From Anaeromicrobium sediminis (GTDB lineage Bacteria > Bacillota > Clostridia > Peptostreptococcales > Thermotaleaceae), in assembly GCF_002270055.1 (NCBI RefSeq), contig NZ_NIBG01000001.1, positions 284,937 through 348,936 of the forward strand: a stretch of 64,000 nt of DNA, given 5' to 3'. A program made the position numbers and the translations under genes. The notes below the pieces were generated by a model. The model saw nothing but the letters and a program-made list of their open reading frames with translations, did no database searches and was not told the DNA's origin. Numbering within the stretch: the first letter of the stretch is position 1; every line of letters begins with the position of its first letter. Of the stretch, positions 1-64,000 are shown one piece after another.

Positions 1-2
1 CT

Positions 3-251
3 CATGATATGTGTAGTGTTTGTCATGATTTATTACCTAAGGTTGAGGATATGCTCCTTCCCTATCCTGAGATCAAGAGCGCTAGAATAGAAATGATTAA
101 ATTACCTGAAGCATCAGGTAAATCTTCGATTTTTACTGCACCTACTATTCTTCTTTTTGTTGATGGAAAGGAAATGATTAGGGAGTCGAGATTTATTAGT
201 GTGAGGCAATTAGAAGATAAGATTCATCGGTACTATAGCATATTGATTTGA
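3..251 (+). CDS. Thioredoxin-like protein, 5' end outside window
   Basis: The reading frame is already open at the window edge (residues His-Asp precede the first Met), so the true start lies upstream. The visible 82 residues hold a CSVC (CxxC) redox motif at the beginning, a cis-Pro-like FTAPTILLF segment and a VDGKE turn, the normal order in a thioredoxin fold (active site, then beta strand with cis-proline). It is probably a small cytoplasmic thiol-disulfide protein of the YtpP type. No partner gene is visible. The fold is fairly sure; the substrate is unknown. Confidence 0.65.
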   Translation, partial: HDMCSVCHDLLPKVEDMLLPYPEIKSARIEMIKLPEASGKSSIFTAPTILLFVDGKEMIRESRFISVRQLEDKIHRYYSILI

Positions 252-330
252 AATATTATTAAGTATATGGAACCGAAATATAATTTTAATAAAACCTTGA
301 ATAAGAAGTAAAAAAACAGCAGTTGAATGC

Positions 331-422
331 GGTAATGCATAAAGTTTTGTGTAAAAGATCAATAATTCTAAGTAATTATAAATTAAATAAATCACTATTT
401 ATGCAAAACTTTATTCATTACC
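331..422. repeat. 92-bp imperfect inverted repeat, MITE-like
   Basis: Two 25-base arms (331-355 and 398-422) are inverse complements at 22 of 25 positions and enclose about 42 AT-rich bases. Both ends start with GGTAATG. It lies between the thioredoxin-like gene and the end of the VOC gene and has no terminator U-run. A tiny non-autonomous element or a structured RNA are both possible. No second copy was seen in the window. Confidence 0.5.
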
Positions 423-472
423 TCAAAATTAGATCTAGAAAAGCTACAAAGATACTCTACTAGAAACTGAAG

Positions 473-895
473 CTATCCCATTCTCTTGGAAATAGGATGA
501 TCTTCATTCAGCTGAAGTAAATCCCATAGATTTCCGTATAAGTCTTTGAAAACAGCTACCATGCCGTATGACTCCTTCTTAGGATCTCTCACAAATTCTA
601 TTCCCTTAGAAACCATATCATTGTAGTCTCTCCAGAAATCATCAGTATTAAGAAATAGAAATACTCTACCACCAGTCTGATTACCAATGAAAGATTCTTG
701 TTCAGATTTTGAGGCTCTAGCTAGTAAAATGGTTGTACCCACTGATCCAGGAGGAGATACTACCACCCAACGTTTATCTTGCTCAGGTTGATATGTATCT
801 TCTATCAATGTGAAATTGAGCTTCTTCGTGTAAAACTCTATAGCTTCATCATAGTCTCTAACGACTAGAGCTATATGTACAATTGATTGTTTCAT
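473..895 (-). CDS. VOC family (glyoxalase/bleomycin resistance) protein
   Basis: A 140-residue protein with the two beta-alpha-beta-beta-beta modules of the vicinal oxygen chelate superfamily. Module one starts with VHIALVVRDYDEAIEFYTKK (a metal-ligand His position), and module two carries VAVFKDLYGNLWDLLQ, where the final acidic ligand of other members is replaced by Asp/Leu context. Such proteins are small cytoplasmic metalloenzymes or binding proteins for hydrophobic or electrophilic ligands; the substrate cannot be read from sequence. The start has a good AAAGGAGA site. It stands alone. Confidence 0.8.
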   Translation of the reverse strand: MKQSIVHIALVVRDYDEAIEFYTKKLNFTLIEDTYQPEQDKRWVVVSPPGSVGTTILLARASKSEQESFIGNQTGGRVFLFLNTDDFWRDYNDMVSKGIEFVRDPKKESYGMVAVFKDLYGNLWDLLQLNEDHPISKRMG

Positions 896-1135
896 TTTAT
901 TATACTCTCCTTTAAATTGTATTTATCCATAACTTTGTATAAAATATATGGTCAGAATGTTTCTTTCCTTAATAAGTTTAATATTTATCATATAAAACAT
1001 TAGCAAGCATTAGTTTAAGGTATGATTTACATTTCTAATTATAGCATAAATATTTCTAAAATTTGTAATATGGTAGGACTAGATAATTACATAATGTAAC
1101 AAGATCTAATTTAACTATTAGCCCTAAATAAAAAT

Positions 1136-1164
1136 ATACCTTGAGACTATATCCCAAGGTATTT
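1136..1164 (-). terminator. Rho-independent terminator of the pan operon
   Basis: On the minus strand ATACCTTG pairs with CAAGGTAT across an 11-base loop and is followed by ATTTTTATTT. It sits about 85 bases past the panD stop. Confidence 0.75.
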
Positions 1165-1247
1165 ATTATTTATTCGGTTCATAGTTTTGATTTTCTAAAA
1201 TAAATTTAACTATCTCTAATAAAACACATTCACTACATTATTAAAAT

Positions 1248-1631
1248 TTATTTTATTTGTCCGTGTATCTCACATTCACTTTTCTCAACAATTTTGTTAT
1301 CTCCATCAACAAATACAACCTTTGGTTTCATAATTTTAGCTTCTTCTTCATCAATCCAACAATAGGCTATAATTATTACATTATCTCCTGCTTGTACCAA
1401 TCTAGCAGCTGCGCCATTTAGACAGATAACTCCACTATCTGGAGCTCCTTCAATTACATAAGTTTCTAATCTTGCACCATTATTATTGTTTACAATTTGT
1501 ACACGTTCTCCTGGTAATATACCTGCTGCATCCATTAATGTCTTATCTATTGTAATACTTCCTACATAATTTAAGTTAGCCTCAGTTACTGTTGCTCTGT
1601 GTATTTTTCCCTTGTACATATTTAACATCAT
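1248..1631 (-). CDS. panD: Aspartate 1-decarboxylase (pyruvoyl-dependent)
   Basis: PanD converts L-aspartate to beta-alanine, the amine half of pantothenate. The 127-residue length is normal for the family. The self-processing Gly-Ser pair is visible in NYVGSITID (around residues 24-25), where cleavage forms the pyruvoyl cofactor; the catalytic-fold stretch [20 protein letters not shown] is also present. It is the last gene of the pan operon, 4 bases after panC, and is followed by a terminator. The start has a TTGGAGG site; the ATG one codon later is an equal alternative. Confidence 0.97.
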
Positions 1632-1635
1632 TATC

Positions 1636-2484
1636 TTATACCTCCAACCTTATATTATCAATTAATCTAGGCTTGCCCATTTTAACAGCAACTGCGATTA
1701 ATACATCACCTTCAACTATATGAATATTTTCTAAAGTCTTTCCATTAACAACTTCTACATAATCTATCTCAGCATCTTTTACTGTTTTTATATTCTCCGT
1801 GATAAAGGATTTAATCTTTGAAGCTAATCTTTCTCCATCTATTATCATTTTCTCTGCAGCAAATAGAGATTTTGAAAGAATAATTGCCTCTTTCCTTTCA
1901 TTCTCCTTTAGTAAAGCATTTCTAGAACTAAGTGCCAATCCATCTGCTTCTCTTACAATTGGGCATGGTACAATCTCTATATCCATATTCATATCCCTTA
2001 CCATTTTCTCTATAACTGCAACCTGTTGTGCATCCTTCTGACCAAAATATGCACGATGAGGCGTTACCATATTAAATAACTTTGATACAATAGTTGTAAC
2101 CCCTTTAAAGTGTCCTTCCCTTGACTTACCACATAATTGTTTTGTAATTAAGCCTTCCACTTCCAAATAAGTGCTGTATCCATTTGGATACATTTCCTCT
2201 ACTGATGGTATAAATAATATATCTGCATCTTCAGCCTCAACTAATTTACTGTCCCTATTTAAGTCTCTAGGATAACTATCTAAGTCATCCTTCTTATTAA
2301 ACTGAGTTGGATTAACAAAAATACTTACAACTACAATATCGTTTTCTTTTTTTGCACTCCTTATTAAAGACAAATGACCCTCATGTAAAAATCCCATGGT
2401 TGGAACAAGTCCTATTGAATTTCCTTTGGCTTTTTCTTTTTTTATTTCTGCCCTAAGATCATTTATATGGCTTATTGTTTTCAT
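1636..2484 (-). CDS. panC: Pantothenate synthetase
   Basis: PanC joins pantoate and beta-alanine with ATP via a pantoyl-adenylate. The 282-residue protein has the nucleotidyltransferase signatures of the family: [15 protein letters not shown] (HIGH-like motif), [11 protein letters not shown], the YFGQKDAQQ motif, and [10 protein letters not shown] near residues 185-195 (KMSKS-like region). Order in the operon is panB-panC-panD with 32 and 4 bases between genes, so beta-alanine supply and ligation are made together. Nothing is truncated. Confidence 0.97.
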
Positions 2485-2516
2485 TTGTTTTTCCCCACTT
2501 TCCCCTTGAAAAGTTC

Positions 2517-3353
2517 TTAATATAATTTTTCAAGTACTTCTTCCTTAATGGTAAATCCATGCTCTTTACCAGGGAATTTTCCTGATTTCATTTCATCTAT
2601 ATAACCATTTGTTGCTTCTTTAATGATACTGCTTAAGTTAGCATACTTCTTAACAAATTTAGGAGTAAAATCACTGAACATGCCTAACATATCCTGTGTT
2701 ACTAAAACTTGACCATCACAGTGTTTTCCAGCACCTATACCTATAGTAGGTATATCCAATTTTTCAGTTATTATCTTTGATAGTTTCTCTGGGATAGCCT
2801 CAAGTACAATGGCGAAAACTCCAGCTTCCTGTAATAGTAAAGCATCTTCAATAATCTCCTTTGCCTGTTCCTCACCCTTTCCTTGTACCTTAAAGCCACC
2901 AAACATATTAACAGATTGAGGTGTCAATCCCACATGGCCAATAACCGGAATTTGAGCTTTAACAATGGCTTTCACCTTATCTATTACATTCTTACCGCCT
3001 TCAAGCTTAACTGCATGTGCATTACCCTCTTGAATCAATCGACCTGCATTTCTAACACTGTCTTCAATACTCACATGATAAGATAAAAAGGGCATGTCTC
3101 CTATAATCATTGCTCTTTTTGCTCCCCTAGAAACTGCCTTGCAATGATGTATCATATCATCTATAGTTACCTGCAATGTATTTTCATATCCAAGGACAAC
3201 CATCCCAAGGGAATCCCCAACTAGTAGACTATCCACACCAGATTCATCAAGAATCTTCGCCATAGAATAGTCATAGGCAGTTAACATTGATATCTTCTCA
3301 TCATTATTTTTTGCTTTTAAGAATGAACTTACTGTAAATTTGTTTATAGACAT
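2517..3353 (-). CDS. panB: 3-methyl-2-oxobutanoate hydroxymethyltransferase
   Basis: PanB transfers a hydroxymethyl group from methylene-tetrahydrofolate to 2-oxoisovalerate, giving ketopantoate. The 278 residues include [28 protein letters not shown] (metal-binding Asp), the GGFKVQGKG segment and the [18 protein letters not shown] motif. The start has an AGAGGTG site and follows the upstream DUF2520 gene by only 2 bases, so the two are probably translationally coupled. Confidence 0.97.
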
Positions 3354-3355
3354 TG

Positions 3356-4222
3356 TTACACCTCTTTTAAAATTTTTTTCAAATCTTTTATCTTTTGATT
3401 ATCTTTTAGTTTTCCCTTTTGAGCCAAATCTACTGTTTTTAAACCCATTAATTTATATATTTCTAAACTATCTTTATTTATTTTCTTGAAAGATGAAATA
3501 TGACTTTTTATTGTTTCAATATCTCCTCTTGCTATGGGACCTGTTAGTGCTTTTTCAGTACCCAGATTGTGAATATTATTAATTGTACCTTCAATAAGGG
3601 GAAATAGTGCTCCATAGCCTTCCATTTTGTCTATTCCAATAGATTCAAAAATAGATAAACCATAATCCATAAGTGTGACTAAATAATTAGATACCACACA
3701 GGCCGTTGCATGATATAGGCTCTTTTGCTCTGAATTTAATTTAAAGTACTTATTTCCTGTTCCCTTTAAAATACTTTCAATAATTTCAATTTTTTCTTCA
3801 TCACCTTCTATACTAAATACTGTTTCATTCAAATCCTCAACTGCTTTTTCCACCTGGGCAAAGGACTGAAGAGGGTGTAGAGAATAAACAAAACATGCCT
3901 TTAGTTTTGCCTTTTCAAGAATTCGTGAAGAATGAGCACCACTCATATGAACTATTATTTGTCCCTTAGATAACAAGTTTTTTTCTACCAGGCCATTGCA
4001 TACCTGTTGAATTTTATCATCAGTGGTAGTTATAAAGATAATATCTATATTTTTTATGAGCTCGTTTAGTTCTGTTGATACTTTACTATTTGTTAAACTA
4101 GCTGCTTTTTCTGCTGATTCTAGTGTTTTGCTATAATACCCAAATATATTGAAACCTTTTGATTTTAAGTACATACCAAAGGCCGTACCTACTTTCCCAG
4201 CACCAATAAAACCAATTTTCAC
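3356..4222 (-). CDS. Rossmann-like/DUF2520 protein, probable ketopantoate reductase (PanG-like)
   Basis: The N-terminus has a dinucleotide-binding [13 protein letters not shown] motif typical of NADP-dependent 6-phosphogluconate-dehydrogenase-like folds. The helical C-terminal half contains [17 protein letters not shown] and [14 protein letters not shown]-like sequence (seen as [14 protein letters not shown]), which matches the DUF2520 domain. It is first in the pan operon and no panE gene is present, so reduction of ketopantoate to pantoate is the likely job; a non-PanE reductase, PanG, is known in Francisella. That role is inference from context. I chose the GTG at 4222, directly before KIGFIGAG; an upstream GTG at 4255 would lie inside the leader hairpin. 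Confidence 0.85.
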
Positions 4223-4238
4223 ATAATCACATCCAATC

Positions 4239-4288
4239 AAAAATACCCTTTCCACGTCTGAACAATCCCACAGACACAGAAAGGGTAT
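4239..4288 (-). promoter_or_regulatory. Terminator-like hairpin at the 5' end of the pan operon (possible attenuator)
   Basis: On the minus strand ATACCCTTTC..GTCTG pairs with CAGAC..GGAAAGGGTAT around a TGGGATTGTT loop, with internal mismatches, and runs straight into TTTTT. The U-run ends about 15 bases before the chosen GTG start, so this is either the terminator of an upstream leader transcript or a transcription attenuator for pantothenate synthesis. A riboswitch-candidate family, the pan motif, is known upstream of panB/panC/panD genes; membership is not shown here. Confidence 0.55.
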
Positions 4289-4856
4289 ACTAATTTACTA
4301 TAAATTAATAATCTAATAAGTATTGATAGTTTTTCCATATGAACAAATATTAAACATGGAAAATAAGTATTATTAAATTACAAAGTTAATAATAGCCTAA
4401 AGAGGTCTACTTTAACAATATTTCATATTTAATAATATTTTCTAATCAACTAACATCATAAGTTAATGAAAATTTTTTACTACACTAAAAAGCGTTTTCA
4501 GAACACAATTATAGTGTAACTTTATTATCAATACCTTTTCAGTCCCGGTCTAAAAGATCCGCGCAGAGTGTATTTCATAATATTTAGTTATTATTTTATA
4601 AATCTAAGGTATAGTTCTTTCGATACTATCCACCATAATTCTACCACGATATAATTGTAAGTTCAATTATTAACTTTTATTTTTATTAATTATATTTTAA
4701 CTACATCTAAAACTTTTCTAGAATGAATAATAGCCCCTACACAAATTTCCTTTTCATTTATAGATATTCTATGGAATTTCATATTTCTTACTCCTTATAA
4801 TAAAACCTTATTATTTATTTAATTTCTTTTATAATTCCTAAGATATGCTAATATTC
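4289..4856. other. Intergenic leader region upstream of the pan operon
   Basis: No open reading frame is convincing in these 570 AT-rich bases. On the minus strand around 4495-4560 a locally G+C-richer patch (GCGCGGATC, then AGACCGGGACTG) is followed by TACACTA..TAGTGTA and a short U-run, which could be part of a structured RNA. Promoters for the pan operon must lie here; none stands out. Confidence 0.35.
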
Positions 4857-6578
4857 CTAACGTATTTTTATTCCATATATTCTTTGACCCCTTGTTCCTA
4901 TCACAGCAATGTTTTCAAAGATAGCAGGTGACCCTTCCACATTAGAGCCTAATGATATGGTATCTAGAATTTTGCCTGTAAGTCCTTCTATAAGATTCAT
5001 GTTCCCTATGGAATCACAAAGAAGAATATATGCCTCTCCTCCTTCAGTGTATATATCAGCCGGGGAGCTCCATGAGTAATTTTTCATATTTATACGCCAT
5101 ATTTCCTCACCAGTATTTTTATCTAAAGCAACTAATAACCCCTTATTGAATCCTCCATAACGAGCAATATTGTATATGACCATATTCTTTATTGAATTTT
5201 TCCCAATAATAGGTGTTGCCAAAACTCCTCCGTTATTTGGTCTTTCTCCTAATTTAGAATCACACTTATAGGACTTTTCCCATATTAGTTCTCCTGAGAG
5301 AGCATCAATCTTTCTAATATAGCTATAACCTTTAGATCCCTGTTTATCAACTTCACAGGCAGTATACAGCATTACTTTTCCCGGTTCTTCCTCATCTATT
5401 GCAATGGTACTATCCGTATCATCTGTAACATTTCTTATCCATACAGGCTTCAAAGTATTAATATCTACACACTGAATCCATCCACCATTATCAGCGAAAT
5501 AAGCTAAATTTTTATAGACTGCCACTGAATTTTCTATACCTTGATATCTATTTCCTGATATCTTGTATCTATATTTTTTTATCTGTGGATTAATACTTAC
5601 ACTATTGTTTTCATATTCTGTATTTAACTTTGCCTTATAAAATATTCCGTTCTCTCCACCAATAAGCATAGTATCACTTTCTCCATCTACAATTGCTGTT
5701 GAATCAAAGGCTGACCAACCCCTGTATGCAAATGCGTCCCTACCATTAATAAACAAGAGTTTTTTATTATTTATTAAGTCAAATATTCTATATCCCATCT
5801 CCACCCTTTTCCCGTGGACTTTATTAATTCCTTGGCCTACATATAAAAGTGGTATCCCCCTTGGGTCCACTGTTACACTGCCTTTTATAGGGCCAGGTAT
5901 TTTGAGCCTATTTCGTGTATGACTGCCATCTTCAAGATCTAAAAAATATACATTACCATCAAGGGTAGCATAAATAACTTCCTTCAGATTGTCCTTCTTT
6001 TTCTTATTATCAAAAATATTCATTTTCTCTTTAAGCTCGTTAGGCCACTCTACTATGGCCGGTTGACCATTCCACCCTACACCTGTCCACCTATCAATAC
6101 CTCCAATAGGTACATTCCATAGAATTTCAAGTTTCTTATCTTTTACTTCCGCATTTCCGTAGCTGGCACTGTTACGAAAATTATTTCCACGAAAACAGGT
6201 AACTCCCTTTACCTTTGAATAATCTTTCCAGTCATCCATTATAATTTTGTCCCTTTTCTCTTTACTTATCTGTTCTTCTCCATTTACTTGATAACTTATA
6301 TTCTCTAATATTGATTTATCTATTTTTTCTAGTGAAATTTCTGCTTCCACATCTTCTTTTATTATTGTATCTGAAGAAGATATATTCTCAATACTGGTGA
6401 TTGATAAATCATCACTTATTCTATCTTCATCCTTGTCCAATTCCTTCACAAGCTGTGATTGTTCCTTAGTATAAACTGCTTCCTGACATGTTTTTTCATT
6501 ATCATCCCTTAGGCCAAAACTAAATATTATAAAAAGTGCACATGTACATAACATTATTCCGCTTATTTTATCCCTCAT
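4857..6578 (-). CDS. Membrane-anchored PQQ-like beta-propeller repeat protein
   Basis: About 573 residues. The start is the ATG at 6578, preceded by GGGGGAA. Residues 5-21 form a hydrophobic signal or anchor segment, followed by an acidic, low-complexity linker to about residue 110. The rest has repeated blades with the W/G-x-D-x-x-T/S-G-E-x-x-W pattern, for example KIDALSGELIWEK, ALDKNTGEEIWRI and NTLKPVWIRN, as in PQQ-binding-like (WD40-like) propellers. The extracytoplasmic propeller is probably a binding or scaffold module, since the quinone-binding residues of true dehydrogenases are not evident. It stands alone. Function unknown. Confidence 0.8.
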   Translation of the reverse strand: MRDKISGIMLCTCALFIIFSFGLRDDNEKTCQEAVYTKEQSQLVKELDKDEDRISDDLSITSIENISSSDTIIKEDVEAEISLEKIDKSILENISYQVNGEEQISKEKRDKIIMDDWKDYSKVKGVTCFRGNNFRNSASYGNAEVKDKKLEILWNVPIGGIDRWTGVGWNGQPAIVEWPNELKEKMNIFDNKKKKDNLKEVIYATLDGNVYFLDLEDGSHTRNRLKIPGPIKGSVTVDPRGIPLLYVGQGINKVHGKRVEMGYRIFDLINNKKLLFINGRDAFAYRGWSAFDSTAIVDGESDTMLIGGENGIFYKAKLNTEYENNSVSINPQIKKYRYKISGNRYQGIENSVAVYKNLAYFADNGGWIQCVDINTLKPVWIRNVTDDTDSTIAIDEEEPGKVMLYTACEVDKQGSKGYSYIRKIDALSGELIWEKSYKCDSKLGERPNNGGVLATPIIGKNSIKNMVIYNIARYGGFNKGLLVALDKNTGEEIWRINMKNYSWSSPADIYTEGGEAYILLCDSIGNMNLIEGLTGKILDTISLGSNVEGSPAIFENIAVIGTRGQRIYGIKIR

Positions 6579-6985
6579 ATGTATTTCCCCCATATAGTTT
6601 GTCCTACTAATATATATGAGAAGAAATACCAAAAAATGTATATATAATATGTATACTTTATAGATATGATTTTTTCAATTTAATATAAATTGACTATGAG
6701 ATAGCATATATTAAAAGTTATTGAAATTAGGAAATGTCACAGCAAACTGAAGTTAATTAACATGAGGCATGAACCTATCTAAGAACATTCATATTCTTAT
6801 ATGGGATAGTAACTTTAATGGAAATAACTCTGTATACATTACATTAAATTGTTAAATAATATAATTAGAAAACTTCAACTATAAATTTATACAAATGCAC
6901 AAATCATTAATAGCTGAGATTTTGAACATGTATAAATTAATTTATGTAATGTTTATCTATAATAAATAACAGGAGGTTAAATGTT
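6579..6985. other. Intergenic region between divergent genes
   Basis: About 400 AT-rich bases separate the divergently transcribed propeller gene and the DUF3243 gene. They must hold both promoters. I see no open frame, repeat or hairpin worth naming. Confidence 0.4.
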
Positions 6986-7231
6986 ATGGGAACACAAAAG
7001 GATTGGAATAATTTGAAAACAACCCTTGGAAAAGCAGTAGATATAGGAGAAACTGTAGGCATGTCAGATAAGACAATAACTAATATTGCTGAAAGGGTAG
7101 GCACTTTTTTATCAAATAATGTAAACCCTTCAACTGAGGAAGAAAGAATTTTAAAAGAATTATGGGATGTTTCTAATGACAGTGAAAGACAGGTTTTAGC
7201 TGGTTTAGTGGTTAAAATGGTAGATAAATAA
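6986..7231 (+). CDS. DUF3243 family protein (YmfJ-like)
   Basis: An 81-residue acidic, all-helical protein preceded by an excellent AGGAGG site. The pattern DKTITNIAERVGTFLSNNV, NPSTEEERILKELWDVS and ERQVLAGLVVKMV lines up with the Bacillus YmfJ/DUF3243 family (NEQERVLADLW and IANMMVKLV there). The family has no established function. No membrane segment or catalytic residue is visible. It is a single-gene unit with a hairpin after the stop. Confidence 0.85.
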   Translation: MGTQKDWNNLKTTLGKAVDIGETVGMSDKTITNIAERVGTFLSNNVNPSTEEERILKELWDVSNDSERQVLAGLVVKMVDK

Positions 7232-7258
7232 TTAAGAATTCACAATGTCCATAATAAA

Positions 7259-7287
7259 AGAACTTGATAGCAAAACTATCAAGTTCT
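7259..7287. terminator. Bidirectional hairpin after the DUF3243 gene
   Basis: AGAACTTGATAG pairs perfectly with CTATCAAGTTCT over a five-base loop. A U-rich tail (TCTTTTATT) is present on the minus strand; the plus-strand tail is poor, so efficiency for the DUF3243 gene is uncertain. Confidence 0.65.
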
Positions 7288-7362
7288 CCTATCATAGTAG
7301 CTCTACTCATCTCACATTTGCTCAGCGCATTTCTGGAGAAACTAGTTTCCCATCACAGTAAT

Positions 7363-7401
7363 AAAAAAACCACTAATTCTTCTAAAATAAAGAATCAGTG
7401 G
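7363..7401 (-). terminator. Terminator of the Cys/Pro-tail membrane protein gene
   Basis: On the minus strand CCACTGATTCT pairs with AGAATTAGTGG (one mismatch) and is followed by TTTTTTTAT. It starts ten bases after the stop codon. Confidence 0.85.
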
Positions 7402-7411
7402 CCTTTTCACT

Positions 7412-7897
7412 TTAAGGTCTTTTCTTTCGACTATCAAAAGTATATCTTCTACAACTCCTAGCTCTTACTGACCTACCTCTTGCTGAAGCTCCATATGGAC
7501 ACGGTCCTCCAGGATAGCAAGGATCTTTAGGAGGACAACAAGGTTGTCTCCAAATAATAACTAAAATTAAGAACCATAGAAGTAAACTAACGCCAAACCC
7601 AAACCATTGACTTTCAATTTCCTGTGGTGGCGCTGATGGGTTACTCAATAGTATTTTTTTAACTCTTTCGATTCGCTTTAAATGATCATCTGTAATAAGA
7701 TCATTTGTTTTAGCTATCAAATCTAAGTTGTTTATATATTTTTCTATAGTTTTTTGATCCACGTTAGTTTTAACCTTAGCGATTTGATTCCAAATATATC
7801 TATCGGGTTTTGTTCCATACTCATCCATAAATTGATTAAACTCTTCTGTCTTATCAGATGGAAATAGCATAGGCTCAAGCGTATAATGAGCGGCCAT
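7412..7897 (-). CDS. Small membrane protein with a Cys/Pro/Gly-rich and Arg-rich tail
   Basis: The 161-residue product is not a family I recognise. The first 100 residues are mostly helical and charged, with a run of Lys/Asp helices (VDQKTIEKYINNLDLIAK). Residues about 101-118 form one membrane segment (FGVSLLLWFLILVIIW). The tail reads PCCPPKDPCYPGGPCP and then a strongly basic Arg/Ser stretch. The Cys-Pro cluster resembles spore-surface or metal-binding tails, but that is only a guess. I chose the ATG at 7897, which is correctly spaced from AGAGGAGG; the upstream GTG overlaps that site. Confidence 0.7.
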   Translation of the reverse strand: MAAHYTLEPMLFPSDKTEEFNQFMDEYGTKPDRYIWNQIAKVKTNVDQKTIEKYINNLDLIAKTNDLITDDHLKRIERVKKILLSNPSAPPQEIESQWFGFGVSLLLWFLILVIIWRQPCCPPKDPCYPGGPCPYGASARGRSVRARSCRRYTFDSRKKRP

Positions 7898-7969
7898 TAA
7901 AGACACCTCCTCTTTCTATAGCTTATTCGCAATACATAATTAATGGGACTATATTGTAAAAAATTATAA

Positions 7970-8004
7970 AAAAATCCTTATGAAGTATTTCTCTCATAAG
8001 GATT
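7970..8004 (-). terminator. Terminator of the LtaS-like gene
   Basis: AATCCTTATGA and TCATAAGGATT form an 11-bp stem; the minus strand continues with TTTTTTTATAA. Confidence 0.9.
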
Positions 8005-8078
8005 CTGAAAAATGAATCTAAAAATAAAATGATTGATTGTATAAGCAATAGCAATATTATTAACATTTCTAAACAAGT

Positions 8079-9926
8079 TCACTCAGTTAATAAATAATAC
8101 TGCATAATTTTATATTTGAGCAGCTTCTCTTCTAGTTCTTCAGATAGATACTCTGTATAGCCTGATGATGTTTTAAAGTGATTACTGCGAGTCATCACTG
8201 GCAAATCATTGCATAATTTATTTGAATACTCAAATATAGGTGATGCATTTTCAAATCCCATAAGTTCTAAGAGTATACCACCTAAATAATTTGCATTTAT
8301 TACCATACCGTCAAAAATATGCATATCATCCATATTTTCTTGTAAATTCACAATCTCTTTATAGGCTTTATTTTGCCAAATTAAGAATGGAACCTTATTC
8401 ATATTATGCCTTTCCTCAATGGTACCATTGATGTCCATAGGGTATCCTAACTTTTTATATAGATCTAACCCTCTGCCAAAAGAAGGTAGATGATCTCCAA
8501 AATACATAAGTACTACGGGTTCATTACTAAGGTTTAAATTATCAGTAAGACGCTTTAATTCAAAGTCAGCGTCTTTTAAACCTTCAAAATAATTTGATAC
8601 CATATTTATCTCATCTTTATTAAGCAGTTTGTCTGTGTTAAAATTTTGAGTTATTCCATAATACTTCTTCTTGTATGCATAATGATTTTGTATGGTAACA
8701 CAATGAATAAATATGGGGTTCTTTGAATTTCTTTGATGCTCCCTATATGTATCAATTACTTTGTCTATTGTGGCTTTTTCACTAATATAATAACCTTTCA
8801 CTGCATTTTGATCAAAATAAGCCTTATGAATAAATTCATCAAAGCCTAGGTGTTTGTATACATTCTGTCTGTTATAAAACCATAAGTCCCCTGGATGGAT
8901 TGCCATTGTTTTATATCCTTTTTTCTTGAAATCATTAACAAGAGAATCCATTGGTTTTCTTATATACCAGAAAGAAGAAGCATTTTCATTGATATATTTT
9001 GTACATAGACCTGTCAAAACATCAAATTCAGTATTTGCAGTGCCTCCACCAAAATTAGGCGTAATAATATAGCCACTTAAACCATCTTTTTTTAATTTTT
9101 CAAAATTCTCTAGTGGATAAGTATACCCTTCAAATCTAAGATTCTTATTGTTACATATATCTGAAAAAGCTTCGCCCATAATTAGGATTACATTAACTGC
9201 CCTTCTATTAGCTTTGTTTTCAATATTCTTGTAATCATTCAATAATTCTTCAGCCTTTTTCAAACTATATCCATTAGGTTTTTCTATCTTATTTGAGTTA
9301 ATAAAATACCAAAAGCAATAGACAAACCCCTTTGAATTATAGTGATTCACTTGAGAGCAATCCGTTCCCTTAATATACAGACTATAATATAATTGTGTAT
9401 CACTATAGACTATTTGATTAAGTATAAAAACGCATAATAAAGTAATAATCACACCACTAACACGAATATATAATTTTAATTTATATGTCCTAATCAATAG
9501 TGCTATTAAAATAGATAATATTATACCTATAATCACCATCCTGTATTCAAGGCCCATATTATATTGAAAGGCTTTAATAGACATAATTGCTTCTTTATAC
9601 AGGCCTAAATCTGCTGGTAAAAAAGGTTCTTGTCTTATAAGAATTTTATACTGATTAATTATTGACGAAAGTATAATAATCCATGATGTACTCAAGATAG
9701 AAATACTAATACTTCCCAATAAAAAAAATATAAATAATTCACCCAAAAGAATAGGAAAAAAGTTATAAAGAACTATTATAGGATTTTTCTCTATACACTC
9801 TAAGATTTCTGTAATAGAATTAGGTTGTAGTATAAATGCCACACATGTAAGAATCAATGAAACTAAAAACAAGATTATCAAGGATAGATATATATTAAGT
9901 TTAAATTGTCTTATACCTCTTAGCAT
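8079..9926 (-). CDS. LTA synthase family membrane sulfatase
   Basis: A 615-residue membrane protein. The N-terminal 200 residues carry about five hydrophobic segments; the rest is an extracytoplasmic alkaline-phosphatase/sulfatase domain. Typical landmarks of the LtaS/MdoB group are NVILIMGEAFSD (metal-binding Glu), NTEFDVLTGL, MAIHPGDLWFYNR, and FGDHLPSFG near residue 480, which carries metal-ligand Asp/His. In this group the enzymes transfer glycerol phosphate from phosphatidylglycerol to a surface polymer. Several paralogues differ in acceptor, so lipoteichoic acid synthesis is likely but not certain. The start has GGGGAGG; the gene stands alone with its own terminator. Confidence 0.88.
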   Translation of the reverse strand: MLRGIRQFKLNIYLSLIILFLVSLILTCVAFILQPNSITEILECIEKNPIIVLYNFFPILLGELFIFFLLGSISISILSTSWIIILSSIINQYKILIRQEPFLPADLGLYKEAIMSIKAFQYNMGLEYRMVIIGIILSILIALLIRTYKLKLYIRVSGVIITLLCVFILNQIVYSDTQLYYSLYIKGTDCSQVNHYNSKGFVYCFWYFINSNKIEKPNGYSLKKAEELLNDYKNIENKANRRAVNVILIMGEAFSDICNNKNLRFEGYTYPLENFEKLKKDGLSGYIITPNFGGGTANTEFDVLTGLCTKYINENASSFWYIRKPMDSLVNDFKKKGYKTMAIHPGDLWFYNRQNVYKHLGFDEFIHKAYFDQNAVKGYYISEKATIDKVIDTYREHQRNSKNPIFIHCVTIQNHYAYKKKYYGITQNFNTDKLLNKDEINMVSNYFEGLKDADFELKRLTDNLNLSNEPVVLMYFGDHLPSFGRGLDLYKKLGYPMDINGTIEERHNMNKVPFLIWQNKAYKEIVNLQENMDDMHIFDGMVINANYLGGILLELMGFENASPIFEYSNKLCNDLPVMTRSNHFKTSSGYTEYLSEELEEKLLKYKIMQYYLLTE

Positions 9927-10397
9927 TTTATGCCTCCCCTCAGTCAGTTATTTTTTCTCAAGTAAATTAACTGAGTTGGTCAACTCTATAATTATGCCGT
10001 AATTTTATCCAAATCTACTCACTTATCATATCTATTCATTGAATGTACTTTATATTCGTATTAGTACTTTACAACAGGGATATGGTTCTATTTAGACTTA
10101 CCCAATCATTCTTTGATTTACCCATCCCTTGTCCCTAGAATTAGCACTACATTTCATGGTCTCCTATTCAATTTCCAGTTTCTAATTTCCCTAGCCCAAC
10201 ATTCTGAATATCTTTTTGTAAATTATATAATCCAATATGAAAATAACAGCATAATATAAAAGCTGAACTAAACATTTTAGATAACCCTTTGAAAAATATA
10301 CATAATAGAAAAAGGGCTATTAATTATGCCCTTTTTCATATAACAGTTATTTTAAATTTTCACTTCACATCAGTTAGCTCATCTAATAGCTTCTAAA
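9927..10397. other. Intergenic region with the selO terminator
   Basis: No convincing open frame. At 10308-10337 GAAAAAGGGC and GCCCTTTTTC form a hairpin with its own T-run on the minus strand, placed to end the selO transcript. The rest looks featureless. Confidence 0.5.
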
Positions 10398-11873
10398 TTA
10401 AGTACCACAAAAGGTTCGGTAAGGGCGGTCTGATGGCGCAGGCAGTGTGGAGTACTCAGCCTGTTCAGCTGAATGTGAATAGGGACACGTAAGAACATTA
10501 AGAAGGCGCTCCATCACACTGTAGTCTCCTTGTTTTACCGCGGCTTCTAGTGCTTCTTCTACCCGATGGTTGCGAGGGATTACTGCAGGATTGCTGTTTC
10601 GCATCAACTGGTGGGAGGAGGCTTTTGTTTCCTGCTGCCTGCCTAATCTTGCTTGCCACAGCTCATGCCACTGAACAAATTCCTCCGTGCCAAAGAGAGG
10701 CGTATCCTCCGGTTTATCAAAAGTTAATGCACGGAAGGTATTGGTATAGTCCGCACCATACTTCTGCATCATACTGAGAAGGCCTTCAATGAGTGATTCA
10801 TCCTCTGGCTCTTCATTAAATATACCCAGTTTTCCTCTCATTCCCATAAGCCAATTAGAATGATACAATTTGTTAAAATCTGAAATAGCATCCTGGGCCA
10901 ATTTCACAGCCTGCTCCTGGTTCTCATGGATTAGTGGCAGTAGAGTTTCAGCAAATCTTGCCAGATTCCAGGCGCCAATCTGTGGCTGATTGCCATAGGC
11001 ATAGCGACCATGCATGTCAATGGAACTAAATACTGTTGCCGGGTCATAGGTATCCATGAAGGCACAAGGACCATAGTCAATGGTTTCTCCACTAATTGTC
11101 ACGTTATCTGTGTTCATCACCCCATGAATGAAACCAACTAGTTGCCATTTTGAAATAAGCATGGCCTGGCGCTTTATTACTGCCTTAAGTAGGGAAAGAT
11201 ATTTGTTCTCATCAGAGGCAACCTCTGGAAAATGTCTTTCCAGTGTGTAATCAGCTAGAGCCCGAATCTCCTCAACAGTACCCCAGTTTGATGCGTATTG
11301 AAAGGTGCCAACGCGTATATGACTGGCGGCCACACGGGTGAGAATTGCACCAGTTTCCTCGGTTTGACGGATTATTGACTCACCAGTTGTCACCACTGCT
11401 AGGCTACGAGTGGTAGGAATGCCCAGTGCATACATTGCTTCGCTAATGATATATTCTCGCAGCATGGGTCCAAGTGACGCTCTACCATCGCCTCGGCGGG
11501 AGTATGGTGTTCTACCTGAACCCTTGAGCTGGATATCAACTCTCTCACCTGAGGGGGTAATCTGTTCTCCAATTAACAAAGCTCGGCCGTCCCCCAACAT
11601 GGTAAAATGTCCGAATTGATGCCCTGCATAAGCTTGAGCAAGAGGCAAAGCACCTTTGGGAATCTGATTGCCAGCAAGCACCTCTGTGCCATCATTCTTT
11701 TGAAGTGACTGGATGTTCAACCCTAGGGATGTTGCCAAGGGATGATTGATAATGACCAATTTCGGTGAGGTTACAGGGTTTAGGTTGACATTTATAAAAA
11801 ATGATTTCGGTAGACGAGCATAGCTGTTGTCAAAATTCCATCCTGTTTCTATTATTACGTTTTTCTCTGTCAT
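10398..11873 (-). CDS. selO: Protein adenylyltransferase SelO (YdiU/UPF0061)
   Basis: SelO is a pseudokinase-fold enzyme that transfers AMP from ATP to protein hydroxyl groups, linked to redox homeostasis. The 491-residue product has the family hallmarks [73 protein letters not shown] and YGPCAFMD. It ends in YRTFCGT, where the conserved C-terminal Cys region lies. The start is the ATG at 11873 with AAGGAGA; the longer frame adds 20 unconserved residues. The gene is visibly richer in G+C than its neighbours (codons such as GCG, CTG, CGG), which points to acquisition by transfer. Confidence 0.93.
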
Positions 11874-12158
11874 CGTATCTCCTTTCCTTCTTCTATCTTT
11901 TTCTATTCTAGCCTTTTCTTTTACATAAAACAAAGACCATAAATACCCTATGGTTTTTTAGTTTTCTACTTTCTATATGAACACAACATAACTCATTTTT
12001 ATTATCTGCTTCTGCCACTTTATTATACCCTTCAACACAAAGAGGGCTCCATTTAAATGTTTTTTAGGTATGTACTGGAATCAAAGATAAGCAAAATTTA
12101 ATTTATAAATAAGCTTAATGGTAAGTGCATATGGATTTTAATTTTCCATATGCCTTTT

Positions 12159-12577
12159 TTATTTGAGCTTTAATACATTTCCTACAAATTCTTTAATATA
12201 TTGATCAGGTACAGCCATATTCAAATTTTGCCCATCTAATCCTGCTGTTGTAATTCCTACTAACTTTCCATGCATATTAATCAATGCACCTCCTGAACTT
12301 CCTGGAGAAATAGGAGCTGTTATTTGAACCATTTTTATATAATCAAATTCTCTAAATCCTGATACAATCCCATCTGAAATGGTGTTAAACAAACCTAAAG
12401 GGCTACCTATAGCTATAATTTTTTGCCCTCTTACCAAACCTAAATCCTTGTCACTCAATCTAATAGGTTTTGTTCTCTTATCAACTTAATTTCATTAAAA
12501 TGTGAATTCTTCTCCTCTTTTTTCTCCTCTGTGTGATAAAAATCTGCATCAAAATTAGGGCATGCCATCATGGTCAT
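12159..12577 (-). pseudogene. Remnant of a trypsin-like (S1C/HtrA) serine protease
   Basis: The 3' part (12159 to about 12490) encodes the end of a DegP/HtrA-like domain: KIIAIGSPLGLFNTISDGIV, the nucleophile motif SPGSSGGALIN, and LVGITTAGLDGQNLNMAVP. The His and Asp of the triad are missing. About 85 bases upstream, in another frame, an ATG at 12577 with a good AAAGGAGA site begins MACPNFDADF, which looks like the first zinc-ribbon of proteins starting MxCPNCGA, with one Cys lost. The middle of the gene has therefore been deleted and the frame shifted. No functional protease is expected. Confidence 0.75.
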
Positions 12578-12612
12578 ACCCTTTCTCCTTTTATCTTCTT
12601 CCTTACTACATT

Positions 12613-12815
12613 TTAACTACAATAATCATTCCTATCTCCGAACGCCTCTACTACTTCTACTGGATATACATTAGATCTTTTAATATATTCTCTTAAACAT
12701 GACTTCTTTCTCTTTCAAGCTTCAATATAAAAATACCCTTCTAACTCTTTATTGTGATGGCATTTTGTGTAATATAATATTTTCTGTTTCTTAGGTACAA
12801 TCAACTGTCCCGTCC
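12613..12815 (-). pseudogene. Unidentified protein remnant
   Basis: On the minus strand the translation IVPKKQKILYYTKC, then ELEGYFYIEA, a stop, then SCLREYIKRSNVYPVEVVEAF looks like real protein interrupted by one stop codon, and has no usable start. I do not recognise the family. It directly precedes the protease remnant and may belong to the same decayed unit. Confidence 0.3.
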
Positions 12816-12969
12816 TATCTATTCCTTGTTTTTTTGTTAGATTGAAGAGGTTGTTATGTTATTATATATTACTATATACCGCCTATAATACTGTATAAAG
12901 CCTTTTCACATATGGAATTCTGCATATCCTTTTATCATAGTAATAAGTACTCATTCTTTTATAAGTAGA

Positions 12970-13611
12970 CTACTCTTGGACAATTCTAGTAGCAGTAACA
13001 ACTATCTTTTCTATCTTATCTATATTGGCATCACCTATGTCTTCATAAAATTTACTATCTAATGTTGTAATAGTAGTAAACTCATCCTTCGATACATTAA
13101 TATCTGCTTCAACACCATGAAGTTCAATATTATCAAAGTAACCTCCTATACTTTCAATTGGTAATAGCTTAATATATATTCTATGATTATCAGTAATATC
13201 ATATTGATACACATTTGTTGCTAATATATTATTTTCTGCTTCAGCATCGAATACTTTCATTGTCATACGATTATCATTACCAAATTTCTCCACACGAATA
13301 TTGTAAGCAACTGGTTCACTGAACTCTGAAAATTCTGCATTTATACCTTCTTTTGTTCTAGTTTTACATGTCTTTTCTTTATTATTATATATATTTTCAA
13401 CTTCCATATAATCTCCGTTCATAAATTCAATTTCTAAATGTATTCTTTTGCCTAGCCATTTTTTTCCCATTAATGCTTTTTTTATATCAATATTAGTATT
13501 TTCTTTATTACTAGCGTTATTATTACCAATAATATTCTCGGATTTACATCCACACAATATAACCATTAAAACAACCACTACATATACCATTGTAATCTTC
13601 TTTTTCTTCAA
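12970..13611 (-). CDS. Putative lipoprotein of unknown function
   Basis: About 213 residues. A Lys-rich N-terminus and a hydrophobic core (VYVVVVLMVILCGC) end in a lipobox-like LCGC, so the mature protein probably starts at a lipidated Cys. After an Asn/Lys-rich linker the body is predicted mainly as beta strands (HLEIEFMNGDYMEVENIY, YNIRVEKFG, YQYDITDNHRIYIKLLP), as in small extracytoplasmic binding domains. No family is recognised. The TTG at 13611 has the best spacing from AAGGGTGG; the ATG at 13590 is an alternative. It is a single gene. Confidence 0.6.
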   Translation of the reverse strand: MKKKKITMVYVVVVLMVILCGCKSENIIGNNNASNKENTNIDIKKALMGKKWLGKRIHLEIEFMNGDYMEVENIYNNKEKTCKTRTKEGINAEFSEFSEPVAYNIRVEKFGNDNRMTMKVFDAEAENNILATNVYQYDITDNHRIYIKLLPIESIGGYFDNIELHGVEADINVSKDEFTTITTLDSKFYEDIGDANIDKIEKIVVTATRIVQE

Positions 13612-13932
13612 GATTAATCCCACCCTTTAAGTTTAGTTATGCTATAAATTTACAGCATATGTTTTTTCATTATACCATATTAGTTATTTTTTTCCATTTT
13701 CTATATTACAACAATATCTATAATCCCTCCACTACTAATAGCACTTTATAATCATGATTTAAGTTTAGCCGATACATTCGGTTAACTCCATACTAATCGC
13801 CTTTTATTACACTCCCAAAATGCAGTAGCTATTTTGATAGTATTGTGAAATCTTATTTATCTTCTCAACTATAATAACTTTTCTCTTTCCACATATTTGT
13901 ATATTTCTGCATAAAAGTGTGCTCCTCATAAA

Positions 13933-13962
13933 TAAAAACTCCCTCAAACTATAGTCTGAGGG
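13933..13962 (-). terminator. Terminator downstream of an RlmD-like 3' remnant
   Basis: CCCTCAGACTATAGTTTGAGGG folds as a hairpin on the minus strand, followed by AGTTTTTATTT. The only minus-strand coding trace just upstream is the methyltransferase tail at 14019. Confidence 0.75.
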
Positions 13963-14018
13963 AACATAAGACACTCTTTATTATTTATTTAAAATCTCTA
14001 TAACTCATTCATTTCAAC

Positions 14019-14090
14019 CTATTTCTTCTCTATCTTCACTACCGTCTCCACATGGGTTTTGATAGAATGATGATAGTTTTTGGCAGAAAC
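14019..14090 (-). pseudogene. RlmD/TrmA-like methyltransferase 3' end (copy 1)
   Basis: The minus strand reads NYHHSIKTHVETVVKIEKK and then a stop. The THVETVV core matches the last residues of RlmD/TrmA-type (uracil-5) RNA methyltransferases. Nothing recognisable of the rest of the protein lies upstream. Confidence 0.45.
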
Positions 14091-14390
14091 ACTTTTTTGC
14101 GTAAAGGTAGACCCCCTAAAACCATGAAGTCGATTGCAGCGCTGTACTTATTAAACATTTTAACATTTCTAAAAGTGTCTAAATCATATAAAAAAACACT
14201 ATATTTACTTTTTTCAACAATTCAACACTTCTATTGAATTACTCATTATCCTTAATTTTACCAAATTTAACAAATGATCTATTTTCTAATTTTACAATCT
14301 GTTTAATAAGAGGAAGACAAAGGAATGATAAAGTTCCTAAGGTTAAAATTGAGACAAATATAAAACAGTACTTCAATATAACCACCATCG

Positions 14391-14415
14391 CGTGTGGATT
14401 TGCCTGTTCCGAACC
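14391..14415 (+). repeat. 25-bp direct repeat, left of the FNT gene
   Basis: The sequence CGTGTGGATTTGCCTGTTCC and its next five bases (GAACC) recur at 15579-15603 with one mismatch in 25. The two copies bracket the FNT channel gene in the same orientation. Confidence 0.7.
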
Positions 14416-14581
14416 TTCGGCACCAAACAAAGATGACTCATCGTTTTATGGGTAATTTTTGTTTTTTGTCAAAGGTGTACTGATCGAACCCGCCAAAAAA
14501 GCACGTAATAGGGAACCATCCTGAGTTTTGATAACCTTTTAAAACATGAATGAAATACGCATTAAAATATGCAAAAAGACT

Positions 14582-14617
14582 AAAATGCCTAGCTCCATTA
14601 AAAATAGAGCTAGGCAT
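14582..14617 (-). terminator. Terminator of the FNT gene
   Basis: ATGCCTAGCTC pairs perfectly with GAGCTAGGCAT; the minus strand continues TTTAGTCTTTTT. Confidence 0.85.
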
Positions 14618-14636
14618 TTGAATAACACTTTTTTAT

Positions 14637-15425
14637 TTAGCTTGCTTTCTTACTACTTAAAGCAGGGCTTGCTACTCTTAAATCCTGATCCATGAAGTAA
14701 TTAACACCAGCAACCAAAATACCGCCACCGATGAAGTTACCTACTGTAACAACACCAAAGCTTGTTAGAATTCCTGATACTGTTACTTCAGCGCCATTTA
14801 CGAACGCCATCATTAGGTAGAACATGTTTGCAACAATGTGCTCTGTACCACTTAGTACGAATAATGCAATTGGGAACCAAATTGCAAAGATCTTACCAAT
14901 AACTGTCTTTGCACTGTAAGCCATCATAACACCACTACATACGATAATGTTACATAGTACTGCACTGATAAACATACGTCCAATTGGCATTGTAGTTTTA
15001 GCTACTGCACTCTTGAATACAATTTCAAGCATTTTGTGACTAAAGATTCCTGCACCAGTACTTAGTAGAGCCATAATAATTGCTCCAACCAAGTTTGCAA
15101 TAACAACAGTTACAAGCATCTTCATAAAGCGGTCTAGTTGAACCTCTTTCTTGTAAACACTTAAAATTGCCATACAGTCACTTGTGAATAGTTCAACACC
15201 TAATAACAGAATTGCGATGATCCCTGTTGGGAAAATAAGTGCGCCTAAGAACTTCCCTAAACCTGGATCAGCTGTATATGCTGCTAGCTTGAAGTACCCG
15301 ATAGCACCCATAGCAATGAACATACCTGCTAAAATACCTTGTAGAATAAGTGCTCTAGATTTCTTTTCTACCTTACTTTTTCCAGCTGCTACGATGTAGT
15401 CAACAATTTCAATAAATGATTTCAT
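14637..15425 (-). CDS. Formate/nitrite (FNT) family channel
   Basis: A 262-residue integral membrane protein with six hydrophobic helices, a member of the pentameric FocA/NirC/HSC channels for small monovalent anions (formate, nitrite, hydrosulfide). The re-entrant loop motif reads VELFTSDCMA, similar to ELFTS in FocA. The fifth helix region has LCNIIVCSGVMM and GTEHIVANMFYL, which carries the pore His. Sequence alone does not decide between formate and hydrosulfide. I took the ATG at 15425 with GGGGGAA. The codons look somewhat more balanced than those of the AT-rich neighbours, and 25-bp direct repeats flank the gene. Confidence 0.9.
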   Translation of the reverse strand: MKSFIEIVDYIVAAGKSKVEKKSRALILQGILAGMFIAMGAIGYFKLAAYTADPGLGKFLGALIFPTGIIAILLLGVELFTSDCMAILSVYKKEVQLDRFMKMLVTVVIANLVGAIIMALLSTGAGIFSHKMLEIVFKSAVAKTTMPIGRMFISAVLCNIIVCSGVMMAYSAKTVIGKIFAIWFPIALFVLSGTEHIVANMFYLMMAFVNGAEVTVSGILTSFGVVTVGNFIGGGILVAGVNYFMDQDLRVASPALSSKKAS

Positions 15426-15578
15426 GCTTTCCCCCAATTATATATTTTTATAATAATTTCCTTTCAAATAATATCATATTTCCAAGCGTATTACAAGATT
15501 TTAATAAAACTAGCGCTTTTTTTTGAATTGTTGCGTAATTAGAATATTTTCACCATCTTTTGCACCCTATGGCTTATT

Positions 15579-15603
15579 CGTGTGGATTTGCATGTTCCGA
15601 ACC
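15579..15603 (+). repeat. 25-bp direct repeat, right of the FNT gene
   Basis: It matches 14391-14415 at 24 of 25 positions. Both copies are followed by a GAACCC-type sequence a short distance away (14485 and 15611), so the similarity may extend beyond the core. Confidence 0.7.
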
Positions 15604-16015
15604 ACTGACTTGAACCCACACAATGTATAATGGTTATTCAATTTCAAATCGCTTATAAATATAAACATAGACTGAGGTACATGTCCTCCAACTTCTACAA
15701 AAAAAATTACTCCCACAATCAATTAAATTGTGAGAGCAATTTATACAACTTTAGTAATTAACTATGTTCATATTACTTATTTTCTTTCATTTAACTAACC
15801 TAGTAGAAACCAAGAATATTCCTGAACTTTATACTAACATCATCAGAAGACAACACTATCCTATAATTTATGTTTTCCCGAACGTCTGAAAAATCCTCAA
15901 CCTCGCTAAACTTTCTACAAGTATTGCATTAGTAACGTTTATATTTCATGTTAATATCATTCTACTCTTAAAACCTTATATTCACATACATCAACCATCA
16001 CACCTATTTAATCAA

Positions 16016-16060
16016 CTTTAGCAGTGGTCAGCACTCCACATGTATGGTGTGTTACAGTTA
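16016..16060 (-). pseudogene. RlmD/TrmA-like methyltransferase 3' end (copy 2, degraded)
   Basis: The minus strand reads HTIHVEC, a stop, then PLLKLIK. This resembles the HTTHVECV..L C-terminus of RlmD-like enzymes, with one internal UGA. The 15.6-16.0 kb stretch beside it has no other recognisable feature. Confidence 0.35.
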
Positions 16061-16193
16061 CATAAAAATATAATATTATTTACTTAGAGAATATTACATT
16101 AATTCAAAAGACAAAAGGGTTTACTAATGAGAATAACCGTACCTAATGATTCTTTCTGTAGATTTCTATAAAATTATAATATTTATTAATAAA

Positions 16194-16224
16194 TATCCCT
16201 GTAAATTTTAAGTTTTACAGGGAT
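16194..16224. terminator. Bidirectional terminator-like hairpin
   Basis: ATCCCTGTAAA and TTTACAGGGAT form an 11-bp stem. It lies 20 bases after the stop of the small minus-strand ORF; T-rich tails are present on both strands. Confidence 0.6.
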
Positions 16225-16245
16225 TATTGTTTTCTATATGATTGT

Positions 16246-16416
16246 TTACTTATTATTACTTCCAAATATCTTAGTTTCATCTATTGCTTCTACTGTATAT
16301 CCATCAATTGTCCCTTTACCAAATGTTTTATTTTCAATAGCCTTTTTTACATAGTCATTTTTCATTATATTTTCAACAGTTATTTCCAGTTCTCCACTAA
16401 TTTCTAATCGTGGCAT
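16246..16416 (-). CDS. 56-residue small protein of unknown function
   Basis: A complete short frame (MPRLEISGELEITVEN to FGSNNK) with natural codon use and a terminator hairpin right after the stop. No clear ribosome binding site precedes the ATG, so it could also be the in-frame 3' piece of a lost gene. It has no membrane segment or Cys, and I recognise no family. It lies 67 bases downstream of the DinG-like helicase and could share its transcript. Confidence 0.35.
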   Translation of the reverse strand: MPRLEISGELEITVENIMKNDYVKKAIENKTFGKGTIDGYTVEAIDETKIFGSNNK

Positions 16417-16483
16417 TTTATGAAAATTTCTAATATTTAAAATGGCTTAAAAGAAAACACATTAAGGTTGATTTTTAGGCATA

Positions 16484-18445
16484 TCACAGTAGGTCTTCTA
16501 TTTTTCTTATTCTGGCTCCAGGGGGTAGAGCACCCATGACAACTTTTTCCCAAGGGGCTCCTATTACGGACTCCATGATAGCTATTGCCCCTCGGTCATC
16601 CTTTGTCCTAATTAACCTACCACATCCTTGCTTTAGTATGAGCCCCATTTCAGGATAGTCTACTGTCATCATTGGGTCAAATCCTTCTTCCTTTGCCTCT
16701 TTACGTTGTACTTCAATTAAAGGGTCTAGAGACGGAAAAGGAAGCTGCCAAACTATAAGAAGGGATAATGCCTCGCCAGGCACATCAATTCCCTCCCAAA
16801 AACTAGCACCAATCAGTACAGATGATACTTCCTCTCGAAATTTCCGAACAAGGTATCCCCGCTCTCCTCTATCCTCCCATAAAACCTCAAAGGGTAGCTG
16901 ATAGTCCTTCAACCCAATTCTAATTTTTCGAACTTCATCTAGGGAGTTGGTAAGTACTAGAGCTCGTCCCCCATTTAGCTTTAATAAAGATACTAATTTT
17001 TTAATACCAAGGGAAAACTTAACATCTTTATAATTATTTGGCAAGCACTCAGGCAAATAGACAACAACTTGTTTTTCAATATCAAAGGCACTTCCAACCG
17101 TAGAGCAGGATGGTTTTTTTAACCCAAGAGTACGTGTAAAGTAACTAAAATCACCTTCATTGCTTAAGGTTGCAGAGGTAAACACCACAGGTAATCTCTT
17201 CTGAAACAAATGTATATCTAGCATTTTACTTAAATTCCGTGGAACTACCCAAAAGCTACCATCCAGTTGATCTACCCAAGTGATAACATCCATACTTTTA
17301 TTTCTACCGAATCTGTCTAATGCCATCATTGCCCTTTCTATTTGAGTTTCGTATGTTTGTAGCAAACTTGCAGGTAGAGATTCTAGGTATAGTTCTTGTT
17401 CGATTTGTATCTCAAGGAGCAGACGATCTAAAGCCTTATGAAAAGTATCCGCTGCTTTAAGTAGTGTATCATCTACGCGAAGTGCTAATCGATCTGAACG
17501 CTTATCTGCAATCACACAATGATTAAGTTTTATAAAAAAATAAGAACAAGCTTCTTCCAAAGCAAGCCTAATTGAAATTAAGGATTCCCTAGCTCCCTGG
17601 ATTTCTTCTAGGGAGCTGGTAATGTTATCTATATCCTCCTTAATAATTTGTCGCCCTGCCCGCATGGCTGCTGGAAGTATAACTTTATGCCCTTCATCAA
17701 AAATGACTGCCGAATAACTGGGAAGTATAGGCAATTTACCATCAGCAATTTGTTCATCTCGTGTCCATAGGTCATCAAAAAAGATTTCATGATCAGCAAT
17801 AATTAAGTCCCTGGTAGGTCGATAATGTTCCCTGGCTTTAACAAGTTTACAAAACCCACGGCTAGAACACAGATCACAGGACATAGACTCATCCCACCCA
17901 ATCTGCTTCCACACACGATCCGGTACAAGTGGCATTTCTGAACGTTCACCACGATTAGTTTTCCCTAACCATTGATTAATCTCATCAGACATTGTATTTG
18001 ATTTCTCGGTAAATAGACTACTAGATTCATTTACTCGCGCATCGCAGATATACTGACGTGGGTCCTTGGCCATTCGTGCATCTATCTCTAGTCCAAGTAT
18101 ATGAGAAAGGGTCTGAATATCTCCATTAGGCCCTGCCAACTGTTCTTGGAGTGCTGTCGAGGCACATGCAATCACTACAGGTTTCCCGCTGAAGCGAGCA
18201 TAGGCGATTGCTGTGAGTACGTAGGCGAATGTCTTTCCTGTACCGAGTCCGGCTTCAGCTAAGTGAACTTTTTTATTGCAAACTGCATCTGCAAGTTGAA
18301 AGGCAGTAAATATTTGTTCCTCACGGACTTCATATCCGTGTTCTGGGAGGATATCGTAAAAAACCTGGCCAATCCATTCGGCCAATTTAACTGGAAATTC
18401 TTCTTTTTTATGGTATTCAAAGAGTTCTTTTAGTCTTGCAAACAT
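16484..18445 (-). CDS. DinG/XPD-type ATP-dependent DNA helicase
   Basis: A 653-residue superfamily 2 helicase of the Fe-S (Rad3/XPD/DinG) group. Walker A is AGLGTGKTFAY (around residue 66). Four Cys spaced as in the Fe-S insert are seen: one in QYICDARV, then CDLCSSRGFC. The DEAH-like box is VIFDEGHK, and the C-terminal motif VI is QGCGRLIRTKDDRGAI. Such enzymes unwind DNA, including R-loops and G-quadruplexes, during repair. It lacks the N-terminal exonuclease of Bacillus DinG. The start has GGAGGG. A 64-codon ORF lies 36 bases upstream on the same strand. Confidence 0.9.
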   Translation of the reverse strand: MFARLKELFEYHKKEEFPVKLAEWIGQVFYDILPEHGYEVREEQIFTAFQLADAVCNKKVHLAEAGLGTGKTFAYVLTAIAYARFSGKPVVIACASTALQEQLAGPNGDIQTLSHILGLEIDARMAKDPRQYICDARVNESSSLFTEKSNTMSDEINQWLGKTNRGERSEMPLVPDRVWKQIGWDESMSCDLCSSRGFCKLVKAREHYRPTRDLIIADHEIFFDDLWTRDEQIADGKLPILPSYSAVIFDEGHKVILPAAMRAGRQIIKEDIDNITSSLEEIQGARESLISIRLALEEACSYFFIKLNHCVIADKRSDRLALRVDDTLLKAADTFHKALDRLLLEIQIEQELYLESLPASLLQTYETQIERAMMALDRFGRNKSMDVITWVDQLDGSFWVVPRNLSKMLDIHLFQKRLPVVFTSATLSNEGDFSYFTRTLGLKKPSCSTVGSAFDIEKQVVVYLPECLPNNYKDVKFSLGIKKLVSLLKLNGGRALVLTNSLDEVRKIRIGLKDYQLPFEVLWEDRGERGYLVRKFREEVSSVLIGASFWEGIDVPGEALSLLIVWQLPFPSLDPLIEVQRKEAKEEGFDPMMTVDYPEMGLILKQGCGRLIRTKDDRGAIAIMESVIGAPWEKVVMGALPPGARIRKIEDLL

Positions 18446-18481
18446 GCTTTATTCCCTCCTGCTTTACTTTGCGGATTTTAT

Positions 18482-18676
18482 CTAAAACCGTAGCGTATCA
18501 TTCCATTCCCTTAATTTTACACTATCATTACTAACATCTTTAATAATAACGGAATGTTCAAATTTATTTAATTCTTGTTCGACTCTATCAGCCATTATGA
18601 GTACATCTGTTTTATTTGTTTTAGATAGCCCTCTTATTTGTTCATTTAATGATGCATCATTTATTAGAATAACCAT
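18482..18676 (-). CDS. 64-residue protein of unknown function upstream of the helicase
   Basis: The short frame reads like a small alpha/beta protein (VILINDASLNEQIRGLSKT, then DVLIMADRVEQEL and HSVIIKDVSND). The ribosome binding site is weak (AAAGG, about 8 bases away). It may be a genuine small gene cotranscribed with the helicase or a leftover fragment. No family is recognised. Confidence 0.35.
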   Translation of the reverse strand: MVILINDASLNEQIRGLSKTNKTDVLIMADRVEQELNKFEHSVIIKDVSNDSVKLREWNDTLRF

Positions 18677-18736
18677 CCCATTGCCTTTATATTTTTAAAT
18701 TCCTTTGTTTGGGGTAAAATTATATTTATTCCTTAT

Positions 18737-18898
18737 CTATATTTTGAGCTTATTTAATATCGCTACTCTTGCGACACTAGCCCCTATTCTACTTCCCTTT
18801 ATCTGCTCCCTCAGCTCCTCATCATCAATAAGCTTTCCAGCGTTCTCCATGGCCAATATGACAGAACCAGAATTATATCTTTTAGGAAGTGTGGTCAT
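18737..18898 (-). pseudogene. topB: DNA topoisomerase III fragment
   Basis: The 53 residues LPKRYNSGSVILAMENAGKL, IDDEELREQIKGSRIGASVA and RVAILNKLKI match the region of TopB-type topoisomerase I/III enzymes whose usual form is RYNSGSxILAMENAGK...EQIKGxGIGTSATRAEIIKKL. The Gly, Thr and Ser of the last motif have changed and the frame stops right after it. The active-site Tyr domain is absent, so this is an isolated internal scrap. Confidence 0.8.
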
Positions 18899-19043
18899 TA
18901 TTACACTTCATTTTCAAGTATATTTCTAAAGTATAAACCATAATTTCCTAGACATTGAAAAAAGTCCCTAGTTTATTAGTCTATGAGAACATAAACCACA
19001 CTAAAGAAAAAGGGGCAAAATGACCTAAAGGCTTTTCATAAGC

Positions 19044-19390
19044 CTATTTCCTGTCTATCAACTCCATACACTCAACATGTGTAGTATGTGGAAACATATC
19101 TACCAGCTGGGCTTTTAAAGTTTTATATCTATTTTCATCTAAATATTTCAAATCCCTAGCTAGGCAGATGGATTGCATGATACGTATACTATCATAAGAG
19201 GATTCATATTAAATAATGTATCTAGGAGCATTTCATCACAGCCATTTCTAGGGCTCACTACGGTCATATCTCATATCATTACATCTTCATAGATTTTATG
19301 AACTACTTCCTCTGCGTTATCCATATTATTAACCTTTACATTAATTTTTTCATCTTCTATTATCTCTCTACCTTATACCTGCTTAGCCTT
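19044..19390 (-). pseudogene. rlmD: RlmD (RumA)-like 23S rRNA methyltransferase, decayed 3' third (copy 3)
   Basis: Reading the minus strand across frame changes gives NAEEVVHKIYEDVM, then [44 protein letters not shown], and [20 protein letters not shown] with a stop. These are the ordered C-terminal motifs of (uracil-5) RNA methyltransferases: DPPRxGC with its catalytic Cys, YVSCNPxTLARDL, and DMFPHTxHVE. An in-frame stop and a frameshift inside LARDL show that it is dead. The first two thirds of the gene are missing. Confidence 0.85.
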
Positions 19391-19419
19391 TTGATTTTGG
19401 AATAATGAAGTCTCAACAT

Positions 19420-19452
19420 AAAAAATATTCAGGAGCTTTCTTTCCTGAATAT
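19420..19452 (-). terminator. Terminator of the first AraC-type gene
   Basis: ATTCAGGA pairs with TCCTGAAT over an eight-base loop; the minus strand continues ATTTTTTATG. It lies about 90 bases after the stop. Confidence 0.75.
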
Positions 19453-19540
19453 ATGTTTGTAAGTACGTGATATTAAATTTTATTCTAACTATGTATATCC
19501 TAGAACTTCTATAGGATCAGCTTTAATCATTACAAATATC

Positions 19541-20437
19541 TCACCTTCTATATTCAGATGGTGACATACCTGTTTTTTTCTTAAAAAGCTTGGAAAAGTG
19601 TCCTGGATATTCAAAGCCTAGCGTATATGCAACCTGGGCAACTGACTCTTCTGTACTTAAAAGTAGAGATTTTGCTTTTTCAATTAACTGAAAATGTATA
19701 TGCTCTTGGGTATTTTTTCCTGTCTCTTTCTTCAATACATCACTTAAGTAATTGGTTGAGTATCCCATTTTTCCAGCTAGATATTTAACTGTAGGAAGTC
19801 CATTATCCACTAAGTCTTTTGACTGAAAATAATCTGTAAGAAATGTTTCAAAACGACTGATCACATCTTTATTGGCACTGTTTCTAGTAATAAACTGTCT
19901 ACCATAAAAGCGTCTAGCATAGTTTAAAAGGACCTCAAGATTAGATACAATCAACTCATCACTATATATGTCTGAATTTTCATTAATTTCCTCCTTAATT
20001 GTATTGACTATATTATTTATTGTTTCTTCTTCTTGTTCAGACAAATGTAATGCTTCACTAGAGTCATAGGAGAAAAAGGTGTACTCTTTTATCTTAGAAT
20101 TTAATTGGCTTTTTCTAATTAAATCAGGATGAAAACACAGCATCCAACCTTTTGCATCACTTGGTGTATGTTCCACAGTCCCAACTTGTCCAGGAGCTGT
20201 AAACATCATACTACCTTCGCTAAAATCATAGTATTGCCTGCCATATTTAAACTTACAATTATGACCATCCTTCAAAGAAATTGTATAAAAACCAACAACC
20301 ATTTGTCTATTTTCATATTTTGATGAGAATTGTATATTGTTTATATCTATTAGTGTTATCAATGGGTGTATTGGTTTATCATAACCTAACAACTCATGAA
20401 GCCTTGTTATTGTATCTATATTAATTATCTGTTCCAT
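19541..20437 (-). CDS. AraC-family transcriptional regulator (paralogue 1)
   Basis: A 298-residue protein with an N-terminal cupin-like sensor (GRQYYDFSEGSMMFTAPGQV) and two C-terminal helix-turn-helix motifs (KYLAGKMGYSTNYLSDVLKK and AQVAYTLGFEYPGHFSKLFK, the usual AraC signature). The ATG at 20437 has AAGGAAGG; the longer frame adds 16 unlikely residues. A close paralogue lies directly upstream on the same strand. The effector and targets are unknown; an aldo/keto reductase follows upstream of the second copy and may be a target. Confidence 0.9.
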   Translation of the reverse strand: MEQIINIDTITRLHELLGYDKPIHPLITLIDINNIQFSSKYENRQMVVGFYTISLKDGHNCKFKYGRQYYDFSEGSMMFTAPGQVGTVEHTPSDAKGWMLCFHPDLIRKSQLNSKIKEYTFFSYDSSEALHLSEQEEETINNIVNTIKEEINENSDIYSDELIVSNLEVLLNYARRFYGRQFITRNSANKDVISRFETFLTDYFQSKDLVDNGLPTVKYLAGKMGYSTNYLSDVLKKETGKNTQEHIHFQLIEKAKSLLLSTEESVAQVAYTLGFEYPGHFSKLFKKKTGMSPSEYRR

Positions 20438-20512
20438 TTTCAACACCTTCCTTTGCCTAAGAATGTAGCTACCATCATTATACAATAAAATAAAAGTGTA
20501 TTAAAGGTTAGT

Positions 20513-20551
20513 AAAAAACCTCAAACATTAGGTTTAATCTAACATTTGAGG
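20513..20551 (-). terminator. Terminator between the tandem AraC genes
   Basis: CCTCAAATGTTAG and CTAATGTTTGAGG form a 13-bp stem on the minus strand, followed by TTTTTTACT. The two regulator genes are therefore probably separate transcription units. Confidence 0.9.
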
Positions 20552-20561
20552 TATGATTCTA

Positions 20562-21464
20562 TTATGATTTTTTTCGATATGACACAGGAGACATGCCCGT
20601 CTTTTGTTTGAAGAATTTTGAGAAATGGGAAGGATATTCAAATCCAAGCATAAATCCTATCTGAGATATTGGTTCATTAGTTCCCAATAAAAGATTTTTT
20701 GCCATTTCAACTAATTGAAATTGTATATGCTCTTGAGTATTCTTTCCAGTTTCCTTCTTTAGCAAGTCACTTAGATAATTTGTTGAATAGCCCATTTCTT
20801 TTGCAATATATTTAACTGTGGGAATACCCTTTTCTACTAGATTTTCCTCTTCAAAGCATCTTCTCAGCAACATATGAAATCGTGTTATCAGATCTTTATT
20901 TACATTATTTCTAGTTATAAATTGTCTTCCATAAAACCGCTTAGAATAATTTAGTAGCATTTCAATATTTGAGACAATTAAATCTTGACTATATATGTCA
21001 ATATTTTGACTATATTCTTTTTTGATGGATTGAACAATATTTGTGATAACTTCTTTTTCATTCTCTGATAAGTGAAGGGCTTCACTGGTATCATAAGAAA
21101 AAAAAGTATACTCATCTATTTTGTTACCCAGTGAACTTCCTCTAATCAAGTCTGGATGAAAGCATAGCATCCACCCCTCCATCTCACTTGAACTCTCCTC
21201 TACAACAGCCACTTGCCCTGGACTTAAAAACATGAGACTACCTTCACTAAAGTCATAATAGCCACGACCATATTTCATTCCACAGCCTTTACCTTTCTTT
21301 AAGGCAATTGTGTAATATCCTGTCACATATTTAGTATTAATATATTCTATTCTAGGTTTCATATTATTAAAATCAATCAGTGTAATCAATGGATGTTTGG
21401 GCTTTTCATACCCTAATAGTTCATGAAAAACTGAAATTGAATGTATTTCTACTATTCTATCCAT
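20562..21464 (-). CDS. AraC-family transcriptional regulator (paralogue 2)
   Basis: 300 residues, collinear with the neighbour at 19541 along the whole length (HELLGYEKPKHPLITLIDFN against HELLGYDKPIHPLITLIDIN), so the pair arose by tandem duplication. The sensor half and both helix-turn-helix motifs (EMGYSTNYLSDLLKKETGKN, GFEYPSHFSKFFKQ) are intact. Ribosome site GAAGGGTGG. An aldo/keto reductase gene on the same strand ends 56 bases before its start; AraC regulators next to such enzymes often control them, but this is inference. Confidence 0.9.
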   Translation of the reverse strand: MDRIVEIHSISVFHELLGYEKPKHPLITLIDFNNMKPRIEYINTKYVTGYYTIALKKGKGCGMKYGRGYYDFSEGSLMFLSPGQVAVVEESSSEMEGWMLCFHPDLIRGSSLGNKIDEYTFFSYDTSEALHLSENEKEVITNIVQSIKKEYSQNIDIYSQDLIVSNIEMLLNYSKRFYGRQFITRNNVNKDLITRFHMLLRRCFEEENLVEKGIPTVKYIAKEMGYSTNYLSDLLKKETGKNTQEHIQFQLVEMAKNLLLGTNEPISQIGFMLGFEYPSHFSKFFKQKTGMSPVSYRKKS

Positions 21465-21519
21465 ATAACCACCCTTCTAATCAGCAGCTTTATCTTAGTA
21501 AATTATAACTTCAGAATAT

Positions 21520-22722
21520 CTAATTGCTTTTTCTCTTCATCATTCGTTTCCCAACCCAGTTAAGAACCTTACCCGTTACATCGTCAAATTCTGATGACAC
21601 TTTTTTCAGTTCCTTTCTGATTTCAATATGCTGTGGACAATGCTTCTCACACTTCCCACAATTTACACATTGTGATGCCCTAGCTAGTTCTCCACCTGTA
21701 AGGCCCCCCATACCTATTTCATACATCAATCTTGCATTTATAGTTCCAAACATGTATTTATCGTTATATTTGCTGAAGCACTCAGGAATGTTTACACCTG
21801 CTGGACAAGGCATACAATAAGCACATCCTGTACATGGAATCTTAGTTAATTCCTTATATTTATCCCTTACTTTCTCAATCAATTCCACTTCCTCTTTTGA
21901 TAGACTATTTGTTTCAGTTGTATTGGCACCATTAATGTTCTCTCTTATATGTTCGTCATTGTTCATTCCTGATAAAACACATGTAACTTCTTCATGGTTC
22001 CATATCCATTTGAGAGCCCACTCAGCTGGGTTTCTTTTAACCTTTGCCGTGTCCCATAATCCCTTGACTTCCTTTGGAACCTTATTAGAGAGACTACCAC
22101 CTCGAAGGGGTTCCATAATGAATACTGCAATATCCCTTTCAGCAGCATATTTTAATCCTTCAGTTCCAGCCTGATTGTTTTCATCAAGTATATTATATTG
22201 AATCTGACACATATCCCAGTCATAATCGTCCACAATATTTTTAAAAGCCTGAATATCGCAGTGAGCTGAAAATCCTACATGTTTAACATGTCCTTTCTTT
22301 TTTGCATCACTAAGAAATTCAAGTACGCCCAAAGATTTCATTCTATTCCAAGTTTCTTGGTCCATAATACCATGAACTAGATAATAATCAATTGAATCCA
22401 GCTGTAATTTACTCAGTTGCTCTTTAAGTATGCTATCCATATCTTCTCTCTTTTTAACTAACCAGGGTGGAAGTTTTGTAGCTATCTTAACTTTTTCTCT
22501 CAAGCTTCTATCTTTAAAGACCTTCCCTAAAAACCTTTCACTTTCACCATTATGATATGGATATGCCGTATCAAAATAATTGACACCTTCTTTAATAGCA
22601 TATCGAATCTGTTCTTCTGCTTTCTTTTCATCTATCCGTCCTAATCTGGTTGCTAAACGCATACATCCAAAACCTATTGTTGAAATCTCATCCCCTGTTT
22701 TAGGTACAACTCTATATTTCAT
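21520..22722 (-). CDS. Aldo/keto reductase with C-terminal 4Fe-4S domain
   Basis: A 400-residue fusion. Residues 1-280 form the NAD(P)H-dependent aldo/keto reductase barrel: ISTIGFGCMRL, the catalytic Tyr region YFDTAYPYHNGESE, KIATKLPPW and YYLVHGIMD carrying the active-site His. The C-terminal part has CTGCAYCMPCPAGVNIP and CVNCGKCEKHCPQ, a ferredoxin-like pair of clusters found in many clostridial members. It probably couples ferredoxin-type electron transfer to carbonyl reduction in the cytoplasm; the substrate is unknown. The ATG at 22722 has AGAGGAGG. Confidence 0.9.
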   Translation of the reverse strand: MKYRVVPKTGDEISTIGFGCMRLATRLGRIDEKKAEEQIRYAIKEGVNYFDTAYPYHNGESERFLGKVFKDRSLREKVKIATKLPPWLVKKREDMDSILKEQLSKLQLDSIDYYLVHGIMDQETWNRMKSLGVLEFLSDAKKKGHVKHVGFSAHCDIQAFKNIVDDYDWDMCQIQYNILDENNQAGTEGLKYAAERDIAVFIMEPLRGGSLSNKVPKEVKGLWDTAKVKRNPAEWALKWIWNHEEVTCVLSGMNNDEHIRENINGANTTETNSLSKEEVELIEKVRDKYKELTKIPCTGCAYCMPCPAGVNIPECFSKYNDKYMFGTINARLMYEIGMGGLTGGELARASQCVNCGKCEKHCPQHIEIRKELKKVSSEFDDVTGKVLNWVGKRMMKRKSN

Positions 22723-22938
22723 CCGAAAAACCTCCTCTAGTTCCATATATAATTTTATAATCAGTTTATAATGTTCTTCATATTACAGGAATCACAGTTC
22801 TTCTATATTGTCACATTCTTATATTTCCTTATGTTAAATTCATTATATTAAAATTCCTTCATTTAATGAATGTATCTATTACTGATAAACTTATACATTT
22901 TACTGTTTAGTGTATATTTCTTCACTCATATGTCGAAC

Positions 22939-23090
22939 TTACTTTTTATTTAATTGACTAGCTAACATTATCAATTCTTCTAAATCTGTATTTGATTTTT
23001 GCATGGATTCACTTTGAGCTTTAATAGAATCAGCGATTTGCTCAGTGGCCTTTGTTGCTTTCTTTGAAGCAATTTATGAGTCATCTATTA
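22939..23090 (-). pseudogene. Methyl-accepting chemotaxis protein 3' fragment
   Basis: The minus strand encodes ASKKATKATEQIADSIKAQS, ESMQKSNTDLEELIMLASQL and NKK with a stop, the coiled-coil tail of a chemotaxis receptor. An in-frame stop and unrelated sequence lie just upstream, so the signalling tip and sensor are gone. Confidence 0.6.
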
Positions 23091-23253
23091 ATAATACAAC
23101 TTCTTCTTTATACATAGAATCATCTTTATTAATCATACATTTATGAACTATGGAAGAAAATGCATATTTTTCAGATATAATTATACATTTCACAGATAAA
23201 TGAAATTTCACTTGAAAAATCAGTATTATGTTAGACTTTTTCAATAAATTTCT

Positions 23254-23292
23254 TTATTTACTCTGCATCCTCACAACGGTCTCCACATGCTT
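23254..23292 (-). pseudogene. RlmD/TrmA-like methyltransferase 3' end (copy 4)
   Basis: The minus strand reads TKHVETVVRMQSK and a stop, like the C-terminal tail of (uracil-5) RNA methyltransferases. It lies about 165 bases beyond the chemotaxis receptor fragment. No further homology is seen upstream of it. Confidence 0.45.
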
Positions 23293-23455
23293 GGTGTATT
23301 ACCATTAGCATATATAGAACACCTTTAAATATTATCATGTCAATGAATCGTATCTCCTATTGTCACACTTTTCTAGTCTATGGCCTTCATAGATAGTGTA
23401 TTTGTAAACGATTTATGGTACAATAGATAATATCTTTTCTAAAGGAGTGAACTTA

Positions 23456-23851
23456 ATGGACATTACTACTGTGTATACTGTTGGTGCAGTACTAATTTTA
23501 GGAATTGGTGTAACTATCGCATTTTATCATTATAGAAAACGAAATCTAGAGAAATTATTCAATCATGTTTATGAAACAGCAAAACAGATACCCAAGCAAA
23601 AGAAAAATAGTTTTCTATTACTGATGTTTAAAGAATCTCTATCGGCATCAAAACATAAATCGAATACAACTTCTATTGCTGGTAAACTTAACAACCCTAA
23701 ATATTTAGAAGTCCAATTAGTGCAAATGTCACGAATTCTAAAAGATACCTCAAAAGTACAGGATAAAACAATAAAAAAATCACTGCATTTGCTTAAGGAT
23801 TATCAGGCATGGGAAAAAGACAAGATGGATAAAGATAAAAAAATAGTCTAA
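23456..23851 (+). CDS. Small N-terminally anchored membrane protein, unknown
   Basis: 131 residues. One membrane helix at residues 5-24 (VYTVGAVLILGIGVTIAFY) is followed by a basic HYRKRN stop-transfer and a Lys-rich helical cytoplasmic part. The ATG at 23456 is placed after AAAGGAG with normal spacing; the GTG three codons earlier is too close. A strong terminator follows. No known domain is recognised. Confidence 0.65.
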   Translation: MDITTVYTVGAVLILGIGVTIAFYHYRKRNLEKLFNHVYETAKQIPKQKKNSFLLLMFKESLSASKHKSNTTSIAGKLNNPKYLEVQLVQMSRILKDTSKVQDKTIKKSLHLLKDYQAWEKDKMDKDKKIV

Positions 23852-23948
23852 GCCAACGCATAATAATAGCTTATAGAAGCACTTAAAAATACTTCTATCT
23901 ATTTTACTCTAAGGGTCACTTAATACCTAAGGAATACACTGAAAATAG

Positions 23949-23999
23949 AATAACCCTTATTTGACTAATCTAATTAAGTCAAGTAAGGGTTATTTGTTA
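23949..23999 (+). terminator. Terminator of the small membrane protein gene
   Basis: AATAACCCTTATTTGACT pairs with AAGTCAAGTAAGGGTTATT (one mismatch), then TTGTTATTATT on the plus strand. Confidence 0.85.
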
Positions 24000-24045
24000 T
24001 TATTCAATTTTCAAAACAAAACTGAATATCTAAACTCAAATCAAG

Positions 24046-24090
24046 TCACTTTCTATCTATCCTCATGACTGTCTCCGCAGGTGTGGACTG
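24046..24090 (-). pseudogene. RlmD/TrmA-like methyltransferase 3' end (copy 5)
   Basis: The minus strand reads STPAETVMRIDRK and a stop, a weaker form of the HVETVVRMxRK tail seen in the neighbouring copies. Confidence 0.35.
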
Positions 24091-24303
24091 TTGTATGTAG
24101 TAAATCTAAAAATAGTGCAGCAGGATACAGACATAAGCATATTGCATTAAAGGAAATCATCTACTCAATAAGTATCGCATATTTATTTTAGATATGAAAT
24201 TAGCTTTATATATATATGAAGATATAGATGCATAAATTGTGTTCAATATTATAAACATATAAGCTAATCATTTAGATGTACTATTTTTTAATCAGAAAGA
24301 TAC

Positions 24304-24365
24304 CTATAAAGTAAACTAATATATTTTAAATACTGAATACTAAAATATATTAGTTTACTTTATAG
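24304..24365. repeat. Perfect 25-bp inverted repeat with 12-base spacer
   Basis: The arm CTATAAAGTAAACTAATATA plus TTTTA (24304-24328) is exactly mirrored at 24341-24365. The stem is almost all A/T, lies in a gene-free stretch and has no U-run, so it is not an ordinary terminator. Confidence 0.8.
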
Positions 24366-24523
24366 ATGGTATAATTATAATTAAGAGCCTATCAGAAATT
24401 ATAGACTATGTAATAAAAAAACTAAAGGCATATATAGGGGGCTATGAAAAATAAGAGTGTCAAGAGAGCGTGGTTGTCTACATACGTATATTATGTTTTC
24501 AACAACTCCATCCCCTCTACAAA

Positions 24524-25141
24524 TTAACGGTTAATTTTCTCAACTCTAAACCCTATTTCTTTATTGCTCTTCTTATAGCATTTCTTTATTAACTCCTCCT
24601 TTGATATTTCCATACCCATATAGGTATCAATTGTTAGTTGGTCCCTGTTTGCAAAATATTTTTCTAAAAGCCTTTCTTCCAAATCTTCTTGAGATGCCAG
24701 TGTATAGTCATCTAATATATGTTTTAAATTAAATCCATATTTTATCAATGCTCTTCCTAGTAATGTACACCTATGACAATTGATAGGATCTTGCATTGCG
24801 CCCACTAAGGCAATTCTATATCCTTTTTCACAGCCATCTTTTAGCCGCTTTATACCATTTAAGAAGTTTTTGTCATATGCTACCTTTTCAAAATCAGCAA
24901 AGCCTTCTTCTGTATATAAGCTTTTATCTTCCCTTTGAACTGCAAATTCCTTTCCCATGTAAATATATATATACCCCTTACCAATTAATGTTCTTGAAAA
25001 GGATTCTTTATTAAATTGAATATTATATTTTGAATATGGTGTTCCTCTAATGTCTACAATACAATCTATATCATAGAAGTTCAACATATTTAGAAATCTA
25101 TCCATAGAATAATTTGAATGTCCTATTGTAAATATATCCAT
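24524..25141 (-). CDS. DUF488 family protein
   Basis: 205 residues beginning with the family opening MDIFTIGHSNYSMDRFLNML and VDIRGTPYSKYNIQFNKESF, with the later Cys/His segment ALVGAMQDPINCHRCTLLGR, close to the CAEKDPxxCHR motif of DUF488 proteins. Cytoplasmic, function not established; some members sit with DNA-modification or defence genes, but here it is alone in an eroded region. The ribosome site AAGGTGA is weak but well placed. Confidence 0.88.
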   Translation of the reverse strand: MDIFTIGHSNYSMDRFLNMLNFYDIDCIVDIRGTPYSKYNIQFNKESFSRTLIGKGYIYIYMGKEFAVQREDKSLYTEEGFADFEKVAYDKNFLNGIKRLKDGCEKGYRIALVGAMQDPINCHRCTLLGRALIKYGFNLKHILDDYTLASQEDLEERLLEKYFANRDQLTIDTYMGMEISKEELIKKCYKKSNKEIGFRVEKINR

Positions 25142-25721
25142 ACTTCACTTTCACCTTCTTCTAAACACATCCATATAAGTGATATTAACAATATTATTCC
25201 AGATACTAAATCTAATATTCTAAATACGCTTCACTTTAATTTTATATTTTGGGGATGAGTCTATTTCTTTTCTATCAACGCAATTATCTAGATATGTGTT
25301 TTGTTAGCATGATGATACTGGTACACGGAATTATAGAAGTTTACGTAGGAGTGAGTTAGACCCCCCTTGGGTTATGCTTTTACGAAATTCTACTAAATCA
25401 CCTGCTAAAGCCACTTCACCCCTGTTATCTTCCCTTCCAATTTTCCACACCAGGCCTGTTAGCTCTGAATATATCCTTCAAGTATTGTTCATAAGCCTTG
25501 TTCTTTTATTATTTTTATATACTTATCTCTACAATCTTTTTCTAGCCTTTAAATTTCTACAAAGTAGTAAGCAATATTACATCTTATTCAGCTCAGACAA
25601 ATTAACTCATCATTAAGCAAAGTTTTTTGTCTCAGCATTTCCCAACTAAGTTTTCAATACAAAGCGCCCTAACGTTCACTTAGAGTGCAAAATATTTGAA
25701 AATAACTTTATATGGAAATTT
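25142..25721. other. Decayed intergenic DNA with two coding traces
   Basis: Between DUF488 and chrA no intact gene is visible. On the minus strand at 25261-25317 YQYHHANKTHI, a stop, then IIALIEKK resembles the methyltransferase tail seen in the other copies (copy 6). At about 25330-25500 two overlapping frames read AYEQYLKDIFRANRPGVENW and EDNRGEVALAGDLVEF, which look protein-like but belong to no family I recognise. Confidence 0.35.
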
Positions 25722-26921
25722 TTACACAACAAATCCTGCAATTAGAGCTATTAGTACAATCAATGGTGCTGGGATTTTTTTTGTCAATAGTAGTATCACC
25801 GTTAGAAGTGTAACAACAATATTATCAATCACAAATCCACTCTTTTGCATGAGAATTACCGCAGATACAGCAATTAAACCACCAGCAACTGCATTGATCC
25901 CCTTTAAAGAAATTTTTATCCCTTTAATCTTCTTTAAGTTTTCCCATATTGGATAGATAAAATAAATTAAAAGAAGTCCTGGTAAAAAGATTCCTATTCC
26001 ACCTGCTATGGAACCTAAGACTTGGGTTAATGTAGTACCACCACGAGCTGCCATTCCCCCTGCATAAGCACTAAAACTAAACATAGGTCCCGGTAGTCCT
26101 TGTACAAGTCCATAGCCTGTCAAAAATTCTTGATTTGTCATAAACTGCTTCACTTCTACTAGCTCACCATGCATTACGGGTACCACCACCTGTCCACCAC
26201 CAAAAACCAAGTAACCATAGCGATAAAAACTTTCAAACAAATGAACAATTTGATTATCCCATATAAATGCAAGAACCATACTCCCTATAGTAAAAATTCC
26301 AAAGGCAATAAAATATGGCCAAGGAGGATTTAATTTTACACGATTCCATAGGTTCTTCTCTTTTGAGGTAATGATACTTACCATTCCCCCTATCATTAGA
26401 ACCAATGGAAAAATCCATGGTTCCCTAATAAAGTAAGTAACTATGCCTCCTAGGAGTGATAACAATATAGTAGTATTATCCGTTACTACTTTGCGTCCAA
26501 TGCGATATGCAGCTACAATAATAAAGCCAACTGCCATTGGACCTATATAACGGAGCCCAGCCTGAGATATATTCATACTATCTAAAAATTGGTACAGAAA
26601 CGAAAGCACAGTCATCACCGTAAGTACTGGCAAAGCCCATACCAACATGGTCAGAAATGCTAACAATGGTCCTCCAGTTTTATAACCAACGGAAACCATC
26701 GTTTGTGTACTAGTTGGTCCTGGTAGAATACTACACAAAGCAATAAGCTCAACGAGTTCTTCTTCATTTAGATAGTCTTTCTTTATTACCATTTGATCTG
26801 TAAAAACACCATAATGAGCTGCAGGCCCTCCATAAGCTCCCAAAGAGCAAATGAGTACATCTTTTAAAAAGGTTCTCCATCGTACCCTATTTTCATTTTC
26901 CAAGTTTTTTTCTCCTTTCAT
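25722..26921 (-). CDS. chrA: Chromate transporter (ChrA family, two-domain)
   Basis: A 399-residue membrane protein made of two homologous halves, the long-chain ChrA architecture of the CHR superfamily, which exports chromate and possibly related oxyanions. The N-terminal half has SLGAYGGPAAHYGVFTDQMV and LCSILPGPTSTQTMVSVGY; the C-terminal half has FGGGQVVVPVMHGELVE and GYGLVQGLPGPMFSFSAYAG, the duplicated GGPxxH and PGP motifs. About ten membrane helices are expected. No chrB or reductase is adjacent. Native substrate uncertain. Confidence 0.92.
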   Translation of the reverse strand: MKGEKNLENENRVRWRTFLKDVLICSLGAYGGPAAHYGVFTDQMVIKKDYLNEEELVELIALCSILPGPTSTQTMVSVGYKTGGPLLAFLTMLVWALPVLTVMTVLSFLYQFLDSMNISQAGLRYIGPMAVGFIIVAAYRIGRKVVTDNTTILLSLLGGIVTYFIREPWIFPLVLMIGGMVSIITSKEKNLWNRVKLNPPWPYFIAFGIFTIGSMVLAFIWDNQIVHLFESFYRYGYLVFGGGQVVVPVMHGELVEVKQFMTNQEFLTGYGLVQGLPGPMFSFSAYAGGMAARGGTTLTQVLGSIAGGIGIFLPGLLLIYFIYPIWENLKKIKGIKISLKGINAVAGGLIAVSAVILMQKSGFVIDNIVVTLLTVILLLTKKIPAPLIVLIALIAGFVV

Positions 26922-27019
26922 AATAAAATCATCCTTTCAATTCCTAAATTCCTACATTTTACAATATTCTAATTTTCATATAGAACATTCTTGAGAAAAA
27001 TTAACTTCCATGGTGTTTT

Positions 27020-27050
27020 GATATCGCATCCCGATATCGTTATCCGATAA
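27020..27050 (-). promoter_or_regulatory. Candidate operator upstream of chrA
   Basis: The palindromic heptamer CGATATC/GATATCG occurs twice 13 bases apart, followed by a third similar half (ATCGGATA), about 100 bases before the chrA start. It is the only such pattern nearby and fits a repressor or activator site; the regulator is unknown. Confidence 0.3.
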
Positions 27051-27220
27051 TTAAATTATATATTAGAGGTTAGTAGAAATGCAAGACAAAATTTCAAGGA
27101 AATTTTTCCTGGGTTTTGTTCAAATTCATATATGTCATCACGCTAAGCAAGAAACTTTCTACCAGGCTTCCATGATTGAAGAACTTAAGGAACATCGATA
27201 TAATGCCCCATGGACTGAAA

Positions 27221-27246
27221 ATCCCTCAAACTAACATCTGAGGGAT
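27221..27246 (-). terminator. Terminator after the radical SAM gene
   Basis: ATCCCTCA pairs with TGAGGGAT over a ten-base loop, followed by TTTTC on the minus strand. It lies 20 bases beyond the SPASM-frame stop codon, which supports that frame as the original gene end. Confidence 0.75.
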
Positions 27247-27266
27247 CATGTAATTCAATGAAATAT

Positions 27267-28447
27267 TTAGTTCCTAAAATATGTAGGACACTCCATCTCC
27301 CCACTCATTGCATCTTTAAAAAGTGTATCACAAATGGCCATACATCCACCACATATATCTGTGTGTACACATGTATGACACAAGCTGTCTATATGATATG
27401 TTCTATTTTTTAAAGACTTTATAAACTTACCGTCTGTATAGTATTCATAAATTGAATTAGCCTTTTCGTTCCCTTAGTATGACTATACGGTTTAAAAGAA
27501 CCATCAGCATGAATAGCTATAAAGCTTTTGCCCGCCATACAACCTGAACGTTCTTTGTTAACACGCCCATTATTAAGATAAATTAGTAGGTTCGAATAGG
27601 CTGAGTCTACTTTAACTTTAATTCCCTTAACTTGTTTTATCCATTCAGCCAATTTGTAAAACTCGTCACCGGAGAGGGCATAATCTTCATAATCCTCTGT
27701 AGGAGATGGTTTGTATCGTAAAAGATTGATGTTTTTTACACCCATTTTTTTTGCATACTCAACCGTTTTAAAAAAAGTATCTAGGCTATCTTTGCGTATG
27801 ACCATATTAACACCAAAAGATAAATCTGTACTACTTAAAATCTGGATTGCATTGACAGCATGCTGAAAACCATCTCGAGATTTTTCATTAACTAATTGTA
27901 CAATTGAATTAAGAGAAATCTGCATATGGTTTAACCCGGCTTTAATAAGTTTACCTAGTAGTTCTTGTGATAACCCATAGCCACTGGTAGTCATTGTAGC
28001 GGACATTTCTGTCTTTGAAACATACTCAACAAAATCTACAATTTGAGAATGAACTAATGGCTCCCCACCTCCAATGGCGATCTGAAAAATTTTAAGTTTC
28101 TGTGCCTCATCAATATACGATTGAAATACATTTAGTGGCATCTCAATGGTACTAGTATGCCCTTTATAACACTGTAGACAATCTAGTGGGCATGCAGTTG
28201 TTATATCAATGTGTAGAGCATCAAGACGTAATTGATCTGGCTCTTCCTCTAATGTTTTTATAATCTCATTTAGACAAGAGGTTCTTGTAAGTATTCCAAG
28301 GGAGTATAATCGATCTATAAAGGGGGTTTTAATACCATTTTTTACATATTCTATTAATAATTCTTTTTCCTTATGGGAAAAAAAACCAGTCATGCCTGTG
28401 CTTTTTTCGAACAAGTATAATTTTTCATTATAGCCTTTAACTTGCAT
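27267..28447 (-). pseudogene. Radical SAM/SPASM protein with frameshift near the C-terminus
   Basis: The main frame (27419-28447) holds the radical SAM motif CPLDCLQCYKG (CxxxCxxC, binding the catalytic 4Fe-4S cluster) and AIGGGEPLVHSQIVDF. Near position 27460 the frame is lost, but the other frame continues SIYEYYTDGKFIKSL, LCHTCVHTDICGGCMAIC and MECPTYFRN up to the stop at 27267: this is the Cys-rich SPASM domain for auxiliary clusters. The usual Cys before the break is Tyr (FKPYSHT). The enzyme is therefore of the peptide-maturase type but is probably inactive, unless the shift is a sequencing error. The ATG at 28447 has GGGGG and follows the upstream gene by 22 bases. Confidence 0.8.
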
Positions 28448-28469
28448 AGTATCTGTCCCCCTAATCAAT

Positions 28470-29597
28470 CTACCAGAGTATTTGTTCCACATATGATCTA
28501 ATTTTTTGTGGTACAAGTAATTTTAACTGAATATCATTATTTTTTCTCATAAAATATATTTTCCCATAATTAATAGACTCTGAAATAGGTTTATATATTT
28601 TTAATTCTACGGAAATACAACTATTAAATACTTCATCCGTAACAAATCCTAATGGTGCAATTTGCTTAGCGAATTCAATATGCCCTCTTAAGGTTTTGTC
28701 ATGATATTTTTCACATAAACCCATCAAACATTCTAATTCAGTATCAACCTGACCCAATACCTTAGGTTCTTTCTCTTTGTAGGAGATTGACTCATAACGA
28801 AATTGTTTATACTTTTCTATCTCATTACAATGATAGGTATTTATAAATGGATTTTTACGACTGGTTTCAACGCCCTCAAGATTTAATATACGATCAATTG
28901 TCATATATAAATCCTTTGAAGGACAATCAATTTCTTCATATAAAAAATTTTCTGGGTGAATCTCATACCAGGATACATTACCTAAATTAGCTTCCGCATC
29001 AATCTCTAATTCTGGAAAAGCCAAGGACATCTTCTTTAATGCGTAATATTTTAAAACATTAGGCCCTCCTAAACAGCAATAAACATCCACAAACCTAATG
29101 GGATTATCTTGTTGTCGATTACAATAATCATCCCTACATATTTCATTGAAATTTGTATACTTTTTTTTAGCAACATCTGGTTCTAGAAAAAGTTGCATAT
29201 AACCTTGAGTATAAGGATTAGGCCAAAAAACGGGTTGTATCAAATCTTTTTCTTTTATATCAGAATTATTGACTATACTTGTAATGAGCTCTCGTTTTAC
29301 TTCTGGATATAGATTATATGGGTTAACATATTCATAAGAAATCTCAAAGGATTTAATGGAAGAACTAAGTATATCTTCCCACATTAAATCTAATTCATGT
29401 TTATAATAAGACTTGTTACAGAGTTTTCCTTTTCTTTTTGTATTTACTTTTGTTATTTTAATAGGTACATCTTTTCTTATTATTTTCAATTGTAAATAAT
29501 AATTGACAACCTCTTTTAACTTCTCCATTTCAGGTGTTAAAATATTATAACTTGTATCCGACCCATCTATTTCATAGCCATCATAATACGAAAACAT
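28470..29597 (-). CDS. Protein of unknown family between SNF2 and radical SAM genes
   Basis: About 376 residues with no family I recognise, soluble, with no signal peptide. Notable segments are a Tyr/Asp-rich start (FSYYDGYEIDGSDTSYNI), a Trp/Asn/Tyr-rich middle (PVFWPNPYTQGYMQLFLEP), a Cys cluster (RDDYCNRQ and VDVYCCLGGPNVLKYYAL) and a C-terminal charged part. The Cys could bind metal or be substrates for modification. The ATG at 29597 has GGGGAGG. It lies 65 bases after the SNF2 gene and 22 before the radical SAM gene on the same strand, so the three probably form one operon. Confidence 0.75.
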   Translation of the reverse strand: MFSYYDGYEIDGSDTSYNILTPEMEKLKEVVNYYLQLKIIRKDVPIKITKVNTKRKGKLCNKSYYKHELDLMWEDILSSSIKSFEISYEYVNPYNLYPEVKRELITSIVNNSDIKEKDLIQPVFWPNPYTQGYMQLFLEPDVAKKKYTNFNEICRDDYCNRQQDNPIRFVDVYCCLGGPNVLKYYALKKMSLAFPELEIDAEANLGNVSWYEIHPENFLYEEIDCPSKDLYMTIDRILNLEGVETSRKNPFINTYHCNEIEKYKQFRYESISYKEKEPKVLGQVDTELECLMGLCEKYHDKTLRGHIEFAKQIAPLGFVTDEVFNSCISVELKIYKPISESINYGKIYFMRKNNDIQLKLLVPQKIRSYVEQILW

Positions 29598-29662
29598 AAC
29601 TAGCCTCCCCATACATATTATTAACATTTTTTTCTCTATTGTTATTTTTTTATATCTACATT

Positions 29663-32353
29663 TTATATTTCCAGTTTAAACAAATCCATAAGCTGATTAT
29701 TATCCATTTCAGTAATCCAATTCTCTTGCTTATCTGATACGATTTCTTTTGATAATTTAGTTTTATCTTCAATCATTAAATCAATTTTTTCCTCAATAGT
29801 ACCTTTCACAATAAATTTATGTACTATAACATTTTTCATTTGCCCTATTCTAAATGCTCTGTCAGTTGCTTGATTCTCCACAGATGGATTCCACCACCTA
29901 TCAAAGTGAATAACATGATTAGCTGATGTAAGATTTAAACCTACACCTCCTGCCTTAATAGAAAGTATCATAAATGGTACATATTCTTCTCCTTGAAACT
30001 TAGCTACAATATCTTTTCTTTTCTTTGCTGCTGTTGACCCATGGAATACAAGTCCTTTATGCTTGAAAACAGTTTCAAGAAAACTACTAAGTTGTTCTGT
30101 AATTTCTTTAAACTGTGTAAATACAATAACTCTTTCTCTCTTTTCATAGATATTCTCACAAATTTCACGAAGTCTTTCAAATTTTCCACTATCTTTTTCA
30201 GCATAGTTGTTTTGACCAAGATATTGATCTGGATGGTTGCATATTTGCTTGAATTTCATTATAGATGAAAGGACAATTCCCTTACGTTCAATACCATTAT
30301 CAGTAGATTCAATCTTCAATTTAAGATCTTCTACTAATTTAGTATAAAGAACTATTTGCTTTTTTGTAAGAGTTGGATAAGTTTTCATTTCAATTTTTTC
30401 AGGTAAATCCGAAATAATAGTTTTGTCTGTTTTTAACCTTCTTAAAATAAATGGACTTACAACCTGTTTCAACTTACTATAATTATCTTGATTTTGTTTG
30501 AGTTTCTTTGTAAAGTCAGTAAATTCCCTAGAACTTCCAAGAAGACCTTTATTCAAAAAATCAAACAATGACCATAAATCAGAAAGCCTATTCTCTATAG
30601 GCGTACCTGTCATCGCAATCCTATAATTTGCTTTTAATTGTTTTACAACTCTCGTTTGCTTAGTTCTTGGATTCTTAATTGCTTGAGCCTCATCTAAAAT
30701 AACTGAGTCCCATGTTCTATTTTTAATCCATTCATATTTTGAAAGCATACCATATGTGGTTATAAAAAGCTCGTAATCTTGCTCATATATACTTCCATCA
30801 TGATATGGATTTTTATTTTCAGTAGGATGTAATATATAATACTTAAGTGTTGGAGCAAACTTTTCAATTTCACTCATCCAATTCCCTATAAGGGATGTAG
30901 GAATTATAAGCAATGTTTTTTCCTTTTTAATATTTTTATAATAATTTAACAGTGCAATTACTTGAACTGTTTTTCCAAGTCCCATATCATCTGCAAGACA
31001 GGCTCCTAATCCAAGATTTTTCATAAAGTAAAGCCAACTTAAACCTCGTTCTTGATAAGAACGTAATTTAGCATGAAAATCATTACCACATGCAATAGAC
31101 TCAATACTATCTATATTAGTCAATCTAGTAATCATTGAATTGATCCATTCGCCATTTGACACTTCAAGTTCACATACCTCTTCAGGTATTTTAAGTATCT
31201 TTCCAGCATTTAATTTGAAACGCATTGCTTCAATCATACTCATATTATTTCCACTCACAAGACTCTGAGCTTGCTCATATGCTTTAAGGGTTTTTTCTAA
31301 TTTTTTTCGATCTACTTCTACCCATTTTCCTTTAATAAAAGCTAATCCCTCTGCTTCAGAGATGAGTTTTTTCAATTCAGCAGCATCTATTTTTGATTCC
31401 CCAAGGGATAATTCGACTTTAAAATCCACAAGTGCATCTAAAGTAACTCTTGATGGTATTTCATTTCCAATAGTTACAGCCATTTTTAATGCATTTGATT
31501 TATTTTTCCACCAATTTGGTATACGACAAGAAATTCCTGATTCCTCGTACAAGGGTATTTCCTTAAGAAAAGTATACGCCTCTTTTGAATTTAAACCTAC
31601 TTGATGAAATATCTGACCTGATTTAACAAGTTTTGAAATAAAAGCACTTTTTTCGCAAGCTTTATTTACGGTTGCGAGCAATTCTACTAGTTTTTTTTCA
31701 TTTTTTTCATATTCTATAAGTGCATTTTTTAAAGGAAGATGTTTTGTTGCCCCATTTTTTGATGCTTCTGCCAAATATGTACCCATAAAAGCAAAGGGAT
31801 AATCGTCTCCTTTCTTCTCTACTAAATGAAAGAAAATACGCCCATGAAGATGTACATCATAGTTAAATGTCTTTAAAAATTCTTCAACACTCCCATTATA
31901 ATTTTGCTTCATTTTAGAGAATACCTTATTAAGATCTTTCCATACCTTTCTAATCCATTCACTATTTAAATATTCATCACCAATTAAATAGGGAGATTTA
32001 TTTAATAAATCCTTAATCTCTTCCTCTTTTATAGTAACTATAATTTTCTGACCAGATAATTCAATATCTTGTTTCTTTGATAGTTTCTTTACAAATGTTA
32101 CTGCAATACTTCTCAGATAACTAAGAGACTCAGAAATTGATGTTATTTTTTCTGATAATCCAAGAGAAAACAATGCTTCACTTCTATCTTTTCTAAAGTG
32201 TTTATATAATTTTTCTTGAATCATAATTTGTTCTTCATTAATCTGTCCTTTTATTTCCTGCCAATCGATTTCATAAAAACCCTCTGGTTTTAAAATAACA
32301 ATTAATTGTTTATTTTTCATTTCTACTGATTTAACTCTATCATGTGTTGTCAT
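29663..32353 (-). CDS. SNF2-family DEAD/DEAH ATPase (SNF2-associated N-terminus)
   Basis: An 896-residue Swi2/Snf2 ATPase. The N-terminal 430 residues resemble the SNF2-associated region of bacterial HepA/YwqA-type proteins. The motor follows: motif I LADDMGLGKTVQVIALL, Walker B ILDEAQAIKN, motif III AMTGTPIENRLSDLWSLFDF, and the C-terminal HVIHFDRWWNPSVENQATDR with FRIGQ (motifs V-VI). It should translocate on duplex DNA and displace bound proteins. No SWIM zinc finger is seen. The ATG at 32353 follows GGAAGG by 9 bases. It is the first gene of the putative operon with the unknown and radical SAM genes. Confidence 0.92.
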   Translation of the reverse strand: MTTHDRVKSVEMKNKQLIVILKPEGFYEIDWQEIKGQINEEQIMIQEKLYKHFRKDRSEALFSLGLSEKITSISESLSYLRSIAVTFVKKLSKKQDIELSGQKIIVTIKEEEIKDLLNKSPYLIGDEYLNSEWIRKVWKDLNKVFSKMKQNYNGSVEEFLKTFNYDVHLHGRIFFHLVEKKGDDYPFAFMGTYLAEASKNGATKHLPLKNALIEYEKNEKKLVELLATVNKACEKSAFISKLVKSGQIFHQVGLNSKEAYTFLKEIPLYEESGISCRIPNWWKNKSNALKMAVTIGNEIPSRVTLDALVDFKVELSLGESKIDAAELKKLISEAEGLAFIKGKWVEVDRKKLEKTLKAYEQAQSLVSGNNMSMIEAMRFKLNAGKILKIPEEVCELEVSNGEWINSMITRLTNIDSIESIACGNDFHAKLRSYQERGLSWLYFMKNLGLGACLADDMGLGKTVQVIALLNYYKNIKKEKTLLIIPTSLIGNWMSEIEKFAPTLKYYILHPTENKNPYHDGSIYEQDYELFITTYGMLSKYEWIKNRTWDSVILDEAQAIKNPRTKQTRVVKQLKANYRIAMTGTPIENRLSDLWSLFDFLNKGLLGSSREFTDFTKKLKQNQDNYSKLKQVVSPFILRRLKTDKTIISDLPEKIEMKTYPTLTKKQIVLYTKLVEDLKLKIESTDNGIERKGIVLSSIMKFKQICNHPDQYLGQNNYAEKDSGKFERLREICENIYEKRERVIVFTQFKEITEQLSSFLETVFKHKGLVFHGSTAAKKRKDIVAKFQGEEYVPFMILSIKAGGVGLNLTSANHVIHFDRWWNPSVENQATDRAFRIGQMKNVIVHKFIVKGTIEEKIDLMIEDKTKLSKEIVSDKQENWITEMDNNQLMDLFKLEI

Positions 32354-32698
32354 TGATTTCATCCTTCCAACAATTTTCAAATAACATCTTTCTTGAGAAT
32401 TATTTGTACATCTTCTATATTAACAAATCCCGACCAAACTAAATTTTCATTATAAGCGTTTTCATATCACCATATAATTCTTCTAGATATATGCCACAGC
32501 TATGATTTTCTCTATACTCTCTTATAACTTACATTATAGTCTAAATACCACTTGTTTTTAACTATATTTATAAAATATTAGCCTCTACCATTCCTATAAA
32601 AACTATACTTCTACTAATTTAATTGACAAATCTATATGTGGAATGTACCCAGAAATTCATTTCCTAATGTCTTCATATAAAAAGAATAATAACTTCTA

Positions 32699-32910
32699 CT
32701 ACTTGTGTGATATTAAAATTTTATTATACACTTTATTTTTCGAATCTTTTCCAAAATAATCTAAAGCTTCTTTTTCAAATCTGGCTCTATCAGTGGCTGT
32801 GAATTTACTATTAAGTATTATGCAGGGAGATTTATCTACTATTTGATTATAGACTTCTTCTTGTTGAGACTGAGTATTACATATTATTATTTGTTTTTCT
32901 TTTCGCTCAT
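32699..32910 (-). pseudogene. Helicase C-domain remnant resembling Cas3
   Basis: The minus strand reads KQIIICNTQSQQEEVYNQIV, CIILNSKFTATDRARFEKEA, then LDYFGKDS and KILISHK with a stop. In order this matches the ICNTV...LHSRFT..DR..KE...ILVATQ region of type I Cas3 helicases. Motif VI and everything upstream are missing. No cas gene or CRISPR array is near, so the assignment rests on this 70-residue piece. Confidence 0.45.
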
Positions 32911-33073
32911 TTATTCATTAAAATCTAGTTTTTCCACATATCTAAGCTTACTATATCTATTAGAAACAGCCTCATAAACCATTATCATTTTTGCAAGTGT
33001 AATTTATAACTTTATTAAGCAATGACAACTTAATATGAAAAGATATTAATATGTAAGAGTTTTTCGGTAAATG

Positions 33074-33110
33074 AATAAAAACTCGCAAAATCTTTTTTGA
33101 TTCTGCAAGT
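33074..33110 (-). terminator. Terminator-like hairpin
   Basis: ACTTGCAGAATC pairs with GATTTTGCGAGT around AAAAAA, followed by TTTTATTC on the minus strand. It is a second hairpin behind the YnbB-like gene, about 230 bases past its stop. Confidence 0.6.
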
Positions 33111-33131
33111 TAAGTTAACGGCTTTATCTAA

Positions 33132-33330
33132 TAGTTAACAACTTTATTTAACAACTTCATCACAAAGAGTTATTAAAATCTTTATTAAGAAGTTGCTCAC
33201 TTTCATATTTTATCACTTCATAAATATGCTGTAATAAAAAAACTCTTATGAAGGATTGCCTTCATAAGAATCTTGAAAATTGCAAGTCTAGTTTGCAACT
33301 TTATTAAACAGTTTACAACTTTATTAAACA
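33132..33330. repeat. Cluster of approximately 21-bp repeats
   Basis: The unit TAGTTTGCAACTTTATTAAA (33289) is followed head-to-tail by GTTTACAACTTTATTAAACA (33311-33330). Diverged copies occur at 33132-33153 and, further left, at about 32999-33020. All have the same orientation. The cluster is AT-rich and non-coding. Confidence 0.55.
33236..33268 (-). terminator. Terminator of the mutS-to-ynbB gene block
   Basis: CTTATGAAGG and CCTTCATAAG pair over a four-base loop; the minus strand continues AGTTTTTTTATT. It lies 72 bases past the stop of the last gene. Confidence 0.9.
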
Positions 33331-33339
33331 ACTACAACT

Positions 33340-34632
33340 CTATAATTCTATGCAACCTTGTTCCTTCATAGTGCTCAAGGCCTTAATAGCTCCGAATTTA
33401 CTGTGTTCGTATGTAAGTCCACCTTGGAAGTATACTATATAGGGTTCCTTAATAGGTGCATCGGCACTTAATTCTATAGAGGATCCTTGAACAAAGGCTC
33501 CTGCTGCCATGATGACTGGTGACTCGTATCCTGGCATTTCCCATGGTTCTGGCTTTACAAATGAATCTACTGGTGCTGCCCCTTGTACACCTTCACAAAA
33601 GGCCACTACAGCTTTTTCACTGCCAAGTTTTATGGCCTGTATTATATCACTTCTATTTTCATCCCATGTGGGTGATACTTCATATCCTAGTTTGTCATAT
33701 AGCTTCGAACAAAATATGGCTCCCTTTATGGCTTCACTTACTACATGGGGTGCCATAAATAATCCTTGGAACATGCTTCTTGTCATACCAAAGGTAAGAC
33801 CACATTCCTTTCCTATTCCAGGGGATGTCATTCTATAGGAGATAGTTTCTATTAAATCTTCTCTACCTACTATGTATCCTCCTGTTAAAGCCAATCCACC
33901 ACCAGGGTTTTTAATTAATGATCCTGCCATCACATCTACACCCACATCTGTAGGCTCTTTTGTATCTAAAAATTCTCCGTAGCAATTATCTACCATACAA
34001 ACCACATCTGGTTTAATTTCCTTTGCAGCTTTTACAACTTCTTCTATATCACTTATAGTAAGGGCTTTTCTCCAATCGTATCCTGTAGATCTTTGGATAT
34101 ATACCATTTTAGTTTTTTCACTTATTAATGACTTTAATTTTTCTATATCTACGTTTCCGTCCTTTTTAAAGTCCACTTGTTCATATGTAATTCCAAATTC
34201 CTTTAACGATCCACCGTACTCTCCCCTGATTCCTATTACTTCCTCTAGAGTATCATAAGGCTTTCCTGTAGCAGATATTATTTCATCTCCTGGTCTTAGT
34301 ATGCCTGTTAAACATAGGGTAAGGGCATGTGTACCATTAACAATAGTAGGTCTAACTATGGCATCTTCACAATTAAATAATTTTGCAAAAACCTTTTCTA
34401 TAGTTTCCCTTCCCATATCATTGTATCCATATCCCGTATTCCACTGGAAATGTGTATCGCTTACTCTACACTCTTGGAATACTTTTAATACTTTATATTG
34501 ATTAAATTCCCTTATTTTATCAATCTCTTTTAATCTATCTTTAATCTCATTTTCCACTTCATTACTAAGATCAAGTACCTTCTCTGATATGTTCATGTGT
34601 TCCATTAAATAGTCTTTAGTACTTTGTAACAT
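33340..34632 (-). CDS. ynbB: Methionine gamma-lyase family / aluminium resistance-like PLP protein (YnbB)
   Basis: A 430-residue fold-type I PLP enzyme of the YnbB group, often labelled aluminium resistance protein. Landmarks are QWNTGYGYNDMGRETIEKVF, IVRPTIVNGTHALTLCL, VCMVDNCYGEF (PLP-ring Asp) and the Schiff-base Lys in MAGSLIKNPGGGLALTGGY. Sulfur amino acid lyase activity is assumed from the family but the true substrate is not established. It starts 4 bases after the small GTPase gene and ends the block; its position behind spoVK and a GTPase matches ynbA-ynbB in Bacillus. Confidence 0.9.
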   Translation of the reverse strand: MLQSTKDYLMEHMNISEKVLDLSNEVENEIKDRLKEIDKIREFNQYKVLKVFQECRVSDTHFQWNTGYGYNDMGRETIEKVFAKLFNCEDAIVRPTIVNGTHALTLCLTGILRPGDEIISATGKPYDTLEEVIGIRGEYGGSLKEFGITYEQVDFKKDGNVDIEKLKSLISEKTKMVYIQRSTGYDWRKALTISDIEEVVKAAKEIKPDVVCMVDNCYGEFLDTKEPTDVGVDVMAGSLIKNPGGGLALTGGYIVGREDLIETISYRMTSPGIGKECGLTFGMTRSMFQGLFMAPHVVSEAIKGAIFCSKLYDKLGYEVSPTWDENRSDIIQAIKLGSEKAVVAFCEGVQGAAPVDSFVKPEPWEMPGYESPVIMAAGAFVQGSSIELSADAPIKEPYIVYFQGGLTYEHSKFGAIKALSTMKEQGCIEL

Positions 34633-34636
34633 TTAA

Positions 34637-35173
34637 TCACCATCCAAAATAGTTTTTCCTATGTATTTTATCACAAGAAATCATATGTCGCAAACAGGTT
34701 TTCACATTGTTAAAGCCAATTCTTTTCTTTGCTGAAATATTAAATATATTTATTTTAGGATAAGTCCTTATCATATTTTTCATCAAATTATTATCATGTA
34801 TCTTATCTGTTTTATTTAATAAAACTAAATATTTATCTTTAGTCATACCATAGTCTAATATATATTTATCTATACCATCAAAAGAAAAATCTGTAGCATC
34901 AATAATATGAATTATTATTTCAGCCTCTATTAAAGCATATAATGTCTTTGTCCTTTCCCTTCTTCTTCTCTCCGATTTATCTATTCCTGAATCAATACTC
35001 ACACTATCTATTAAATATATTTCTTCATTTTTAATATTTATCTTATAGTTGGTTAGATTCTTTTGTGTAAGTGTTTCATTTTTTTTATTTTTAGGATGCA
35101 GGAATTTAGAAAAATTTTTACAGAAAATAGTTTTGCCACTATTATCCTTTCCTATAACTATACACCTAACCAT
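34637..35173 (-). CDS. Small P-loop GTPase
   Basis: A 178-residue single-domain GTPase. The P-loop is GKDNSGKT (residues 8-15), G4 is NKTD and G5 is SAKK. The switch region is short (LIDSVSIDSGIDKSERRRRE), with the usual DxxG replaced by DSVS, which is unusual. It overlaps the AAA ATPase gene by 8 bases and precedes ynbB by 4, so all three are cotranscribed. Bacillus has the much larger HflX (YnbA) in this place; this is a different, smaller protein. Cellular role unknown. Confidence 0.8.
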   Translation of the reverse strand: MVRCIVIGKDNSGKTIFCKNFSKFLHPKNKKNETLTQKNLTNYKINIKNEEIYLIDSVSIDSGIDKSERRRRERTKTLYALIEAEIIIHIIDATDFSFDGIDKYILDYGMTKDKYLVLLNKTDKIHDNNLMKNMIRTYPKINIFNISAKKRIGFNNVKTCLRHMISCDKIHRKNYFGW

Positions 35174-36089
35174 TAATCTCCCCCTTATTAATATCCTCTT
35201 TTCTTATATATATAAGATCTTCTACACCATACTTATTAGTCTTTTTTAGTCTCACTGCTTGATTTCGTATAGATGCTTCTATTATATTTCTTACCATTCT
35301 AGCATTGCCTATATACCTATCTCTTTTATAGTTTTTCTCAATTACATCCTTCATTTTCTTCTTAGCTCCAAGGGATAGTTTATATTCTCTATCTTTAAGC
35401 ATTAGTTCTCCTATACTTATCAATTCATCTAAATTATAGTCCTCAAATTCTATTTGTATAGGAAATCTAGACTTAAGGCCCGGATTACTTCTTAAAAATG
35501 CATCCATCTCCTCTTTGTATCCTGCTAATATAAGTATAAAATCTTCCCTATTATCTTCCATACCTTTAACTAGCGCATCTATAGCTTCCTTTCCAAAGTC
35601 CTTTTTTCCACCCCTACATAGGGAATAGGCCTCATCAATGAACAGTATACCCCCTTGGGCCTTTTTAACATGGTTCCTCATTTTTATAGCCGTATGACCT
35701 ATATATTCTCCAACTAAGTCAGCCCTTTCTGCCTCTACCAAATGACCCTGGGATAAAACGTTCATCTCATAAAATACTTCTCCTAGAATCCTAGCCACAG
35801 TAGTCTTTCCCGTACCAGGATTTCCTTTAAATATCATGTGCATAACTACCGGCTCACTTTTTAAAAGTTTTTCCTTCCTTATTTTTTGTACTAGGGTTAC
35901 AGCTATTATTTCTTCTACCACCTTTTTAACTCTTTTAAGACCTATTAATTTATTTAACTTTTCTAATGCCTTTTTTTCCACCGATTCTCTCTTTTCTTTT
36001 TTCTCTTCCTCTATAAGTTTAATGAAAAAATCCTCCGTTGAAATTTGTCCCTGTCTATATTTATTTATAATGATTTCTTTTCTTATCAA
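35166..36089 (-). CDS. spoVK: AAA+ ATPase, SpoVK/CbbX type
   Basis: About 307 residues with one AAA+ module: Walker A GNPGTGKTTVARIL, Walker B GGILFIDEAYSL, the arginine-finger region NPGLKSRFPIQIEFEDY and sensor 2 IGNARMVRNIIEASIRNQAV. The N-terminal helices are short. This matches SpoVK of spore formers, required for late spore maturation, and the CbbX family. TTG at 36089 has perfect spacing to GAGGTGAT; ATG at 36095 and GTG at 36098 overlap that site and are less likely. Position after hfq follows the Bacillus gene order. Confidence 0.85.
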   Translation of the reverse strand: MIRKEIIINKYRQGQISTEDFFIKLIEEEKKEKRESVEKKALEKLNKLIGLKRVKKVVEEIIAVTLVQKIRKEKLLKSEPVVMHMIFKGNPGTGKTTVARILGEVFYEMNVLSQGHLVEAERADLVGEYIGHTAIKMRNHVKKAQGGILFIDEAYSLCRGGKKDFGKEAIDALVKGMEDNREDFILILAGYKEEMDAFLRSNPGLKSRFPIQIEFEDYNLDELISIGELMLKDREYKLSLGAKKKMKDVIEKNYKRDRYIGNARMVRNIIEASIRNQAVRLKKTNKYGVEDLIYIRKEDINKGEING

Positions 36090-36182
36090 ATACATCACCT
36101 CAGGAATAAAGTAGAACTTATTAAAATTTTATTTATGAAAATAAAAAAATATTCTCTTCTTATTAACATATGAGTCACTAAT

Positions 36183-36214
36183 AAAAAAAAGAGATAGATT
36201 GTAAAATCTATCTC
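36183..36214 (-). terminator. Terminator after hfq
   Basis: GAGATAGATT and AATCTATCTC form a perfect stem; TTTTTTTTATTAG follows on the minus strand. It separates miaA-hfq from the spoVK unit. Confidence 0.9.
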
Positions 36215-36253
36215 CTAGCCATTTTTATTTTTTTATTTTGTTTTTATGTTCTT

Positions 36254-36496
36254 TTATTTGTTCTCTTCTCTTCTATCTTGCATAAAAGCTACTTTTCTAG
36301 CTGGTATTATAGTAGATACAGCATGCTTATAAATCATATTTTGCTTTCCGTCTCCCTCTAATACTATTGTGTAGCTATCAAAACCCTTTACTAAACCCTT
36401 TAATTGAAATCCGTTCATTAAGAATATAGTAATAGGTACATGTTCTTTTCTTACGTGATTTAAAAATATATCTTGTAAATTTATAGCGTTTTTCAT
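36254..36496 (-). CDS. hfq: RNA-binding protein Hfq
   Basis: Hfq forms a hexameric Sm ring that binds U-rich and A-rich RNA. The 80 residues carry Sm1 ([28 protein letters not shown]) and Sm2 ([14 protein letters not shown], the usual YKHAIST variant) with the conserved leading QDIFLN. The C-terminal tail is short, as in Gram-positives. It lies 44 bases after miaA, the order seen in most bacteria. Confidence 0.97.
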
Positions 36497-36540
36497 TAGT
36501 TTTAACCTCCCAGAATTTTATATGGCTAATAACTTATATT

Positions 36541-37482
36541 CTATATTAAATCTAACTTTCCTTCTATATATTTAATAATATCTTCCATTAAATCTTCTTT
36601 ACCATCATATTTGTTTATATCAAACCACTGCATTTCATCGTATCGTTTAAACCAAGTAATTTGCCTTTTAGCATATCTTCTAGTGTCTCTTTTTAGTATA
36701 TCTACAGCCTTTTCTAATGTATATTCGCCCTTTAAGTACTTTATTATCTCCTTATATCCTAACCCTTTCATAGATATATTATCCACATCAAGGTCAAGTT
36801 TCATAAGTTTTTTAACTTCCTCTAAAAGTCCCATTTCCATTAGTATGTCTACCCTTTGATTTATTCTATCATAAAGTTCTTCTCTATCTCTTATAAGACC
36901 TATGAGACAATAATCATACTCCTCATTTGGAACTAGGTTAGATTTAAACTCTTTTATTTTGTCTCCACTTTCATAATATACTTCAAGTGCTCTGATTACT
37001 CTTTTTAAGTTATTTGCATGTATTCTCTTTGCTGCTTCCTCATCTACTTCTTTTAATTTATTGTGTACATATTCATTACCAAATTCCTGTGCCTCTGCTT
37101 CTAGTTTTTCTCTTAGCTCTTTGTTTTGACTAGTAGATGAAAAGTCTATATTGTATATGATTGAATTAACATAAAGACCTGTTCCTCCCACAATCATAGG
37201 AATCTTTCCTCTAGATATTATTTCATCTATATATTTCTTAGCAGCCTTTTGAAAATCAGATACAGAGTAATCTACCCTAGGATCTACCTCATCCATTAAA
37301 AAATGAGGAATTCCCTGTCTTTCTTCCATGGTAGGCTTTGCACTACCAATATCCATGCCCTTGTATATCTGCATAGAGTCTGCTGATATTATTTCACAAT
37401 TTAATTCTTTTGCTATTTCTATAGAAGTTTCAGTTTTTCCAACAGCTGTTGGTCCTACTATAATTATTAAAGGCTTTTTCAT
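36541..37482 (-). CDS. miaA: tRNA dimethylallyltransferase
   Basis: MiaA adds a dimethylallyl group to N6 of A37 in tRNAs that read UNN codons. The 313-residue protein has the P-loop GPTAVGKTETSIEIAKEL, the substrate motif SADSMQIYKGMDIGSAKP, PHFLMDEVDP, MIVGGTGLYVNSI and the C-terminal RYAKRQITWFKR. MiaB, which methylthiolates the same base, is encoded at 42376 in the same block. Twelve bases separate it from mutL. Confidence 0.97.
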   Translation of the reverse strand: MKKPLIIIVGPTAVGKTETSIEIAKELNCEIISADSMQIYKGMDIGSAKPTMEERQGIPHFLMDEVDPRVDYSVSDFQKAAKKYIDEIISRGKIPMIVGGTGLYVNSIIYNIDFSSTSQNKELREKLEAEAQEFGNEYVHNKLKEVDEEAAKRIHANNLKRVIRALEVYYESGDKIKEFKSNLVPNEEYDYCLIGLIRDREELYDRINQRVDILMEMGLLEEVKKLMKLDLDVDNISMKGLGYKEIIKYLKGEYTLEKAVDILKRDTRRYAKRQITWFKRYDEMQWFDINKYDGKEDLMEDIIKYIEGKLDLI

Positions 37483-37494
37483 AAGTAAGCTCCT

Positions 37495-39555
37495 TTATTT
37501 TCTCTTAAATTTTCTCTCTATTTCATATTTTGTCATGGATATGATTACGGGACGTCCGTGGGGACACGTATATGGATTGTCTGCCTTAGATAATTCATCC
37601 ATCAATCTATCTATTTCCATATCCATTAATTTATCATTTGCTTTTATGGCATTTTTACACGCCATGGAAATTACCTTTTCTATCTTTGCATCATAGGAAC
37701 TAGATATATACTTAAAGGATTCTGCCACCTCTTTGAAAAAACTCTCCGCTTCTGGTTTTCCAAAGATAACAGGTACAGATGTTATTCTAAATGTATTTTG
37801 ACCAAAGTCTTCTATTTCATATCCTAAGTTTTCAAATACATGGATGAATTCTTTTATGGTTTCATACTCATATATGCTAAACTCTATTAAAATAGGAACT
37901 AATAACTTTTGAGTTAATGGTTTTTGACTTTTATATTTTTTTAAGAACCATTCATACAATATTCTCTCATGGGCCGCATGCTGGTCTACTAAATACATTT
38001 TATCCTTTGCCTGTCCTATTAAATAAGAGTTAAATAATTGACCTATTATTCTTATATCTAATATAAACTCATCTTCATCCTTCTCTATGAAAGTCTCCTG
38101 TATCTCATCCTTGTGAGTATCCACAAAAATTGTAGGTAAAATGTCTTTTTCTATATTTTCTTCTGTCTCTTCTTTTATATTCTCTTCTATATTTTTTTCT
38201 ATTACTTTTTTTACTTCTGGTTCCTTTTCTATAACTTGAACTTCATCTACTACATTATCCTCTTTTTCAATTTGGGGTTCGTATTTTACTTTTTCTTCTT
38301 TAACTATCATTTCAGGTTTTATTATGTCTTTTTCCGTAACCTTCACTTTATCTATTTTATTTTCCCATGGGATTGGTGTTGTATTCACATGTTCAATATT
38401 TTTTATGGGACTCACTATATGCGCTTTAGGTTCTTCCTTTTCAACTACTGTATTAATTATATTTTTAGGCTTTTCTATTTCACTTTTAATTATAGGTGTA
38501 TTAATTATATTTATTTTGGCCTCTTTTCTTATCTTTTCCTCTTCCCTTATATTAGGAATTAGACTTTTACTAAAAAGACCTTTTTTAAGGACATAACTAA
38601 TACCCTTTTTAACATTCTCATCGTCCTTAAACCTTATTTCAGTTTTAGCTGGATGGATGTTTATATCTATTAAGTTAGGATTCATCTCCACATAAACGAA
38701 ACATATGGCGTGTCTGTTTATGGTTATAAGAGTTTTATATGCATCAGATACAGCATCTGATACGGTCTTAGATTTTATATATCTTTGGTTTACAAAAAAT
38801 GTTTGTAATTTTTTATTTCCCCTAGTAACACTAGGCTTACATAAAAAACCTTTTACAGTAATATTATCTATTTTCTCTTCCACATTTATTAGATTTTTAG
38901 CTATATCTTTTCCGTATATACTAGCTATATTATTAACTATGTCTCCATTACCATTAGTCACAAATACTACCTTATTATTATTAATAAGCCTAAAGGATAT
39001 ATTAGGATAAGCTAGTGCCAATTTACTAACTATATCTATAATATAAGAAGTCTCTGATCCATTTGATTTCATAAATTCAAAACGAGCAGGTACATTATAA
39101 AATAGATTTTTTACCAATATGGTAGTTCCCCCAGGTGCTCCCACTTCATCGTTAGATATGAGTTTTCCGCCGTGAACTACTACCTTTCTTCCCACATTAT
39201 GATCCTTGCTTTTAGTTATTAATTCTAATTGGGATACAGCAGCTATACTGGCTAGGGCTTCTCCCCTAAAACCAAGGGACAATATACTGCTTAAATCTTC
39301 TACTTTTCTTATCTTACTAGTTGCATGTCTTTCAAAGGCAACTTCCACATCATCAGGATGTATGCCTGTACCATTATCACTTATTCTTATATAGGATTTT
39401 CCTGCATTCTTAATCTCCACAGTGATTTTATCACTCTTTGCATCTATGGAGTTTTCCACCAATTCCTTTATAACAGAAGCAGGCCTGTCCACCACTTCAC
39501 CTGCCGCTATTTTATTTGCTATTATCTCATCTAATCTATTAATTCTTTTTTCCAT
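37495..39555 (-). CDS. mutL: DNA mismatch repair protein MutL (endonuclease type)
   Basis: 686 residues. The N-terminal GHKL ATPase has IKELVENSIDAKS, IRISDNGTGI and SLGFRGEALASI. A long Glu/Lys-rich linker (about residues 350-480) is followed by the dimerisation domain with the metal-dependent nuclease motif LVDQHAAHERILYEW, ACKNAIKAN and NPYTCPHGRPV. Thus it is the nicking type found in bacteria without MutH. It lies 63 bases after mutS. Confidence 0.97.
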   Translation of the reverse strand: MEKRINRLDEIIANKIAAGEVVDRPASVIKELVENSIDAKSDKITVEIKNAGKSYIRISDNGTGIHPDDVEVAFERHATSKIRKVEDLSSILSLGFRGEALASIAAVSQLELITKSKDHNVGRKVVVHGGKLISNDEVGAPGGTTILVKNLFYNVPARFEFMKSNGSETSYIIDIVSKLALAYPNISFRLINNNKVVFVTNGNGDIVNNIASIYGKDIAKNLINVEEKIDNITVKGFLCKPSVTRGNKKLQTFFVNQRYIKSKTVSDAVSDAYKTLITINRHAICFVYVEMNPNLIDINIHPAKTEIRFKDDENVKKGISYVLKKGLFSKSLIPNIREEEKIRKEAKINIINTPIIKSEIEKPKNIINTVVEKEEPKAHIVSPIKNIEHVNTTPIPWENKIDKVKVTEKDIIKPEMIVKEEKVKYEPQIEKEDNVVDEVQVIEKEPEVKKVIEKNIEENIKEETEENIEKDILPTIFVDTHKDEIQETFIEKDEDEFILDIRIIGQLFNSYLIGQAKDKMYLVDQHAAHERILYEWFLKKYKSQKPLTQKLLVPILIEFSIYEYETIKEFIHVFENLGYEIEDFGQNTFRITSVPVIFGKPEAESFFKEVAESFKYISSSYDAKIEKVISMACKNAIKANDKLMDMEIDRLMDELSKADNPYTCPHGRPVIISMTKYEIERKFKRK

Positions 39556-39618
39556 ATTCTCACCCTTATTTGGATTTAATAATTCTATTTATATATAACC
39601 CACTTTTAGCTCTACAAA

Positions 39619-42285
39619 CTACTTAGATATTAATTTTTTCAGTTTATAAAGTTCGTTCATTGCGTCCATAGGTGTCATCTCTAATATGTTAATCTTTCTT
39701 AATTCTTCAACTATCTTAGAATCTTCACTCGGTACAAAGAAATCTAATTGTTGTTCACACACGGCAATTTCCTTTTCCACCTCTTGAATTTTCTCTTCTT
39801 TATATTCAACCTTATCCTCTTTTACTTCATCATAATCTATAGTAGGTTTTACATGGTCACTTTCAAGTTTTTCAAGTATTCCTTTAGCCCTATCTATAAC
39901 ATCATTTTTTACTCCAGCTAATTTAGCTACTTCTATTCCATAACTTTGATCTGCACTACCCTTTATTATTTTGTGTAAGAATACTACATTTCCATCGTTT
40001 TCTTTCACATCTATACAGTAGTTTTTAACTCCATCTAATGTATCTTCTAGGTCAGTTAATTCATGGTAGTGAGTGGCGAATAAGGTCTTGGCACCTATGT
40101 TTTTAATATTACTAATGTGTTCTACTACCGCCCAAGCAATACTAAGTCCATCATAAGTACTAGTTCCTCTTCCTATTTCATCTAAAATAATCAAGCTATC
40201 CTTAGTGGCATTATTAAGGATATTGGCAAGTTCGCTCATTTCAACCATGAAGGTACTTTGACCCTGGGCTAAGTCATCAGATGCTCCTACCCTAGTAAAT
40301 ATCCTATCCACTATACCTATATTTGCTCTATCTGCTGGTACGAAACAACCGATCTGACTCATTAATGTAATTAAGGCAACTTGTCTCATATAAGTGGACT
40401 TACCTGCCATGTTTGGTCCTGTTATGATGGAAAATCTATTTTCATCCTTATTTAGTAATGTATCATTTCCCACAAATATTTCATCTGTCATCATTCTTTC
40501 TACTACAGGATGACGACCATTTTCAATATGAATTTTGCCTTCAAAGTTTATCTCAGGCTTTACATAGTTATATTCATTACTTATATGTGCAAATGAAAGG
40601 AGCGCATCTAATTGAGCTATCTCACTGGCAGTCTTTTGAATTTGTAAACTATGTTCCTTTATCTTTTCTCTTAAACTTAAGAATATATCATATTCAAGTT
40701 CTACAATTTTATCCTGAGCACCTAATACTTTAGCTTCCACTTCCTTTAATTCAGGAGTTATATACCTTTCAGCATTGGCTAAGGTTTGTTTTCTTATATA
40801 ATCTTCTGGAACTAGGCTAAGGTTTGATTTAGTCACCTCTATATAATATCCAAATACTTTGTTAAAGCCTATTTTCAAGGATTTAATGCCAGTCTTTTCC
40901 TTTTCCATATTTTCTAAATTGGATATCCACTCTTTCCCACCACGACTAATGTATCTTAGTTCGTCTAATTCTTCGTTATATCCATCCTTAATTATGCCAC
41001 CTTCCTTTATAGTAACAGGTGGATTTTCCACAATGGCATTTTCTATGATTTCTGTCACTTCTTGAGAAGTATCTATTCTTTCTCTTATTTCCTTTATTTT
41101 GGAAGACTCCATATTACTTATAGTATTTTTTATATTAGGAAGCTGTTCTAGGGATGTCTTTAAAGCCGTCATATCCCTTCCATTGGCATTTCCATAAGAA
41201 ATCCTTACGGCTAAACGCTCTAAATCATATACGCTTTTTAAATAATCCTTTAACTCTTCCATTACTAAAAAGTTGTTTTTAAGTTCTTCTACTCCATCTA
41301 ATCTTCCTTGTATCTCATCAGCATTTTTAAGGGGTTCTTCTACCCATTTCTTTATTTGTCTAGCTCCCATGGCCGTATTAGTTTTGTCTAATACCCAAAG
41401 TAGGGAACCCTTTTTACTTTTTTCCCTCATGGTCTCTGCCAGCTCTAGGTTACGTCTTGTGAACTTATCTAGTACCATGTAGTTATCTAAATAATAAAAT
41501 CTTATATTTTGAATAAATGATATGCTACTCTTTTGAGTAGTTTCTATATATTCAAGTAGTGATCCTACTGCACATATACTATAGTTTTTGTCACTAAGAC
41601 CAATTCCATCTAGACTTAGTATATTTAATTGTTTTAGTATTTTATTTTGACCATACTCTAAATCATAGGCCCAACCATCGAATAAACTTATATAAGGACT
41701 AATTATCTTCCCAATCTCAAGTTCTATATTAATTCCATTATGAGTATTTTTATTTATAATAATTTCTCTAGGTTTAGTCTTAACTATTTCATCTATTAAT
41801 GCACCTAATGGATTGTCATCTATTATTTGAGTACTATTTAATCTTCCCGTACTTATATCTGAATAAGCTATACCAATTCCACCCTCATCCACATATATGG
41901 ACATGATATAGTTGTTTTCATTATCCTTAAGTAGCTCTGCATCCATAACTGTTCCTGGAGTTACTACCTTTACCACATCTCTTTTTACTAACCCTTTAGC
42001 CTTAGACGCATCTTCTACCTGTTCTGCGATGGCTACTTTGTATCCCTTTTCTATAAGTTTTGCTATATAGTTTTGTGCAGAATGAAAAGGTACTCCACAC
42101 ATGGCTGCCTTTTCTTCTAATCCACAGCTCTTTCCCGTTAGTGTAATTTCAAGTTCTCTTGATGCAGTTTTAGCATCTTCAAAGAACATTTCATAAAAGT
42201 CTCCTAATCTGAAAAATAAAATACAATCTTTATATTTATTCTTTATATCCAGATATTGCCTCATCATTGGAGTTAATTTTCCCAT
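39619..42285 (-). CDS. mutS: DNA mismatch recognition protein MutS
   Basis: 888 residues. The mismatch-reading Phe-x-Glu motif is in FRLGDFYEMFFEDAKT near residue 35; the ATPase has GPNMAGKSTYMRQVALI, VDRIFTRVGASDDLAQGQST, LIILDEIGRGTSTYDGLSIA and LFATHYHELTDL. The C-terminus keeps the tail (residues about 800-888) used for tetramers and partner binding. Start ATG with AGGAGG. Together with mutL and the miaB upstream it forms a repair and tRNA-modification block. Confidence 0.98.
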   Translation of the reverse strand: MGKLTPMMRQYLDIKNKYKDCILFFRLGDFYEMFFEDAKTASRELEITLTGKSCGLEEKAAMCGVPFHSAQNYIAKLIEKGYKVAIAEQVEDASKAKGLVKRDVVKVVTPGTVMDAELLKDNENNYIMSIYVDEGGIGIAYSDISTGRLNSTQIIDDNPLGALIDEIVKTKPREIIINKNTHNGINIELEIGKIISPYISLFDGWAYDLEYGQNKILKQLNILSLDGIGLSDKNYSICAVGSLLEYIETTQKSSISFIQNIRFYYLDNYMVLDKFTRRNLELAETMREKSKKGSLLWVLDKTNTAMGARQIKKWVEEPLKNADEIQGRLDGVEELKNNFLVMEELKDYLKSVYDLERLAVRISYGNANGRDMTALKTSLEQLPNIKNTISNMESSKIKEIRERIDTSQEVTEIIENAIVENPPVTIKEGGIIKDGYNEELDELRYISRGGKEWISNLENMEKEKTGIKSLKIGFNKVFGYYIEVTKSNLSLVPEDYIRKQTLANAERYITPELKEVEAKVLGAQDKIVELEYDIFLSLREKIKEHSLQIQKTASEIAQLDALLSFAHISNEYNYVKPEINFEGKIHIENGRHPVVERMMTDEIFVGNDTLLNKDENRFSIITGPNMAGKSTYMRQVALITLMSQIGCFVPADRANIGIVDRIFTRVGASDDLAQGQSTFMVEMSELANILNNATKDSLIILDEIGRGTSTYDGLSIAWAVVEHISNIKNIGAKTLFATHYHELTDLEDTLDGVKNYCIDVKENDGNVVFLHKIIKGSADQSYGIEVAKLAGVKNDVIDRAKGILEKLESDHVKPTIDYDEVKEDKVEYKEEKIQEVEKEIAVCEQQLDFFVPSEDSKIVEELRKINILEMTPMDAMNELYKLKKLISK

Positions 42286-42342
42286 TCACCTATTCCTCCT
42301 ACAGTAAATTAAAACCCAACTACTTCCTCCTAAGAATGTTAT

Positions 42343-42368
42343 AAAAACCAGGGATATCCCTGGTTTTT
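42343..42368 (-). terminator. Palindromic terminator between miaB and mutS
   Basis: AAAACCAGGGATATCCCTGG with its flanking T-run is a near-perfect palindrome 8 bases past the miaB stop. It works in both directions in principle. Confidence 0.8.
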
Positions 42369-42375
42369 AATTGTC

Positions 42376-43803
42376 CTATAAAGCTTCACCTTCTAAACTG
42401 AAAGTTTTTGCCTTAGTAATTTTTACGTCAACCACTTGACCGATTAATTCTTTATCTCCACTAAAGTTAACTAGTTTACTTGTTTCTGTTCTTCCCATTA
42501 ACTTTGTTTTATCTGTCTTACTTAATCCTTCTACTAAAACTTTTAAAGTTTTTCCCTCTAGCTTTTTATTATTGTCATTGATTATAGGATTTAATACATT
42601 TAGCAATCTATTAAATCTCTCATGCTTTACATCTTCTGGTACTTGATCTTCATATTTAGCAGCAGGGGTACCTTCTCTAATAGAATATAAGAAAGTAAAT
42701 GAAGAATCATATCCAACTTCCTCTACTAAACTCAACGTATCATTAAAGTCTTCTTCCGTTTCTCCTGGGAATCCGACTATTATATCTGTACTTATGGCCA
42801 CACCAGGTATTTCTCTTTTCAGATCATGTACTATTTTTAAATAATCTTCCCTAGTATAGTGTCTATTCATTTTCTTTAATACTCTACTGCTTCCTGATTG
42901 AACTGGTAGATGCATATGATTACATACCTTATCACAATCTCTCATGGCCTCAATTAAATCATAGGATAGATCCTTTGGATGGGAAGTCATAAATCTAATT
43001 CTCTCTATTCCCTCTACTTCATTTAACATTCTAAGTAGCTGTGCAAAATCTACCTTTTCTTCTAATGTCTTTCCATAGGAATTTACATTTTGACCTAAAA
43101 GTGTGATTTCTTTAGTTCCTTCTTGACCAAGTTCTCTTACTTCATTTACTATATCCTCAGGCTTTCTACTTCTTTCTCTTCCTCTAGTGTAAGGAACTAT
43201 ACAATAGGTACAGAAATTGTTACAACCATACATTATGTTTACAAATCCCTTTAAAGAGAACCTTCTTGCAGCCTTTAATCCTTCTACTACTTCTCCTTCA
43301 CTTTCCCATACATCTACAACCATAGTTTGCTTTTGTCTGCATGCAACTAATAATTGTGGAAACTTATGAAGATTGTGAGTACCAAATATAATGTCCACAT
43401 GTCTATATTTTTTCTTTATCTCATTTACCACATGTGGTTGTTGCATCATACAACCACAGACAGCAATAATCATATCCTTCTTCTTTGCCTTTTTAGGCTT
43501 TAATTGTCCTAGGTTACCGTATACCTTTAGTTCTGCATTTTCTCTTACACAACAAGTATTATATATAATTAAATCTGCATCATCTATATTATCAGCCTGT
43601 TCATACGACATGTTATCAAGCATTGCCATTAATTTTTCCGAGTCATGCTCATTCATTTGACAACCATATGTAACAATTAGCGCCTTTTTTTTCTTATGAG
43701 TTTTTTCATAGTCCTCTTCGTTTTCCGCTTTCATTATTTCAATGTATTCATTTTGAAGTGCAATGTCTTCTAATGATACTTTTGCTTCTTTTCTTTCGCT
43801 CAA
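42376..43803 (-). CDS. miaB: tRNA-2-methylthio-N6-dimethylallyladenosine synthase
   Basis: MiaB is a radical SAM enzyme that adds a methylthio group to i6A37 of tRNA. The 475 residues carry the UPF0004 domain with three cluster Cys ([32 protein letters not shown]), the radical SAM motif [19 protein letters not shown]-like sequence ([12 protein letters not shown]) and a C-terminal TRAM domain (around 410-475). The start is TTG, well placed after AGGAGG. It depends on MiaA, encoded downstream. Confidence 0.97.
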
Positions 43804-44176
43804 AGTTATTTCCTCCTAAATTATATGTTATATCTATTTTTTACAAGGGATTCCTTTAGTGAACATCCTACTTGTTTTCTTTTGCCCTTTAAATTGTCGC
43901 TCCCTTATAACAATTAATACTTTTCTAATCTAATTCGATATATATACTATCATATTATAACAGTTTGATGTGACTATATTCAACACTATACTAGGTTTTC
44001 GTAGACATAATTACTTCTTTGGATTTAATTTGGGTGAAAATTTAGTTATAAATCTAGTATAACCTTTTTCGTATCTTTATAAATTAGGACTATGAAATCT
44101 TTTTAGAACCAATTTGCTAATTCACAGTGTAATTCCTTTAGTTCCACTGTATTCAAGGAGATAACTAACCTTTCTT
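43804..44176. other. Intergenic AT-rich stretch, no feature seen
   Basis: About 370 bases upstream of miaB, extending to the first decayed gene copy. It must contain the miaB promoter, but no clear box, repeat or open frame is visible. Confidence 0.4.
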
Positions 44177-44420
44177 TTAATTCTCACAAATTGTATTTAG
44201 GAAATTGTTAAGATCTCCAAGTACTTTTATTTCTTTATCTTCTAAATCAATCTTGTATACGAAAAAATCATATAGCCATTACTTTGTGTACTTTCATTAA
44301 TAATTTTTTCACCTAACTGAGCTACTAATCCAGATTCTAAAATATTATCTGTTTGCCGTTGCATATCTTCTTTTACCAATGTTACAATATAGAAGATGTT
44401 TCCTAGATTCTTCATAAATC
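44177..44420 (-). pseudogene. Decayed copy A of an unknown gene
   Basis: The minus strand reads DNILESGLVAQLGEKIINES, TQSNGYMIF, then after a one-base slip VYKIDLEDKEIKVLGDLNNF and a stop. A second copy with the same motifs lies at 44982. The family is not recognised. A frameshift after YMIFS and the missing 5' part show that it is dead. Confidence 0.6.
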
Positions 44421-44502
44421 AATTTCAATTTGAGAATTAATTTAATTTGACGTGGAATTTAGGTTGTACATAATTCATAGAATTTTTATAGGAGGAATAA
44501 GA

Positions 44503-44772
44503 ATGAATAAAATTACAGTTTTCGGTAGCAAACTTTGACCAGATTGTGACCCAGTGAAAGAGTTTCTTTCAGAAAATAATATTGAATTTTTATATATCGA
44601 TATTACAGATAGTATGTTAAATCTAAAAAGATTTTTGAAATATCGAGACATCAGACCTGAGTTTGATGAAATCAAAAAATCAGGTGGCATCGGCCTTCCT
44701 TGTGTAATGGTCAATAAGGGCGAACATTTTATTTTTGACCAAGCTGAAATAGAAAAGTTTATCAATATTTAG
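44503..44772 (+). CDS. Glutaredoxin-like selenoprotein (in-frame UGA at active site)
   Basis: From an ATG at 44503 with a perfect GGAGGA site the frame reads MNKITVFGSKL, then TGA (44536-44538), then PDCDPVKEFLSEN and on to TAG at 44772, 89 residues in all. The family form is GSKLCPDC, so TGA sits exactly where the first catalytic Cys belongs, giving U-P-D-C. The rest (FLYIDITDSMLNLKRFLKYR, DEIKKSGGIGLPCVMVNKGE) is complete and undamaged, including the cis-Pro region. A stem-loop 16 bases after the UGA fits a bacterial SECIS. A plain nonsense mutation is the alternative; SelB/SelC are not in the window. Confidence 0.8.
44555..44571 (+). promoter_or_regulatory. Candidate bacterial SECIS stem-loop
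   Basis: TGAAAG (44555-44560) and CTTTCA (44566-44571) form a six-pair stem around the loop AGTTT. The loop with its G starts 22 bases after the UGA, within the window in which bacterial SECIS loops are found. Confidence 0.5.
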
Positions 44773-44981
44773 TTGAAAAAATGGAGACTAACTTAGTGTA
44801 TTCTATACATATGATTTATGTATATTAAAAGGGGAACATTTAACTTTGTCGTACAAGTCTCCTTCACGTGGAAGTATTGTTACCTATCTAAAAGATGATG
44901 AGGTTCATGTAGACATTTTTTCTAATTAGAAAAATGTAATAGATGTAGTGAAAAGTGCAATGAGAAAAATAAGCTAGGGAT

Positions 44982-45200
44982 TTAATTATCTCTAGCTTTT
45001 ACTTTTTCTGTCCTGCCTATAGTTATAAAGTTGTTAAGAGCTCCAAGCACTTTTATTTTTTCATATCCTAAATCAGTCGTGTATACCGAAAAAACCATAT
45101 AGTTATCACTTTGTGTGCTTTCATTGATTATTTTTTCACCTAGCAAAGCTACTAATCCAGATTCTAAAATATTATCTGCTTGTTGTGTAAATATTGCCCC
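44982..45200 (-). pseudogene. Decayed copy B of the same unknown gene
   Basis: The frame DNILESGLVALLGEKIINES, TQSDNYMVFSVYTTDLGYEK and KVLGALNNFITIGRTEKVK ends at 44982 and is open here, but the 5' part is missing. It is clearly homologous to the copy at 44177 and lies on the other side of the glutaredoxin gene. Confidence 0.55.
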
Positions 45201-45203
45201 TAG

Positions 45204-45335
45204 TTAATGCCGTCTAAATTCGTGTATATGATGACTAATAAAATCGGTTACTATAGGGGTGTTCTCTACTTCATCAAATAGGATTTTGCACATTCGGTTA
45301 TGTGATCCTTCTCCCTTAACTGCAAAGATAGCCAT
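45204..45335 (-). other. 43-codon open frame, probably a gene scrap
   Basis: MAIFAVKGEGSHNRMCKILF continues DEVENTPIVTDFISHHIHEF to a stop. It looks like genuine protein sequence but has no ribosome binding site and no family I recognise. It directly abuts decayed copy B. Confidence 0.25.
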
Positions 45336-45416
45336 ATTCTAGCCATTCAGCAAGTGGCAGTTGCGTCTCTGACACTTGGATTTACCAAATTCTTTTTTTC
45401 AGGAATTTTTATTAAA

Positions 45417-45515
45417 GGTCTTCATGAATATATTTATTACTACAATAACAGAAGAATTAAAAGTAAACTAAAAATAGCTCCTGTAGAATACAGGAACCAA
45501 CTTTCAGTTGCATAA
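45417..45515 (+). mobile_element. IS3-family transposase 3' end
   Basis: The plus strand reads LHEYIYYYNNRRIKSKLKIA and PVEYRNQLSVA with a stop, the typical C-terminus of IS3/IS150 OrfB transposases (YNxxRIxxKLxxxxPxEYR). The catalytic DDE core and the inverted repeats are not seen, so only a remnant remains. Confidence 0.75.
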
Positions 45516-45551
45516 TATTAAATTTTAGTCCGAACTTTGGGGTTCAGTACA

Positions 45552-45995
45552 TCAAACCTGTCCAGTTTCTGTTTCATACGGCCAATTTATAATACCACCT
45601 AGATCAAATACATCTGTATAACCCATCTCTATTAACTTTTCTGATGCAATTCGACTTCTTCTTCCACTTCTACAATAAACGAATATGGTAGTATTTTTAT
45701 CTGGTATTTTTTCTTCAACCTGATTCTCTAATTCATCCACAGATATCAATAAACTATTTGGTATATGTTTTTCTGCATATTCATCCTTGGTCCTTACGTC
45801 TAATAGTATAATTCCTTCTTCTTTATCAAGCCTTTCTTTGGCATCAGAAGGTGTTATTTTTTTATATTCTATATCCTCCGATATACTTCCTTTATTTTCA
45901 TTTTTTACATCATTAGTATTTTGACATGCTATTAAACCAAAAGTCATAATTACTATTATAAGCAACACACCAAGGCGTTTATTTTTAGATATCAT
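45552..45995 (-). CDS. Rhodanese-like lipoprotein
   Basis: 147 residues. The signal ends in a lipobox (VIMTFGLIAC), so the protein is anchored outside the membrane. After a short linker comes a single rhodanese domain with GIILLDVRTKDEYAEKHIPN and the active-site loop VYCRSGRRSRIA, whose Cys would carry a persulfide. The usual ending FDLGGIINWPYETETG is present. A role in extracytoplasmic sulfur or thiol handling is likely; the partner is unknown. Start with GGGGTGG. Single gene. Confidence 0.88.
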   Translation of the reverse strand: MISKNKRLGVLLIIVIMTFGLIACQNTNDVKNENKGSISEDIEYKKITPSDAKERLDKEEGIILLDVRTKDEYAEKHIPNSLLISVDELENQVEEKIPDKNTTIFVYCRSGRRSRIASEKLIEMGYTDVFDLGGIINWPYETETGQV

Positions 45996-46255
45996 TTAAC
46001 CACCCCTAACTTCTAATATTATTTCTTATATTTTATCATTACTCGCCTCATTTACAAAATTTTATTTTGTTTAAATAGTGCATACATTAACGCTTCTCGG
46101 AAATACTCATAACGATTCTAAATAAAGGAGAGTCGTTATGGAGCTTATTACATCCAAGGATAAAAGAAAGGATTTCTACAAATACATTGCTGTGTATTAT
46201 TTTTATATTAACGCTTGGAGATTATTTTCTTACATTGCTCCTACCCTATCAATAT

Positions 46256-46410
46256 TTATATATCACCATCAATTGCAATTACCTCATCCATGTTCATATG
46301 TGTATATATCTGCGTAGTTGAAATATTTGAATGGCCCACTACACGTTGTATTGTTTCTAATTTTGCTCTTTTCTTAAGGATATATATAGCCCTAGAATGG
46401 CGGAAAAATC
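46256..46410 (-). mobile_element. Tyrosine recombinase (integrase) 3' remnant
   Basis: The minus strand reads RFFRHSRAIYILKKRAKLET, IQRVVGHSNISTTQIYTHMN and MDEVIAIDGDI with a stop. HSRA and GHSNISTTQIYTH carry the HxxR and the catalytic Tyr region of phage-type integrases/XerCD. The N-terminal part is missing; the open frame of the wHTH gene ends exactly where it begins. Confidence 0.75.
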
Positions 46411-46833
46411 TTACAATATTTCTCCCCCTTTATCTGTAATAACAATATTATTAGCTATTTTATTTTTCTTTTCAATTGTAATATATCCAGCCTTTTGCAA
46501 TTTTTTCAACCTATTACTAACACTTATTTGTGATTTTAAGTTGAGTAAATTAGCTAATTTTACTAATGATGGATTAGTTTTATATTGATTGATCAAAGTA
46601 TCAATTGCTTTAAGTGTTTCTAATTCATTATATGGGATTTCTTTGTTATACAGTAAACTCCCCATGGTCTTGTTATCTAATGTCACATCTTTAATACCAA
46701 ATGTTTGAAATATATTCAAAATTTCATTGTCATCAAATTTATCACCATTTTTTTTATTAGAAAATAGTATATAGTATTTTAAATATTCTTCCTGCAACAT
46801 TTTTTCTTTTTTATCAAATTTGGGTAAATGCAA
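46411..46833 (-). CDS. Winged helix-turn-helix DNA-binding protein
   Basis: 140 residues. The C-terminal 60 have a winged-helix pattern: SLVKLANLLNLKSQISVSNR, then LKKLQKAGYITIEKKNKIAN and NIVITDKG, like LexA-type or MarR-type readers. The N-terminal half is helical with no known sensor. The first codon shown is TTG without a clear ribosome site; the ATG at 46800 is equally possible, so the real start is unsure. It may be a leftover of the mobile element whose integrase end abuts it. Confidence 0.55.
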   Translation of the reverse strand: MHLPKFDKKEKMLQEEYLKYYILFSNKKNGDKFDDNEILNIFQTFGIKDVTLDNKTMGSLLYNKEIPYNELETLKAIDTLINQYKTNPSLVKLANLLNLKSQISVSNRLKKLQKAGYITIEKKNKIANNIVITDKGGEIL

Positions 46834-46936
46834 GCAAATTTCTTCAAAAAATAAAAAAACACAGTAATGTATTTTCTACAGTAACTTAAATATATGAGCA
46901 AAAAGTAAAGCAGGGAATAATTCCCAACTTTATATG

Positions 46937-47704
46937 TTATTCATATTTCTTAAGTTCTTCTTCCAGTTTAGTCTTTTTTTCTTCTAATTTTCTTAATGTC
47001 TCCTCATCTATGTCTAACAAACCTTTCAGATTATCTCTACCATCAGCAATATGATTTTTTAAATTTTCAATACCTATTTTAACATTACTTATTTCATTTT
47101 CTACTTGACTTATTTGAGCTTTAATTTCTGCCTTCTTAGTATCTTCTGGTGATACATTTATATCTAAATATGCTACATCAGGTAACATCTGATTTTCCAT
47201 TTTCTCAGGTTTTTTCGATTCTAATTCAATAGTCGGTAAGGATATACTATTTTGCTTCTCTTCGTATGTTATTATTACGGCTTGATCTTCTTCGCTCCAA
47301 TATACTTCTGCATATACAGCTTCACATATAAACTTTACAGGAACATATATTGTTGAATCAATTATCTTAGGAGTTACTCCTAAATCAAATTGCCCTCCAT
47401 CTATATAAGCTTTGTCACTTTCAATAAACATTCTTATTATTTTCTTATTCTTTGTGGCTGTAATTTCTTGTAGATCTTCATTCCAATATGCATCATCCAT
47501 CTTTAGTAATGTAAATATTTCTGCTGCAGGAGCTAATGTCATTTCATTTTCAACAACAAAGCCTCCTTCAAGGAAAAATGCTTCTCCATTCACTATAATT
47601 GCTATCCCATCATTAATATCTGTTGCTTCATTTGCAAAACCTGTTAATTGAAAAGATGCCAACATTAACATTGTTACTACCAGAAAAATAATCTTTCTTC
47701 TCAT
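46937..47704 (-). CDS. Secreted protein with copper amine oxidase N-terminal-like domain
   Basis: 255 residues. A signal peptide (residues 1-24, cleavage near GFANEA) precedes a Cu_amine_oxidN1-type domain that is common in secreted clostridial proteins: AIIVNGEAFFLEGGFVVENE, MTLAPAAEIFTLL, WNEDLQEITATKNKKII, YVPVKFICEAVYAEVYWSEE. Residues 195-255 form a Lys/Glu coiled coil. The module is thought to bind the cell envelope or ligands; it is not an oxidase. Start ATG with AAGGAG. Single gene. Confidence 0.85.
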   Translation of the reverse strand: MRRKIIFLVVTMLMLASFQLTGFANEATDINDGIAIIVNGEAFFLEGGFVVENEMTLAPAAEIFTLLKMDDAYWNEDLQEITATKNKKIIRMFIESDKAYIDGGQFDLGVTPKIIDSTIYVPVKFICEAVYAEVYWSEEDQAVIITYEEKQNSISLPTIELESKKPEKMENQMLPDVAYLDINVSPEDTKKAEIKAQISQVENEISNVKIGIENLKNHIADGRDNLKGLLDIDEETLRKLEEKKTKLEEELKKYE

Positions 47705-47877
47705 AATTGTATTCTCCTTATCAATTTTTTAAATTATAAATTTTAACTGCATATATCTATATGCTTATAATATTTTACTTTATGATATAAAAAGTAATAC
47801 TAAAGTTTATTTTATAACTTATTGTAATATATATTTCCAATACTAATCACATACTCTCTGTTAGAGGAGTGATTGTT

Positions 47878-47976
47878 ATGAAATATACTTTTATTAGGAT
47901 AGCTTTCTTATTGTCATTGGCATTTTCTATGGTTATTGCCTTAATTCTAACTCGTGCTTTAATGCCTCTAATCTAA
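47878..47976 (+). CDS. 32-residue hydrophobic membrane peptide
   Basis: A complete small gene: AGAGGAG site, ATG at 47878, one hydrophobic helix (FIRIAFLLSLAFSMVIALIL) with Arg on both sides, TAA at 47976 and a plus-strand terminator 12 bases later. The arrangement argues that it is expressed. Size and hydrophobicity resemble type I toxin peptides or small membrane-protein modulators. It lies divergently from the 46937 gene. No homologue is recognised. Confidence 0.6.
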   Translation: MKYTFIRIAFLLSLAFSMVIALILTRALMPLI

Positions 47977-47987
47977 AAAAATGTAAA

Positions 47988-48018
47988 AGACCAGGATCTC
48001 CTGGTCTAATGTTTTTTC
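47988..48018 (+). terminator. Terminator of the 32-residue peptide gene
   Basis: AGACCAGGATCTCCTGGTCT forms a hairpin followed by AATGTTTTTTC. A very similar hairpin recurs at 49740. Confidence 0.85.
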
Positions 48019-48051
48019 TCATTCACAACATAGATGCTAAACAAATAACTT

Positions 48052-48315
48052 TCATACCTTAAATAATATCCATTTACAAGTAGCTATCTCATATTTAAGC
48101 TCATATGTCCTCTTCAATCCACTTATTTCACTCTGGCATCTAAAAACATACATATGGTTTCCAGCTAGTTTTTCTTTCTCTACCGTAACTATTTTCTCAA
48201 CATTTATTGTGCACCATTCATCATCTTCTCTTTTTAATCTAAATCTAATCGGATGTGGAGTTCCATCACTTTCAAACCACACTATCATTTCTATTGCCCT
48301 TGCTACTACCCTCAC
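48052..48315 (-). CDS. 87-residue protein cotranscribed with the Y-family polymerase
   Basis: A small, mainly beta protein (VARAIEMIVWFESDGTPHPI, then RFRLKREDDEWCTINVEKIV) of the type commonly found behind dinB-like genes in Clostridia. It starts with GTG 12 bases after the polymerase stop, with a GGGGAGAT site, so it is part of the same SOS-regulated unit. Its molecular role is not established; an accessory role in lesion bypass is inferred from linkage only. Confidence 0.75.
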   Translation of the reverse strand: MRVVARAIEMIVWFESDGTPHPIRFRLKREDDEWCTINVEKIVTVEKEKLAGNHMYVFRCQSEISGLKRTYELKYEIATCKWILFKV

Positions 48316-48327
48316 AATAATCTCCCC

Positions 48328-49584
48328 TTACAATATACTTGACATCATAGGATAATCCTCAGCACCAACACCTCCAATTAGTGGCTTTACTCCCGAATGT
48401 AAAAAGCTTGCACGTATGATAGATTTGCTACCAAAGTTTGATCTGATGCTATCTATTGTATTATCTAGTGCTTTTCGTTTTTCAATATCCTTTTCATCAA
48501 ATAAGGACAGTTGAGAGAATTGGTTACTGCTAAGGGTAGAAACACGCACTCCCAAATGCCTTATAGATTCCCCTTTCCATGCTTCATCAAAAAGACTCTT
48601 AACCACTGTATAAATATGTTTAGTTGTATCTGTTGGGGAGAATAATTTTTTCTGATGTGTGTAGCGTGTAAAATTTGTATTTTTTATCTCTACAGCAATT
48701 ACTCTGCAACATGATTTTGCATCCCTTAACCTCATAGATACAGTTTCTGTTAAGCCTAATAAAATCATATATGCTGTCCTTTTATCCTCTACATCAAAAG
48801 CCACCGTTGTTGAATTACCTATCCCCTTCATATTCTCATAATTACTTATTCTTACTTTAGAATCTTCAATTCCATTAGCATATTTCCATATCATTTCTCC
48901 ATGGCTTTTTAAAATATACTTGATATGTTCCAGGCTGTAGTTTGCTAGTTGTCCTATAGTACATATTCCTAGCTTATGCAGTTTAGGAGCTGTAGCTCTA
49001 CCCACCATAAATAAATCTTCTACTGGCAAGGGCCACATTTTTGAAGGAATCTCTTCATGATAAAGTGTATGCACTCTATTAGGCTTAGTGAAATCAGATG
49101 CCATTTTTGCTAATAGTTTATTAGTGGAAATTCCAATGTTAACTGTAAATCCTAATTCATTTTCTATCCTATCTTTTATCATGTAAGCTGCAGTTTCTGG
49201 TTCTCCAAAATGCCTCTCCATTCCTGTATAATCTAAAAAGCATTCATCTACTGAATACCTTTGAATGTTAGGTGAATACTCTTTTAAGATTTCAACCATT
49301 GCGTTACTACATTTCATATACAGGCCATATGACGGTGCAATTATTGTCAGACTTGGACATTTTTGTAACGCTGAATGCAGTGTTTCGCCTGTTTTAATTT
49401 TATATTTCTTAGCTGGTATAGATTTTGCCAGTATAATACCATGCCTAGTCTTTGGATCTCCCCCTACTACAGAAGGGATCCTTCGTAAGTCAATTCCATA
49501 TCCATGTTGTAGTCTATGTACTGCCTCCCAAGAAAGGTATGCAGAATTTACATCTATATGAAATATGGTTCTATTATCTTTCAT
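48328..49584 (-). CDS. Y-family DNA polymerase (DinB/UmuC type)
   Basis: 418 residues of a lesion-bypass polymerase. Motifs: FHIDVNSAYLSWEAVHRL (first metal Asp), QRYSVDECFLDYTGMERHFG (catalytic Asp-Glu), GISTNKLLAKMASDFTKPN, and WPLPVEDLFMVGRATAPKLH (helix-hairpin-helix). The beta-clamp-binding peptide is probably QLSLFD near residue 368. Ser/Asn replace the usual Cys/Phe in the first motif, as in clostridial UvrX/YqjW-like members. The ATG at 49584 is correctly spaced from AAGGTGAT. Two LexA boxes upstream make it DNA-damage inducible. Confidence 0.92.
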   Translation of the reverse strand: MKDNRTIFHIDVNSAYLSWEAVHRLQHGYGIDLRRIPSVVGGDPKTRHGIILAKSIPAKKYKIKTGETLHSALQKCPSLTIIAPSYGLYMKCSNAMVEILKEYSPNIQRYSVDECFLDYTGMERHFGEPETAAYMIKDRIENELGFTVNIGISTNKLLAKMASDFTKPNRVHTLYHEEIPSKMWPLPVEDLFMVGRATAPKLHKLGICTIGQLANYSLEHIKYILKSHGEMIWKYANGIEDSKVRISNYENMKGIGNSTTVAFDVEDKRTAYMILLGLTETVSMRLRDAKSCCRVIAVEIKNTNFTRYTHQKKLFSPTDTTKHIYTVVKSLFDEAWKGESIRHLGVRVSTLSSNQFSQLSLFDEKDIEKRKALDNTIDSIRSNFGSKSIIRASFLHSGVKPLIGGVGAEDYPMMSSIL

Positions 49585-49628
49585 TGTCATCACCTTCATA
49601 ATTTTGTATTATCTACCATAATTATACC

Positions 49629-49642
49629 CGAACATACGTTCT
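49629..49642. promoter_or_regulatory. LexA (DinR) box 1
   Basis: CGAACATACGTTCT matches the Gram-positive SOS box CGAACRNRYGTTCG in all but the last base. It lies 45 bases upstream of the polymerase start. Confidence 0.9.
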
Positions 49643-49656
49643 TTGTAAACGTTTTT

Positions 49657-49670
49657 CGAACATACGTTTG
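49657..49670. promoter_or_regulatory. LexA (DinR) box 2
   Basis: CGAACATACGTTTG is a second SOS box, with one further mismatch, 14 bases from box 1. Tandem boxes suggest tight repression. Confidence 0.85.
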
Positions 49671-49739
49671 TACTTTATAATATATGGTATGCTTAATTCT
49701 AAGTGATTATAACAAATACTTTAAGAAAGAAATGTAAAA

Positions 49740-49765
49740 AGACCAGGAGTTCCTGGTCTAAAGTT
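49740..49765 (+). terminator. Second copy of the AGACCAGGA hairpin
   Basis: AGACCAGGAGTTCCTGGTCT followed by AAAGTTTT. The 13 bases before it also match the sequence before the hairpin at 47988, so the whole 35-base segment is duplicated. No plus-strand gene precedes this copy. Confidence 0.6.
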
Positions 49766-49783
49766 TTAATGTATGCTATTTCA

Positions 49784-49970
49784 CTATACTTCATCAAGTA
49801 ACCTAATACGATCAACATCAAGGGACTTAATTTGCCCTTTTTGTGTGAGAATTAATATACCTGATAAACGAACAGGTTTATTTAGAATAGCTTGAATGAT
49901 ATCTACTTTGCATCCTATGACACATTTGCTAGTACTAGGATTACAAGTAACAAAGAATAATCTTTTATCG
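49784..49970 (-). pseudogene. Protein 3' remnant of unknown family
   Basis: The minus strand reads VTCNPSTSKCVIGCKVDIIQ, AILNKPVRLSGILILTQKGQ and IKSLDVDRIRLLDEV with a stop, an open, protein-like frame with no usable start. Its position upstream of the polymerase suggests a YolD-like partner, but the similarity is too weak to say so. The segment STSKCVIGCKV is the coding side of a three-copy repeat. Confidence 0.35.
49903..49938. repeat. 35-bp dispersed repeat, copy 1
   Basis: The core ACTTTGCATCCTATGACACA followed by TTTGCTAGTACTA recurs at 51293-51327 (about 30 of 35 identical) and, weaker, at 53611-53645. All have the same orientation. Confidence 0.55.
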
Positions 49971-49975
49971 GACAG

Positions 49976-50012
49976 AAAAAGTGCTAGGGAATATAATTCC
50001 CTAGCACTTTTT
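49976..50012. terminator. Perfect bidirectional terminator hairpin
   Basis: AAAAAGTGCTAGGGAA and its exact complement flank a short AT loop, giving a T-run on both strands. It separates the 49784 remnant from the genes further right. Confidence 0.85.
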
Positions 50013-50180
50013 AATACCTTATAAAAACTTATAATTTCAACATTTATTACTAAAAATAGTTAATCTTTATTATAAAAATTCTTATGTTGAAATATTTAAA
50101 CCATATAGTTTTGATCAATCTTTATTTCAAAACTACACAAGAGTATGGAAATATAACATTTAGATACATTATTCTAAACT

Positions 50181-50453
50181 TTAAGAAAGAATTTTAAGGC
50201 TTAATATTACTAAAACAAATGCTATCATATATTTTGACATCTTAAAGGGAACCTCATATACAGGGATGCGTATGTGACCATAGTAGAGTGCTGTTCCAAC
50301 TAGTACACCAAAAAAAATGTCACTTACCCTCAACATTATTAAATGCGTAACATCATTTACTTCAGCACCTTTGTTTACCGCTATAATATATGCAAATATC
50401 CAACCTACTAAATAAAATTTCCATCTCTCTTTAATTATTTTTTTTAGTTTCAT
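50181..50453 (-). CDS. Small two-helix membrane protein
   Basis: 90 residues: a basic start (MKLKKIIKERWKFY), a first helix at about 15-27, a central amphipathic part (ISDIFFGVLVGTALYYG-like, seen as VSDIFFGVLVGTALYYGHIR) and a last helix (YMIAFVLVILSLKIL). No family is recognised. The ATG at 50453 follows GAGGTGAT with good spacing. It lies in a run of small membrane proteins, each with its own terminator. Confidence 0.6.
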   Translation of the reverse strand: MKLKKIIKERWKFYLVGWIFAYIIAVNKGAEVNDVTHLIMLRVSDIFFGVLVGTALYYGHIRIPVYEVPFKMSKYMIAFVLVILSLKILS

Positions 50454-50542
50454 GAACAATATCACCTCACTTAATGTATAGTTAGTTATACTGGATTCTC
50501 TATTTCAAGACGGTAAATCTTTGACGGATACATTAATACACT

Positions 50543-50582
50543 AAAAAAAAAAAACCTTCTTTTTAAAAAGTGAGGGGTTTTC
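50543..50582 (-). terminator. Terminator of the YcxB-like gene
   Basis: AACCCCTCACTTTTTAAAAA pairs back with AAGAAGGTT, followed by twelve T on the minus strand. Confidence 0.8.
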
Positions 50583-50609
50583 ACCGTTAAAACTAGGTGG
50601 TTGAATTGA

Positions 50610-51119
50610 TTAAGAAGATTTGAAATATCCGATTGCTGTGTTATAAAATTGGATAGCTTCGTTTTCTGACTTAAAAACTCTTTTAGGTATAACAATGCCT
50701 TTTCTTTTATTTAAAAAAACAAATATATATTCATCTATCATATCTATTCTACTTATTGCTGTCCATTTATAAAAGTTATTACTAGAATGTGTTACTTTTG
50801 AAATCCCCTCTAATTTTATTTCTATAGTTTGTTCATCTAATATCCCCTTTTCTGTTTTGGCAAATTTAAAAGCTCGTCTTTTAGCCATAGGATAACGTGT
50901 AATATAGTTTGCAATTGACAAACCAAGTATCCACGCAATTGTAAGTAGTATTGAATCATTTATATCAACTAATTTGGTGAAATGAAAAAACACTCCTGCA
51001 CTAATAAGAATAAGTATATTTGAAAACATCTTGTTTCGTTTGCCTTCAGTAGTTTGATGGGAAATGAATTTATTAAAATTCCAAAAATCTTCTTTAGTTA
51101 TACTATATGTGATTTTCAT
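50610..51119 (-). CDS. YcxB-like membrane protein (paralogue 1)
   Basis: 169 residues. Two membrane helices (about 35-50 and 58-72) are followed by a cytoplasmic beta domain with the YcxB-like pattern: LEGISKVTHSSNNFYKWTAI, then IDEYIFVFLNKRKGIVIPKR and VFKSENEAIQFYNTAIGYF. Members of this family are poorly characterised. The ATG at 51119 has AAAGGAG; the longer frame upstream is unlikely. A second member lies at 52486. Confidence 0.75.
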   Translation of the reverse strand: MKITYSITKEDFWNFNKFISHQTTEGKRNKMFSNILILISAGVFFHFTKLVDINDSILLTIAWILGLSIANYITRYPMAKRRAFKFAKTEKGILDEQTIEIKLEGISKVTHSSNNFYKWTAISRIDMIDEYIFVFLNKRKGIVIPKRVFKSENEAIQFYNTAIGYFKSS

Positions 51120-51292
51120 ATGACCTAACTCCTTTCTTGGCCTAATACCAGCATAGCTGTAATGAAGTGTAAAGTAGATATAATAATATAGCAATTTCAA
51201 CACTTATAGTTTGTTTAAGAAAACAAGTATTTGTTTAAAATAATTAAACATATTCAATACTTGAAACTCGCTATTTTACTACATTTATAATT

Positions 51293-51327
51293 TTACTTTA
51301 CACCCTATGACACGTTTGCTGGTACTA
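51293..51327. repeat. 35-bp dispersed repeat, copy 2
   Basis: TTACTTTACACCCTATGACA then CGTTTGCTGGTACTA. The minus strand can be read GSTSKRVIGCKVKL and stop, close to STSKCVIGCKV of copy 1. Confidence 0.5.
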
Positions 51328-51404
51328 CCCCTACCTATGCTGTTTTAACCTGGTACAAACAATATACGTGCTAGATTTTAATTAAGTGGCTCTGGATTGA
51401 AAAA

Positions 51405-51821
51405 TCAGCTTAGTTTACAATCTAATATTCTGCGTATTCCTACCTTTATTCCTTTAATTATTATTAAAAAGACCCCACCGAATATTTGAATAAAGATTAA
51501 GCCTACACTATTAATTATCAATATGTCATATGGACTGAAAAGTAGCTGAGTACAACCAAAAGCCCATTTGGGGATCATATGCGCCGTACATACATAAGAT
51601 ATAAGAAAAGTTACTATATTTCCCCAAATTACAAGTCTCTTACTACCTGTTTTTATACATAAAAACATAAGTATTAAAAAAGCAATAATCATCCATTTTA
51701 AACCTGTAGAATCCATTCCATTGCTAGTCTCGAGGTCATATTTATAAGCTAGAGATCCATATGGAATACAGTATAATAATAAAATTAACATTCTTGTTAT
51801 CCAATGCTTTATAATTAACAC
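51405..51821 (-). CDS. Four-helix membrane protein, unknown
   Basis: 138 mainly hydrophobic residues with four predicted helices (about 8-24, 42-58, 65-80 and 98-118). The C-terminal helix ends in a basic KVGIRRILDCK. No known domain is recognised. The first codon is GTG just after GAAAGGAT and the spacing is tight; the ATG at 51791 is an alternative start. Confidence 0.55.
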   Translation of the reverse strand: MLIIKHWITRMLILLLYCIPYGSLAYKYDLETSNGMDSTGLKWMIIAFLILMFLCIKTGSKRLVIWGNIVTFLISYVCTAHMIPKWAFGCTQLLFSPYDILIINSVGLIFIQIFGGVFLIIIKGIKVGIRRILDCKLS

Positions 51822-51954
51822 ATCCTTTCATAAACGATGTATCATTGTTAATAATACCATTTATAAGTATTAGTCAAAATGGGTAAAATTTAACAGCTAG
51901 TGTTAAAAGTTTTATCGTGATATTCCTAAAGTGCCTTATAGTTATATCTCCTTA

Positions 51955-52092
51955 TCATATGGAACTACTATCTTCTAAGGATTGTAATTTCATAACAATA
52001 TATTTAGATTTAACGTTATTTTTACCGTTATCTCTTAATTCAAAAACTCTTTTTCCTAATTCTAAGGACTCTATTTTACTTGGTTTAGCCAT
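51955..52092 (-). CDS. 45-residue helix-turn-helix-like small ORF, possibly a fragment
   Basis: MAKPSKIESLELGKRVFELR is followed by DNGKNNVKSKYIVMKLQSLE and a stop. The first part resembles the N-terminus of small phage regulators or DUF3486-type proteins. There is no ribosome binding site, so it is more likely a truncated relic than a functional gene. Confidence 0.3.
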   Translation of the reverse strand: MAKPSKIESLELGKRVFELRDNGKNNVKSKYIVMKLQSLEDSSSI

Positions 52093-52157
52093 ACTATAGT
52101 TTTCATGACATTAGCTATAGCATAACTATTTCAGAACTTAAGTATTTATCCAAAAAC

Positions 52158-52186
52158 TAAAAAAAGCATGAGTCTAAGCCCCTGCA
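52158..52186 (-). terminator. Look-alike terminator 1
   Basis: On the minus strand GCAGGGGCTTAGACTCATGC then TTTTTTT. The loop GGGCTTAG is shared with the hairpins at 52305 and 56794. Confidence 0.6.
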
Positions 52187-52304
52187 TTAATCACTTAGTA
52201 TTGCTATAAATTGATCATACAAATAATTGATTGACCATTAAAGATTTTGTAGGAGTATAATCTAAACGTTCTAGATTTAAAGTATTGAAATAATCTAAGT
52301 ATAA

Positions 52305-52338
52305 AATAAAAAAATACAGGGGCCTAAGCGCCTGTATT
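52305..52338 (-). terminator. Look-alike terminator 2
   Basis: On the minus strand TACAGGCGCTTAGGCCCCTG then TATTTTTTTA. Same loop core as the hairpins at 52158 and 56794. Confidence 0.65.
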
Positions 52339-52392
52339 AATCACACGGTTAGTACATAAAAGCCTATAGCATTACGCTTCTAGTTAAGATAC

Positions 52393-52422
52393 AAAAAGCT
52401 GGTTCTATACCAGCTTTTTTTT
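52393..52422. terminator. Terminator after the second YcxB-like gene
   Basis: AAAAAGCTGGTTCTATACCAGCTTTTTTTT: a strong hairpin with T-runs on both strands, 64 bases past the YcxB-like gene stop. Confidence 0.85.
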
Positions 52423-52485
52423 CACTAAATCTTAGTTTAATTCCTTAATAGACCCAATCCCAGCGAAGCTGTTTTTTATTGTGCT

Positions 52486-53007
52486 TTAAATATTTATTTT
52501 TCTATATTTCTTACCCATCTCTTCTTTAAAGATATCCCTTAACTTATCACATGTTTCACTTTCCATATCTTTTTTCCTTATTATTAAAACCAATTGTATA
52601 TTATAAAAACAAAGAAAATACTCTTTCATTTCAATGACCTTATAATACTGTTCATATTTTATTTTAGAATACCCTTCTATAACAGAAATACTTTTAATCA
52701 AATAATCTTTATAAAAATCTAATTTTCTTGTAGCATTCCAAAACTTATCTGTCTTTATTAAACGATTAATTTGGTACTCTAATTTCAAGGACACAGCAAT
52801 AACAATTAGTATAAATACTACTATCACATTGAAAATAAAGTATTTAATAGAATCAGTTTCAAGTATATAATTTATAACTACACTTGCTAAAATAGGTGCA
52901 ATAATCAAATATAATTTAAATTTTGTTAAAATAAAAGCGTACGAATACATACACTTACGATAATCTCTTTTTTCTATAGTAGTTTCTACACTAAACAAAC
53001 TATCCAT
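52486..53007 (-). CDS. YcxB-like membrane protein (paralogue 2)
   Basis: 173 residues. Two helices (about 30-50 and 55-73) and a C-terminal domain with YSKIKYEQYYKVIEMKEYFL and FYNIQLVLIIRKKDMESE, which fits the YcxB ending (YxxIxKVxExxxYFxLYxNxxxAxIIxK). Related to 50610 but diverged. The start is ATG; the ribosome site is GGGGAG. Function unknown. Confidence 0.7.
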   Translation of the reverse strand: MDSLFSVETTIEKRDYRKCMYSYAFILTKFKLYLIIAPILASVVINYILETDSIKYFIFNVIVVFILIVIAVSLKLEYQINRLIKTDKFWNATRKLDFYKDYLIKSISVIEGYSKIKYEQYYKVIEMKEYFLCFYNIQLVLIIRKKDMESETCDKLRDIFKEEMGKKYRKINI

Positions 53008-53157
53008 AACTACACTCCCCTTTTTAAAAGATTAAAATATGTCTATCTCCCACACCTCACCTGCATTAAAGATTGTTTTATCACTTTTGATTTTAGTTTT
53101 TCATCAAATCACGTAAATCTAACATTTAATCAATAATTGAAAGGTCTTCTTTAAAAA

Positions 53158-53385
53158 TTATCTACCACCATTGCCTAACAAGATTAACGACTTTATAAAG
53201 GGCAGTGCAAAGGCTATTAAAACAGTTATTATTGCCCAAATAGGTGTAACAATTTTGAATATCTTTTTAAATTTAAATGATTTTGTAAATGCGTATACTA
53301 TTGAAGCTATCACTACAGAAATTATTGCACTACTAATAATTATTCCTGCAACACGTCCCATAAAATAAGCTAAGTTATATTCCAT
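53158..53385 (-). CDS. Small two-helix membrane protein
   Basis: 75 residues with two hydrophobic helices (GIIISSAIISVVIASIVYAF and IVTPIWAIITVLIAFALPFI) joined by a Lys/Phe-rich loop. It ends in LLGNGGR. The ATG at 53385 is preceded by GGGAGAGAT. No family is recognised; membrane location is clear from composition. Confidence 0.6.
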   Translation of the reverse strand: MEYNLAYFMGRVAGIIISSAIISVVIASIVYAFTKSFKFKKIFKIVTPIWAIITVLIAFALPFIKSLILLGNGGR

Positions 53386-53610
53386 TATTATCTCTCCCAT
53401 GTTTTTTTACTCTATGATATAATGATTTTTTATAATGCTCAGTTAACCACAATCTACTCATATTTTTAGACTTCTGCATTGTATCATTGTTGTAAATAAA
53501 ATCATATACATTAAATTTTTCCAATTAATTTACATTTACTAAATATAGTGTTAGTACTATTAATAAAGCCCCTGGTTATTCAGGAGCTTCTGATCTATGA
53601 TACTTATTAT

Positions 53611-53645
53611 TTACTTTGCGTCTCATGACACGAATGCTGATTTTG
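53611..53645. repeat. 35-bp dispersed repeat, copy 3 (diverged)
   Basis: TTACTTTGCGTCTCATGACA then CGAATGCTGATTTTG. Weaker match to the copies at 49903 and 51293, in the same orientation. Confidence 0.4.
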
Positions 53646-53707
53646 GGCATTTTAGATTACCTTTTTCTTGGTTATAATATATCTAAAAACTCAGAGGGGT
53701 GATTAAA

Positions 53708-53977
53708 TTGTTAAGCAAAGATAATTTTCACGATCATTATGCAGAGCAATTTCCAGTCGAGCAGATTGTAGAGTTCGTGGGAGATAAGGAGTTTCGTTAT
53801 CTTGCTAAGGGTAGCGAGTGCGAGAATTGCGGAGCGAATTTAGATTTAGTCTATAGGCGTGATGATGTAAGTTACGATGAAGCTGAAGGGTTCAATCTTA
53901 AAGAAATAGGCGAACCAATAGGTTTTGCAATTGTCAAATGTTCTTCGTGTAAAAAATGGATTTCTTCAATTGATTGA
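53708..53977 (+). CDS. Small zinc-ribbon-like protein
   Basis: 89 residues starting, most likely, at the TTG at 53708, which is correctly spaced from GAGGGGTGAT; the GTG at 53699 is inside that site. Two Cys pairs, CENCGA and CSSCKK, are 40 residues apart and could bind one Zn. The region between them is acidic (RRDDVSYDEAEGF). Cytoplasmic; family not recognised. Its base composition is visibly richer in G+C than that of its neighbours. Confidence 0.6.
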   Translation: MLSKDNFHDHYAEQFPVEQIVEFVGDKEFRYLAKGSECENCGANLDLVYRRDDVSYDEAEGFNLKEIGEPIGFAIVKCSSCKKWISSID

Positions 53978-54019
53978 AACCAACTTGAAAAGAGCAATTT
54001 GTTTTTATTGCATTGTGTA

Positions 54020-54135
54020 AGGCGGTAGCTAGGGGTTACCCCTTTGCGCATGCCCTTTAGACATTCAAGAGGTCCCTTGGCGCCTTTTGTAGCTTGTCCA
54101 CAAAGGATACAAAGAAAGCCTACAAGGCCTTGAAA
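54020..54135 (-). other. G+C-rich non-coding island with a protein-like trace
   Basis: In an AT-rich surrounding, about 115 bases are rich in G+C. On the minus strand they read GQATKGAKGPLECLKGMRKG and VTPSYRLTQCNKNK with no start codon nearby. It might be the tail of a mobile-element protein; I cannot name it. The rest of the interval 53978-54320 shows nothing. Confidence 0.3.
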
Positions 54136-54321
54136 CTTAATTTATACCTTATATCCTATTATTTTTTCAATCCCTAGTGGAACTGGAACAACAGTAATAA
54201 TCTCTTTCATTTCTGTAATAGCAATGTTATTTCTATTACTATTCCAACTGTGCTTATTTAGCAACTTCTTTCTTTGTGCAGGATAGAATATACTTTATGT
54301 TACATTTGATCTATTTACAAA

Positions 54322-54348
54322 TAAAAAAACAGGGGATTTCTCCCCTGT
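54322..54348 (-). terminator. Terminator after the decayed phage lysis genes
   Basis: ACAGGGGA pairs with TCCCCTGT (loop GAAA on the minus strand), followed by TTTTTTTATT. Confidence 0.85.
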
Positions 54349-54351
54349 AAA

Positions 54352-54560
54352 TTACTCCTGAATTTTATCTTTTGTAGCCTTATTTGTAAAATAGAAAGTT
54401 ACTACCATTGCTGCCAACTGTCTTATAGCTTATGTAAATGTTTCAAGAATTGCAACATCTACTTTGAAAAATATAGTAACTAAAATTTGAACAAATATAG
54501 CTAACATTACTATAGTTACTATTCCTCTAAGGTCCTTATTATTATTTATCTTCTTCACAT
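54352..54560 (-). pseudogene. Holin-like membrane protein remnant
   Basis: The minus strand reads DLRGIVTIVMLAIFVQILVT, then VDVAILETFT, an in-frame TAA, and AIRQLAAMVVTFYFTNKATK with a stop. It resembles small phage holins with two membrane helices. The stop inside the second helix inactivates it. It lies directly behind the endolysin-like gene. Confidence 0.5.
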
Positions 54561-54610
54561 AGTTGAAACCATTTATTTTTTACATTATTTAAGAATTCAT
54601 TTTTTCTATG

Positions 54611-54895
54611 CTATGTATACCCACTGAATTCTTCTAAAGGTAATGCAAAGTCTGTAGCTATTCCTAGCATATGTTTACTCTTTGGAACACCACCTATTTT
54701 TGAATTATAAGCAGGAATCCTATAACCACTGTTAATTTTTATAACTCTTCCATACCACTGACGTAACTTTTGCAATCGCTGTATATGTGCTATAACATCA
54801 GCATTAATTATTACCTCTCCGTTAGCTCTACATTTAAATTGTTTAATATTAAAATTCTTTGTAATTTGTCCATAAAACAATTTTACATTAAGCAT
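54611..54895 (-). CDS. Peptidase M15 (D,D-carboxypeptidase) endolysin-like protein, C-terminally truncated
   Basis: About 94 residues. The N-terminal part (TKNFNIKQFKCRANGEVIIN) and INSGYRIPAYNSKIGGVPKS plus KHMLGIATDFALP show the M15_3 fold with the Zn motif HxxGxAxD. The last His-containing strand of the active site is missing: after DFALPLEEF the frame ends within a few codons. Phage endolysins of this type cut peptidoglycan cross-links. With the broken holin beside it, this is a prophage lysis module in decay. The ATG at 54895 has GGAGG. Confidence 0.65.
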   Translation of the reverse strand: MLNVKLFYGQITKNFNIKQFKCRANGEVIINADVIAHIQRLQKLRQWYGRVIKINSGYRIPAYNSKIGGVPKSKHMLGIATDFALPLEEFSGYT

Positions 54896-55004
54896 TTTCA
54901 TACCTCCATTTCTATTTTTAGACAAAAAAAATAGCGACCAATGCCGCTATCAAATATAAACTGCTTCAAAAAGATATGACACTTTTTTCTCAATTAGTTA
55001 ATCT

Positions 55005-55424
55005 TTATTTACCCCATTTATTCTCAAACATAGTGCAAATATTCTCAATATTTTCTTGCTGTTTCTTTATTCCGCCAGCACGCTTACTTAAATTTAACTT
55101 TATTACCTTACCATCATAAAGATAAATATGAAGCTTTTTACCTAATCCTAAAAACAAATTAGATATCTGTACATCCCTAAACTCCCTATAAGGAATTACA
55201 GTCGTCTCCTTAGGATTAGACATCAAATCCAACTTAACCATAACAAGACTCTGGCTTGTAAAACCAAGAATAAAAAATTTAGTTTTGAAAGAAGAAAATA
55301 CCCCCAGTAGTAATGAGTCCTTAAATGTTGGCTGCATATTCCCATGACAATAATACACTGGCAATTCATCTTCACTATAATGTGGCGCCAATATTTGCTC
55401 TATCTTTTCATCTGTAATCTTCAT
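55005..55424 (-). CDS. Bacterial PH-domain-like protein
   Basis: 139 residues. The middle consists of beta strands such as FFILGFTSQSLVMVKLDL, TTVIPYREFRDVQISNLFLG and KLHIYLYDGKVIKLNLSKRA, followed by a long C-terminal helix, the order of bacterial PH (YdfK/YokE-like) domains. No signal or membrane segment. Role unknown. The start has AGAGAGG. A 50-bp sequence about 120 bases upstream also occurs before the superoxide dismutase gene. Confidence 0.65.
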   Translation of the reverse strand: MKITDEKIEQILAPHYSEDELPVYYCHGNMQPTFKDSLLLGVFSSFKTKFFILGFTSQSLVMVKLDLMSNPKETTVIPYREFRDVQISNLFLGLGKKLHIYLYDGKVIKLNLSKRAGGIKKQQENIENICTMFENKWGK

Positions 55425-55538
55425 TCGTAAAACCTCTCTTTTATCTTATATCTATTTCAATAAGAATACTAATTTAAAAATATTATGCTCACCTATTACT
55501 TATTCATTCGAAAATAACCCCTTATAGGTGCTCATGCG

Positions 55539-55590
55539 TTAAACATTATTTATCCCTCTGTTAAAATTAATTTTTTATGCATATATTGTA
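55539..55590 (-). repeat. 50-bp repeated upstream element, copy 1
   Basis: TTAAACATTATTTATCCCTC and the following 30 bases are almost identical to 57467-57517. Both copies lie 75-120 bases upstream of a minus-strand gene (PH-like protein here, Cu/Zn SOD there). Confidence 0.65.
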
Positions 55591-55613
55591 AATTTAGTTT
55601 GTTTAGGAAGTTG

Positions 55614-55641
55614 TAAAGGCAGGAAGTTTTTCCTGCCTTTA
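55614..55641 (-). terminator. Hairpin after the alpha/beta hydrolase gene
   Basis: TAAAGGCAGGA and TCCTGCCTTTA form an 11-bp stem over six bases; the T-run is within the stem end. It overlaps nearly the position of the hydrolase stop. Confidence 0.65.
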
Positions 55642-55644
55642 ATA

Positions 55645-56631
55645 TTACATATTTTTGTCTAAAAAAGTTTTTATTCTTTTTAGATATTCTTCTGAATACA
55701 TCTTCAAACTATCTGTATGCCCAGCTTTTTCTGCAATCCAAAATACAGCATTAGAATTATTCTTGAGTGACTTAAAAATTACTTCTGAATTAGTATAAGG
55801 TATAACCTTATCATTTTTACCATGAATAAGAAAAATGGGTTGTGAATGCATATTCTTTACTGTACGCATTGGAGAAACTTCATCTATGTTTAAATCATAT
55901 ATTTTCGCTATCATAATTATAACTTTATTCTTATAAGGAAAGTGACGAAGTATAGACCAATAAGATAACCCCCCTACGTTATTTGATACAATATTTAAAT
56001 TATGTGGCAGAGTATTTATATCGTCCATGATAAAAAGTTTCAAATCTCTAAAGGCACTATCGGCAATTAAAGCATCTACTCTTTCATCTTCTCCTACAGC
56101 TTCTATTGAAGTAACTGCTCCCATAGAAAAACCAACAAGCCCAATTTTTTCTCCAACTTCTCCTCTTTCCTTTAAATAGTCTACAGCACCTAATACATCA
56201 TACTTTTCATAATAACCAAAAGAAATCAAGTCCCCATCTGAATTACCATGACCTCTTAGATCAAAAGCAAATACATTATATCCCCGTGGTGTCAGATATT
56301 TAACTAACCTTTTTGTTCGTCCAGCCGCTAGTCTATTTTCATCATAACCATGTACTACAATCAATGTCCTATTACTAGGTACTTTTGCATAGAAAAAAGT
56401 GCCTTTTAAAGTTAGATTATCTTTTTTACTTTTGAACACAACTTCTTCCCACGAGAATTTTTCTGGATTTAAAGATATTTCTATTCGTTTTTCACTTGTT
56501 CTATGTATTAATGCATTACTTACTTTATAATATACAAAAGTCATGCTGATGGCTGATATTAAAAGTATTATTAATAAAATCATAAAAATAGTTTGTATAG
56601 TTCTATACTGTTTTTTAATACTGGCTTTCAT
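55645..56631 (-). CDS. Membrane-anchored alpha/beta hydrolase
   Basis: 328 residues. An N-terminal membrane helix (IFMILLIILLISAISMTFVY) precedes a serine hydrolase domain: VVHGYDENRLAAGRTKRLVK (oxyanion strand), AFDLRGHGNSDGD, the nucleophile elbow GLVGFSMGAVTS, LIHGKNDKVIPYTNS (Asp) and AEKAGHTDSL (His). All triad residues are present. It belongs to the bacterial BEM46/YqkD-like group with an external catalytic domain; substrate unknown. Good ribosome site. Alone, with its own hairpin. Confidence 0.88.
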   Translation of the reverse strand: MKASIKKQYRTIQTIFMILLIILLISAISMTFVYYKVSNALIHRTSEKRIEISLNPEKFSWEEVVFKSKKDNLTLKGTFFYAKVPSNRTLIVVHGYDENRLAAGRTKRLVKYLTPRGYNVFAFDLRGHGNSDGDLISFGYYEKYDVLGAVDYLKERGEVGEKIGLVGFSMGAVTSIEAVGEDERVDALIADSAFRDLKLFIMDDINTLPHNLNIVSNNVGGLSYWSILRHFPYKNKVIIMIAKIYDLNIDEVSPMRTVKNMHSQPIFLIHGKNDKVIPYTNSEVIFKSLKNNSNAVFWIAEKAGHTDSLKMYSEEYLKRIKTFLDKNM

Positions 56632-56793
56632 TTTATTATTTCCCCTATTATATATTTTTTAATTCTGCTGCTAATTCCATCAATAGTATTCCCGTATGTA
56701 GCTAATTATTTTATGGAATTTTAATCCAATTGGAAAACTAGTGTGTGTTTACCCTAGCTTAAATAATCCATTAATCATTCATTATTTAAGAAC

Positions 56794-56823
56794 TAAAAAA
56801 AGCAGGAACCTAAGCCCCTGCAT
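56794..56823 (-). terminator. Look-alike terminator 3, after the SOD gene
   Basis: On the minus strand GCAGGGGCTTAGGTTCCTGC then TTTTTTTAG. Same loop and nearly the same flanks as the hairpin at 52158. Confidence 0.75.
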
Positions 56824-56893
56824 TGTCATTATATTTTCCATCACTAGGTATTGTATTTTGTATTGTTTATTTCTACATTTGAATAGTTGTTTA

Positions 56894-57391
56894 TCAGTAA
56901 AATGGTAAATAATTGTAGTAGGGTTTTATTACTCCGCAAGCAAGTCTTCTTCCTGCATTCCCTGAAGGTTGTGTTCTATAATCATCGGGATTTTCATGTA
57001 TTATAATGGATTTTCCTATTACATCTCTCACCTTAAATTTATTAGTAAAAAACTCCATTGTTGTTCTTCCATCATTTGAAAATAGAACAGGAAAATCTCC
57101 TGCATGATTCCCATGAGGTTGATTAGTTGGATTCCAGTGACCACCAGCATCTTTAAATGGAGCATCACTTTCTCCTATGTTGCAATTTCCAAACTCATGG
57201 ATATGAAACCCAAAGGGACCTATAGGATCAAGATCTCCTCTTGCAGGTTGATACGGTGGCAATCCCTGTATATTCGCATATACCAGAGCACCCCCAGGTA
57301 CATCTCTTATAAAGATTACACCTCTAATTTGTGGTCTGATCGGCCCTCCTCTTACATTGGCTATAGCTATATATGGGTATTTGCTTTCCAT
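56894..57391 (-). CDS. Cu/Zn superoxide dismutase-like protein
   Basis: 165 residues with the Greek-key fold and the metal ligands in order: GFHIHEFGNC (two Cu His), GGHWNPTNQPHGNHAGDFP (bridging His and Zn ligands His, His, Asp) and SIIIHENPDDYRT (last Cu His). The disulfide Cys are in FGNCN and RLACGVI, and the active-site Arg region reads NAGRRLACGV. No signal peptide or lipobox is seen, unlike most bacterial SodC. YojM-like spore-associated SODs of Bacillus are the nearest idea. Start with GGAGATG. Alone, with a terminator. Confidence 0.9.
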   Translation of the reverse strand: MESKYPYIAIANVRGGPIRPQIRGVIFIRDVPGGALVYANIQGLPPYQPARGDLDPIGPFGFHIHEFGNCNIGESDAPFKDAGGHWNPTNQPHGNHAGDFPVLFSNDGRTTMEFFTNKFKVRDVIGKSIIIHENPDDYRTQPSGNAGRRLACGVIKPYYNYLPFY

Positions 57392-57466
57392 ACGCTCATC
57401 TCCATATTTATCTAATTACTTACTCTATAATATGATACGGAGTAATATATTGTTATCACTCCTATA

Positions 57467-57517
57467 TTAAACATTATTTATCCCTCTGTTAAAATTAATT
57501 TTATATACATATATTCT
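57467..57517 (-). repeat. 50-bp repeated upstream element, copy 2
   Basis: Nearly identical to 55539-55590. It sits 75 bases upstream of the SOD start, a position suited to a promoter and leader. Confidence 0.65.
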
Positions 57518-57613
57518 ACATAGTTTCCTTTTTTATAAAAATATTTTAACCTTGTCCGTTCCAATTAAAGACTTGTCTACATATTGTGTAGTGATGAGAG
57601 GAGATGAGGTTTT

Positions 57614-58759
57614 ATGGCAATAATTAATGTGCCTAATGATTTTTCAACTATCCAAGAAGCAGTGGATATTGTATCAGAAGGTGATGTAATCCTGGTAAGT
57701 CCAAAAGAAAATATGGAGCCTTATAATGAAGAAGTGCATATTACCACTAATAATATCCGTATTATAGCAAATGGTAAAAATGTTCTTCTTGATGGGACAA
57801 TAGGTTCCCTTGATATTGCCTTTTCAATAACTAGTGTTACTGATGTCTCTGGAGTGGAGATTAAAGGATTTAAGATTCAGAATTATAATGATGGGATCTT
57901 AATAAGTGGTGGTAATTATAACCGTATCATTGGTAACAAAATCATGGTTACACACCGAGGAATTATTTGTGCTTTGTCAGTTGGTAACCTGATATGGAAA
58001 AATGAAGTAAAAGGTAATGGTAATGGTGATGGTATATATGTAGGGTTACAATCAGATAGCAACTGGATAATAGAAAACGTAGTGCATGGATATAACGTTG
58101 GTTTACGTATAGAAGAGTCAAGAGGTAACGCACTTGCATGTAATCTATCCTTTAATAATGGAATTGGTTTTGCACTCTTCCCGTCACCTAATACACTCCT
58201 TTTAGGTAATGAGGTATTTAAAACCAGTGGTCAACGTATCATCTCTAGCCCTAATAGCGTGTTAATAAACAATAAAATCAATTGTAACGATGGAGAGTTG
58301 GTAGTCTCTATCGAATCTAAAAACTGCATTCTTTCTGAAAACGAAATCAAAAGGAATAGTGACAACGGAATTGCTAGTGGTGGTGACTTTACCATTATTG
58401 AAGAAAATAATATTCAAGAGAACAAAGAAGATGGAATTATTGTTTTAAACAAAAACACCATCATTAGGAATTGTATAGAATGTAATAAGGCAAATGGTAT
58501 AAATATTGAAGGAGACGAAAACAACGTTGTCCAGAATAAGGTGTGCAACAATAAAGTATTAGATATTGATGACAATGGCACTGACAATGAATTTGCTGAT
58601 AATAAATGCAGTACAAGCGACCCTCAAGACATCTGTAAAAATTGCCATTATAAATATTATCATTATGGATATTGTCCTTACAAAGATTACTATTGTGAAT
58701 ATTGTCCTTATAAATATACTAAATATTGTCCTTGTAGGTATGAACATGATTATGATTAA
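57614..58759 (+). CDS. Parallel beta-helix protein with Cys/Tyr-rich tail
   Basis: 381 residues. The N-terminal part, INVPNDFSTIQEAVDIVSEG, is the usual cap of NosD/pectate-lyase-like repeats. Residues 40-330 form coils of Asn-rich repeats (NRIIGNKIMVTH, NLIWKNEVKGNGNGD, NWIIENVVHGYNVG, NCILSENEIKRNSDNG). From about 340 the tail has repeated Cys pairs with Tyr/His: CKNCHYKYYHYGYCPYKDYY, CEYCPYKYTKYCPC. No signal peptide is visible, so assembly on a spore surface is more likely than secretion. The tail may bind metal or form disulfide/di-tyrosine links. SD AGGAGATGAGG; terminator follows. Confidence 0.85.
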   Translation: MAIINVPNDFSTIQEAVDIVSEGDVILVSPKENMEPYNEEVHITTNNIRIIANGKNVLLDGTIGSLDIAFSITSVTDVSGVEIKGFKIQNYNDGILISGGNYNRIIGNKIMVTHRGIICALSVGNLIWKNEVKGNGNGDGIYVGLQSDSNWIIENVVHGYNVGLRIEESRGNALACNLSFNNGIGFALFPSPNTLLLGNEVFKTSGQRIISSPNSVLINNKINCNDGELVVSIESKNCILSENEIKRNSDNGIASGGDFTIIEENNIQENKEDGIIVLNKNTIIRNCIECNKANGINIEGDENNVVQNKVCNNKVLDIDDNGTDNEFADNKCSTSDPQDICKNCHYKYYHYGYCPYKDYYCEYCPYKYTKYCPCRYEHDYD

Positions 58760-58774
58760 ATATTTAATTATAAG

Positions 58775-58808
58775 AATAGCAAGGGATTTATTCCCCTGCT
58801 ATTTTTTT
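58775..58808 (+). terminator. Terminator of the beta-helix gene
   Basis: AATAGCAAGGG pairs with CCCCTGCTATT (one wobble/mismatch), then TTTTTTA on the plus strand. Confidence 0.85.
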
Positions 58809-58980
58809 ATACTCCAGATATATCTGTCTTTTTTCAATCTATCCCTTATTGTATCAAATATAAAAAATTTAGTATTTTCTGTAGAATTTTGTTTTTATCC
58901 AAATTTATTTATGGTAATATATATTTATATTTTTTCTAACAAGTTAGCATATAGACATACATAAAGAGGAGACGTATAGG

Positions 58981-60177
58981 ATGAATTTTTCAAAGAGAAT
59001 ATTAAATATGAACGAAAGTCCCATAAGGAAATTAACGCCTTATGCAGAAGCGGCTAAATCACAAAATAAAAAAGTATATCATTTAAACATAGGCCAACCA
59101 GATATAGAAACACCTCATTTATTTATGAACAAAATTAAAAGTTTAGAAGATAAAATAATCAAATATACTAGTTCCACAGGAAATGATGAACTTATAGACA
59201 ATTTTATAGAATTTTATAAGGATTATGGTCTAGATTATAAAAGGGATGAAATATTAATCACCAATGGCGCTAGTGAAGGTCTTTTATTTACCCTTATGGC
59301 CCTAGGTGATGTGGGAGATGAGATCATAATCCCAGAGCCCTTTTATACTAACTATAAGGGAATTTGTTCTTCAATAGGTATAAATGTGGTTCCTATAACT
59401 ACTAAAATAGAAGATGCTTTTCATTTACCTTCTAAAGAAGATTTTATAAATAAAATTACAGATAAAACTAAAGCCATATTACTATCTAATCCATCTAATC
59501 CAACAGGAGTTGTTTATACTAAGGAAGAAATAGAAACTATTGCTACTATAGCAAAAGAACATAATTTATATGTTATCTCCGATGAAGTATATAGGGACTT
59601 TATATATGATGATAAAGAATTTAATAGTTTTGGTGAGATAAACCCTATAGCAGATAGAGTGATTTTAATAGATAGTTTGTCTAAGAGATTTAGTGCTTGT
59701 GGTGCTAGAATAGGTTCCATAGTCACTAAAAACAAATTGTTAATAAAAGAAATTTTAAAGTTGTGCCAGCTTAGATTATGCTGTCCAATGCTAGAGCAAA
59801 TTGGTGCTGCAGAACTTTTAAAAACCCCAAAGGATTATTTTATTTCATCCTTAGATACATACAAAAAAAGAAGAGATGTATTGTATAATGAATTGAAGAA
59901 AATTCCTAATATAACTATAACCAAACCAGAAGGAGCATTTTACATAGTTATAAAACTGCCAGTTAAGGATGCAGAAGATTTTTGCATCTGGTTATTAAGA
60001 GATTTTTCTTTTAATAATGAAACTGTCATGCTATCTCCTGCTAAAAACTTTTATTGTTCAGACCTTGGTCACAACGAAGTTAGAATTGCTTATGTTATAG
60101 ATGAAAATGAATTGATAAAAGCTTCACAAATTTTAAAAATAGGATTAGAAAAATATACATTAGAAAAGGGTTGCTAA
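58981..60177 (+). CDS. Class I PLP-dependent aminotransferase
   Basis: 398 residues, fold type I. SPIRKLTPYAEAAKSQNKKV and LNIGQPDIETP open the protein; the PLP-binding residues are in LLSNPSNPTGVVYTKEE (Asn), VISDEVYRDFIY (Asp and Tyr), the Schiff-base Lys in DSLSKRFSACGARIGS, and NEVRIAYV (carboxylate-binding Arg). It is close to aspartate/aromatic aminotransferases of Clostridia. Exact amino donor not decidable. An alanine dehydrogenase lies convergently next door, so both may feed the pyruvate/alanine pool. Confidence 0.92.
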   Translation: MNFSKRILNMNESPIRKLTPYAEAAKSQNKKVYHLNIGQPDIETPHLFMNKIKSLEDKIIKYTSSTGNDELIDNFIEFYKDYGLDYKRDEILITNGASEGLLFTLMALGDVGDEIIIPEPFYTNYKGICSSIGINVVPITTKIEDAFHLPSKEDFINKITDKTKAILLSNPSNPTGVVYTKEEIETIATIAKEHNLYVISDEVYRDFIYDDKEFNSFGEINPIADRVILIDSLSKRFSACGARIGSIVTKNKLLIKEILKLCQLRLCCPMLEQIGAAELLKTPKDYFISSLDTYKKRRDVLYNELKKIPNITITKPEGAFYIVIKLPVKDAEDFCIWLLRDFSFNNETVMLSPAKNFYCSDLGHNEVRIAYVIDENELIKASQILKIGLEKYTLEKGC

Positions 60178-60198
60178 ATTAGCAACCCTGAATTTTTA
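60168..60198 (+). terminator. Terminator overlapping the aminotransferase stop
   Basis: GGGTTGCTAAATTAGCAACCC, then TGAATTTTTATT. The TAA stop is inside the loop region of the hairpin. Confidence 0.8.
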
Positions 60199-60209
60199 TT
60201 AAATATTAT

Positions 60210-61328
60210 TTACCCAATAACTTCTTCTAATGGAGTGTACTCTAAATTGTGAGCTTTAGCTACTGATTCATAAGTAACTTTACCTTCAATTACGTTAACT
60301 CCCTTAGCTAGAGCCTTGTTTTGCTTAATAGCCTCTAAGTATCCCTTATTAGCTATTTGTAATCCATATGGTAATGTAGCACTAGTTAATGCTAATGTAG
60401 AAGTTCTAGCTACTGCTCCTGGCATATTAGCAACGGAATAATGAATTACACCATGCTTTTCATATACTGGATTGTCATGAGTAGTTATTCTATCGATTGT
60501 AGCAATAGAACCACCTTGATCTATAGCAACGTCTACGATAACAGAACCTGGTTCCATAGCTTTAACCATATCTTCTGTTACTAAGTGAGGTGCCTTTGCT
60601 CCTGGGATTAATACAGCACCTATTACTAGGTCTGACTCTTTAACTGCCTTAGCTATGTTATAGCTGTTTGATACTACAGTTTTAATTCTTCCTTGGAACA
60701 TATCGTCTAAGTATATTAATCTTTGTGCATTAATATCTAATATAGTTACATCTGCACCTAATCCAATAGCCATCTTAGCTGCATGAGTACCAACGATACC
60801 TCCACCAATTACAGTAACTTTAGCTGGTTCTACTCCAGGTACTCCACCTAGTAACACACCTTTTCCACCTTCGTGCTTTTCTAAGAATTGAGCTCCTATT
60901 TGAGTAGCCATTCTTCCTGCTACCATACTCATTGGAGTTAAAAGTGGTAATGAACCATCTTCTAATTGAACAGTTTCATAAGCAATAGATACAACATTTT
61001 TTTCAATTAAAGCTTCTGTTAACTCTGGCTCTGGAGCTAAGTGTAAATATGTATACAAGATTTGTCCTTCTTTAAAGTATGCATATTCCTCTTTTAGTGG
61101 CTCCTTAACCTTAATAATCATGTCAGCCATGTCGAAAACTTCCTTAGCAGTAGGTATTATTTCAGCACCAGCTTCCACATAAATCTCATTAGAAAAACCG
61201 CTACCTAAGCCCGCATTGTTTTCAATAATAACTTTGTGTCCTGCTCTTACAAAAGCATCCACACCTGCCGGAGTTATAGCAACTCTGTTCTCATTGTTCT
61301 TAATTTCCTTAGGAATTCCAACTATCAT
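60210..61328 (-). CDS. ald: Alanine dehydrogenase
   Basis: Ald converts L-alanine and NAD+ to pyruvate, ammonia and NADH. The 372 residues start [20 protein letters not shown], the strongly conserved signature, and include [31 protein letters not shown], the catalytic His region [18 protein letters not shown], and the NAD-binding fold [20 protein letters not shown]. In spore formers the enzyme supports alanine use and sporulation. Clear GGAGGG site. Single gene. Confidence 0.97.
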
Positions 61329-61469
61329 TTGTATCCCTCCATACGAATTATTCTAGAGTCATTAGGCTCTAGGAAGATTATAACATATCTATTATTAAGT
61401 TTGTAGCTTTTTTATGAATTTTAAGAATGTTATATTTTTGTCAGAATGTTGTGTTTTTGTCAGAATATT

Positions 61470-62075
61470 CTATTTGCTAAACATTCTATCCCAAAAGCCC
61501 TTTTTCTCCTCTAATCTCTTTACTCTTTCCTTTAGTTCAGCCAATTCATAGCTCTTTTCTTTTACTTTCATCTTTAACCGTGCATTTTCTGATATTAAAA
61601 CATCCTTTTCCTTATTTGGTTCCCCATTTAAAAGTGCTTGTCCACTATCTTTTCTTTCTTCTAGTAAATTTTCCATATGAGTTATAATATCAGTTTTCAC
61701 TTCATCCATTTTATATTTTAAATCATTAGTGATGAAATTTTGTATTTCATATACATCACTAGTGTTCATGATAGCCGTACAATCATTAGGTACTATATCT
61801 ACTTCCGCTGTGGCAGCCACAGGAGCTTCACCATCATTTATTATGACTTCAGGGGATTTTAATATTAATTTAATCTGTTTATTAGTAAGCCCTTTCCCCT
61901 GTAAATCCTTTATGTATAAAAAGGTTTCCACTTCCTTGTCTGTGTAATATCTTCTATTTGAATTAGTTCTTGGTATTTCTAAATCAAAATCCGTTTCATA
62001 ATACCTAAGAACATGAGTAGGATACTCTGTAATTTTGCTTACTTCCGATATGGTATATTGTTTCTTTTTCTCCAT
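61470..62075 (-). CDS. MerR-family DNA-binding protein with coiled coil
   Basis: 201 residues. The N-terminal MerR helix-turn-helix reads YTISEVSKITEYPTHVLRYY and TNSNRRYYTDKEVETFLYIK, with the typical LQGKGLTNKQIKLIL. Residues 85-130 are a linker rich in Ala/Val; residues 140-195 form a heptad coiled coil (LKMKVKEKSYELAELKERVK). It ends in KGFWDRMF. This two-part form recalls RacA-like or chromosome-associated MerR proteins rather than metal sensors, and no ligand-binding Cys exist. Alone. Confidence 0.85.
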   Translation of the reverse strand: MEKKKQYTISEVSKITEYPTHVLRYYETDFDLEIPRTNSNRRYYTDKEVETFLYIKDLQGKGLTNKQIKLILKSPEVIINDGEAPVAATAEVDIVPNDCTAIMNTSDVYEIQNFITNDLKYKMDEVKTDIITHMENLLEERKDSGQALLNGEPNKEKDVLISENARLKMKVKEKSYELAELKERVKRLEEKKGFWDRMFSK

Positions 62076-62205
62076 AAAATTACACCCCCTTATTTTCTAT
62101 TCTTTATAGACATTCTAATTCCTTCATACTTTTATAAAATAAAAATAGCAAATTCGAACACTATTAGACTATCTTTTCATAAGAGAGTGTAATAATTATA
62201 TAATA

Positions 62206-62973
62206 TTATATTTTTTTGTAGAAAAAAGTCTTTAAAGATTCAAAATTGTATCTTGTCGGCATTATTATTTGTTCTGTACTACCTACAAATAATATTCCTC
62301 CACCCTTTAAAGATTCATTGAATTTTTTATAAATCATATCTTTAGACTCTTCTGTGAAATATATCATTACATTCCTGCATACTATTAAATCACAATTCTT
62401 AGGATATGGATCGTTTAAAAGATTATGCTCTTTGAATTCTATACATTTTTTTATTTCACTTTTAATTTGGTATTTATCTCCTACCTTATTAAAATATTTA
62501 TTAACAAAGTTAGTAGGTACACCTGCTACACTTTTCTCACTATATATGCCTTCCTTTGCCTTTCTAAGGACCTCTTTATCTATATCAGTAGCTATTATAC
62601 TTATAGATGATAATGGAATTAAATTGCTAAGACACATGGCCAGTGAATATGGTTCATCACCCGTTGAGCATGCTGCACTCCATATTTTTAATTTTTTATT
62701 TTTGGATAATAAGTATGGAAATACTTCTGATTCTAGTACCTTCCATTGATTTATATTCCTGTAAAATTCTGATACATTTATGGTGAGATAGTTTATGAAC
62801 TGCTCATACAAGTCTTTGTCTTTGCATAAGGCTTCATAGTAATCTTTATATCCTTTAAAGTTATTTCTTTTAATTAAAGAGTCTATTCTTCTTTTCATTT
62901 GTCTTTCTTTATAGTAATTTAAATTTATTTTGCTTTTTCTATGTATTACATCTTTAAACTCTTCGTAATTCAT
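62206..62973 (-). CDS. cheR: Chemotaxis protein methyltransferase CheR
   Basis: CheR methylates glutamates of chemotaxis receptors with S-adenosylmethionine. The 255 residues have the helical N-terminal domain, INVSEFYRNINQWKVLE (the beta-subdomain SEFFRD-like motif), the SAM pocket IWSAACSTGDEPYSLAM, IIATDIDKEVLRKAKEGIYS and CDLIVCRNVMIYF. The ATG at 62973 follows AAGGGGG; the longer GTG frame overlaps that site. No other chemotaxis gene is adjacent. Confidence 0.95.
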   Translation of the reverse strand: MNYEEFKDVIHRKSKINLNYYKERQMKRRIDSLIKRNNFKGYKDYYEALCKDKDLYEQFINYLTINVSEFYRNINQWKVLESEVFPYLLSKNKKLKIWSAACSTGDEPYSLAMCLSNLIPLSSISIIATDIDKEVLRKAKEGIYSEKSVAGVPTNFVNKYFNKVGDKYQIKSEIKKCIEFKEHNLLNDPYPKNCDLIVCRNVMIYFTEESKDMIYKKFNESLKGGGILFVGSTEQIIMPTRYNFESLKTFFYKKI

Positions 62974-62994
62974 AGGCACCCCCTTATTTTATTA

Positions 62995-63020
62995 AAAAAG
63001 AATAAGGATTAATCCTTATT
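62995..63020 (-). terminator. Terminator of the S1-domain protein gene
   Basis: AATAAGGATTAATCCTTATT folds as a hairpin and is followed by CTTTTTTAATAAAA on the minus strand, 15 bases after the stop. Confidence 0.85.
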
Positions 63021-63034
63021 CCTTTTTGTTATTA

Positions 63035-64000
63035 TTATTCAGCAGAAGTTCCTTCTGCTTCTTTAATACTTAAGCTCATTCTCTTCTTTTCTTTGTCTAA
63101 TTCTAATATTTTAGCTTTAACAGTTTCGCCTACTTTTAATGCCTCATCTGCCTTAGATATATGTCTTTCACAGATTTGTGATATATGAACTAATCCATCA
63201 AGACCTGGCTCTACTTCTACAAAAGCTCCAAAGTCCACTAGTCTAACAACTTTACCTTCTACTACTTCACCTATTTCATATTTTTCATCTGCCACTTCCC
63301 ATGGTTGTGGTAAAAGTTGCTTAATACCTAATGATACTTTACCCTTTTCCCTGTCAAAGTCTAGTATCTTAACTTCTACTTTATCTTCTTCTTTTAACAC
63401 ATCCTTAGGATCATTTACTCTTCCCCAAGATATATCTGAAATGTGAACTAATCCATCAATTCCACCAATATCTACAAAGGCTCCAAAATTGGCAAGTCTC
63501 TTAACAGTACCTTGTACAACCTTATCCTTTTCAATGTTCTCCCAAACTTTATTTTCTCTTTCTTCTCTTTCAGTTTCTAATATGGTTCTATGAGAGAATA
63601 CTACTTTCTTTTTGTCTAACTTAAATTCAATAACTTTTACAGGTAATTCTTGTCCTACATATTTATCTAAATCTTTCACAAATCTTAAAGATAATTGAGA
63701 AGCTGGAATAAATCCTCTTAACTCCTTATATAATGCTATAACTCCACCTTTTACAACTTGTGAAACCTTAACTTCTATAGTGTCTTTACTTTCAAATATC
63801 TTCTCTATTTCTTCCCAATACTTTTCTGCATCTACTCTCTTCTTAGATAATAATACATTACCTTCTCCATCATCAGATTTCAATACACAAACTTCTAATT
63901 CTTCACCCTCTTTTACAATTGTTCTTGGGTCTACAGAAGAATCACTTGCAAGCTCACTTCTTGGTATTACTCCATCAGACTTATATCCAATGTTTACAAT
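63035..64000 (-). CDS. rpsA: S1-domain RNA-binding protein (30S ribosomal protein S1, RpsA), 5' end outside window
   Basis: The frame stays open to the window edge, so the start is not visible; about 321 C-terminal residues can be read. They contain four S1 repeats, the first one cut: ELASDSSVDPRTIVKEGEEL, then GFIPASQLSLRFVKDLDKYV, LANFGAFVDIGGIDGLVHIS and LVDFGAFVEVEPGLDGLVHI. Each carries the FGAFV...GLVHIS RNA-binding face. In some Clostridia this gene is fused behind ispH; whether that is so here cannot be seen. Confidence 0.93.
   Translation of the reverse strand: MVNIGYKSDGVIPRSELASDSSVDPRTIVKEGEELEVCVLKSDDGEGNVLLSKKRVDAEKYWEEIEKIFESKDTIEVKVSQVVKGGVIALYKELRGFIPASQLSLRFVKDLDKYVGQELPVKVIEFKLDKKKVVFSHRTILETEREERENKVWENIEKDKVVQGTVKRLANFGAFVDIGGIDGLVHISDISWGRVNDPKDVLKEEDKVEVKILDFDREKGKVSLGIKQLLPQPWEVADEKYEIGEVVEGKVVRLVDFGAFVEVEPGLDGLVHISQICERHISKADEALKVGETVKAKILELDKEKKRMSLSIKEAEGTSAE

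Follow-up and report, generated by a model that had tools for sequence, protein, structure and literature searches.

Organization of the locus

The window analysed here is a 64,000-nt stretch of the Anaeromicrobium sediminis contig NZ_NIBG01000001.1 (positions 284,937 to 348,936, forward strand), from a genome of 4.71 Mb in 55 contigs. It contains a small gene for a glutaredoxin-like protein with an in-frame TGA at the active site. Features of the gene are listed below; positions are those of the window.

44490..44495, plus strand: ribosome binding site AGGAGG, 7 nt before the ATG, from the sequence.
44503..44772, plus strand: glutaredoxin-like selenoprotein gene, 89 codons and a TAG stop, from sequence, Pfam and homologues.
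44536..44538, plus strand: TGA codon 12, read as selenocysteine (Sec), first residue of UPDC, from the homologue alignment.
44545..44547, plus strand: TGT codon 15, resolving Cys of UPDC, Cys in 29/30 UGA forms.
44555..44571, plus strand: SECIS hairpin, arms 44555-44561 and 44565-44571, loop GUU 44562-44564, from comparison of relatives; pairing at background level in Cys forms.
44614..44682, plus strand: residues 38-60, predicted helices 38-50 and 52-60, with the motif LK.FLK.RD; exceeds the matching part of UPHC/UPYC proteins.
44692..44700, plus strand: G64-L65-P66, expected cis-Pro loop of the thioredoxin fold, presumably in cis geometry; G64 and P66 invariant in an 11-sequence alignment.

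The frame is opened by ATG 44503 and closed by TAG 44770-44772, with a single TGA between them at codon 12, and the protein starts MNKITVFGSKLUPDC. The initial annotation had described a frame intact apart from a TGA at the first-Cys site of CPDC, a perfect ribosome site and an undamaged remainder of the protein; this description was confirmed by translation and by homologues (C or U at that site), by the 7-nt spacer between AGGAGG and the ATG, and by a frame that stays open to its stop without neutral decay. GGAGG-type sites also lie upstream of many homologue genes. As was likewise claimed, ORF finding skips the 17 N-terminal codons, because the ORF list begins the frame only at GTG 44554. 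Nine other codons of the gene are one step from TGA; the sole TGA stands at the catalytic position. The glutaredoxin-like assignment was borne out by Pfam PF00462, whose gathering score is passed by the window protein (34.3 vs 22.9 bits).

An imperfect direct repeat (44194-44355 and 45020-45182, 81-89%, about 826 bases apart) flanks the gene, and each copy overlaps with short ORFs on the minus strand, which resemble remnants of one gene. A rhodanese-like lipoprotein ORF (named from sequence) lies at 45552-45995 on the minus strand; a similar ORF occurs near the homologue L032. Flank ORFs of the homologous loci were clustered over roughly 0.3 to 4 kb on either side, less at contig ends, and in these flanks no generally conserved neighbour or partner gene was found: the largest cluster (10 loci) consists of antisense ORFs over the gene itself, another of longer frames of the gene, and the remaining ones of 2-3 related loci each. 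A MetK-like ORF (named from sequence) stands upstream in the same direction at L050, L051, L059, L060 and L061, all of family f10, with UGA and Cys forms alike. The promoter scan gave three promoter-like sites vs 4.5 expected, and the terminator scan gave none; PADLOC returned no match, nor did the phage search at E 0.001.

The segment 44379-44782, that is, the gene with about 120 upstream bases, aligns over 404 columns, with 89% identity, to a locus in G241, a genome of another family; the selB products of the two genomes share only 52% protein identity, and outside this segment the 14 kb surrounding the window gene has nothing in common with the 11 kb surrounding the copy in G241. A similar case is G235 (92% over 310). 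Comparison of these sequences suggests that a single-gene segment was transferred horizontally.

Homologues with UGA and with Cys

Homologues were searched in 393 genomes of the order, 85 of which matched at E 0.001 or better. Counts of selB and MsrA refer to the 61 genomes with a match of at most E 1e-6; the remaining 24, weaker and in several cases with TGA, stand outside these counts. Duplicates (L041, L052, L053) and the UXX-star outgroup (L035-L037) were dropped before counting, as was L068 in the DNA counts; L076 was excluded from the tree and retained in the SECIS counts.

A TGA is carried by 22 of the 61 genomes, and translation places it at the aligned codon in each. Among the 58 aligned distinct homologue sequences, the codon aligned with codon 12 is UGA in 30 and Cys in 28. 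The in-frame UGA aligns with Cys of homologues, as is asked of a bacterial selenoprotein. The check proposed in the initial annotation, whether Cys or U occupies this site, finds both, with UGA in the nearest relatives; its adverse outcome, close relatives all with Cys together with neutral decay of the gene, did not arise. A phylum-wide sample of 398 genomes gave matches in 41, and the best 11 loci besides the window gene, from these 41 genomes, comprise 10 with TGA and one with Cys.

The active-site motif varies among UPDC, UPGC, UPEC, UAEC, USGC, UKDC and UPAC, and Cys forms with CPDC occur. The second Cys is retained in 29 of the 30 UGA forms, the exception being L076, which reads UPAS. 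L076 (G187:C5:33250-34300) is a truncated paralogue with an early stop in which the SECIS hairpin is still present. The first 11 codons are conserved among homologues.

Against L039, L040, L025 and L042, dN/dS was 0.19-0.38 overall and 0.19-0.31 downstream of the UGA; for the 11 codons before the UGA it was 0.18-0.19 against L025 and L042, from few sites, with no ratio obtained against the two nearest relatives. The gene is under purifying selection, not neutral decay.

The tree was built from 61 proteins (29 UGA, 29 Cys, 3 UXX-star). Its labels are clustered, with 5 changes for the three groups vs a shuffled mean of 22.4, and the Cys rows L031 and L047/L068 are nested within UGA rows; many forks are unsure because columns are few, and long branches, e.g., UXX-star, may be misplaced. 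In the Cys form L031 the seven hairpin pairs are still possible, its own best fold differs, and the loop G is gone because GAA stands where UGA forms have GAG. To judge from these sequences, Sec in L031 appears to have been replaced by Cys recently, leaving a SECIS remnant; PMC1794560 describes this pattern. No such remnant was seen in L047, also a Cys form, in the hairpin comparison.

The SECIS hairpin

A 6-bp stem-loop with a loop G 22 bases past the UGA had been claimed; the stem-loop and the loop G stand, and the dimensions are corrected, since the hairpin can be drawn with 7 bp and 23 nt. It begins 16 nt past the UGA, with the loop G (44562) separated from the UGA by 23 nt. In the 30 UGA forms, paired cells make up 98.6% of 210, vs 46-68% in slid controls; in 28 Cys forms they make up 48.5% of 196, vs 34-50% in slid controls, which is background level. 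Both sides have changed in 10 cells, from G-C to A-U in six sequences and from A-U to G-C in four. For the 30 UGA forms, none of 500 shuffles equalled the observed values for pairing, covariation score or number of doubly changed cells; doubly changed pairs and further pair types were not above shuffles, with 207 and 474 of 500 as high.

The Glu codon that holds the loop G is GAG in 30/30 UGA forms vs 65/209 of the Glu codons elsewhere in those genes (p 4e-14; this p-value and those from shuffles are overstated because the relatives are not independent), and in Cys forms with Glu at that codon it is GAG in 7/16. Leu +10 is encoded by CTT or CTC only in all 30 UGA forms; Leu +29 and Leu +33 use all six codons. 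In the phylum sample the loop-G codon is GAG at 9 of the 10 TGA loci. The exception, L106 (G501), is a TGA form with Asp in place of Glu at the loop codon, no GAG and no matching hairpin; it may have either an atypical SECIS or a different element.

Relative to synonymous recoding, the mean stability z was -1.44 for the 30 UGA forms and -0.20 for 29 Cys forms (p 2e-4). The window hairpin alone was not significant (z -0.78, 50/200 shuffles as good; recoding p 0.096); its significance comes from the comparison of relatives, the window sequence alone being insufficient. The bacterial SECIS model given in PMC13188914 has a loop of 3-9 nt, a stem of 4-16 bp, a G at loop position 1 or 2, a distance of 16-37 nt between UGA and loop, and an energy of at most -7.5 kcal/mol. 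The window hairpin fits this published model in its loop (GUU, with the G first), its 7-bp stem and its 23-nt spacing; the 60-nt fold from the UGA has -7.2 kcal/mol vs the limit of -7.5, and a 39-nt stretch has -5.2, a value that varies with the stretch folded.

Selenocysteine decoding in the genome

The initial annotation had asked for selA, selB, selC and selD and had named the absence of selB or selC as a ground for rejecting Sec; selA, selB, selD and tRNA-Sec are all present. The tRNA-Sec scores 70.8 bits, above the cut-off, and is called SeC tca by ARAGORN; selB (391.6 bits), selA (625.1 bits) and selD (364.4 bits) are each above cut-off, and selD-selA-selB are arranged as a cluster. In the same genome selD is itself interrupted by a UGA at the UxxK motif, grdB carries U just beyond the Pfam match (one of three copies read), and MsrA carries U within GMGUFW. 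Two further TGA-bearing glutaredoxin-like genes are present, at C1:252754-252945 and C27:42066-42254. The first of them, locus L092 (G000:C1:252874-252921, minus strand), reads UPHC, and its SECIS resembles that of the window gene in type (model match, E 2.2e-6).

Among the 61 genomes of the order, selB is above cut-off in 22/22 UGA-form genomes vs 30/39 others (Fisher p 0.02), a modest test because selB is common among these genomes. In G033, a genome without TGA, a full-length selB match falls slightly below the cut-off (218.9 vs 242.25 bits).

Predicted fold

The structure was modelled with AlphaFold2 from 11 sequences (mean pLDDT 84.2). The predicted model has a thioredoxin-type fold, with UxxC close to where helix 1 starts; predicted helices 38-50 and 52-60 precede its G-x-P loop. 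The top PDB match is the dithiol glutaredoxin cGrx1 (7c10; Z 11.5, rmsd 1.3, 73 residues), which Foldseek also places at rank 1; 7pwe, 7c12 and 3zit lie within 1 Z of 7c10, and glutathione transferases come next at a Z of about 9-10. The fold alone gives no function, since other thioredoxin-fold proteins follow in the ranking.

Discussion

The UGA at codon 12 is very probably decoded as Sec. Comparison across relatives strongly supports this reading, which had been proposed from the sequence: the decoding machinery, the conserved UGA, the SECIS comparison and purifying selection all speak for it.

Were the UGA a nonsense mutation, the gene would be a pseudogene, for which the two flanking repeats with their remnant ORFs and the truncated relative L076 in another genome could be cited; the same UGA is kept across many genera under purifying selection, however, and the hairpin and codon constraint are confined to UGA forms, which leaves this explanation a negligible probability. 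Equally implausible is a shorter protein from GTG 44554 without the active site: a 72-aa ORF does exist there, but its product would lose both UxxC and strand 1, conservation among homologues extends over the first 11 codons, and AGGAGG serves ATG 44503. A bacterial tRNA-Cys that reads UGA has been reported, and Cys is the functional equivalent in homologues, so decoding as Cys or another residue by a variant tRNA deserves a hearing. Its probability is very slight, if a shade above the preceding two, given the complete Sec pathway in the genome, the retention of hairpin and loop G in UGA forms only, and the fact that the other UGA sites read in the genome fall in classic Sec families.

Two further explanations accept Sec and differ in what it does. 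Sec might serve mainly as a metal or metalloid ligand, metal binding having been suggested for UXX-star selenoproteins in PMC13188914; retention of the resolving Cys in 29/30 UGA forms, the occurrence of CPDC Cys forms and the redox-active cGrx1 as top-ranked fold match make this improbable. A narrower form of the preferred reading, in which the protein would be dedicated to reducing the Sec-MsrA of its own genome, is unlikely too, if less so, and that MsrA is accordingly no more than a candidate partner. A MsrA match with one in-frame TGA (position read in the own genome only) occurs in 8/22 UGA-form genomes vs 0/39 others, and cGrx1, a native selenoprotein, is proposed as a reductant of Sec-MsrA in PMC7642778. 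On the other hand, 14/22 UGA-form genomes are without a TGA-bearing MsrA match, two more glutaredoxin-like genes of the own genome also bear a TGA, and the lineages are not independent; MsrA is not a general partner, because a search at E 1e-8 gave no MsrA match at all in two of the 14, G005 and G048.

Sec decoding and the oxidoreductase class, taken jointly, are held with good confidence, and the most likely role is that of a selenol/thiol disulfide reductase. In the proposed mechanism, SelB carrying Sec-tRNA-Sec would bind the loop-G hairpin just past the UGA, and Sec would be inserted at residue 12; the Sec12 selenol would then attack an oxidised substrate, Cys15 would resolve the intermediate as a selenenylsulfide, and a cellular reductant would re-reduce it. 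We infer the selenol/Cys15 chemistry from the UxxC motif and the parallel with cGrx1, whose first active-site residue attacks and whose second Cys resolves, with glutathione named as reductant, according to PMC7642778. In an anaerobe, the protein likely serves to repair oxidised proteins by redox chemistry.

Knowledge of Sec decoding itself is unchanged by the window gene; what it adds is a well-supported selenoprotein branch. From a plain ORF finder the protein has 72 instead of 89 residues and its active site is lost, and since the window member in addition passes no NCBIfam cut-off, annotation may miss the branch. With a SECIS in UGA forms, none in Cys forms, and Cys rows nested within UGA rows, the family makes a tidy small system for Sec/Cys exchange.

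Comparison with known glutaredoxin-like selenoproteins

That glutaredoxin-like selenoproteins with U in the redox motif are known in Clostridia, as the initial annotation had stated, agrees with cGrx1 and with the Grx family listed in reviews. Two reviews list Grx selenoproteins (PF00462, UxxC) as experimentally verified; as described there, that family (representative WP_010943784.1) has in common with the window protein PF00462, UxxC and Cys homologues, a likeness by description. Alkaliphilus metalliredigenes was credited with two Grx selenoproteins in a 2006 source, and one of these may belong to the same branch as the window gene. The window gene encodes a known kind of protein, because Sec UxxC glutaredoxins, clostridial ones included, have already been described.

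Uxx-star proteins (NF041212, NF041114) are likewise glutaredoxin-like with Sec near the N-terminus; membership was rejected for the window protein (21.4 vs a cut-off of 66 for NF041212, 18.6 vs 72 for NF041114). The 11-member alignment A3 gave best E-values of 7.5e-06 and 0.00021 to these two models, respectively, and an NF041212 search of the 22 UGA-form genomes gave no match above the family cut-off. YruB (TIGR02196), the best NCBIfam match of the window protein, was rejected as well (40.1 bits, cut-off 88.55). The window protein is below the cut-off of all 12 NCBIfam 20.0 models listed at E 1 or better, and for this protein the branch is left unnamed by these models at cut-off. That UPDC/UPGC proteins form an unnamed Sec-glutaredoxin branch with an extra helical stretch, moving between lineages as one gene of about 400 bp that brings its SECIS along, and serving a dedicated partner, in some lineages Sec-MsrA, is put forward tentatively, as a composite picture less likely than not.

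One of the nearest described systems is cGrx1 of Clostridium (Alkaliphilus) oremlandii (7c10), a selenoprotein with the common glutaredoxin fold and a U(C)PxC site according to PMC7642778. The KEFLSENN stretch under the hairpin is common to both proteins; identity is 33% over 73 aligned residues, and a cGrx1-like UPHC protein is encoded separately in the own genome. In cGrx1-like UPHC/UPYC proteins, a 16-column gap stands where the window family has its longer helical stretch before G-x-P.
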